A DNA stretch of 23,810 nt from a virus, in the IMG/VR virus record IMGVR_UViG_3300012920_000266, positions 1-23,810 of that record; one strand, 5' to 3'. A model generated the notes under the pieces. It searched no databases. It worked only from the letters and a program-made list of their open reading frames with translations, and had not been told where the DNA came from. A program made the translations under genes and the position numbers. Positions 1 to 23,810 of the stretch are shown here, one piece after another (positions within the stretch are counted from its first letter, which is position 1; the number at the start of each line of letters is the position of its first letter).

Positions 1-971
1 TGATCTGACATTTCTTCGTCATTAGCCATATTAGTTACTGCATTTGATAACTCGTATTTTGATACAGTAAACTCATCACCAACATAGTGATCTAACCTTT
101 CAAAAATACCAGCACGTTCACTATCAGTAATACCTTGTCTTTTGGCTAACTGAACTATCTGACGTGAGTTCATTCTTTCTTTAGTAGCTTGTTGAAGCTT
201 TTGAAGATTTTCCTCAAATACTTCTGGCTTTGCAACCAACTCTAATTGCGCTTGCATTTTTTCAATAGTTACTTTCCACTGCTCATCTTGAGTAGGATCA
301 ATAATAATTTTACCTACATGTTTAGCATAGAACTGATTGAAATATTGTGGCGCAACCATACCATTAGTACATACTAGTCTATATATAAATGGCTTGATCA
401 TAAGTGAACCATTACCAACTTCTGAATTAGTAATAGTAATACCACCTTGCACAACATCGCCTTTGACTACTTCGCCCTCAACTTTAGGTGTTACAGCAGT
501 AATATTCATTCTATCTCCATCATAATATGAATATTTAAACTGAACATCTAAGTCCATAAGCTTATCAAGACAATGATTAGCAACAGCATCACAATCTATC
601 CTTTTGTATCTATTAGTTAGGATAGCCCTAGCATCATAATTGTTATGACCATGATCAAAGCTTCTAATCATCAACTCCCTATCATCTCTACGATTAATCC
701 AGAAGTTAAGATTATGAGCAACCAAATCTGTGCTTTCTGGTAAACACTTTTGAATATACTGCCTACCGATTTTTAATTTACCACATAATTGATTGATTGA
801 TCTGTCAGTCATACCAAAATCTTTAGTAAGTGTGCTGACTTCCATACTCATCTGTTGTTGATCTCCACCAACAACTGTTATGTCTTTTAGATTAACTAGA
901 TAGTCTAATTTATTTTTACTATCTTCGTTAATGTGTTGTAGAACATTTTTTATTTCTGTTCCTGTTTTCAT
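1..971 (-). CDS. DUF932-like phage/plasmid protein (C-terminus beyond window)
   Basis: A leftward reading frame starts with ATG at 971 and stays open to the window edge, giving 323 complete codons. An AAGGA ribosome site lies a few bases upstream of the ATG. The segment TNSEVGNGSLMIKPF (about residues 181-195) followed by CTNGMV (201-206) is what I recognise from the DUF932 / TIGR03299 phage-plasmid family. Members are common in phage and plasmid early regions and have no settled biochemical role. Residues 225-265 look like a charged helical segment. It is the last visible gene of the - strand group, and its leader contains the hammerhead-like element at 993-1071. The family call rests on motif memory only. 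The truncation is a window effect. Confidence 0.7.
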   Translation of the reverse strand, partial: MKTGTEIKNVLQHINEDSKNKLDYLVNLKDITVVGGDQQQMSMEVSTLTKDFGMTDRSINQLCGKLKIGRQYIQKCLPESTDLVAHNLNFWINRRDDRELMIRSFDHGHNNYDARAILTNRYKRIDCDAVANHCLDKLMDLDVQFKYSYYDGDRMNITAVTPKVEGEVVKGDVVQGGITITNSEVGNGSLMIKPFIYRLVCTNGMVAPQYFNQFYAKHVGKIIIDPTQDEQWKVTIEKMQAQLELVAKPEVFEENLQKLQQATKERMNSRQIVQLAKRQGITDSERAGIFERLDHYVGDEFTVSKYELSNAVTNMANDEEMSD

Positions 972-992
972 AGTTTTCCTTTTTAGTTAAAT

Positions 993-1071
993 TGATGTGG
1001 CTGACATCATCAGTACCTACCGACCAAGGTAAGTAGAGGGGAGAAATGATTCCCCTTTCATTTTTACATCA
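993..1071 (-). ncRNA. Hammerhead-ribozyme-like element A (type II permutation)
   Basis: Read on the - strand from 1059 downward, the order is: GAA (1059-1057); a 6-bp helix AGGGGA/TCCCCT (1056-1051 with 1042-1037); a single C (1036, predicted cleavage after it); an 8-bp helix TACTTACC/GGTAGGTA with one G-U (1035-1028 with 1021-1014); then at once CTGATGA (1013-1007). These are the conserved hammerhead parts in type II order, with stem III and stem I closed by loops. Stem II is imperfect. The base pair expected right next to the core is missing (T1006 opposite T1060), and pairing resumes only distally as TGATGT/ACATCA (1071-1066 with 998-993). The element lies between the 34-residue peptide gene, whose stop codon it includes, and the DUF932-like gene. 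Cleavage would separate the two messages. The weak stem II keeps this provisional. Confidence 0.45.
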
Positions 1072-1168
1072 TTAAATAATCTATAGTCCATTTAAACCCA
1101 CCAAGAAAAAAGTAGGCAAATAATAAACCCATGATTACATATTCAAAAGCATCAAGAAATTTTTTCAT
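1064..1168 (-). CDS. 34-residue single-span membrane peptide
   Basis: ATG at 1168 reads MKKFLDAFEYVIMGLLFAYF and continues to a TAA at 1064-1066. GGAG lies about 9 bases upstream of the ATG, inside the end of the preceding gene, and only two bases separate the two genes. Residues 10-24 are hydrophobic and could cross the membrane once. A basic N-terminus suggests the N-terminus faces the cytoplasm. I recognise no family. Short membrane peptides in phage early regions are sometimes host-takeover or superinfection factors, but nothing here shows which. Its stop codon lies inside the hammerhead-like element A. Confidence 0.5.
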   Translation of the reverse strand: MKKFLDAFEYVIMGLLFAYFFLGGFKWTIDYLMM

Positions 1169-1170
1169 AA

Positions 1171-1479
1171 TTATTTCTCCAGCTTCATAACTCTTTGAAC
1201 TTTAAAACGATTATAAAATTTTTTTTCAAAATAATCGGTATCAGTTTCAAATGGAACGTATCTTATGCTTAATTCAGGTTTGACATTTTTTTCATTGCCA
1301 CACCAAATCCTTTTATCAACTTTGATTTTATAACAAAGATACATTTTATTATCCATTTGACCTTTATCAATTACTTGACCTTCAAGATAACAATCGCCTC
1401 TTTCTTCTCTTGGAATAAAATCGTATGCTCTAATTTTATCTCCAACTTCTGCAACATTTTCAAACATTAGTTTTTTCAT
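1171..1479 (-). CDS. Small phage protein of unknown function (102 aa)
   Basis: Two adjacent ATG codons (1482 and 1479) follow a very strong ribosome site, TAGGAGGA at 1490-1483. The first ATG is only one base from the AGGAGG core, so the second (1479) has more workable spacing and is preferred here. The N-terminal part, VGDKIRAYDFIPREERGDCY, followed by an EGQV segment, resembles a widespread small phage protein type (VGDxIxAYDFxP...R.D.Y.xGxVxxxG) seen in marine podo- and siphoviruses. I know of no function for it. The protein is soluble, mixed-charge and probably beta-rich. It lies second in the - strand group, and its ribosome site overlaps the stop codon of the upstream gene, which suggests translational coupling. 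Confidence 0.65.
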   Translation of the reverse strand: MKKLMFENVAEVGDKIRAYDFIPREERGDCYLEGQVIDKGQMDNKMYLCYKIKVDKRIWCGNEKNVKPELSIRYVPFETDTDYFEKKFYNRFKVQRVMKLEK

Positions 1480-1487
1480 CATTCCTC

Positions 1488-1715
1488 CTAGTTACCATTC
1501 ATTATTATATTGCCTGATCTACGTTTAGATTGAATACTAAAAGTGTATCCATCTTGAGTATAAGGCTCAGCCACTTTTAAATTCCAAACTGTCTTAGCCA
1601 AAAGCTTGACACCATGAAACGAGTAGTTATCTCTTAAGTAATTTACGAACTGATCAATACTGTGCATTGAAACAGTGTGTCGTATATTTTTCATTGTTAT
1701 GTTTATTCTAATCAT
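1488..1715 (-). CDS. Small protein of unknown function (75 aa)
   Basis: ATG at 1715 is preceded by GAAAGG with about six bases of spacing. The product begins MIRINITMKNIRHTVSMHSI and ends in a basic tail. I recognise no domain. It has no membrane segment. It is the first gene of the - strand group next to the divergent control region, so it is probably expressed early. Its leader carries the hammerhead-like element B (1727-1789), whose 3' end lies about 10 bases from the start codon. The stop codon (1488-1490) sits within the ribosome site of the next gene. Confidence 0.6.
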   Translation of the reverse strand: MIRINITMKNIRHTVSMHSIDQFVNYLRDNYSFHGVKLLAKTVWNLKVAEPYTQDGYTFSIQSKRRSGNIIMNGN

Positions 1716-1726
1716 ATTTACCTTTC

Positions 1727-1789
1727 TAGTTTTCGTATTGATTATTTAGCTAACATCATCAGTATAACTTGCTAAAGGTTATAGAACTA
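1727..1789 (-). ncRNA. Hammerhead-ribozyme-like element B (type III permutation)
   Basis: On the - strand: TAGTT (1789-1785), a single C (1784, predicted cleavage after it), a 6-bp helix TATAAC/GTTATA (1783-1778 with 1768-1763, loop of 9), then directly CTGATGA (1762-1756), a 21-nt segment (1755-1735), GAA (1734-1732) and AACTA (1731-1727). AACTA pairs perfectly with TAGTT to give a 5-bp stem III. All hammerhead core positions are filled in type III order. The weak point is stem II: T1755 faces C1735, and only short pairing (G1754-C1735, T1753-A1736) is available. The block TACTGATGATGTTAGC matches element A at 15 of 16 bases. It sits in the leader of the gene at 1488-1715. Confidence 0.42.
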
Positions 1790-1810
1790 TATTTTTAACA
1801 AACTACATCG

Positions 1811-1950
1811 TAGGTCTTACCACACTTTGCGAGGTTCCCCTTGGATTAACGAACAACCTTGATATTGCCAGATCGGGTGTGGACGCCGATTTATCGAACA
1901 AGGATACGAGGTGCAAAACTTAGAATTACACGCCCAAGGCTCTGAATCAG
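1811..1950. ncRNA. G+C-richer, highly foldable non-coding block (unidentified RNA or DNA site)
   Basis: By count 66 of 140 bases are G or C, far above the flanking AT-rich DNA, and no convincing reading frame crosses it. A hairpin AGATCGG/CCGATTT (1870-1876 with 1886-1892) has a nine-base loop. Six loop bases, GTGTGG (1877-1882), complement CCACAC at 1820-1825, so a pseudoknot is possible. Outside the hairpin CCTTG/CAAGG pair (1857-1861 with 1899-1903), and CCTTGG/CCAAGG (1839-1844 with 1934-1939) can close the whole block. Competing helices also exist: CGAGG/CCTTG (1830-1834 with 1839-1843) and GGGTGTG/CACGCCC (1875-1881 with 1929-1935). The transcribed strand is unresolved. If it is -, the block is in the same leader as element B. 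I do not recognise an RNA family. Confidence 0.4.
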
Positions 1951-2160
1951 TTTTTATGAGTTTATAGAATAGTACCGATTAAACATTTTCTAATTAAATG
2001 AATATTGCCTAAAATATCAAATAAAGTAAATAATTAATACATCAGTAAAATAAGGGTTTTTTGGTTAAAAATTCCTAAAAAAGTAAATTTTTTAACAAGT
2101 TGATTTGCAATTAATACTATAAGTTCAAATCAATTGACTAAAAATAAAAAAAAGGTAATT
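1951..2160. other. AT-rich intergenic stretch upstream of the rightward genes
   Basis: This is a strongly AT-rich stretch with no supported gene. It contains the rightward promoter candidates near its right end. On the - strand, TATAAA lies at 1967-1962 but has no good -35 partner, so I do not call a leftward promoter. Low melting stability next to a structured block would also suit a replication origin, but I see no clear iterons. Confidence 0.4.
2092..2120 (+). promoter_or_regulatory. Candidate sigma70-type promoter for the rightward genes
   Basis: TTAACA (2092-2097) and TACTAT (2115-2120) are separated by 17 bases, five and four matches to the -35 and -10 consensus. Transcription would start near 2127 and give a short leader that includes the AAAGG site and ATG of the leader ORF at 2161. 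In DNA this AT-rich such matches arise by chance, so confidence is modest. Confidence 0.35.
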
Positions 2161-2162
2161 AT
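2134..2162 (+). promoter_or_regulatory. Second, weaker rightward promoter candidate
   Basis: TTGACT (2134-2139) is five of six bases from the -35 consensus, with AATTAT (2157-2162) 17 bases on. Transcription would start near 2169, downstream of the leader ORF start. The regulator gene at 2256 would then be expressed without translation of the leader ORF. It is less convincing than the upstream candidate. Confidence 0.22.
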
Positions 2163-2259
2163 GTTAAAGAATGTATCTCATAAATATATTCCCTTTCTAG
2201 TTAATGGGGGAAGTTTTGTACCGATTTCTTCCCCCTACAAATCACAGGAGATAAAATGA
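2161..2259 (+). CDS. 32-residue leader ORF coupled to the Xre-type regulator
   Basis: ATG at 2161 lies five bases after AAGG and encodes a peptide beginning MLKNVSHKYIPFLVNGGSFV. Its TGA (2257-2259) overlaps the ATG of the regulator gene as ATGA, a classic coupling arrangement. An inverted repeat, GGGGGAAG/CTTCCCCC (2206-2213 with 2228-2235), lies inside it, so a ribosome translating the ORF would melt the hairpin. I recognise no protein family. It may be a true small protein or a regulatory leader peptide. The good ribosome site and exact overlap support translation. Confidence 0.5.
   Translation: MLKNVSHKYIPFLVNGGSFVPISSPYKSQEIK
2206..2235 (+). promoter_or_regulatory. Perfect 8-bp hairpin in the leader ORF
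   Basis: GGGGGAAG and CTTCCCCC form an 8-bp perfect stem with a 14-base loop. The G runs stand out in AT-rich DNA. No T-run follows (TACAAATC), so it is not a standard terminator. It ends about 10 bases before the AGGAG site of the regulator gene and could affect that gene's translation. Confidence 0.4.
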
Positions 2260-2639
2260 AGACAGAAGTGTTAATAGCACAGAATCTATTTGCTATTCGT
2301 GTTGCTAATAAAAAAACTCAAACTTGGGTATCAAAACAAATTGGTGTTACGTTTCAACAAGTGCAGAAATATGAAAAAACTATAAACAATATTTCATTAG
2401 TTAGACTGTTAAAATTTTGTGAAGTATTTCAAATTAACATAGCAGATTTTTTATATTCTAATGCTGATGAGATCATTAAATCAAGTAAGCTTGATGAATT
2501 AGCTAAACAAAAATGTATTTTGCAGTTACAACAAATAGAAGTTAATCATAAATATTTAACTGAAAGGAAACAATATGATAAAGGTAGAAGTAACAAAGAT
2601 ATGGTTGGGCAAAGTCTCGATCCGAGAACATATCTATAA
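2256..2639 (+). CDS. Xre/Cro-CI-type helix-turn-helix regulator
   Basis: A 127-residue protein. Residues 9-66 form a helix-turn-helix of the HTH_3 type, with TWVSKQIGVTFQQVQKYEKT (about 23-42) covering the two DNA-contacting helices, followed by NISL and a third helix pair. The Q-x-x-x-Q-K-Y-E pattern is typical of alphaproteobacterial and phage Xre regulators. A helical region (70-105) may serve in dimer formation. AGGAG precedes the start at good spacing. Its position beside the divergent control region fits a regulator of the leftward/rightward switch. The last 21 residues lie over the start of the next gene in another frame and look like a run-on tail. A lytic-phase regulator is as plausible as a lysogeny repressor, since no integrase is visible. 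Confidence 0.8.
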   Translation: MKTEVLIAQNLFAIRVANKKTQTWVSKQIGVTFQQVQKYEKTINNISLVRLLKFCEVFQINIADFLYSNADEIIKSSKLDELAKQKCILQLQQIEVNHKYLTERKQYDKGRSNKDMVGQSLDPRTYL

Positions 2640-2841
2640 AAAAGCTTTAAGGAAAAAAGAATCTTTAGGCATAACTCATGGTAAAGAATATATGTTCATA
2701 CCATATGAAAAATTAAAAACTGCCAAAAGTTACACCGACCAAGCTTTTAAAAGCAAGTATAATGGGAAAGAATATAGACTTGTAGATTTTGATTGGAAAC
2801 CTTATAAAGAAGAAAATACAAATCAAAGGAGTTTATTATGA
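2575..2841 (+). CDS. Small phage protein of unknown function (88 aa)
   Basis: ATG at 2575 follows GAAAGGA with normal spacing, so the start is accepted despite a 65-base overlap with the regulator gene. The product begins MIKVEVTKIWLGKVSIREHI and continues with a basic helix, then GKEYMFIPYEKLK. This W.G.VS.R......K pattern resembles small proteins I recall next to phage regulators, but I cannot name a family. It is basic and soluble. Its TGA overlaps the next ATG (ATGA). A DNA- or RNA-binding role would fit the charge but is a guess. Confidence 0.6.
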   Translation: MIKVEVTKIWLGKVSIREHIYKKALRKKESLGITHGKEYMFIPYEKLKTAKSYTDQAFKSKYNGKEYRLVDFDWKPYKEENTNQRSLL

Positions 2842-3119
2842 GTGGAGAAGATTTTTTAGATATACCTAAAGAAGACGAAACTCAACAACCAACACCAGAA
2901 GAACAATATTTCAGTAGATCAAAAAATCAATGGTTATATGTTTCTGATATGTCAGATATGCATGTAAGACGTGCTTTCAAAAGATTACTTAGAATGATAA
3001 GACTAGGTCAGCTAATAGAATTATCTGAATATAGTGGAGATAATAAAAATGATATTGAAAATGAACTAACTGCTATTGAAAATCACATAAATAAAATAAA
3101 GGATAAATTAAATGACTAA
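2838..3119 (+). CDS. Unknown 93-residue protein with helical C-terminus
   Basis: ATG at 2838 is preceded by AAAGGAG with seven bases of spacing and overlaps the previous stop as ATGA. The N-terminal 30 residues are acidic and probably disordered. Residues 45-60 (VRRAFKRLLRMIRLGQL) form a basic amphipathic helix, and 65-93 are acidic and coiled-coil-like. I recognise no family. A small DNA- or protein-binding accessory factor is possible. Confidence 0.6.
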   Translation: MSGEDFLDIPKEDETQQPTPEEQYFSRSKNQWLYVSDMSDMHVRRAFKRLLRMIRLGQLIELSEYSGDNKNDIENELTAIENHINKIKDKLND

Positions 3120-3192
3120 AAAAGAATGGGAAGAACATTGTAAATGGCTTGATACATTTAGAGGCAAAACTGTTACTAAAAAAGATGGCTGA
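3112..3192 (+). CDS. 26-residue ORF overlapping both neighbours
   Basis: ATG at 3112 follows AAAGGA (3098-3103) with eight bases of spacing. It reads MTKKEWEEHCKWLDTFRGKT plus six residues, and ends TGA at 3190-3192. It overlaps the previous stop by eight bases and the next gene's ATG (3185), filling the gap between two genes exactly. The Trp-rich charged peptide matches nothing I know. Context and ribosome site support it, its length does not. Confidence 0.42.
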   Translation: MTKKEWEEHCKWLDTFRGKTVTKKDG

Positions 3193-3559
3193 ATTAAATC
3201 ATATACATTTTGAAATTATAGATAGAAATAAACATAGATTTCATATGAAAAAAAAGGAAAAGGAAAGATTTGATAAATTAAAACAGATAGGTTGTATAGC
3301 TTGTCAAAAAAAAGGTTTATTTACTGAAGCAGTAATTCATCACATTAGAAAATTTACAGGCATTGGTTTACGACCTAGTCATGATCAAACTATTCCTTTG
3401 TGTCCTCAACATCATAATATGGGTAACGAATCAATACATTTAAATAAAACAAAATTTCAAGAACTGTTCGGTACAGAACTTGATCTATTAGAAGAAGTAA
3501 ATCAACAAATCAACCAACTAGAAACAGGAGATATATTTTATGGAAAAGGAAATAAATAA
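3185..3559 (+). CDS. Ref-like HNH nuclease (RecA-dependent nuclease family)
   Basis: ATG at 3185 gives 124 residues. A TTG at 3149 is in frame but has no ribosome site, and the added residues look unlike the family. The core has CIAC (C37, C40), then IHHIR (H52, H53), RPSH (H66), PLCPQHH (C73, H76, H77) and H85. The order C-x2-C, HH-x-R, G.R.SH, PLC..HH is that of the RecA-dependent nuclease / phage P1 Ref family (PF16786-like): a zinc-structured HNH nuclease that in P1 cuts DNA within RecA-formed displacement loops. It lies with replication-type genes, so a recombination or replication role is likely. A general HNH endonuclease is the alternative. Its 3' end overlaps the next gene by 20 bases. 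Confidence 0.75.
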   Translation: MAELNHIHFEIIDRNKHRFHMKKKEKERFDKLKQIGCIACQKKGLFTEAVIHHIRKFTGIGLRPSHDQTIPLCPQHHNMGNESIHLNKTKFQELFGTELDLLEEVNQQINQLETGDIFYGKGNK

Positions 3560-4334
3560 ATTTCACGCATTACAGTTATTTACAGATACATTTGCGGCAG
3601 AAACAGTACATTTAACTAATAATAAGATAGGAATTTATATTAGATTATTATGTTTTGCTTGGACTAAAAATGCTAAGCCATTTACAACTGAATCAGCTTT
3701 TAGGATTTGTCAATGTACTACTAATGATTGTTATATTGACGTTTATGAAGTTTTAGAAGAATTTTTTAAAGTAGAACGTGAGTGTGATGACAGAAACAAA
3801 AAAACTTGGTATCACAAAAGATTATTGCAAGAACATGAATATTTAACTGATAAATATCAAAGAAAATCAAGAGCTGGTAAGAAAGGTGCAGAAGCAAGAT
3901 ATTCTGCTAATGGCAACATCATAGCACCTATACCTAGTCCTATACCTATACCTAATAATAAATATGATGTTTCTTTTGAAGAACTTTGGAAAGCATTACA
4001 CATTAGAAGAGGTTCTAAATTTAAAGCTTTTAAATTATGGCAAAAATTAAGCCCTGAACTACCTGAAGATAAAAAGCTTATAAACATCTATAATAGTCAA
4101 ATACATGGTATTGAGAAAAAATACGTTCCTCATTTTACAACTTGGTTATCTGAAAAAAGGTGGGAATCAGATCATAACGAATATGTTGAAATACCTAATT
4201 TGATTGAAAGACTTAAAAATTTAGGTTACACATACATTGGTAGTGAGGGTAATTTTGAGAAATTTAGTAAAGATGGCAAAAATTATAGGATTGATCGCTT
4301 TGATGAAAAGCACCATATACAGTTAGAACAGTGA
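3540..4334 (+). CDS. DUF1376-domain replication-type protein
   Basis: A 264-residue protein. Residues 5-120 match the DUF1376 pattern: a start like FHALQLFTDTFAAETVHLT, an arginine-containing helix (YIRLLCFAW), then a second helix ending in a W..KRL motif and SRAGKKGAEARY (about 110-121). Residues 129-138 are a proline linker (PIPSPIPIP). The C-terminal part (145-220) has the F.....K.AFKLWQKL and FTTWLSEKRW features found in phage replication-initiation or helicase-loader-type proteins. DUF1376 proteins usually sit with phage replication genes, as here. AGGAGA precedes the ATG. A direct origin-binding or helicase-loading role is inferred from the architecture, not shown. Confidence 0.7.
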   Translation: MEKEINKFHALQLFTDTFAAETVHLTNNKIGIYIRLLCFAWTKNAKPFTTESAFRICQCTTNDCYIDVYEVLEEFFKVERECDDRNKKTWYHKRLLQEHEYLTDKYQRKSRAGKKGAEARYSANGNIIAPIPSPIPIPNNKYDVSFEELWKALHIRRGSKFKAFKLWQKLSPELPEDKKLINIYNSQIHGIEKKYVPHFTTWLSEKRWESDHNEYVEIPNLIERLKNLGYTYIGSEGNFEKFSKDGKNYRIDRFDEKHHIQLEQ

Positions 4335-4600
4335 ATTATAAACCTATAATTGTAAATAAAAAAAAATATTATTTTTATCGTATAGAGTGGGTTGATATTT
4401 TTGGTTCTGCTGGTCATAGTGATTATGAAAGTTTAAGTAAAATGAAACCAGCAAATAAAGTTACTTATGCGTTTTTATTTAAAAAAGATAAGAACAATGT
4501 AAGAACTTTTAGTACATATGATCTAAATGAAGAAGAATTTTCAGATTGCAATGTATTTCCTGTAGGTGTAATAGTTTCAATGAAAAAATTAAATATATGA
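4331..4600 (+). CDS. Small phage protein of unknown function (89 aa, GTG start)
   Basis: The start is GTG at 4331, overlapping the previous TGA as GTGA. An ATG start is not available in the N-terminal part. The sequence runs KKYYFYRIEWVDIFGSAGHS, then MKPA, then a beta-rich segment and FPVGVIVSMKKL. This resembles a common small phage protein type (Y.I.W.DI.......L.....PA.....G.L......I.I.....I..VI..I..L) of unknown function. Its end overlaps the ATG of the ParB-like gene by four bases (ATGA). Confidence 0.6.
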   Translation: MNYKPIIVNKKKYYFYRIEWVDIFGSAGHSDYESLSKMKPANKVTYAFLFKKDKNNVRTFSTYDLNEEEFSDCNVFPVGVIVSMKKLNI

Positions 4601-5190
4601 AAATCGAAGAAATTAATCTAGATCAGATTATACCATATAAAAATAATCCTAGAGAAATATCAACTGAAGCTGTAGAAAAAGTTAAAAATTCTATATTAGA
4701 ATACGGAAATAATCAACCTATCGTTATAGATCAAAATAATGTTATAGTGGTCGGTCATACTCGATTTAAAGCACTTAAATCTTTAGGTAAAAAAACTGCT
4801 TATGTAGTAAAAAAAGATTTTGATAAAAATAAAGCTATTGCTTATCGTATAATGGACAACAGAAGTGGCGAGGAATCTAAATGGTCAAATAAATTACTGA
4901 AAGAAGAAATCAAATTATTAAGTGATGAAAAATTTAATTTAGATTTAACAGGGTTTGATACTTCAGAGATAGATTCAATGTTTTTTAAAGAAGAAACACT
5001 TGATACCGATATTGGTGGCGAAGAATTTACAGGTGCTATAAATGACGTAAAAATGATACAATTATTTTTTAATCCAAATAATGAAGAAGCTTTTAAAAAA
5101 GCAGTAGAACAAATATCGCAAAAACACAACATTGATAACATTAGTGATGCAGTTTTATTAGCAGTTAAAAATGAAGCAGATAATAGCTAA
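4597..5190 (+). CDS. ParB/sulfiredoxin-like domain protein of a DNA-modification cassette
   Basis: ATG at 4597 gives 197 residues. A TTG further upstream would add an unconvincing cysteine-rich tail. The N-terminal domain (1-115) has YKNNPR (14-19), QPIVID (40-45), VVGHTRFKALKSLG (51-64, with the GHTR box 53-56) and YRIMDNRSGEES (82-93). This is the ParB-N/Srx type found in phage modification operons, often placed next to or fused with DNA methylases. The C-terminal part (150-197, MIQLFFNPNNEEAF onward) resembles a tail I associate with such phage proteins. Here no methylase is attached, and the next two genes are a TET-family dioxygenase and a glycosyltransferase. A DNA-binding guide or nucleotide-dependent enzyme for base modification is inferred. 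Confidence 0.75.
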   Translation: MKIEEINLDQIIPYKNNPREISTEAVEKVKNSILEYGNNQPIVIDQNNVIVVGHTRFKALKSLGKKTAYVVKKDFDKNKAIAYRIMDNRSGEESKWSNKLLKEEIKLLSDEKFNLDLTGFDTSEIDSMFFKEETLDTDIGGEEFTGAINDVKMIQLFFNPNNEEAFKKAVEQISQKHNIDNISDAVLLAVKNEADNS

Positions 5191-6151
5191 AGAAGTTCTA
5201 GACCTAGATCAAATAAAAAAACTTGAGGGAACTTTTATAACTGAAAAACACATTGATCATTTAATAGAAGAAAATACTATCGTTACTAATAAAAGTGGCA
5301 AATTAATTGCTGTTTTAATTAAGAATGCTATTGATAAAAATATTTTAAATTCAAGTAGATCATCATTTAGAAAAGCTGGTAAACGTGGTTCTAATAATAG
5401 AGGCATGGCTTCTGGATTAATAAGTCAGTTTTACAAAGTAGGCGACAAGATAGGCGACAGAACTATAGGGAAGATTGATGGTACTAGATATACACCAATC
5501 AATATTAAAAATGGCAAATTATCAAAAACAAGTTACGCATTAACTGTAAACAGTAGTACAGTAGGATTTAGTGATAGATACCCAAGAATACCTTATTGCA
5601 GAACAACAGCTTTTAGTCAAAAACACTTAAAAGAATATAATTTAATGATACCTTATATAAAACAAATAGATAATCTTTATAAACAGTACGCACCATACAA
5701 TTATGATTTACAAAAAAAAGTTGCTGATGCGACAAGTCAAGATTTTGTTATTAAAGGCACAGCATTTACCACAGCTACAGTAAACAGAAATTATAGAACA
5801 GCATGTCATTATGATGCTGGAGATTTTAAACATGGGTTTGGTAATTTAGGTGTTTTATCTGTAGGCAATTATAAAGGAGCTTATACTGTGATTCCTAAGT
5901 TCGGCATAGGTTTGAATTTAAGAGATGGAGATGTAGCTTTATTTGATGTACATGAATTACATGGTAATACTGAAATAAAACAGATTGGATATTCTGAAAG
6001 GATTAGTGTAGTTTGTTATTATCGAGAAAAAATGATTTACTGTGGAAACTCAGAATATGAATTAAATCGTGCTAAACAAGGCACTAAAACAATATTTAAT
6101 GATGAAGAAAAAAAAAGGGCGAAAGAAATTTACGCAAAATTAAATGTTTAA
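5171..6151 (+). CDS. TET/JBP-family 2-oxoglutarate/Fe(II) DNA base dioxygenase (5mYOX type)
   Basis: A 326-residue protein. The double-stranded beta-helix core starts near residue 195 with AFTTATVNRNYRTACHYD. H213 and D215 form the HxD iron motif, H264 in HELHGN is the distal iron ligand, and R277 in ERISVVCYYREK is the 2-oxoglutarate-binding arginine. GFGNLGVL (222-229) and GAYTVIPKFG (236-245) are hallmarks of phage TET/JBP proteins, which oxidise the methyl group of a 5-methylpyrimidine in DNA (5-methylcytosine or thymine) to hydroxymethyl. The 190-residue N-terminal part includes a basic patch (65-77) and a conserved-looking CRTTAF segment. The gene overlaps the ParB-like gene by 20 bases and is followed by a glycosyltransferase, the typical arrangement for making glycosylated bases. 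The substrate base cannot be told from sequence. All catalytic residues are present. Confidence 0.9.
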   Translation: MKQIIAKEVLDLDQIKKLEGTFITEKHIDHLIEENTIVTNKSGKLIAVLIKNAIDKNILNSSRSSFRKAGKRGSNNRGMASGLISQFYKVGDKIGDRTIGKIDGTRYTPINIKNGKLSKTSYALTVNSSTVGFSDRYPRIPYCRTTAFSQKHLKEYNLMIPYIKQIDNLYKQYAPYNYDLQKKVADATSQDFVIKGTAFTTATVNRNYRTACHYDAGDFKHGFGNLGVLSVGNYKGAYTVIPKFGIGLNLRDGDVALFDVHELHGNTEIKQIGYSERISVVCYYREKMIYCGNSEYELNRAKQGTKTIFNDEEKKRAKEIYAKLNV

Positions 6152-6950
6152 TATGCATTATGCTATGGCAAATACAGTAATTGAAGAACCATTGATTTAC
6201 CCTATTTTAATACCAACTAAAAATAGACCTGAGGGTAAAAGTTTTAAATTATTACAAGATTTACCATGTCATAAATACATTATAGTTGAACCACAAGATT
6301 TTGAAAAATATATACATTTAAACGAAGACTATACAGTAATTAAAATGCCAGAAAACAACATGGGATTACCTTATGCTAGAAACTTTTTAAAAAAATTTGC
6401 AGAAAAAAAGTATGATTGGTGGTGGCAGATAGATGATGATATAAGTGGATTTTTTGAAACTAAAAATAGAAAAAACGTAAAAATATCGCCTGATAAAGCC
6501 CTCTACGAAGCCCAACAACTCTTTAAAAAGCTTCCTGTCGCTATAGGTAGCTTAGAATATCAACAATTTGCATGGTCACAAACTAAAGATTTTAAACTCA
6601 ACAGCTATGCTGATTGCGTTGTATGTTTTAACACAAAAAGGACAAAACCCTACTCTTACGACAATAATCAACAACTTAAACAAGATAGGGATATGGTGTT
6701 ACAAGTTTTAAGTGATGGTCAGTTTACAATGAGAACAAGTACAATATCATTCGGCGCACCAACTATGGGTACTAATAAAGGTGGGTTACAATCAGTCTAT
6801 AGAGCAGAAAAAGAAAAAACATCAGTAGAAAATTTAATCAAAAAATGGGGAAAAAACATAGTAACCATGCAGATTAAAGATCAAGCACAGGGTAAACGAT
6901 ATGATGCAAAAATTAATTGGAAAAGATTCAAAGTTAATATAAATGTTTAA
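6144..6950 (+). CDS. TET-associated glycosyltransferase (TAGT-like, GT-A fold)
   Basis: A 268-residue protein. YPILIPTKNRPEG (about 19-31) is the nucleotide-sugar-binding start of a GT-A fold, MGLPYARN (73-80) lies in the usual helix, and WWWQIDDD (92-99) supplies the metal-binding DxD motif (D97, D99). FGAPTMGTNKGG lies near the C-terminal active-site region. This matches the glycosyltransferases encoded next to phage TET/JBP dioxygenases, which are thought to add sugar to hydroxymethylated bases. It overlaps the dioxygenase gene by eight bases, so the two are likely co-translated. The start is uncertain: ATG at 6144, 6153 or 6165 are all in frame and none has a strong ribosome site. The sugar donor is unknown. 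Confidence 0.82.
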   Translation: MFNMHYAMANTVIEEPLIYPILIPTKNRPEGKSFKLLQDLPCHKYIIVEPQDFEKYIHLNEDYTVIKMPENNMGLPYARNFLKKFAEKKYDWWWQIDDDISGFFETKNRKNVKISPDKALYEAQQLFKKLPVAIGSLEYQQFAWSQTKDFKLNSYADCVVCFNTKRTKPYSYDNNQQLKQDRDMVLQVLSDGQFTMRTSTISFGAPTMGTNKGGLQSVYRAEKEKTSVENLIKKWGKNIVTMQIKDQAQGKRYDAKINWKRFKVNINV

Positions 6951-6952
6951 GT

Positions 6953-7285
6953 ATGGCAAGACCAATTAAAAAAGTAGATACACAAGCTATACAAAAATTA
7001 GCACAAATGCACTGCACATATGAAGAAATAGCAGAGTTTTTAGATGTTAGCACTAAGACTTTACAAAGGAATTATGTCCACCTTATAAAAAAGGGACGAG
7101 AGATGGGCAAAATAAGTTTAAGACGTGCACAGTTTGAAAAAGCGATAGGTGGTAATGTAGCTATGATGATATGGCTAGGGAAACAACATTTAGATCAAAG
7201 AGATAAAATTGAACAAACTAATTACAATGAACCACTACCACTTATAATTGAAGCTAAATCAGAAAATGGCAAAGAAAAAAGGTAA
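6953..7285 (+). CDS. terS: Terminase small subunit (HTH type)
   Basis: A 110-residue protein beginning MARPIKKVDTQAIQKLAQMH. Residues 17-45 form a helix-turn-helix (CTYEEIAEFLDVSTKTLQRN), followed by KISLRRAQFEKAIGGN and MMIWLGKQHLDQRDK (about 75-89). The order GRPxK, HTH with C.x.EIA..L.VS..TL.R, SLRR.QF..A..GN..M.IWLGKQ.L.Q is a common small-terminase pattern in siphoviruses. It binds the packaging site on the concatemer and recruits the large subunit. It is about 1.6 kb upstream of the large subunit, with several small genes between, rather than adjacent. Confidence 0.75.
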   Translation: MARPIKKVDTQAIQKLAQMHCTYEEIAEFLDVSTKTLQRNYVHLIKKGREMGKISLRRAQFEKAIGGNVAMMIWLGKQHLDQRDKIEQTNYNEPLPLIIEAKSENGKEKR

Positions 7286-7424
7286 TCTATTTGGACAAAC
7301 TGTTGAATATACAAAAACTATTAAAGGTACTTCTATTGGAAGAAAACCTATAACAAGCACTATGAACAAAAACACTAGAAGACAAAAAGGGAAAGGCAAG
7401 TACCGTGGCCAAGGGAAGAAATAA
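7266..7424 (+). CDS. 52-residue very basic protein
   Basis: ATG at 7266 overlaps the end of the terminase small subunit by 20 bases in another frame and ends TAA at 7422-7424. The product begins MAKKKGNLFGQTVEYTKTIK and ends with a TSTMNKNTRRQKGKGKYRGQ tail. The IGRKP-x-TSTMNK...KYRGQGK pattern is one I recall from small proteins near packaging genes in marine phages. The function is unknown. The density of lysine and arginine suggests nucleic-acid binding. No strong ribosome site is visible, so coupling with the upstream gene is likely. Confidence 0.6.
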   Translation: MAKKKGNLFGQTVEYTKTIKGTSIGRKPITSTMNKNTRRQKGKGKYRGQGKK

Positions 7425-7614
7425 CTTTTATCCTGATGGTACATTTATACCATATCAAATGCCTCAAGACTTTAGGAAATCAACAACTAAAGAAGCATGT
7501 GGTAACTGTGGTATGTACTCTAATAGAAGATCATTTTGTGGTGTATTCCAAACTATAGGTGTAAAGGATAATTTTATTTGTGGTAAGTGGAGAGAAAGAC
7601 ACTTTAAAAGATAA
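7405..7614 (+). CDS. Small four-cysteine protein, probable metal-binding
   Basis: GTG at 7405 follows AAAGG with eight bases of spacing and overlaps the previous gene by 20 bases. The 69-residue product has CGNC (C32, C35), then FCG (C45) and FICGKW (C59): C-x2-C-x9-C-x13-C. This could bind zinc or an iron-sulfur cluster. The last pair followed by GKW is loosely reminiscent of high-potential iron-sulfur proteins, but the spacing differs, so I do not claim that. It may assist packaging or capsid assembly, judging only by position. Confidence 0.6.
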   Translation: MAKGRNNFYPDGTFIPYQMPQDFRKSTTKEACGNCGMYSNRRSFCGVFQTIGVKDNFICGKWRERHFKR

Positions 7615-7637
7615 ATCTTATATGATAAACAACCTTT

Positions 7638-7919
7638 ATGGCAAAATATAAAGGTAGATCAGTTAAACTTAACAAACCAATGCGTGGTGACGTTAAAAAA
7701 TTTAAAGTCTTTGTTCGTAATCGTAAAACAGGGCGAGTAGTCAAAGTTAATTTTGGAGATAAAAATTTAACTATCAAAAAAAATATACCAGCTAGAAAAA
7801 GATCATTTATGGCGAGGTTTCGTCCTATCTTGGCTAAAGCTAGAAGATCAGGTAAGCAACTCAACACCACACCTGTTTATTGGGCTGTTAAATCATGGCA
7901 GAAAGGTTTTAGAATATGA
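7638..7919 (+). CDS. Conserved phage protein of the KVNFGD type (93 aa)
   Basis: The product contains KKFKVFVRNRKTGRVVKVNF then GDKNLTIKKNIPARKRSFMA and RF, and ends TPVYWAVKSWQKGF. The signature F.V.V.N..TG.V.KV.FGD.....K....AR.SF.AR......YW....W is shared by small proteins or terminal domains I recall in many tailed phages near head or packaging genes. The function is not established to my knowledge. The protein is basic. The ATG at 7638 has no strong ribosome site. A 23-base gap precedes it, one of the few gaps in this operon. The TGA overlaps the next ATG. Confidence 0.65.
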   Translation: MAKYKGRSVKLNKPMRGDVKKFKVFVRNRKTGRVVKVNFGDKNLTIKKNIPARKRSFMARFRPILAKARRSGKQLNTTPVYWAVKSWQKGFRI

Positions 7920-8017
7920 TTGATAGGATTGCATTCGCTATATTTGGATTCTTTGATAAGTTAGGAGAATTAATAGATAAGTTATTTGTAGAAAAAAAAA
8001 GGAAAAAGAAAAAATAA
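7916..8017 (+). CDS. 33-residue peptide with amphipathic helix and basic tail
   Basis: ATG at 7916 overlaps the previous stop as ATGA. The peptide MIDRIAFAIFGFFDKLGELI continues with a short helix and ends in a run of lysines and one arginine (last eight residues). Residues 5-13 are hydrophobic but short for a full membrane span. Such a helix plus lysine tail occurs in small phage membrane-active peptides. No family is recognised. The exact stop/start overlap supports it. Confidence 0.5.
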   Translation: MIDRIAFAIFGFFDKLGELIDKLFVEKKRKKKK

Positions 8018-8020
8018 TTT

Positions 8021-8104
8021 ATGGGTAGGACAATGAACTATTACTTTACAGGAATATTGATATTAGGTTTTGTATTACTTGCATTTTGTGTGAGGCCAAT
8101 GTGA
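8021..8104 (+). CDS. 27-residue single-span membrane peptide
   Basis: ATG at 8021 (or ATG at 8033, closer to the TAGGA site at 8026-8030) reads MGRTMNYYFTGILILGFVLL plus seven residues, and ends TGA at 8102-8104. Residues 7-23 form one membrane span. The stop overlaps the GTG of the next gene as GTGA. Together with the next gene it forms a pair of small membrane proteins before the large terminase gene. A lysis or membrane role is possible but unproven. Confidence 0.45.
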   Translation: MGRTMNYYFTGILILGFVLLAFCVRPM

Positions 8105-8523
8105 GCAACAAACCATTAACCATTTCTGAAGAAGCAAAAGTTTCAATGCCTATGAAGACAGTAGCTAGTCTTATATCAATAGTTGCAATAGGTGTATGGG
8201 GATACTTTGGAATAATAGAAACTCAAAATCAATTATCTACAAGATTAGAATTAATGGAAAAAGATTTAACTGAAAATACAGATTTTAGAATTAAGTGGCC
8301 AAGAGGACAATTAGGTTCTTTACCAGCAGATAGCGAACAGTTTATGTTAATAGAAGATTTATATAAACAAGTTGAAAAGTTACAAGTACAACAAGAATCA
8401 GGTATGCATAATAAAGTTAATATTGAGTTTTTACAAAAACAAGTAGAAAAGCTTTTAGATGATGTAGAAAAATTAAAAGATGCAAATAGAGAGATAGTTT
8501 ATAAAAATGGGAGTTATAATTGA
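8101..8523 (+). CDS. Membrane-anchored coiled-coil protein (140 aa, GTG start)
   Basis: GTG at 8101 overlaps the previous TGA. A TTG 15 bases upstream is less likely. Residues about 19-40 (TVASLISIVAIGVWGYFGII) form a membrane span. The segment FRIKWPRGQLGSLPADSEQF, followed by MLIEDL, is one I recall as highly conserved in small proteins of marine phages. The rest (from about 90) is coiled coil with heptads such as LQKQVEKLLDDVEKLKDA. It would be anchored in the inner membrane with the coil in the periplasm or cytoplasm. Its role is unknown. A spanin- or holin-related function is conceivable from topology, but terminase-region position gives no direct support. Confidence 0.65.
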   Translation: MSNKPLTISEEAKVSMPMKTVASLISIVAIGVWGYFGIIETQNQLSTRLELMEKDLTENTDFRIKWPRGQLGSLPADSEQFMLIEDLYKQVEKLQVQQESGMHNKVNIEFLQKQVEKLLDDVEKLKDANREIVYKNGSYN

Positions 8524-8735
8524 CCGAGTTAGTAGTAGCATTATTGATGTTTGTTAATGGAGAAATCAAGGAAGCAAGATTGCAAGTTGATGGTATGGCA
8601 CAATGTTTGCGTGGTAAAAGACAAGCTGAAAGACAATATAGTGAATCTGTATCTTATAAATGTTATAAAGGAATGGCAGAATTAGAATCTAACATTGATG
8701 GTAGTAAAAGCATCAAGAAACTGATTTTAGAATGA
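8520..8735 (+). CDS. Small two-cysteine protein of unknown function (TTG start)
   Basis: TTG at 8520 overlaps the previous TGA (TTGA), and GGGAG lies six bases upstream, so this unusual start is well supported. The 71-residue product begins MTELVVALLMFVNGEIKEAR, a short hydrophobic stretch, and has two cysteines (C29 in AQCLRGKRQAER and C48 in SYKCYKG) that could pair in the periplasm. I recall similar small proteins with the same order of neighbours in marine phages, but no function. The stop overlaps the next ATG. Confidence 0.6.
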   Translation: MTELVVALLMFVNGEIKEARLQVDGMAQCLRGKRQAERQYSESVSYKCYKGMAELESNIDGSKSIKKLILE

Positions 8736-8953
8736 AATTTATTCTAGTTTTATCTCTTTGTTCATCTTTAACACAAACATGTCAAACTTTAGGAATACCA
8801 CCAGAAAGATTTGATACTTGGTCAGAATGTGTTAAATCTGGTGCAGAACAAATAATAAAAACTACAGAAAGATTTGAAGAAAAATTTAATAAACAAAGAT
8901 TGGTTGTAAGTTATTTTTGCAATGAAGATCACTCTAACAAAACCACAACATGA
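8732..8953 (+). CDS. Small cysteine-containing exported-like protein (73 aa)
   Basis: ATG at 8732 overlaps the previous stop as ATGA. The start MKFILVLSLCSSLTQTCQTL looks like a weak signal peptide or membrane start, with cysteines at 10, 17, 33 and 63. The rest is helical, with DTWSECVKSG and a helix to FCNEDH. Its pairing with the upstream two-cysteine gene suggests a conserved gene couple. It overlaps the terminase large subunit gene by 32 bases. The function is unknown. Confidence 0.55.
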   Translation: MKFILVLSLCSSLTQTCQTLGIPPERFDTWSECVKSGAEQIIKTTERFEEKFNKQRLVVSYFCNEDHSNKTTT

Positions 8954-10157
8954 AGTATCGTCATCTGATAAAAGATTTAGAGTATTAGTATCTGGTCGTA
9001 GGTTTGGTAAAACTTATTTATGCATAACTGAGATGATGAAATATGCTTCGAAAGTAAAACAAAATATTTGGTATGTAGCACCAACTTTTAAAATGGCTAG
9101 GGAGATAGTGTGGTCGCAGTTAAAAGAAATATTACACAGTTTTAATTGGGTTGATACTATCAATGAATCTAACTTACAAATTACAATAAAAAAAACAGGC
9201 AGTAAAATATCATTAAAAGGTTGTGAGAATTACGATAGTCTTAGGGGGACAGGATTAGATTTTTTAATACTTGATGAGTTTGCAGATATAGATGAAAAAG
9301 CTTGGACAGAAGTTTTAAGGGCATCTGTTGCTGATACAGTTGGGGATGTACTTATGTGTGGGTCGCCTAAAGGTTTTGGTAATTGGGCATATCGTATGTA
9401 CTTAAAAGGTAAGGAAGACAAGGAATGGGATAGTTTTCAATTTACTACTTTGCAAGGTGGTATGGTTAGTAAAGAAGAAATAGAACAAGCTAAACAAGAC
9501 ATTGATATTAGAACATTTAGACAAGAGTTTGAGGGTACGTTTGAAAACTATGCTGGTGCTGTATATTATAACTTTCATGCTGTAGAAAACGTAAAAGAAA
9601 AAAAAATAGATTGGTCAAAACCTTTACATATTGGTCTTGATTTTAACGTAGATCCAATGAGTGCCTCAGTTGCACAAATTGATAAAGATATAATTCACTT
9701 CGTTGATGAGATAGTAATTTATTCAAGTAATACTGATGAAATGGTAGAAGAAATAAGAAACAGATATGGAAGTAAAACTAAAATTTTTGTTTATCCTGAC
9801 CCAGCATGTCGGCAACGTAAAACTTCTGCTGGTGGTAGAACTGATTTAACTATACTGCAAAATGCTGGCTTTAATGTAAAATGTAAATTAAAACATAGCC
9901 CTATTAGAGATCGTATCAATGCGGTAAACTCAAGATTAAAATCTGCTGATGGTAAAAGGTATATTTTTGTTTCTCCATCTTGCAAAACTATGATAAAAGG
10001 TTTACAAAGGCAGATATACAAGGAAAACACAAATATTCCTGACAAGGAAGAAGGCTTTGATCATATGAACGATAGTATCGGATATTTAATAGAAATAGTA
10101 AAACCTTTAATAGCACAATCTCAACCTTTTAAACCTAGTAGATGGACACATAAATAA
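8922..10157 (+). CDS. terL: Terminase large subunit (ATPase-nuclease)
   Basis: A 411-residue packaging motor. The ATPase domain has the Walker A-like box SGRRFGKT (24-31), Walker B FLILDE (114-119, with catalytic E119) and the coupling motif CGSPKG (146-151). The nuclease domain, RNase H-like, shows HIGLDFNVDP (first Asp near 239), VYPDPA (second Asp) and DHMNDSIGYL (C-terminal Asp). It cuts the genome at the packaging site and drives DNA into the procapsid through the portal. Length is usual for the phage large terminase family. The start is ATG at 8922, within the end of the previous gene. The final TAA shares a base with the portal ATG (TAATG). Confidence 0.92.
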   Translation: MKITLTKPQHEVSSSDKRFRVLVSGRRFGKTYLCITEMMKYASKVKQNIWYVAPTFKMAREIVWSQLKEILHSFNWVDTINESNLQITIKKTGSKISLKGCENYDSLRGTGLDFLILDEFADIDEKAWTEVLRASVADTVGDVLMCGSPKGFGNWAYRMYLKGKEDKEWDSFQFTTLQGGMVSKEEIEQAKQDIDIRTFRQEFEGTFENYAGAVYYNFHAVENVKEKKIDWSKPLHIGLDFNVDPMSASVAQIDKDIIHFVDEIVIYSSNTDEMVEEIRNRYGSKTKIFVYPDPACRQRKTSAGGRTDLTILQNAGFNVKCKLKHSPIRDRINAVNSRLKSADGKRYIFVSPSCKTMIKGLQRQIYKENTNIPDKEEGFDHMNDSIGYLIEIVKPLIAQSQPFKPSRWTHK

Positions 10158-11572
10158 TGGCTTACGAAAGAGATGAAATTTTAGATACCCATAAGGATTA
10201 CAAAGAAAACGTAAATCTTTGGGAATATTACATAAGATCATTTAATGGTGGTTACGATTATATGGTAGGTCAATATCTTAATAGATACAACTTAGAACTT
10301 GATAACGAATTTAATCAAAGACTTGCGAACACTCCTTGTGATAATCATTGTAAAAATATAATTCAAATTTATTCATCATTTTTGTTTAGGGTAAAACCTA
10401 GTAGAGATTTTGGTGCTATGGCTGATGAGCCTAGTTTAGAATCATTCTTAAAAGATACTGACCTTGAGGGTAACAGTTTTGATTCAGTAATTAAACAAGC
10501 ACAAAATTATTCTTCTATTTATGGTCATTGTTTTATGATCTTAGATAAACCTAAAATTCAAACTAATACTAGAGCAGAAGAACTACAACAAGATATTAGA
10601 CCTTATCTTTCAATTATTACACCAGAAAATGTTTTAGATTGGAATTTTAAAAGGGAGTTAAATGGTAAATATACTTTAGACTACTTAAAAATTAGAGAAG
10701 AAGTAGATCGTGATGGTGGAACTTATATGAGGCTGTGGTATCTTGATAGAGTAGATACTGTTTACATGAAAGACGATAGAACTGAGCCTGTTGTAATAGA
10801 TACTGCCGATAATCTGATTGGCAAAATACCAGCAGTTATTTTATATAATGCTAAGTCACACAAACGAGGCATTGGTCAATCAGATCTAGTAGATATTGCT
10901 GATTTACAAAAATCTATTTACAATGAATTTTCTGAAATAGAACAATTAATAAGATTAACAAACCACCCATCATTAGTTAAAACTCCAAGTGTAAATGCTA
11001 GTGCTGGTGCTGGTGCTATTATAGAAATGCCTGATGAAATGGAACCAAATTTAAAACCATATCTACTTCAACCATCTGGTCAAAACTTACAAGCAATTAT
11101 GGATTCTATAAATTCAAAAGTAAACACTATCAACAGGATAGCACACACAGGTGCAGTAAGAACTACTAAAACGCAAGTATCATCTGGAATAGCTTTGCAA
11201 ACTGAGTTTGAAATGTTAAACGCAAGACTATCAGAAAAGGCAGATAATCTTCAAATAGCAGAAGAACAATTATTTAGATTATACGCATTATTTCAAAATG
11301 CTATGTTTGATGGAGAAATAAATTATCCTGACAGTTTCAATATTAGAGATTATGCGGCTGACCTAGTTTATTACCAACAAGCAAAAGCATTAAATTTAGA
11401 TTCGCCTACATTTGCTAAAGAAGTTGATAAAGAAATAGCTAGAGCAGTAATTGATGATAATGAAAAATTAAATATGATCTTTGACGAAATAGAACAACAA
11501 AAAGAACTTGGACAATTTACACAAGACGAGGCAGAACAACCTGATCAAGAGGTAGAGGAAGAAGAAGTTTAA
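10157..11572 (+). CDS. Portal protein
   Basis: A 471-residue protein directly after the large terminase, sharing the TAATG junction. It contains AYERDEILDTHKDYKENVNL at the start, a segment IIQIYSSFLFR, an ITPENVLDWNF motif (about 153-163), GKIPAVILYNAKSHKRGIGQSDLVDIADLQKSIYNE with the characteristic P...L......G.SDL.DI..LQ..IYNE portal core (about 224-255), and an acidic C-terminal tail rich in Glu. The portal forms the dodecameric vertex ring through which DNA enters and to which the connector attaches. Fold match is to DUF4055/SPP1-type portals by pattern only. Confidence 0.88.
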   Translation: MAYERDEILDTHKDYKENVNLWEYYIRSFNGGYDYMVGQYLNRYNLELDNEFNQRLANTPCDNHCKNIIQIYSSFLFRVKPSRDFGAMADEPSLESFLKDTDLEGNSFDSVIKQAQNYSSIYGHCFMILDKPKIQTNTRAEELQQDIRPYLSIITPENVLDWNFKRELNGKYTLDYLKIREEVDRDGGTYMRLWYLDRVDTVYMKDDRTEPVVIDTADNLIGKIPAVILYNAKSHKRGIGQSDLVDIADLQKSIYNEFSEIEQLIRLTNHPSLVKTPSVNASAGAGAIIEMPDEMEPNLKPYLLQPSGQNLQAIMDSINSKVNTINRIAHTGAVRTTKTQVSSGIALQTEFEMLNARLSEKADNLQIAEEQLFRLYALFQNAMFDGEINYPDSFNIRDYAADLVYYQQAKALNLDSPTFAKEVDKEIARAVIDDNEKLNMIFDEIEQQKELGQFTQDEAEQPDQEVEEEEV

Positions 11573-11575
11573 TGA

Positions 11576-12607
11576 ATGGCGGATATTGTAGAAAACTTTG
11601 CGAATTATCGTATTAGGGCTATAGAAGTAGCAGAAGCAGAATACTACGAACAATTAATTACGACCTTAGATAAAATTGAAAGAGAAGTTGTTTCTTTAGC
11701 TGGTAAAAAATTACCATTAGATAATCAAGGAAGATTATTTGAACTTAAATCAGCCATAGCAGTTCAACCTTTAATTAGGCAAGTTTTAGAAAAAGAATAT
11801 TTAACTTGGTCAGATAATGTAGTTAGACAAGGTTATACAAAACAAGCTAAGCGAATAGAAAAAGCTTTTAAAACTATAGGCAATATTCCTATAGAGTTTC
11901 AGCAACTTACTGAATCTGATTTAACATTAATACAAAATTTAAAAAGACAATCATTTACACAATTTAAAGATATATCAAATACATTTACTAGAACACTATC
12001 TCAAAAAGTTTATCAATATACACTTATCAATGCTGACCCTATAGATTTAGAAAAAGAATTAAGGCAAACTATAAATGGTATTTATGCAAGTGCTGATGAC
12101 AGAGAAATAAATAAATTAGTAAAAACAATAAAAGCAGATGATATTAGATTAAAAAAAATGGACAGAAGATCAGCAACAGCTAAAGCTTTGAGGCAGAAAC
12201 TTGACAAAAATATAGCAATATTACAGTCAAAATATGCTTCAGATAGGGCTGGAGAAAACATGAAAAGATATGCTGGACAACTATTAAATGATTCGTTAAG
12301 ACAATTTGATGCACAGTTAAATTTAGCAAAAAGCAAAGATGCTGGTTTAACTTTTGTAAAATATTTTGGTAGCATAATACCTACTACCAGAAGACATTGT
12401 TCGCTTGTAAGGTCAGGCAGTTATGACAAAAGAGCAAGTGGACTATTTACGATTGATGAAGTACGAAAACTATGGTCATCAAGAAGTTGGTCAGGGAAAC
12501 AATCTGGCGATCCTCTTATTGTTCGTGGTGGGTATAACTGTCGTCATCAATGGAGCTATGTCAATCCTGATTGGTATGACAAAGTGGGCAATTTAATAAT
12601 TGAATAG
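11576..12607 (+). CDS. Head morphogenesis / minor capsid protein (Mu gpF-like)
   Basis: A 343-residue protein after the portal. The long N-terminal part is helical and charged. The C-terminal part has TTRRHCSLVRSG (about 271-282), FTIDEVRKLW and RGGYNCRHQW (about 317-326), the Cys/His-containing signature typical of Mu gpF / SPP1 gp7-type minor head proteins, which attach to the portal inside the procapsid and may be ejected. GAGGAAGAAG at the end of the portal gene serves as the ribosome site. The C-terminal C and H residues could bind a metal. Confidence 0.8.
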   Translation: MADIVENFANYRIRAIEVAEAEYYEQLITTLDKIEREVVSLAGKKLPLDNQGRLFELKSAIAVQPLIRQVLEKEYLTWSDNVVRQGYTKQAKRIEKAFKTIGNIPIEFQQLTESDLTLIQNLKRQSFTQFKDISNTFTRTLSQKVYQYTLINADPIDLEKELRQTINGIYASADDREINKLVKTIKADDIRLKKMDRRSATAKALRQKLDKNIAILQSKYASDRAGENMKRYAGQLLNDSLRQFDAQLNLAKSKDAGLTFVKYFGSIIPTTRRHCSLVRSGSYDKRASGLFTIDEVRKLWSSRSWSGKQSGDPLIVRGGYNCRHQWSYVNPDWYDKVGNLIIE

Positions 12608-12614
12608 GAGTAAA

Positions 12615-13319
12615 ATGTCAGAAGAAACAAAGGTAGTTGAACCTCAAACTCAACAAACAGAAACACAAGCTAGTGAGCCTGTAGTAGAAAAAGCACCAGA
12701 ACAAACTTTCACTCAGCAACAATTAGATAATATAATTAAACAAAGGTTAGATGCTGAAAAGAAAAAAAACGAAAGGCAATTAGAAGAAACTAGAAAACAA
12801 GCAGAAGAAGTTGAAAAACAAAAACAAATACAAGAAGCTAAAACTAAAGCTGATCTTGAAAAACTTATGCAAGAAAGGATAGCTGAAAAAGATAATGAAA
12901 TTAGTAGATATAAAAATGAAATCAAAAAAGAAAGAATAGATAATAATATTTTATCTGTTGCTTCTCAAAATAAAGCTATATCGCCAAGTCAAGTGGTTGC
13001 TCTTATGAAAGATAAGGTAAGACTTACAGATGATAATAGAGTTGAAATACTTGATAATAATTCTAATGTACGTTATAACCCAAAGGGAGAACTACTTACG
13101 ATTGAAGAATCAGTCAAGGAGTTTTTAGATGCAAACCCACATTTCCGTCAAGGGTCTTTGTCTGGAACAGGAAGCCAGAGTGCTATCGAGGGGAAAACTG
13201 TAAAACCTTTTAATATTCAGGACTTAGATTTATCAAAACCAGAAGATCGTTTAAAGTATTCAGAGTATCGTAAAAAACGTGATGCTGGTGCGATAGAGAT
13301 AAACTTAAATAATAAATAA
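12615..13319 (+). CDS. Capsid scaffold protein
   Basis: ATG at 12615 follows TAGGAGT with ideal spacing. An in-frame TTG at 12600 lacks this and overlaps the previous gene. The 234-residue product starts with a Gln/Thr/Glu-rich disordered segment, then TFTQQQLDNIIKQRL (about 36-50), a long charged coiled coil (45-120) and a C-terminal part ending with basic residues and DAGAIEINLNNK. Scaffolds of this type guide capsid assembly and leave before or during DNA packaging. The position directly before the major capsid gene confirms the call. Confidence 0.85.
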   Translation: MSEETKVVEPQTQQTETQASEPVVEKAPEQTFTQQQLDNIIKQRLDAEKKKNERQLEETRKQAEEVEKQKQIQEAKTKADLEKLMQERIAEKDNEISRYKNEIKKERIDNNILSVASQNKAISPSQVVALMKDKVRLTDDNRVEILDNNSNVRYNPKGELLTIEESVKEFLDANPHFRQGSLSGTGSQSAIEGKTVKPFNIQDLDLSKPEDRLKYSEYRKKRDAGAIEINLNNK

Positions 13320-13338
13320 TTAAACGGAGATAAATAAA

Positions 13339-14184
13339 ATGGCAAACGAAAGTACAAGTTCAACGCTCTCGGAACTATACACTGAGATCGTTGCAGAAGC
13401 ACAATTCGTTGCTCAAGAACAATCTATCATGAGAAATCTTGTAAGAAATTATGCGATTTCAGGTGGTGGTAAAGCAGTAGAAGTTCCGATTTATTCGGCA
13501 GTTTCTGCGGCAGCAGTATCAGAAGCAACGGATTTATCAAACACAGCTATTGACCCTAGTTCAGTAACAATTACTGCGTCAGAAGTTGGTGTTATGACAA
13601 CTCTAACTGATTTAGCAAGAAACTCTGCACCAAGAAATGTTGCGGCAGATATTGGTAGATTGTTTGGAGAAGCTGTAGCTAAAAAACAAGACCAAGATTT
13701 AATTGGATTGTTTGATAGCTTCTCAGTAACTTTAGGAGATGGTACAGGCGCAATTAGTGCGGCATCAGTATTTAATGTTGCATCTACTTTAAGAGCAAAC
13801 GCATTAAATCTAAATGATTGTGCAGTAGTACTACACCCTAAAATAGCTTATGATTTAAAAGCTAATTTAACTAACACATTTGCTAATCCAAATGCTGGTG
13901 ACTTACAAAACGAAGCAATGAGATCAGGTTTTGTTGGCTCTCTTGCTGGTTTAAGAATATTTGAAACTTCAAATATGTCTAACACAGGAACAGCTGGTGA
14001 TTACAAAGGTGCGGCGATGCACAGAGATGCATTAGCATTAGCTGAAATGCAAGGTCTAAAAATCGAAACTCAAAGAGATGCTTCTCTAAGAGCTGACGAG
14101 ATTGTGGCTACAGCAGTATATGGTGTTGGAGAAATCCATGATTCATATGGTGTTGAAATGCACTTCGATTCATCAATCCAATAA
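13339..14184 (+). CDS. Major capsid protein (HK97 fold)
   Basis: A 281-residue protein after the scaffold, with GGAGAT before the ATG. It begins MANESTSSTLSELYTEIVAE and has an E-loop-like region (VEVPIYSAVSAAAVSE, about 48-63), the spine-helix region NVAADIGRLFGEAVAKKQDQ, then CAVVLHPKIAYDLKANL and GSLAGLRIFETSNM in the A-domain region, and ends with DEIVATAVYGVGEIHDSYGV. This is the smaller HK97-type coat protein found in many marine siphoviruses. It has richer codon use for Gly/Ala than neighbours, as expected for a highly expressed gene. Confidence 0.85.
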   Translation: MANESTSSTLSELYTEIVAEAQFVAQEQSIMRNLVRNYAISGGGKAVEVPIYSAVSAAAVSEATDLSNTAIDPSSVTITASEVGVMTTLTDLARNSAPRNVAADIGRLFGEAVAKKQDQDLIGLFDSFSVTLGDGTGAISAASVFNVASTLRANALNLNDCAVVLHPKIAYDLKANLTNTFANPNAGDLQNEAMRSGFVGSLAGLRIFETSNMSNTGTAGDYKGAAMHRDALALAEMQGLKIETQRDASLRADEIVATAVYGVGEIHDSYGVEMHFDSSIQ

Positions 14185-14197
14185 TAATTGGATACTT

Positions 14198-14223
14198 TGT
14201 GAGGGTGGGAAACTGCCCTCGCA
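14198..14223 (+). promoter_or_regulatory. 8-bp hairpin after the major capsid gene
   Basis: TGTGAGGG (14198-14205) pairs with CCCTCGCA (14216-14223), with one G-U and a ten-base loop. It sits in the short gap between the capsid gene and the next ribosome site (AAAGGAGA). No T-run follows, so it is not a standard terminator. It could protect the 3' end of capsid mRNA or reduce read-through. Confidence 0.4.
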
Positions 14224-14241
14224 ACTAACAAAGGAGATGAA

Positions 14242-14445
14242 ATGGTAAAATTAAAATTAGAAAATTCAGAAAAAATTAAATTACAAAAAGGCAATAAGAT
14301 TATTGAAAGACCTTTTGTTGATTATCAAGCTAACAAAAAAGTTTGGGAATTTAGAGGTTTTAAACCTGTAAAAGATGTAGTAAAAGAAGAAAAGGTTGTT
14401 GAGTTAAAACCTAAACGTAAAACAAGGAAGAAAAAAGATGAATAA
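14242..14445 (+). CDS. Small basic head-associated protein of unknown function
   Basis: ATG at 14242 follows AAAGGAG at good spacing. The 67-residue product starts MVKLKLENSEKIKLQKGNKI and ends in a basic tail of Lys and Arg. A middle segment KKVWEFRGFKPVKD is the only aromatic-rich part. It lies between the capsid and connector genes, where small decoration or head-completion proteins are common. I recognise no family, and the lysine-rich end suggests contact with DNA or an acidic partner. Confidence 0.55.
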   Translation: MVKLKLENSEKIKLQKGNKIIERPFVDYQANKKVWEFRGFKPVKDVVKEEKVVELKPKRKTRKKKDE

Positions 14446-14563
14446 ATGGATTTGGAAACAAACAAGAAAGTGGTCTAAATGGGTATGGGTAAAAGCAAAA
14501 AATAACCCTATGTACTCTATACCATTAGTATTAATTATAGCGTATTTGATTTGGAGTAATTAA
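14438..14563 (+). CDS. 41-residue membrane peptide rich in Trp
   Basis: ATG at 14438 follows AAGGAAG and overlaps the previous stop by eight bases. The peptide begins MNKWIWKQTRKWSKWVWVKA and ends in a hydrophobic span (SIPLVLIIAYLIW, residues 28-40). The basic Trp-rich first half could lie on a membrane surface. The stop shares a base with the next ATG (TAATG). No family is recognised. Its place within the virion genes is unusual for a membrane peptide. Confidence 0.5.
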   Translation: MNKWIWKQTRKWSKWVWVKAKNNPMYSIPLVLIIAYLIWSN

Positions 14564-15048
14564 TGGCTAATTATACAGGCTCAGATGTTATTGTTGCTGG
14601 AGACGTTACTAAATATCAACCAGATGCGTTTGGATTCGGTATTGCGGCTGGAGATACAGAAGCAGTAAATTTTTTTGCACAAACTACTAATGATATTTTA
14701 AGACAGTTAAGAGTAGAGTGGTGGCCTGTATATAAGCAAAACATATTTACAGATATTACAGTTTTAAATACTGCTGAGATGGTAAATACAAAAGTTAATT
14801 TAGATCAATTTGAAAGAGCAGGAGTTTATTTATTTATTGGTAGATTTCTTGCACCAGCATTATCAAAGTTTAGACCAGAAGCTGACAAAGATAGATTTGA
14901 AAGAATGAGTGAATATTATATGTCAGAATATAACAAAGAATGGCAATCAATATTAGAAGATGGTGTTGAGTATGATACAGATGCGTCAGGAACTATATCT
15001 GTAAATGAAAGAGAACCATTGCATGGGTTTAGAAGACTTAGCAGATAA
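14563..15048 (+). CDS. Head-tail connector / head completion protein
   Basis: A 161-residue helical protein beginning MANYTGSDVIVAGDVTKYQP. Its core is LRQLRVEWWPVYKQNIF and VYLFIGRFLAPALSKFRPEADKDRFERMSEYYMSEYNKEW (about 88-127), compatible with the helical bundle of gp6/gp15-type adaptor proteins that extend the portal. A short acidic segment with DTDASGTISVNE may bind calcium. Position (after capsid, before the gp10-like protein) supports the call more than sequence does. Confidence 0.6.
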   Translation: MANYTGSDVIVAGDVTKYQPDAFGFGIAAGDTEAVNFFAQTTNDILRQLRVEWWPVYKQNIFTDITVLNTAEMVNTKVNLDQFERAGVYLFIGRFLAPALSKFRPEADKDRFERMSEYYMSEYNKEWQSILEDGVEYDTDASGTISVNEREPLHGFRRLSR

Positions 15049-15509
15049 TGGCAGTCAATATACAAATTAAATCAAACGTAAAAAACCTACAAGCAAGATA
15101 CATTAAATTTTCTCATAAATTTCCTGGCATAGTTAAAATGGGTTTAGAACAAGCTGGACAATTTTTAAAAACAGCTATATTGCACAGAACAGATAGAGGA
15201 CAAGATATTAATAGGAAAACATTTGTAGCTTATTCAAGTGGATATGCAGAAGCCAAAGGTAAAAGCAGAGTTGATTTGCAAGACACTAATAGAATGTTAC
15301 AATCAATAGATTCAAAAGTAATTTCAAGAAATAAAGCACAAGTTTATTTTAGAAGTGGTAGAGAAGCAACAAAGGCATTTTGGCACCAAACAGGTGCTGG
15401 TAATCTTCCTGTTAGAAAATTTTTTGGTTATGATAAAAAGCTAGAACGTGTTATACAAAAAAACTTTGAAAAATTTATAAACAAACAAATTAGAAGATTA
15501 AACATATGA
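15048..15509 (+). CDS. Head-tail joining / virion morphogenesis protein (HK97 gp10 / Mu gpG-like)
   Basis: A 153-residue basic protein. The conserved part VDLQDTNRMLQSIDSKVISR, followed by AQVYFRSGREATKAFWHQTGAGNLPVRKFFGY (about 102-126), matches the pattern L.DTG.L..S......A.VG.....YA..H..G..LP.R.FLG of phage virion morphogenesis and gp10-type neck proteins. It forms part of the neck between connector and tail. The ATG shares a base with the previous stop. It overlaps the next gene by four bases. Confidence 0.7.
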   Translation: MAVNIQIKSNVKNLQARYIKFSHKFPGIVKMGLEQAGQFLKTAILHRTDRGQDINRKTFVAYSSGYAEAKGKSRVDLQDTNRMLQSIDSKVISRNKAQVYFRSGREATKAFWHQTGAGNLPVRKFFGYDKKLERVIQKNFEKFINKQIRRLNI

Positions 15510-15943
15510 GTGTAAGGGAAAATATAGCATCTAATTTAGTAACAACTGTTCAAGCGGTTAGTAGTCCTAGTATTAAAAAAGTTTCACGACAACCATTTCC
15601 ATTAGACGAATTATCACAACAACAATATCCAGCAGTTTTAATTCAAACAATAGAAGAAACAAAAGAAGATCAAGAACTAGGTAGTGGTGCTAAAACAAGA
15701 ATTGCTAATTTAGAATTTGGTATTACAGGATATGTAAAAACAAATGAGGACAATATAGATACTGCAAGAAACAATCTAGCTAGTGCTATTGAAACACAAT
15801 TAGAATCAGATATTACAAGAGGTGGTAATGCATTAGATACAGAAGTTATATCTATTGAAACTGACGCTGGTAGTTTATTTCCTTATGGCGCAGTATTAAT
15901 GACAGTTAGAGTAATGTATGAACATCAAGCGGCGACACCATAA
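15506..15943 (+). CDS. Tail terminator / minor tail protein U-like
   Basis: A 145-residue protein, start MSVRENIASNLVTTVQAVSS. It contains QQYPAVLIQTIEET, then a beta-rich region with FGITGYVKTNEDNIDTARNN and ETDAGSLFPYGAVLMTVRVM plus YEHQ at the end. The layout, an N-terminal helix with P.V.I..GEE.......R..LE..I.GYV..., is that of tail-terminator proteins that cap the tail tube and join it to the head. Position between the gp10-like protein and tail tube supports this. Confidence 0.68.
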   Translation: MSVRENIASNLVTTVQAVSSPSIKKVSRQPFPLDELSQQQYPAVLIQTIEETKEDQELGSGAKTRIANLEFGITGYVKTNEDNIDTARNNLASAIETQLESDITRGGNALDTEVISIETDAGSLFPYGAVLMTVRVMYEHQAATP

Positions 15944-16140
15944 TGAAAGCACAAAAAGTAATAGATAAATTAGAAAGTAAATTAGATAATATTGAAAAAT
16001 TAGTAGATGAAATATCTCTACTTTGTATGGACGCAAGACAACAAATAGACAAATTTAATGAAAATGAACATATTGAAGACTTTCCAGAATTAGATGAATT
16101 TAATAACGAAGAAGATATTGACGAGGAAGAAGATAAATAG
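15943..16140 (+). CDS. Small acidic coiled-coil protein (65 aa)
   Basis: ATG at 15943 shares a base with the previous TAA. The sequence begins MKAQKVIDKLESKLDNIEKL, a coiled coil to about residue 40, followed by a strongly acidic tail with DEEEDK at the end. No family is recognised. The acidic tail may mimic DNA or interact with basic tail or head proteins. It lies between the terminator and tail tube genes. Confidence 0.55.
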   Translation: MKAQKVIDKLESKLDNIEKLVDEISLLCMDARQQIDKFNENEHIEDFPELDEFNNEEDIDEEEDK

Positions 16141-16151
16141 TAAAAGGCATT

Positions 16152-16313
16152 ATGGCTAAAGATATTAAATTATACAAAGATGGGAACGAAATAACTATTA
16201 ACGAAACTCAACTTGATAATTTTTTAGCACTTGGCTGGACGCAAGAAGAAAATAAATCTAAACCGAAAAAGGATAAAGTTAAATGGCAACACATCACGGA
16301 AAAGAAGGAGTAG
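16152..16313 (+). CDS. 53-residue protein with conserved FLALGW motif
   Basis: ATG at 16152 lies four bases after AAAGG. The product begins MAKDIKLYKDGNEITINETQ and continues LDNFLALGWTQEE followed by lysines. The pattern I.L...G....V.E..L..FLALGW, with a basic end, is one I recall from small proteins upstream of tail-tube genes in marine phages. The function is unknown. The last 31 bases overlap the tail tube gene in another frame, which argues for translational coupling. Confidence 0.55.
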   Translation: MAKDIKLYKDGNEITINETQLDNFLALGWTQEENKSKPKKDKVKWQHITEKKE

Positions 16314-16669
16314 TAACTGCTGGTGGAACTGCAATCGGAGAATTGACAGGATTCACTATTGAAACTACAGGAGATGTTGTAGAAGATACTCAATTATCAG
16401 ATGCAACAAAATCATTCGTAGCTGGTAGAACTTCGTTCTCTGGTACATTAGAAATGCACTATGACGAAACAGACGCACAACAACAAACTTTAACTGCTGG
16501 TTCTTCAATATCTTTCATATTACTTCCTGAGGGTAATACATCAGGAGATGAAAGTTTTACAGGAACAGGAATAATTACAGGAATGTCAGTTAATAATGCT
16601 ATGGATGGTATTGTTTCAAGATCAGTTACTTTTCAAGGAACAGGCGCATTAACAAGAGGTACTGTCTAA
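16283..16669 (+). CDS. Major tail tube protein
   Basis: A 128-residue protein beginning MATHHGKEGVVTAGGTAIGE. GEVTGFTIE-like segment (LTGFTIETTGDVVEDTQLSD, about 21-40), then FSGTLEMHYDETDAQQQTL and ITGMSVNNAMDGIVSRSVTF are typical of the short tail tube proteins of siphoviruses, where hexameric rings stack to form the tube. AAAGGATAAAG precedes the ATG at suitable spacing. Position before the chaperones and tape measure confirms it. Confidence 0.85.
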   Translation: MATHHGKEGVVTAGGTAIGELTGFTIETTGDVVEDTQLSDATKSFVAGRTSFSGTLEMHYDETDAQQQTLTAGSSISFILLPEGNTSGDESFTGTGIITGMSVNNAMDGIVSRSVTFQGTGALTRGTV

Positions 16670-16678
16670 TAATATTTT

Positions 16679-17020
16679 ATGTCAATTCTTGATAGTGCTA
16701 AATCGCATTTTGAATCTTTAGGTGTTCAATCTATTGAAGTACCTGAATGGAAAGATACTGATGGTAACCCAAGTATAATTTATTGGAATCCTATTAATCT
16801 GTACGAAAAGAGTATCCTTTTTAAAAAGTCAGATAATATGAATGATGTCAGTATATTAGCGGATGTGCTAGTAATGAAAGCTATTGACAAAGATGGTAAG
16901 AAATTATTTGAAGCCAAAGATAAACTAGCTTTGATGTATAAAGTTGATTCTGATGTCCTATCAAGGATAGCCACTGCCATGGTACAAGCTGTAAGTCCCG
17001 AAGAAGTAAAAAAAAACTAA
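16679..17020 (+). CDS. Tail assembly chaperone, upstream frame (lambda gpG-like)
   Basis: A 113-residue protein, beginning MSILDSAKSHFESLGVQSIE. It contains EVPEWKDTDGNPSIIYWNPI and a conserved AKDKLALMYKVDSDVLSRIA segment, the pattern of gpG-like chaperones that coat the tape measure during tail assembly. The last codons are AAA AAA AAC TAA. The A-AAA-AAC heptamer allows a -1 frameshift into the following frame, giving a longer gpGT-like product of 169 residues. The overlap and order match the usual chaperone pair. Confidence 0.8.
   Translation: MSILDSAKSHFESLGVQSIEVPEWKDTDGNPSIIYWNPINLYEKSILFKKSDNMNDVSILADVLVMKAIDKDGKKLFEAKDKLALMYKVDSDVLSRIATAMVQAVSPEEVKKN
17011..17017 (+). other. -1 programmed ribosomal frameshift site (A AAA AAC)
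   Basis: AAAAAAC is in the right register with the upstream frame (codons AAA at 17012-17014, AAC at 17015-17017) and is followed at once by TAA. It lies within a run of nine A residues. Slippage by -1 continues reading from 17017 to the TAA at 17185-17187. This is the canonical site type used in lambda G-GT and many siphoviruses. Confidence 0.8.
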
Positions 17021-17187
17021 ACTCAACACCTGAATTAAAAAATTTACTTATTGTTGCTGATAGGTTAAAAATAACTCTATCTGAACTTTTAAAAATGGAA
17101 GTTTGGGAGTATAATCATTGGCTAGGTTACATGATGACAGAGCAAGAAAAATACGAATCAGAATTAAGGAAAGCAAAACATAAGTAA
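17017..17187 (+). CDS. Tail assembly chaperone, frameshifted extension (gpT-like)
   Basis: This frame has no start of its own. After the -1 shift it adds 56 residues: LNSTPELKNLLIVADRLKIT at the start, then LSELLKMEVWEYNHWLGY (about 20-37 of the extension), and a charged end. The W-E-Y-x-x-W-L-x-Y segment resembles the T domain of gpGT, which in lambda recruits tail tube subunits to the tape measure complex. The stop shares a base with the tape measure ATG (TAATG). Confidence 0.8.
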   Translation, partial: LNSTPELKNLLIVADRLKITLSELLKMEVWEYNHWLGYMMTEQEKYESELRKAKHK

Positions 17188-18917
17188 TGGCACAAAATCT
17201 AAAAATAAATATTCTTGCACAAGATAAAACTAAACAAGCATTTAATGGTATTAGAGGAAGATTATCAGGTTTAAAAAATGCAGTATTATCTGTCAAAGGT
17301 GCATTAGTAGGTATTGGTGCTGGTTTAGTAGTTAAACAGTTCGTTGATGTAGGAAGAACAGTAGAAGATTTACAAGTAAGATTAAAACAATTATTTGGTA
17401 GTACTCAAGAGGGTGCTAAAGCTTTCCAAGTAATGACAGACTTTGCGGCAAAAGTACCTTTCTCATTAGAACAAATCCAAGCAGCATCAGGAAATTTAGC
17501 AGTAGTTGCTGGCGACGCAGATAGATTATCAAAAATTTTAGAAATAACAGGTAATGTTGCGGCAGTTACAGGAATAGACTTTCAAACTGCTGGGGAACAA
17601 ATACAAAGAGCATTCTCATCTGGTATAGCTAGTGCTGATATATTCAGAGAACGTGGTGTTAGAGATATGCTTGGCTTTTCTGCTGGTGCATCAGTTTCAG
17701 CTGAAGAAACTATAAAAGCATTTGAAAAAGTTTTTGGTAAAGGTGGTAGATTTGGTGGTGCTACTGACGAACTCGCACAAACATTTACAGGAACATTATC
17801 TATGCTTTCAGATAGTGTATTTAAATTTCAAAAAAGAGTAGCGGACAAAGAATTTTTTGCATCACTAAAAAAAGAGTTCCAAGATTTAGATAAATTTATA
17901 AAAGATAACGAAGCAACTTTTAATGATATTGCAGATGCTATAGGTCTTGTTTTAACAGGTGCTATAAAACTTTTATCAGGTGCAATTAAAACTGTAGCAA
18001 CTGCTGTAGATATAGTAACAACAGCATATGAACATTTAATTCACGCAGTTAATTTAATATTACCAAAACAATTAGAAATAAATATTAAAACAAAAGAACA
18101 AAGACAAATTGAAAGAGATATTGCTAAAATAGAAGTAGAGAAATTTAATAGAGTTGCTAGAATTTTATCTGAAACAAATAAAGTAAATGTATCTTTAGCA
18201 AAACAAACTAAAGAAGTTAAAAAGCAAAAACAAGAATATAAAAATATACATGAAGCACATTTAAAACATAAAAAACAAGTTGAAGCAGAAAACTCACTTA
18301 GAATAGAAGTTCTTGATAAAATTACAAAACAAAATAAAGAATTTAGTATATCAAAAAGTATTTTTGAGGGAATCAACAAAGGTGTAAGTGCTTTCTCAAC
18401 AGGATTAGCAGAAGCACTTGTGTTAGGTAAAAGTTTAAATAAAAGTTTCAAAGAGTTTGCACAAGCAATATTAGTAGAAGTTATTGCTAAAACTATAGAA
18501 AGAATAACATTATTAGGTATAGAAAAATTATTATCAGAAACTATTTTCAAAACAGAAGAAAATAAAACAAAAGAAATAGAAAAACAAAATAAAAAACTTA
18601 AACAACAAATGGCACTTAAAACAGCTGGTACTGTACTCTCTTTTTTTGGATTACCATTTTTTGATAAAGGTGGTGCAGTATCAAAAGGCAAACCAATCGT
18701 AGTTGGAGAAAGAGGTCCAGAATTATTTGTACCAAATCAAACAGGGCAAATTACACAATCAGCTAGAGGTACATCAGGAGGTGCAGTAAATGTTAATTTT
18801 AATATTAATACTGTCGATGCTTCTGGTTTTGAAGAACTACTTGTAAGATCAAGAGGAACTATAACACAATTAATTAATAGTGCTGTTAATGAAAGAGGAA
18901 GAGAGGCTTTAATTTAA
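17187..18917 (+). CDS. Tape measure protein
   Basis: A 576-residue protein. The start MAQNLKINILAQDKTKQAFN leads into a hydrophobic segment (LSVKGALVGIGAGLVVKQF, about 34-52). The middle has GKGGRFGGATDELAQTFTGT and long helices and coiled coil (about 275-420), with a second hydrophobic area (ADAIGLVLTGAIKLLSGAIK, about 250-270). The end contains FDKGGAVSKGKPIVVGERGP, then ELFVPNQTG, the pattern at the C-terminus of many tape measure proteins. It sets tail length and leaves the tube during DNA entry. At 576 residues it implies a short tail. Confidence 0.9.
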   Translation: MAQNLKINILAQDKTKQAFNGIRGRLSGLKNAVLSVKGALVGIGAGLVVKQFVDVGRTVEDLQVRLKQLFGSTQEGAKAFQVMTDFAAKVPFSLEQIQAASGNLAVVAGDADRLSKILEITGNVAAVTGIDFQTAGEQIQRAFSSGIASADIFRERGVRDMLGFSAGASVSAEETIKAFEKVFGKGGRFGGATDELAQTFTGTLSMLSDSVFKFQKRVADKEFFASLKKEFQDLDKFIKDNEATFNDIADAIGLVLTGAIKLLSGAIKTVATAVDIVTTAYEHLIHAVNLILPKQLEINIKTKEQRQIERDIAKIEVEKFNRVARILSETNKVNVSLAKQTKEVKKQKQEYKNIHEAHLKHKKQVEAENSLRIEVLDKITKQNKEFSISKSIFEGINKGVSAFSTGLAEALVLGKSLNKSFKEFAQAILVEVIAKTIERITLLGIEKLLSETIFKTEENKTKEIEKQNKKLKQQMALKTAGTVLSFFGLPFFDKGGAVSKGKPIVVGERGPELFVPNQTGQITQSARGTSGGAVNVNFNINTVDASGFEELLVRSRGTITQLINSAVNERGREALI

Positions 18918-19537
18918 TGTCAGGTGCTTTTCCAATATCTACTGCTAGCTTTGAAACAATGGGATTTAGGTCTATACAAAATACTATTATTTCAAAATCT
19001 CAATCAGGTAAGAAGCTTGCTAGACAAATCGATGGTCAAAGATTTGGATTTACTGCAAAAATTATTACTGCAAAAAGAGATGAAGTTTATGGTGCCTTGA
19101 TGGCATTTATTGTTAAACAAAGATCAGGTAAAGAAAATTTTACTATTACACCACCAGAGCTTAAAAATGCTAAAGGACATGAAAACGGAACTGTATTAGT
19201 TAATGGTGTACACGCAGTTGGAGACACCACTATTGCTATGGACGGATTTGCACATGATGGTACTCAAAGATTTAAAGCTGGAGATATGATAAAATTTGCA
19301 AGTCATAGTAAAGTTTATATGGTTGTGGAAGACGTAACAGCCTCATCTAATGCGGCGACAGTAACTATTGAGCCACCACTTATTACAGCTTTGAGTGATA
19401 ATTCAGTAGTAACCTATGACAATGTTCCTTTTACAGTTTATTTAACTAATGATGTCCAAGAGTTTGGATCTGTTGGTGCAACACATGATGGTAATATTTT
19501 ATATCAATTTGAATTAGACGTTGAAGAAGCACTTTAA
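18917..19537 (+). CDS. Distal tail protein / tail tip assembly component
   Basis: A 206-residue beta-rich protein right after the tape measure, TAATG junction. It begins MSGAFPISTASFETMGFRSI and contains GKKLARQIDGQRFGFTAKII, then a middle domain with GTVLVNGVHAVGDTTIAMDG, and YQFELDVEEAL at the end. The two-part layout with FP....F......S........R.....QRW.......P suits a distal tail protein that links tube and tip in lambda-like cassettes. No closer family is recognised. Confidence 0.6.
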   Translation: MSGAFPISTASFETMGFRSIQNTIISKSQSGKKLARQIDGQRFGFTAKIITAKRDEVYGALMAFIVKQRSGKENFTITPPELKNAKGHENGTVLVNGVHAVGDTTIAMDGFAHDGTQRFKAGDMIKFASHSKVYMVVEDVTASSNAATVTIEPPLITALSDNSVVTYDNVPFTVYLTNDVQEFGSVGATHDGNILYQFELDVEEAL

Positions 19538-19764
19538 TGGCAAAATACCTTATTAGGCATCACGTTACTGCTGATTTTTTTGCAGAAAAAGTAGTAGATG
19601 AAAGTGAGATAGATACTATTAAAAATGATTTAAAAGCAAATACTATTCCTAATGGAAGTTTTAGTTTTGTTATGTTAAAAGGAACAGAACGAACAATAAG
19701 AACAACATACGAATTATATGACGAGAAGCTTAACATCAGCAGTAAAGACAGAACTAGCGACTAA
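19537..19764 (+). CDS. Small tail-region protein of unknown function (75 aa)
   Basis: ATG at 19537 shares a base with the previous TAA. The product begins MAKYLIRHHVTADFFAEKVV and has SFVMLKGTERTIRTTYELYD. Its last 47 bases overlap the next gene in another frame. No family is recognised. It is too small for a structural module and may act in tail tip assembly. Confidence 0.5.
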   Translation: MAKYLIRHHVTADFFAEKVVDESEIDTIKNDLKANTIPNGSFSFVMLKGTERTIRTTYELYDEKLNISSKDRTSD

Positions 19765-20284
19765 TGATATACGACCAATACACCTTATCACTATTGGTTT
19801 CAATAGCCCTGTTAATATCACTGATTGTTCTTTTTCGCTAACTTCATCAGTATCAGGTAGCAGTGTTACATATTCAGCAAGTGATTTTATTTTAGGTTTA
19901 TCAAATTTTACAGAAGAAACTGAATTAAGTAAATCAAGTATAGGTTTATCTTTATCAGGTGCAGATCAAACTTTTATATCAACAGTATTAAATGAAAATG
20001 TAATTAATGATTCAGTAGATATTTACAGAGGATTTTTAAATGATTCTAATGCACTTATTTCAGATCCCTTTTTATTATATAAAGGTCAAATAGATGAGTT
20101 TGCAATACAAGAAACTGATACAGAAAGTACAGTATCTTTATCAATAGTATCTCATTGGGCAGATTTTGAAAAAAAAAATGGTCGTAAAACAAATAATACA
20201 TCTCAACAAAGATTTTTTAGTACAGATGTAGGAATGGATTTTAGTTCTCAAACAGTTCAAGATATTAAGTGGGGTAGAGCATAA
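19718..20284 (+). CDS. Tail tip protein, DUF2163/L-like
   Basis: A 188-residue protein beginning MTRSLTSAVKTELATNDIRP. It contains NITDCSFSLT, a region with FTEETELSKSSIGLSLSGAD, then DSVDIYRGFLND and FLLYKGQIDEFAIQE and a C-terminal SIVSHWADFEKKNGRKTNNT. The features L......L.........L..I.........D....I......Y.......I..F.....EL...S..LSLSG.D.........W......D..........G.ID......E match DUF2163-type tail proteins, which sit before the tip attachment protein. The last base of TAA is the first base of the next ATG. Confidence 0.68.
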   Translation: MTRSLTSAVKTELATNDIRPIHLITIGFNSPVNITDCSFSLTSSVSGSSVTYSASDFILGLSNFTEETELSKSSIGLSLSGADQTFISTVLNENVINDSVDIYRGFLNDSNALISDPFLLYKGQIDEFAIQETDTESTVSLSIVSHWADFEKKNGRKTNNTSQQRFFSTDVGMDFSSQTVQDIKWGRA

Positions 20285-23193
20285 TGGGATTTGGAAGTTT
20301 TTTCAAAGCGATAACTAAAATATTTAAACCTATTATTAAAATAGTAACAAAAGCAATATCTTGGTTAGCACCTAAACCAGAAATACCAGATTTTGGAACA
20401 GAAGAATTTGATGACTATGAAAAAGGTATTTTAGTTAATAAACAATCAAATGATGCTAGTGTTCCTGTAATTTATGGAGAAAGATTAGTCGGTGGTACTA
20501 GAGTGTTCATGGAAACTTCTGGAACTGATAATACATATTTATATATGGCCATAGTCATGTCAGAGGGAGAAATTAACTCTATTGAAGAAGTAAGAGTTGA
20601 TGACAAAGCTGTTACATGGGCGTCTAGCTTAACAGATGGAACAGAAGTAGAAGTAGGAAGTGGAGATAGTAATTTTTATAAAGATAGCACTAGCTTAATT
20701 AGAATAGAACCACACTTTGGTACTGACGGACAATCAGCTTCAAGTTTATTATCAACATTATCTAATTGGGGAAGTAATCACAAATTAAGTGGTTTATGTT
20801 ATTTAGCATTAAGGTTTAAATGGAATCAAGATGTATTTAGTTCAATACCAAAAGTACAAGCTAAAATAAAAGGTAAAAAAGTTGTCGCTTATAATTCCAG
20901 TTTAGTTGCACAAACATCTGCATACTCAACTAATCCAGCATGGTGTTTGTTAGATTATTTAACTAATGCAAGATATGGAAAAGGTTTAGCGATTACTGAT
21001 ATTGATTTACAAAGTTTTTATGATGCTTCTGTAGTATGCACAACACAAGTTACACCATACTCAAGTGCCTCTAATATTAATATTTTTGACACTAATGCAG
21101 TTTTAGATACTTCAAAAAAAGTAATTGAAAATGTAAGAGAATTAATAAAAGGTTGTAGAGGATATTTACCTTATACGTCAGGAAAATATAAATTAGTAAT
21201 TGAAACAACAGGCACAGCTTCTATTACTTTAACCGAAGACGATATAATTGGTGGTTACAGTTTAGGCTCGCCAAATAAAAAAGATAAGTTCAATAGAGTT
21301 ATAGTTTCGTTTATTAACCCAGATAGAAATTTTCAAGTTGATGAAGTACAGTTTCCACCTATTGATGATAGTAGTTTACCTAGTGCAGATCAACACTCAA
21401 CAATGAAAACTGCTGATGGTGGCATATTACTTGAAGGAAGATTTGATTTCAAAACTTTAACATCTCCATATCAAGCTGAAGAAATGGCAGAAGTTATTTT
21501 GAGAAGATCGAGAGAAGCTTTAACATTATCTATAAGTGTTTCTTTTGATGCTTATGATTTAGCGATAGGAGATATAGTTAATATTACACATGCCTCATTA
21601 GGATTTAGTGCAAAACCTTTTAGAGTTTTAAGTTTATCTTTTAATGAAGATTATACAATAGGATTAGATTTAATTGAACATCAAGATAGTCATTACACAT
21701 GGGCAACTAAAACACAAGCAACTACTATACCATCTACAAACTTACCAAACCCATTTAATATACAACCACCAGCAAGTTTGACTTTAACTGATGATTTAGT
21801 TGAATATTCTGATGGTACAGTATTAACAAGATTATTAATTACTATCGGTGCTTCAACAGATCAGTTTGTTGAAGATTATGAGGTAGAAGTTAAACAAACT
21901 TTAGATAAAAATGGTAATTCAGTTACAGAAGATTATAAATTAGTTGGAGAGGGTAAAGCTATTAATTATCAAGTTCTAAACGTAATTGATGAGGCTACAT
22001 ATCAAGTCAGAGTTCGTGCAATAAATGGTTTAGGTGTAAGGTCTAGTTTTATTTCTGATACAAGAAAAATAATAGGTGCTACTGAAACACCAGCAGATGT
22101 AACTGACTTTAACATATCAATGGTTGGTTCAAATCAAATGCAGTTATCATGGACACCTGTGGAAGATTTAGATATTGAGTTTTATGAAATACGTTACTCA
22201 ACAGGAGTAGGTACAACAGAATGGTTTGATACAACTAATTTAGTACAAGTACCTAGAAGAAAATCAAACAGTACTACTATCAATGCAATTAAACCACCTT
22301 ATCATTTATACATAAAAGCAGTTGATAAATTAGGTAACGAATCTGCTAATCCAGCAATTATATCATCTAATGTAACTCAATTAGAAGCATTTAAAGATAT
22401 TAGCACAGTAAATGAAGAACCAACTTTTGTTGGAACTTATTCCAATACTTTTTTAGGAGAAGACAGTAATAACAATCCAGCAGTTACATTAGATACTATT
22501 ACATTGTTTGACGACAGATCAGGAAATTTTGATGATGCAGATAACTCTGGTTTTTTCTTTGATACAGGGGGGATAGCTAACAACATCACATCATCAGGAA
22601 ATTATATTTTTAATAATAGCTTTAGTCTTGATGCTACTTATGATGCTACTTTTCAAGTTCAAATAACTATGCAATCTGATGACCCATACGATCAGTTTGA
22701 TAGTGGTAGAGGTGCCTCACTCTTTGACGATGCTAAAGCACCATTTGATGGTAATGCACCAACAAATAATTCTGCTGTAATCCAAATAGGAAGTTCTACT
22801 TCAAGCTTAGCAAGTATATCTTCATTTACTACTATTGCTCAACAAGGTACATTTAAAGGGAGATATTTTAAATTCAGAACTTTACTAGCTTCATCAGATA
22901 ATAAAGCAAGACCTCTAGTTACAGGATTACAAGTCAAATTAGTATTAGAAAAAAGGACAGAAACAGGAGATGATATATCTTCTGGCACATCTACTAAGTC
23001 AATTACATTTACAAATAATTTCTATGCAACACCTAACATTTCAGTCACAGGGCAAGATTTAGCTACAGGAGATTTCTTTATAGTTTCAAATAAATCTAAA
23101 ACAGGGTTTGACATCACATTTAAAAATAGTAGTAATACAATAATAGATAAAACTTTCGACTATCAGGCAATCGGATATGGTTTGCAAAGTTAA
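20284..23193 (+). CDS. Tail tip attachment protein J-like, host specificity
   Basis: A 969-residue protein. The hydrophobic start (residues 5-30) is followed by DYEKGILVNKQSNDASVPVI, then YGERLVGGTRVF (about 63-74), the pattern of gpJ-type tip proteins. Residues 75-490 form the hub part (AWCLLDYLTNARYGKGL and TLSISVSFDAYDLAIGDIVN). Two fibronectin type III-like modules follow (about 495-595 and 602-695; the second starts ADVTDFNISMVGSNQMQLSW). The C-terminal third has Asp-rich repeats (TLFDDRSGNFDD, SLFDDAKAPFDG) and ends in a small domain. It forms the tip and contacts the receptor. Confidence 0.85.
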   Translation: MGFGSFFKAITKIFKPIIKIVTKAISWLAPKPEIPDFGTEEFDDYEKGILVNKQSNDASVPVIYGERLVGGTRVFMETSGTDNTYLYMAIVMSEGEINSIEEVRVDDKAVTWASSLTDGTEVEVGSGDSNFYKDSTSLIRIEPHFGTDGQSASSLLSTLSNWGSNHKLSGLCYLALRFKWNQDVFSSIPKVQAKIKGKKVVAYNSSLVAQTSAYSTNPAWCLLDYLTNARYGKGLAITDIDLQSFYDASVVCTTQVTPYSSASNINIFDTNAVLDTSKKVIENVRELIKGCRGYLPYTSGKYKLVIETTGTASITLTEDDIIGGYSLGSPNKKDKFNRVIVSFINPDRNFQVDEVQFPPIDDSSLPSADQHSTMKTADGGILLEGRFDFKTLTSPYQAEEMAEVILRRSREALTLSISVSFDAYDLAIGDIVNITHASLGFSAKPFRVLSLSFNEDYTIGLDLIEHQDSHYTWATKTQATTIPSTNLPNPFNIQPPASLTLTDDLVEYSDGTVLTRLLITIGASTDQFVEDYEVEVKQTLDKNGNSVTEDYKLVGEGKAINYQVLNVIDEATYQVRVRAINGLGVRSSFISDTRKIIGATETPADVTDFNISMVGSNQMQLSWTPVEDLDIEFYEIRYSTGVGTTEWFDTTNLVQVPRRKSNSTTINAIKPPYHLYIKAVDKLGNESANPAIISSNVTQLEAFKDISTVNEEPTFVGTYSNTFLGEDSNNNPAVTLDTITLFDDRSGNFDDADNSGFFFDTGGIANNITSSGNYIFNNSFSLDATYDATFQVQITMQSDDPYDQFDSGRGASLFDDAKAPFDGNAPTNNSAVIQIGSSTSSLASISSFTTIAQQGTFKGRYFKFRTLLASSDNKARPLVTGLQVKLVLEKRTETGDDISSGTSTKSITFTNNFYATPNISVTGQDLATGDFFIVSNKSKTGFDITFKNSSNTIIDKTFDYQAIGYGLQS

Positions 23194-23215
23194 ACAAAAA
23201 GGAGTATAAGGAATT

Positions 23216-23530
23216 ATGTCTCAAGTATCAGATGTAACATTGGCAAATCAAGCATTCGGAACTTTTCGTTCTGAACTCAACTCAATATTAGGTGCTTTAA
23301 ATACTACTCATGTAGGCTCTTCTGCACCTGGCTCTGTTGCTCAAGGAACACTTTGGATTGATTCAGGTACTTCTGGATTTTTAAAATTAAAAATGAATGA
23401 TGGAACAGATAACATAGAATTATTATCAGTTAATATTTCATCAAATGCAGTTACAAGCACTATGTCAGTAACAGGAACAATATCAGAAACTGACCCAAAT
23501 GCTTTACCACTTGCGATAGCTTTAGGATAA
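23216..23530 (+). CDS. Fibre-like tail protein (104 aa)
   Basis: ATG at 23216 follows AAAAAGGAG and AAGGA upstream. The product begins MSQVSDVTLANQAFGTFRSE and continues LNSILGALNTTHVGSSAPGS, then GTLWIDSGTSGFLKLKMNDG. The motif NQ.F..FR.ELN..L.AL.T...G...P......GT.W.D.......LK...G..W is typical of the N-terminal parts of phage fibre proteins, here a stand-alone short protein. It lies directly after the tip gene, so it is likely attached to the tip. Confidence 0.65.
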   Translation: MSQVSDVTLANQAFGTFRSELNSILGALNTTHVGSSAPGSVAQGTLWIDSGTSGFLKLKMNDGTDNIELLSVNISSNAVTSTMSVTGTISETDPNALPLAIALG

Positions 23531-23533
23531 AAT

Positions 23534-23810
23534 ATGGCAAATACATTTAAAGTAAAAACTAATGGTGCTATGCCAACAAGTGCTGGAACACCTTTAACAC
23601 TTTACACAGTCCCTAATTCAACAACAACTGTTGTAATAGGTTTAGTTCTTTGCAACATACATTCAACTGCGGTTACAGCAGATGTTCAATTAGTATCAGA
23701 TACATCAGATACAGAAACAAACGAAACAGTTTTATTAGCAAAAGACGTTAGCATTCCAGCTGGGTCATCTTTAGAATTATTAACAGGTGGTAAAGTTGTT
23801 GTTCAAGCAA
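23534..23810 (+). CDS. Tail-associated beta-rich protein, 3' end outside the window
   Basis: ATG at 23534, three bases after the previous stop, opens a frame to the window edge (92 codons). It begins MANTFKVKTNGAMPTSAGTP and continues TVPNSTTTVVIGLVLCNIHS and ADVQLVSDTSD, then IPAGSSLELLTGGKVVVQ. The pattern LY.VP..TT.VVIGL.L.N.......V.V.L.........LV.D..IP.G.SL.......KVVL is that of small tail proteins common in siphoviruses. It is truncated by the window, not by a stop. Confidence 0.6.
   Translation, partial: MANTFKVKTNGAMPTSAGTPLTLYTVPNSTTTVVIGLVLCNIHSTAVTADVQLVSDTSDTETNETVLLAKDVSIPAGSSLELLTGGKVVVQA

Follow-up and report, generated by a model that had tools for sequence, protein, structure and literature searches.

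A probable type II hammerhead ribozyme with a pseudoknot in an early leftward pelagiphage transcript

The window analysed here is the whole 23,810-nucleotide stretch of viral DNA at positions 1 to 23,810 of the IMG/VR record IMGVR_UViG_3300012920_000266. On its minus strand, a hammerhead-like element lies between a 34-residue ORF and a DUF932 gene, and a second such element and a conserved structured RNA are found further upstream in the same leftward transcript (Table 1). On the plus strand the window carries a Cro/C1-type HTH gene (2256-2639), divergent from the ribozyme operon, and a gene of the RecA-dependent nuclease family (3149-3559). A tRNA/tmRNA search of the window found none.

Table 1. 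Coordinates of the features at the left end of the window.
Feature	Position	Strand	Basis or comment
DUF932 gene (Pfam PF06067)	3-971 (start codon 969-971)	-	downstream of ribozyme
Tail GCCA, second pseudoknot half	998-1001	-	own versus swapped tails across family
Stem II 5' strand GUC	1003-1005	-	family helix GNC/GNC covaries
Bulged U between CUGAUGA and stem II	1006	-	in 111/125 type II copies; absent in 14, where stem II begins directly after CUGANGA
CUGAUGA core	1007-1013	-	direct reading and motif scan
Stem I 3' strand GGUAGGUA	1014-1021	-	covariation in 23-row alignment
Loop I UGGU, first pseudoknot half	1023-1026	-	own versus swapped tails across family
Stem I 5' strand UACUUACC	1028-1035	-	compensatory change in 6/8 pairs
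C17, predicted cleavage 3' of base	1036	-	118 C, 5 A, 2 T (125 distinct type II copies)
Stem III 3' strand UCCCCU (U16.1 = 1037)	1037-1042	-	direct reading and motif scan
Stem III 5' strand AGGGGA (A15.1 = 1056)	1051-1056	-	direct reading and motif scan
GAA core strand (G12 A13 A14)	1057-1059	-	direct reading; invariant in 23 aligned copies
Stem II 3' strand AAU, decayed	1060-1062	-	GAC in relatives; comparison with relatives
AAAAATGAAA	1065-1056	-	window sequence spanning stem II 3' strand and GAA
34-residue ORF	1064-1168	-	upstream; stop ends 4 nt before GAA
Second hammerhead, type III	1727-1789	-	motif scan; upstream of 75-residue gene
Type III stem III UAGUU/AACUA	1789-1785/1731-1727	-	
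Type III C17	1784	-	
Type III stem I	1783-1778/1768-1763	-	
Type III pseudoknot UUUAGC/GCUAAA	1776-1771/1750-1745	-	
Type III core CUGAUGA; bulged U	1762-1756; 1755	-	
Type III stem II GU/AC	1754-1753/1736-1735	-	
Type III GAA	1734-1732	-	
Conserved structured RNA, ~180 nt	1803-1980	-	directly upstream of type III hammerhead; head of leftward transcript

The minus strand reads ...UGAUGUAAAAAU GAA AGGGGA AUCAUUUC UCCCCU C UACUUACC UUGGUC GGUAGGUA CUGAUGA U GUC AGCCACAUCA... through the first element. The initial annotation had placed GAA, stem III, C1036, stem I and CTGATGA in exact register, and all of these parts are indeed found at the minus-strand coordinates it gave, with a stem III of 6 bp and a stem I of 8 bp, both loop-closed and without extra bases at the core junctions. 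The hammerhead core C3 U4 G5 A6 N7 G8 A9 is present at 1013-1007 and G12 A13 A14 at 1059-1057, and the H17 that a hammerhead requires after A15.1-U16.1 is C1036. The A15.1-U16.1 pair (A1056-U1037) is invariant, being present in 23/23 aligned copies. Core position 7 is T, A or C in the type II family, the other six positions being fixed by the scan; the scanner also excludes G at position 17, so that its absence there is no test. With a probability of about 0.88, we take the core and its flanking helices to be a true type II hammerhead with a pseudoknot, carried by an early leftward pelagiphage transcript. What places it in this class is the core together with the three helices and covariation.

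The Rfam covariance search that had been suggested as a check did return a match, with RF02276 Hammerhead_II aligning at full length at 995-1061 (24.4 bits, E 0.029 in the region scan; E 1.2e-4 in a single-record search). This score falls below the gathering cut-off of 37 bits, which is a curation threshold and not a structural definition of the ribozyme; orthologs before the same DUF932 gene in loci L004, L005, L019 and L026 pass it, at 37.8-47.2 bits. Hammerhead_II gave no match in 14 control genomes, and the 96-nt element had two BLAST matches only among phage records, both at E 0.9. Support for the proposed type II hammerhead between two leftward genes comes from the Rfam family, from these same-place orthologs, and from stems I and II and the pseudoknot, all three of which show compensatory changes. 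Homologous phages give covariance matches and conserve the core, the opposite of what had been named as evidence against the proposal.

Via the DUF932 gene, 34 related loci were fetched. Where the region upstream of DUF932 is retained, most loci have a hammerhead before the gene, mostly of type II, with a type III element there instead in L010, L012, L016, L017 and L031. The final set from pattern scans, after removal of three chance-like elements, comprised 125 distinct type II and 30 distinct type III copies. Two unusual elements were also seen. At L018:3465-3552 lies a chimeric hammerhead, with a front half like the type II and a back half like the type III of the same contig, as if the halves had been joined by recombination in the core. 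At L135:5121-5205, stem I, loop and tail are as in type III, but uacGAA stands on the 5' side, which is the type II order; judged by its sequence, this element is a natural permutation, in another gene context.

The initial annotation overlooked a pseudoknot between loop I and the tail, in which U1026 G1025 G1024 U1023 pair with A998 C999 C1000 G1001. Contact between loop I and the stem II side takes the form of a pseudoknot in many, but not all, type II hammerheads. In the window it is short, UGGU/GCCA providing 4 pairs including one G.U. A register-restricted search across 91 distinct loop/tail combinations gave a pseudoknot score of at least 12 for 41% of own tails against 8% of swapped tails; an unrestricted search was too noisy to tell own from swapped tails. 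The distal TGATGT/ACATCA helix, previously read as a resumption of stem II, is present in the sequence but lacks covariation support: 58.7% of its cells are paired, no more than in shuffles, and we rejected it as a part of stem II. A looser family-wide search for a distal helix gave a small excess only. Counting against the ribozyme fold, unconstrained folding of the window RNA pairs CUGAU with GUCAG in a hairpin.

In stem II the window copy departs from its family. Where relatives carry AGACGAAA the window has AAAAUGAAA. Of a stem II that should open with a pair adjoining the core (10.1-11.1), this leaves G1005.U1060 and U1004-A1061 after the bulged U1006, followed by a C1003 x A1062 mismatch. 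In 120 of the 125 distinct type II copies stem II has at least 3 pairs, most commonly GGC/GCC, GUC/GAC, GAC/GUC or GCC/GGC, and its middle pair occurs as A-U, C-G and G-C in the 23-row alignment; the AAU strand of the window is the only one among the 125, and a sequence error in a single contig is a possible source of it. T1006 and T1060 had been described as facing each other where the core-proximal pair was absent. The bases are as described, and the better reading of U1006 is a bulge, common to most of the family, beside a G.U pair. The suggestion of a novel open stem II does not hold. The orthologs have a closed 3-bp stem II, and because relatives keep AGACGAAA where the window has AAAAUGAAA the opening is a local decay; stems II of one or two pairs, and stems that start with a U10.1-U11.1 mismatch, are already published among hammerheads (Perreault et al. 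2011, PMC3088659), and the architecture is therefore no novelty either.

This divergence bears on activity. A credible alternative, though not the one we favour, is that the family is active and the window copy no longer cuts at a useful rate, so that the 34-residue ORF and DUF932 share one message; this concerns the activity of the window copy only, not its identity as a hammerhead. The window has diverged from the relatives' AAGACGAAA to AAAAAUGAAA, three base differences (1 insertion, 2 substitutions) in and beside stem II, and its 24.4 bits compare poorly with the orthologs. Against such a loss of function, neither the core nor stems I and III nor the UGGU/GCCA pseudoknot is damaged, and a rate of >1.2 per min is published for the cleavage of a pseudoknotted metagenomic type II hammerhead whose stem II has 1 bp (PMC3088659). 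Having lost part of its stem II, the window copy probably works more slowly than its orthologs; its pseudoknot and undamaged core may preserve activity.

The gene context is shared by the family. In the window, 35 nt separate CUGAUGA from the DUF932 start codon, and across the set (n = 155) 86% of elements have an ORF start with a Shine-Dalgarno-like stretch no more than 60 nt downstream, compared with 18% of random places. This nearly fixed distance before a start codon would also fit an element acting mainly as structured ends or a leader, its hairpins lending stability to message ends or holding the ribosome site and cleavage being secondary, and stems III and I would indeed form hairpins at the new 3' and 5' ends. 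We consider this improbable, as stability alone leaves the conserved unpaired CUGANGA and GAA, and the invariant A15.1-U16.1, unexplained.

The full motif (GAAA, stem III of at least 5 bp, U16.1, H17, stem I of at least 5 bp, CUGANGA) was scanned for in the window, and exactly 2 elements were found, both on the minus strand: the type II copy, and the type III copy with its core at 1762-1756. In 400 simulated windows of the same dinucleotide make-up the chance rate was 0.02 per window, and a type II element as long as the window copy arose once in all 400. The true core gave 230 matches in 1.32 Mb of loci; 12 permuted cores gave 0 or 1 each in the same 1.32 Mb, except one with 9 in partly redundant loci. 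In the 23-row alignment, 41 cells were changed on both sides versus 10.8 in shuffles, and 90.6% of cells were paired versus at most 55% with slid partners. A chance resemblance, or a DNA operator as hinted at by the near-palindromic CTGATGATGTCAG and by CTGA...TCAG or TTAG half-sites in both window copies, is very improbable given that chance rate, and is refuted in the main by covariation between strands ~50 nt apart, relatives swapping GTC for GCC or GGC together with the distant partner strand as an operator would not need to do.

The type III element lies 750 nt upstream of the type II copy. No Rfam model reports any match to it, even at E 5. It resembles the type III hammerheads of clan CL00010 in its type III order, core, H17 and pseudoknot, and differs from them in its 5-bp stem III, its 2-bp stem II and the lack of an Rfam report at that threshold. 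Among type III relatives 98.2% of cells pair. Compensatory changes in stem I give UAUAAC/GUUAUA, UGCAAC/GUUGCA, UACAAC/GUUGUA and UGUAAC/GUUACA, the pseudoknot shows one compensatory change (UUUAGC/GCUAAA to UUAAGC/GCUUAA), and stem III grows on both sides together (AACUA/UAGUU, AAACUA/UAGUUU). The Pelagibacter phage HTVC112P carries the type III element, without an Rfam type II match. In L019:3487-3562 and similar type III elements, stem III could be long enough to cover the Shine-Dalgarno stretch of the gene that follows, in which case cutting might make that stretch accessible for translation.

The RNA at 1803-1980 is conserved: HTVC112P has it, and 27 distinct forms of it occur across the loci. 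Compensatory changes affect 11 of its 25 predicted pairs, one pair having such a change in 16/26 sequences. It has no Rfam match at E 5, and two loose collection patterns gave mostly chance among the matches listed. A CUGANGA core follows within 150 nt in 27/27 forms, which is not an unbiased count as many loci were fetched through hammerheads or their neighbour. Divergent forms with a different 3' part occur upstream of the hammerheads of L100 and L032. We tentatively suggest that in this phage group a hammerhead regularly follows this RNA and by cutting sets its 3' end, which would release a free non-coding RNA. It could be a processed RNA of the phage or a cis-acting leader.

From the sequence, its conservation and covariation, and the gene context, we infer transcription, cleavage and an effect on expression as follows. 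The RNA would cut itself after C1036. The upstream product would then carry a 2',3'-cyclic phosphate at the end of its stem III hairpin, and the DUF932 message would start at the stem I hairpin, with a 5'-OH some 65 nt ahead of the AUG. Together, the type II and type III cuts would split the message three ways, into the conserved RNA at its head, a middle piece with three genes (75, 103 and 34 residues) and the DUF932 message. The leftward early message would in this way cut itself between genes, as proposed for prophage operons, and clustered hammerheads of such operons cleave in vitro, one cluster also in E. coli (PMC3088659). L018 has the order hammerhead, 64-residue gene, hammerhead, 111-residue gene, hammerhead, DUF932, and L006 resembles it with a further hammerhead after DUF932, so that in both a hammerhead stands before nearly every gene of this stretch. 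The most likely role would be to divide the early leftward RNA into gene-sized pieces. As for what the phage would gain, the obvious candidates are that message ends are protected and that single genes come under separate control. The ORF preceding type II copies typically ends 4 nt before GAA, where a terminating ribosome would cover the core, and cleavage may for this reason depend on translation of the preceding gene.

The first element shares with RF02276 Hammerhead_II (Perreault et al. 2011, PMC3088659) the core, the permutation with an open-ended and short stem II, the loop I/tail pseudoknot and the clustering between genes of phage operons. It differs in its host phages, which are of the Pelagibacter HTVC112P group, and in the two weak stem II pairs and the score below the Rfam cut-off of the window copy. 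The ribozyme class is known; in the literature searched, of which coverage is incomplete, we found no paper on hammerheads in pelagiphages, and the occurrence in this group, for which no earlier report was found, is a new example. Few ribozyme-partitioned phage operons are known, and a marine phage group that infects Pelagibacter and has hammerheads in front of one gene after another now joins them; the paired conserved RNA at 1803-1980 is a concrete candidate cleavage product. Since HTVC112P, a relative that carries the type III element, is on record with a named host strain, the role of phage hammerheads is testable in infected cells.

Follow-up and report, generated by a model that had tools for sequence, protein, structure and literature searches.

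A type III hammerhead ribozyme predicted to cut between a structured leader RNA and the first gene of an operon in pelagiphage-like viruses

Hammerhead ribozymes have been described in phages in several settings. In prophages they occur in clusters, for which processing of the transcript into gene-length mRNAs has been proposed and partly tested; such clustered hammerheads are active in vitro, and one set is active in E. coli (Perreault et al., 2011, PMC3088659, in the sections drawn on here). The haloviruses HF1 and HF2 carry a hammerhead termed HHphage, and a transcript 5′ end maps close to its cleavage site (same sections, PMC3088659). Insertions between the CUGAnGA motif and the stems never exceeded one or two nucleotides in the part of Eckert et al. 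(2023, PMC10085705) used here, according to which a change at G5 of this motif also abolishes hammerhead cleavage, and the portion of a 2017 review cited here names the role of bacterial and phage hammerheads an open question (PMC6155905).

We analysed a hammerhead-like element on the minus strand of a viral DNA record of 23,810 nt, which was taken at its full length and is called the window below. Its gene set is pelagiphage-like, with a terminase, a major head protein, a Cro/C1-type regulator, a DUF932 gene, a TET/JBP oxygenase and a TET-associated glycosyltransferase, and the closest isolate by DNA at the hammerhead locus is Pelagibacter phage HTVC112P. The oxygenase lies beside the glycosyltransferase (5171-6950, plus strand; PF12851, PF20691), a pair pointing to modified cytosines in the phage DNA. 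The stretch at 1727-1789 is very probably a small self-cutting RNA, with a predicted cleavage site, which in marine phages lies exactly between a leader RNA and the gene that opens an operon. The first open frame 3′ of the ribozyme (1488-1715, minus strand; 75 aa) has its ATG 11 nt past the ribozyme, and a family match was sought for this frame and none was found. A promoter scan 5′ of the leader located none: minus-strand sigma-70-like matches lay only within genes, and the number of such matches did not exceed that in shuffled sequences.

Read from 1789 down to 1727, the minus strand is TAGTT C TATAAC CTTTAGCAA GTTATA CTGATGA T GT TAGCTAAATAATCAAT AC GAA AACTA. The perfect pairing of TAGTT with AACTA (1789-1785/1731-1727), claimed in the original prediction, was confirmed by script and by reading, and the block order, the 6-bp stem I and the 21-nt spacing from CTGATGA to GAA are likewise as it had described. 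More specifically, the 5′ strand of stem III, UAGUU (1785-1789), pairs with AACUA (1727-1731), and its U1785 is U16.1; C17 follows at 1784, and cleavage is predicted 3′ of it, between C1784 and U1783. Stem I consists of 6 bp between UAUAAC (1778-1783) and GUUAUA (1763-1768), and in loop I UUUAGC (1771-1776) is proposed to form a 6-bp pseudoknot with GCUAAA (1745-1750). The core CUGAUGA (1756-1762), read from the sequence, is followed by an inserted U (1755) between A9 and stem II, then by stem II with its loop (1735-1754; GU/AC, G1754-C1735 and U1753-A1736), and lastly by the core GAA (1732-1734), which together with the 3′ strand of stem III fills 1727-1734 according to sequence and descriptor. 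All parts of the hammerhead-class core (CUGANGA, GAA, the NUH triplet and A15.1-U16.1) are present in 1727-1789; the A15.1-U16.1 pair, which our descriptor requires, occurs in 19/19 distinct type III and 46/46 type II copies. Stem III is open and the blocks run in the order S-C-G, which is the type III permutation. Both the descriptor and a covariance model, R1, place this hammerhead, hereafter element B, at 1727-1789 on the minus strand.

The descriptor asked for stems I and III of at least 4 bp, U16.1-A15.1, H17, a stem II of at least 2 bp and 0-1 inserted base, and it was composed, insertion option included, after the sequences had been inspected. It matched the window at exactly two sites, 1727-1789 and 1004-1061, both on the minus strand, against a mean of 0.013 sites in 150 dinucleotide shuffles of the window, 2 of which had any site; the earlier argument that two such cores are hard to explain by chance holds up. 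The collected phage loci (1,054,871 bases, overlapping records not merged) gave 154 descriptor sites, the same loci read backwards gave none, and 610,732 bases of cellular loci gave none. Chance origin was ruled out by the shuffles together with cellular look-alike sites, none of which fit a hammerhead (97 stretches matched, 80 loci scanned).

To gather relatives, we scanned with the DUF932 gene and three forms of the conserved sequence block. The type III block was found at 50 viral-contig sites, of which 32 had a type III hammerhead, 2 a type II hammerhead and 16 none; among the 16 misses, L057 is truncated because its contig ends there, and the other 15 are in sequence that is unrelated. 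A loss of the TAGTT/AACTA pairing or of GAA in related phages that keep the 16-base block, which the original prediction had named as evidence against itself, was not seen at these 50 sites. The type II block (30 sites) had a type II hammerhead at 28 and none at 2, and the third form (19 sites) had 13 type II hammerheads by descriptor and 6 hammerheads by eye. The descriptor therefore has blind spots, having missed these 6 of the 19 third-pattern sites as well as by-eye hammerheads in L210, L211 and L213; we read the misses as due to over-extended hairpins that violate its minimum loop rule, and the copy counts (75 distinct) are therefore too low.

These 75 distinct hammerheads from related phage contigs comprise 51 type II and 24 type III copies by descriptor. 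A type III copy, with a stem III of 7 bp, is carried by the cultured pelagiphage HTVC112P (matching stretch MN698246, 3900-4220), which was the only one of 50,697 phage records to cover at least 80% of the type III stretch in a BLAST search; the remaining matches were short and taken for chance, and the type II stretch found no convincing record in the same kind of search. Compensating changes in stems I and III, which had been suggested as a check, came to light when 19 distinct type III copies were compared. All six positions of stem I are paired in 19/19, two of them compensated (A-U/G-C and U-A/C-G exchanges at pairs 2 and 3). In stem III, pairs 1-5 are formed in 19/19 and three positions vary in step, because in the window and in two relatives the helix is displaced by one base. 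Overall, 97.4% of the 313 cells of the type III alignment are paired, against at most 44.7% when it is slid; 4/20 pairs changed on both sides and 16/20 are invariant. Since the descriptor forces pairs 1-4 of both stems, it is the compensation and not the percentage that serves as evidence.

The type II copies vary more widely. In 46 of them, positions 2-6 of stem III and 3-4 of stem I each show 2-5 kinds of pair and have every cell paired; at the centre of stem II stands U-A in 29, G-C in 11 and C-G in 6. Changes on both sides occur at 9/15 pairs, with a covariation score of 0.514 versus 0.192 for shuffled alignments. Covariation in stems I and III, as looked for in the hammerhead class, was thus found. 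A repeat that is only coding or only DNA-binding was ruled out, as the pairing is conserved rather than the sequence. The same distinction bears on the proposal that the block is kept as a DNA recombination linker that shuffles gene modules among phages, the hammerhead fit being secondary. Near-identical type III copies do precede many different genes (they vary widely, judged by eye), and hybrids occur, for example L056; but the compensatory changes in stems I, II and III preserve RNA pairing and not DNA sequence, and we consider this proposal extremely improbable as a replacement for the ribozyme, alongside which a linker role may nonetheless hold. In L056 (reverse strand, about 6441; on the contig that also includes L015), the 5′ half is type II and the 3′ half type III, which suggests that recombination took place inside the shared core block. 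L062 (about 5176, plus strand) has the type II order, but its stem I, loop I and core are those of the type III family, making it a step between permutations.

Stem II is where our reading departs from the original prediction, which held that the pair next to the core is missing. Without an insertion, the first stem II pair of 1727-1789 would be a U-C mismatch; once U1755 is counted as an insertion, stem II adjoins the core and G1754-C1735 and U1753-A1736 pair, in a register that covaries in the type II relatives. The suggested shared variant with a reduced stem II is accordingly right in that the feature is common to the copies, but it is better termed a one-nucleotide insertion before stem II, seen in 68/75 distinct copies. 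Stem II has 3 bp and covaries in type II, and has 2 bp in type III, where both pairs are present in 19/19 distinct copies. Because these pairs never vary in type III, stem II can be argued for in type III alone only by analogy. The inserted U is absent, and loop II contains an additional hairpin, in the type III copies at about 6800 in L092 and about 8050 in L215 (both plus strand). Type II copies with no inserted base occur in L041, L046, L080, L083, L106 and L110; in these, CUGAUGA or CUGACGA is directly followed by GUC, and the next genes start with MLIFGK, MSFKPQ or similar.

The covariance search proposed for the element succeeded with a model of our own and failed with existing ones. R1, built with the window left out, scored 1724-1792 at 86.6 bits (E 1.3e-17). 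Even with E allowed up to 10, the Rfam hammerhead models missed element B; they matched 0/9 type III copies in 14 related loci, and found nothing in 8 further loci. In the same 14 loci, Rfam Hammerhead_II recovered 9 type II copies above its curated cut-off. Hammerhead_3 is the name of an Rfam type III family; a known Rfam type III model as the identity of element B was rejected, there being no match.

Energy folding gave no support for the type III fold. The hammerhead secondary structure of the window copy, computed without the pseudoknot, comes to +1.2 kcal/mol, and the predicted optimum is a different hairpin at -5.7 (z-score 0.45 versus shuffles). Nearly every copy allows loop I to pair with loop II, and the window copy allows 6 bp. 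It shows one compensatory change in type III (UUAAGC/GCUUAA in L053), and one position changes from G-C to A-U in type II. Compared with shuffled partners, the observed pairing is 5.5 versus 5.12 for type III (24% of shuffles as good) and 4.47 versus 4.41 for type II (40% as good), so in neither type does the proposed pseudoknot do significantly better than the shuffles. The weak stems of the window copy, its unfavourable folding energy and a degraded stem II in the second element of the window could be taken to mean that we are looking at an inactive remnant or look-alike, retained as a hairpin spacer 5′ of the ribosome-binding site. Core bases and compensatory changes are, however, kept in both permutations across 75 distinct copies, and a plain spacer has no need of GAA or C17; we judge such a remnant very unlikely. 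The hammerhead interpretation of the original prediction is supported.

The second element of the window, element A, is a type II hammerhead at 995-1061 on the minus strand (descriptor match 1004-1061), with predicted cleavage between C1036 and U1035. Its stem II is partly lost, with AU/GU in place of GAC/GUC, leaving only A1061-U1004 and U1060-G1005 in the window, and it scored 24.4 bits with Rfam RF02276 Hammerhead_II, below the curated cut-off of 37. The hairpin of its stem III also scores as a terminator-like site on the plus strand (1035-1058). Elements A and B had been put forward as two independent regions; the permutations do differ, but because both carry the 16-nt block TACTGATGATGTYAGC they are not independent in origin, and they are different permutations within one family. 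Behind element A lies the DUF932-like gene (3-971, minus strand; PF06067). The two types also have characteristic places with respect to genes. Type III copies end 10-16 nt 5′ of an ATG. Type II copies mostly end 28-37 nt 5′ of an ATG, and 46/51 start -1 to +7 nt from an upstream stop codon, although 3 of those 46 sit behind a leader, where the upstream frame may be spurious. Up to four successive hammerheads occur in one locus (L003, L092, L100).

Directly upstream of the type III ribozyme we found a structured leader RNA, class 1 (1785-1998, minus strand); the aligned stretch, 1784-1998, takes in the 5′ strand of the ribozyme and C1784. In an alignment of 24 rows, these relatives share a hairpin, an H-type pseudoknot across it, a long-range helix and a small hairpin. 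Of 552 cells, 94.2% are paired, and 14/23 pairs changed on both sides. The covariation score is 0.503 versus 0.177 for shuffled and at most 0.100 for slid alignments, the structure having been drawn from that same alignment, partly by eye, which gives it an advantage in the comparison with slid versions. A search of window positions 1700-2260 with 4227 Rfam models at E<=10 returned only chance snoRNA and sRNA matches for the leader.

Scanning viral contigs with the class 1 leader alone gave 31 sites, 2 of which end at contig ends. All 29 complete leaders have a hammerhead behind them, 26 by descriptor (21 type III, 5 type II) and the remaining three (L210, L211, L213) as type II by eye. A class 2 leader of unrelated sequence was found at nine sites (L046, L063, L080, L083, L092, L100, L214, L215, L216), and 9/9 are followed by a type III hammerhead at 148-151 nt. 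In L106, a class 2 leader still carries a remnant of the 5′ strand of type III, but the hammerhead behind it is type II. Type III and type II hammerheads thus interchange at the same place after a leader: the position of the hammerhead, behind the leader and ahead of the ribosome-binding site, is fixed relative to the leader, and the gene and the permutation vary.

A complex, pseudoknotted leader that always stands beside a hammerhead might be expected of a regulated ribozyme, in which the leader as sensor or partner would toggle cleavage as a gene switch rather than let processing run constantly, and the competing hairpin predicted for the window copy is built from the same loop sequences. 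Two unrelated leaders and two permutations combine freely, however, so no special leader-ribozyme contact is conserved, and the distance from the leader anchor to the cleavage site is inconstant among class 1 sites (116-216 nt). We regard regulation of this kind as unlikely. With the ribozyme constant behind the leader and both gene and permutation variable, the simplest explanation would be that cleavage is needed to part the leader RNA from the mRNA.

The reading that we prefer, and in which we have good confidence, is that 1727-1789 on the minus strand is a self-cleaving type III hammerhead that frees the leader, and that type II copies cut between later genes. The ribozyme, with its extra U between CUGAUGA and the 2-bp stem II, would be held together by the loop I-loop II pairing. 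The early leftward transcript would then be cut 3′ of C1784. We infer that this happens in cells, where the upstream product would be the structured leader RNA (about 1785-2000), ending in a 2′,3′-cyclic phosphate, and the downstream product an mRNA whose 5′-OH lies at the stem I hairpin and precedes the first ATG by 68 nt. Cuts of the same kind would be made between later genes by type II copies (995-1061 in the window), leaving hairpins on both new ends that are possibly protective. One transcript would in this way yield a free leader RNA and gene-length mRNAs with hairpin-bearing new ends. An antitermination or trans-acting role for the freed leader is a guess. More tentatively, and with rather more doubt than belief, the hammerheads of marine phages may be seen as interchangeable makers of 3′ ends for a new class of phage RNA, with at least two unrelated leader RNAs that act alone afterwards, so that the ribozyme belongs to the leader and not to the gene; in that same tentative reading, the target of a freed leader might be, for example, RNA polymerase, with the leader as an antitermination RNA, or else host RNAs.

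The family, backed by covariation, ties the hammerhead to a definite predicted job, cutting behind a leader RNA. It occurs in a culturable phage (HTVC112P on HTCC7211), in which the predicted cut can be checked by RNA-end mapping. Hybrids such as L062, and the site at which type II can take the place of type III, show how permutations can give way to one another in nature. No earlier account of the hammerhead family and no paper on HTVC112P were found in the open-licence literature; the family may be contained within published supplementary data sets. As far as searches of open-licence papers show, the hammerhead family in pelagiphage-like viruses, its partnership with a leader and the exchange of permutations at the same site are new.

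Compared with known systems, the resemblance is closest to the clustered prophage hammerheads, several of which also flank single genes or short gene blocks and which likewise have a two-base-pair stem II and, in some, a 10.1-11.1 mismatch, as well as loop I pseudoknots like the one proposed here (Perreault et al., 2011, PMC3088659). A constant leader partner and a swap of permutation at the same place, both seen in the present phages, are not mentioned in the sections of that paper drawn on here. HHphage of HF1 and HF2 is similar in its place, 13 nt 5′ of the start codon of the first early-operon gene, but its insertions lie near C3, whereas the present element has its insertion after A9 and stands behind a structured leader (PMC3088659, same sections). 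Element A and its relatives resemble Rfam RF02276 Hammerhead_II, relative to which the UG before stem II is an insertion. Type III hammerheads of viroid-like satellites, in the portion of the review cited above, share the block order with open stem III, and in them loops I and II are in contact, as is proposed here (PMC6155905); in contrast to them, the present copies lie in a phage 5′ UTR, have a 2-bp stem II with an inserted U and a proposed Watson-Crick loop-loop pairing, and have no Rfam match. The three-block view (S, C, G) that Eckert et al. (2023, PMC10085705) apply to non-circular permutations, in the part used here, applies to this family too, although the orders found here, SCG in type III and GSC in type II, are classical, unlike those non-circular ones. 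The predicted cutter is of a known kind; its constant association with a leader is new.

Follow-up and report, generated by a model that had tools for sequence, protein, structure and literature searches.

A ParB-TET/JBP-glycosyltransferase cassette in a likely pelagiphage fragment and its predicted role in thymine modification

The cassette and its genomic setting

The window, i.e., the whole stretch of DNA analysed here, is the IMG/VR record IMGVR_UViG_3300012920_000266, a fragment of 23,810 bases. Three co-directional overlapping genes at positions 4597-6950 form a cassette that encodes a ParB-N/Srx-type protein, a TET/JBP dioxygenase and a TET-associated glycosyltransferase (TAGT). The cassette and the genes that surround it are as follows:

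3540..4334, + strand, DUF1376 / primosomal-type replication protein (PF07120, E 3e-10; phrog_9327, E 1.2e-18), left border of the variable slot
4331..4600, + strand, small upstream gene, 89 aa, operon context (phrog_25889, E 9e-7)
4597..5190, + strand, ParB-N/Srx-type protein, 197 aa, first gene of the cassette (PF02195, E 3.8e-9; PHROG 620, E 1.7e-43)
5171..6151, + strand, TET/JBP Fe(II)/2-oxoglutarate dioxygenase, 326 aa, proposed thymine hydroxylase (PF12851, E 8e-25)
6144..6950, + strand, TAGT glycosyltransferase, GT-A type, 268 aa (PF20691, E 1e-18; PHROG 842, E 3e-28)
6953..7285, + strand, HTH protein, terminase-small-subunit-like, directly 3' of the cassette (phrog_309, terminase small subunit, E 4.6e-10), right border of the variable slot

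The ParB-N gene begins with ATG at 4597 and its stop ends at 5190; an ATGA is common to its start and to the stop of the 89-aa gene upstream. It overlaps the TET gene by 20 nt, and the latter overlaps the glycosyltransferase gene by 8 nt. In addition to the match to the ParB_N profile, the protein carries a GxxR box, present as GHTRFKA. When coordinates and overlaps were checked, all three genes were found where the sequence-only reading had placed them, and the profile matches listed above agree with its assignments to the ParB-N/Srx type, the TET/JBP family and the DxD glycosyltransferases. Its suggestion of co-translation holds as well: in 94 related loci the ParB gene immediately precedes TET, and the commonest overlap among them is the same 20 nt, so that the arrangement appears as conserved and not as a product of chance. 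Scans for promoters and terminators near the cassette gave no more signals than shuffled sequence.

The terminase (TerL) of the window shares 80% identity with its counterpart in Pelagibacter phage HTVC112P and 73-75% with those in HTVC202P, HTVC111P and HTVC026P, and most of the structural genes track the terminase in their likeness to HTVC112P. This closeness indicates that the window is most likely a fragment of a pelagiphage, a marine relative of the viruses that infect Pelagibacter, a bacterium abundant in the ocean; the full genome would be about 32 kb. Gene order in HTVC112P and in the window is alike, with ParB-TET at the matching slot, and the HTH protein at the right border is 80% identical in the two. 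The content of the slot in HTVC112P is ParB-TET-FkbM; its TET is 50% identical to that of the window, and an FkbM-type methyltransferase stands in place of the glycosyltransferase. In HTVC111P the slot holds a gene annotated as a putative DNA cytosine methyltransferase (locus L190, 5853-6470), for which a Pfam search gave no match, and in HTVC202P and HTVC026P it holds none of the three cassette genes.

The dioxygenase scored 87.4 bits against the PF12851 profile (cut-off 34.9). The metal ligands H213, D215 and H264 and the 2-oxoglutarate residue R277 do not vary across 22 aligned relatives, nor across 102 aligned TETs, in agreement with the earlier description of a complete enzyme. In sequence searches against solved structures the protein alone gave nothing relevant and the family profile reached TET2 only, weakly (E 4e-4), and therefore a comparison of folds was used. 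The best solved match to the AlphaFold2 model (pLDDT 93.0, pTM 0.89) was TET2-DNA (Z 20.7, rmsd 3.3, 255 aligned); NgTet1 from Naegleria (Z 18.7, rmsd 3.5, 225 aligned) and the fungal CcTet with N6-methyladenine DNA (Z 17.2, rmsd 3.5, 236 aligned) were also matched, and the first non-TET row had Z 13.6. As modelled, the dioxygenase has the TET fold. We also sought the JBP architecture, in which a J-binding or SNF2 domain stands beside the hydroxylase, and found only the Tet_JBP domain in the 326-aa protein.

The glycosyltransferase matched PF20691, 'TET-Associated Glycosyltransferase', with 68.5 bits (cut-off 27.5), and its acidic DDD motif, D97-D98-D99, is invariant in 25 relatives. A sequence search of this protein against solved structures gave no match. 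Its model, of moderate confidence (pLDDT 73), is GT-A-like, with WrtF (Z 13.1, rmsd 3.5, 200 aligned) and SpsA (Z 12.7, rmsd 3.6, 191 aligned) among its matches.

Two phage TET lineages

Contigs were gathered by TET sequence patterns, and the comparison covers two among the phage TET lineages, of which others occur, e.g., in mycobacteriophages. In the TET tree a long branch, supported at 100/100, separates the lineage of the window from a second one, whose contigs were retrieved with the TET from Melnitz, a phage of Methylophilales. Systems of the second kind correspond to the type in which Burke et al. (2021) reportedly observed phage TET activity on 5-methylcytosine made by a co-encoded C5-methyltransferase. 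They resemble the window in placing a TET/JBP dioxygenase within a cluster of phage modification genes, and some of their loci share TAGT, which was found in 8 of 47 contigs. We had considered TAGT as an indicator of the modified base, but dropped it, since the family occurs in both TET lineages and the glycosyltransferase itself thus does not name the base.

The two lineages differ in what accompanies TET. In the Melnitz-type lineage a C5-cytosine methyltransferase (PF00145) adjoins TET in 46 of 47 contigs, and in the sole contig that lacks it TET lies 28 bases from the contig end. The enzyme is present in Melnitz itself, which makes 47 of 48 records for this lineage. In contrast, the PF00145 search found it in 0 of 88 records of the window lineage (34 + 50 + 4, the last four being Cr30, DLP6, S-CBWM1 and C48C1), while control genomes were positive in every such search. 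Six of the 88 are complete genomes, namely HTVC112P, P12024L, Cr30, DLP6, S-CBWM1 and C48C1, and the hosts behind them include Pelagibacter, Nonlabens/Persicivirga, Caulobacter, Stenotrophomonas and Synechococcus. A co-encoded C5-methyltransferase was accordingly found neither within the 23.8-kb fragment nor in the complete HTVC112P.

The pocket residues differ between the lineages as well. R285 aligns with TET2 H1904, which we take to be a base-contacting residue; the position is Arg in 102 of 102 window-lineage TETs, whereas Asp (32) or Gly (3) is found there in the C5-methyltransferase lineage. Likewise, N266 of the window lineage stands against Val, and T203 against Ser. Among the members of the wider lineage without a C5-methyltransferase is the TET of Stenotrophomonas phage DLP6 (KU682439; locus L036, 5443-6789), a phage distantly related to that of the window, whose DNA is listed as restriction-resistant (PMC8228603).

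Exchangeable modules behind the ParB-TET core

Downstream of the constant ParB-TET core, 31 loci carry TAGT, 14 an FkbM methyltransferase and 40 ADDT. When members of the ADDT group were searched against PF18724 ('Amino acid:DNA transferase'), 22 of the 27 tested matched, with a best E of 1e-21; the profile of the group found no relative among solved structures. ADDT modules are often accompanied by a class-II glutamine amidotransferase, a GNAT protein, an amidoligase-like protein or a P-loop kinase. TET in the window is followed by TAGT and not by ADDT, and a search of the 48 records from the C5-methyltransferase lineage found no ADDT. The relatives of ADDT in cultured phages belong mainly to large ViI-like phages of Salmonella, Erwinia, Serratia and Dickeya. 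A glycosylated base, which the sequence-only reading had offered as a strong prediction, is a reasonable one, but ParB-TET is followed by any of several exchangeable modules, the glycosyltransferase being just one.

On the TET tree the replacement of glycosyltransferase by ADDT or the reverse occurred 11 times, counting ADDT alone, and at least 10 of these events are forced by well-supported branches. The exchange is seen between TETs up to 87% identical. TETs this alike most likely make the same product even where their modules are exchanged, and such exchange is expected if both modules use it. The smallest well-supported mixed set around the window contains 24 ADDT and 14 glycosyltransferase rows. 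The nearest differently decorated relatives of the window (L043, L045 and L046) carry the P-loop kinase only, so that the ADDT link to the window comes from the wider 45-row clade.

For the modified thymines of phages ViI, M6 and phiW-14, 5-hydroxymethyluracil (hmU) is thought to be the common intermediate, followed by a kinase and amine transferases acting in DNA (PMC6449724). That ADDT acts only on derivatives of hmU is a premise drawn from published work. If ADDT needs hmU, TET makes hmU, and hmU is also what the glycosyltransferase of the window would receive. ADDT in the window lineage could, however, have changed its base.

Three further components of these modules were recorded. The P-loop kinase (L039, 7557-8090; L043, 4641-5177) matches PHROG 800, which is labelled terminase small subunit, and accompanies TETs of both lineages; it may phosphorylate hydroxymethyl bases in general. 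It was rejected as evidence for hmU alongside ADDT, because it has relatives in C5-methyltransferase phages, Melnitz being one. A family of about 246 aa, which in one module type separates TET from ADDT (L016, 2859-3596, and 16 further loci) and has no Pfam or PHROG match, is probably an unrecognised modification enzyme. The FkbM-type methyltransferase (L033, 8497-9195, and 13 further loci) follows TET in HTVC112P and its relatives, or in four loci joins the glycosyltransferase; either the hydroxymethyl group or the sugar may be what it methylates.

The candidate base and alternative readings

Trypanosomes oxidise thymine and add a sugar, which gives base J. We regard the window cassette as probably a phage counterpart of this system, i.e., a post-replicative thymine-modification cassette leading from thymine to hmU and on to glycosyl-hmU. 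From the gene context we infer that the TET/JBP dioxygenase would act after replication, hydroxylating thymine in the phage DNA at its methyl group to yield hmU, perhaps with help from the ParB-like protein, which would scan DNA and be translated from the same transcript. We propose that TAGT would then attach a sugar to the hydroxyl of hmU in DNA; the resulting glycosyl-hmU, similar to base J, would probably shield the DNA from host restriction. The sequence-only reading had foreseen hydroxylation of a 5-methylpyrimidine and subsequent glycosylation; this class of pathway is retained, while the base, which it had left open, is one for which the data point to thymine. The proposed route is the same as in the kinetoplastid pathway of JBP1/JBP2 and the J glucosyltransferase, where thymine in DNA becomes hmU and glycosyl-hmU, but the TET of the window is a single-domain protein of 326 aa with no other recognised domain, and its glycosyltransferase is a TAGT.

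In M6-like phages a thymidylate-synthase homologue supplies hydroxymethyl-dUMP, and the same has been proposed for HTVC023P-type pelagiphages (PMC9599517). A homologue of this kind (PF00303) is absent from the window and its relatives, only Cr30 being over the cut-off, which makes it unlikely that hmU comes from the nucleotide pool. The proposed route would thus share the hmU intermediate with M6, ViI, phiW-14 and the HTVC023P type, and relatives of the window carry ADDT; unlike in those phages, hmU would arise in DNA by post-replicative action of TET, and compared with the ViI/M6 type a glycosyltransferase stands in place of ADDT. In a wider form, the ParB-paired TET/JBP lineage would be a portable thymine hydroxylase that hands hmU to exchangeable glycosyltransferase, FkbM or ADDT modules, with base-J-like glycosyl-hmU in the window phage; for this broader proposal we judge the chances to be even.

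To our knowledge, the phage TETs tested and shown active so far, including those reportedly studied by Burke et al. (2021), all act on 5-methylcytosine. The TET of the window might accordingly oxidise 5-methylcytosine supplied by a host methyltransferase, or by one encoded in the unsequenced part of the genome, the window being a 23.8-kb fragment, and TAGT would then glycosylate 5-hydroxymethylcytosine. Both the enzyme superfamily and the TAGT family are common to C5-methyltransferase phages, and glucosyl-hydroxymethylcytosine is the presumed substrate of the T6-type TAGT (PMC13390438). We nevertheless find a cytosine substrate unlikely. The lack of C5-methyltransferase throughout the window lineage extends to complete genomes from unrelated hosts and is set against its near-constant presence in the other lineage, and the TAGT modules are exchanged with ADDT modules. 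Reliance on the methylation pattern of each host would, moreover, restrict the modification to few host motifs.

Some fungal TETs act on N6-methyladenine, and the fold comparison of the dioxygenase matched the CcTet structure with such DNA. Still, we judge it very improbable that the substrate is an N-methylated base, such as N6-methyladenine and N4-methylcytosine, or some unusual base, since an N4/N6 methyltransferase was found in only one of 40 records searched, that of P12024L, where it is next to TET-TAGT, and since ordinary thymine would require no methyltransferase. It is likewise improbable that the cassette is inactive or directed at something other than phage DNA, such as RNA, or a surface glycan by way of the glycosyltransferase. 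The solved folds closest to the glycosyltransferase model, which is of moderate confidence, are indeed carbohydrate and peptide enzymes, but the reading frames are intact, the catalytic residues are all invariant, and the overlap with the ParB gene is conserved across the 94 loci; furthermore, the TAGT family is defined by its link to TET, and the solved structures that the dioxygenase model matches best are DNA-bound TETs.

Cassettes of this kind are already known. Iyer et al. (2013) are said to have predicted phage TET-glycosyltransferase systems computationally and to have discussed the specificity of phage TETs, and part of the thymine assignment may have been predicted there. Three points appear to be new: that the two TET lineages contrast in this way, that glycosyltransferase and ADDT modules replace one another behind a single ParB-TET core, and that base-J-like phage DNA is predicted. 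Thymine modification by the window cassette, if true, would give the first phage counterpart of base J known to us. If TET/JBP enzymes originated in phages, as has been proposed, a tested phage counterpart is missing for the JBP branch, which oxidises thymine, and the window lineage offers a concrete candidate. A further implication is that hypermodified thymine could be reached by a second route, in which DNA itself is oxidised in place of a modified nucleotide pool; the lineage may also yield thymine-specific oxidases and sugar transferases acting on DNA that labelling and sequencing methods could use. The candidate lineage is present in the cultured phages HTVC112P and P12024L.

The TET/JBP genes of HTVC112P (L033, 7599-8507), Cr30 (L035, 5410-6738), DLP6 (locus and coordinates as given above) and S-CBWM1 (L037, 3729-5165) are annotated as 'SNF2 DNA repair protein', in HTVC112P also as 'DnaJ chaperone'. 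Such labels hide these TETs from surveys based on annotation.
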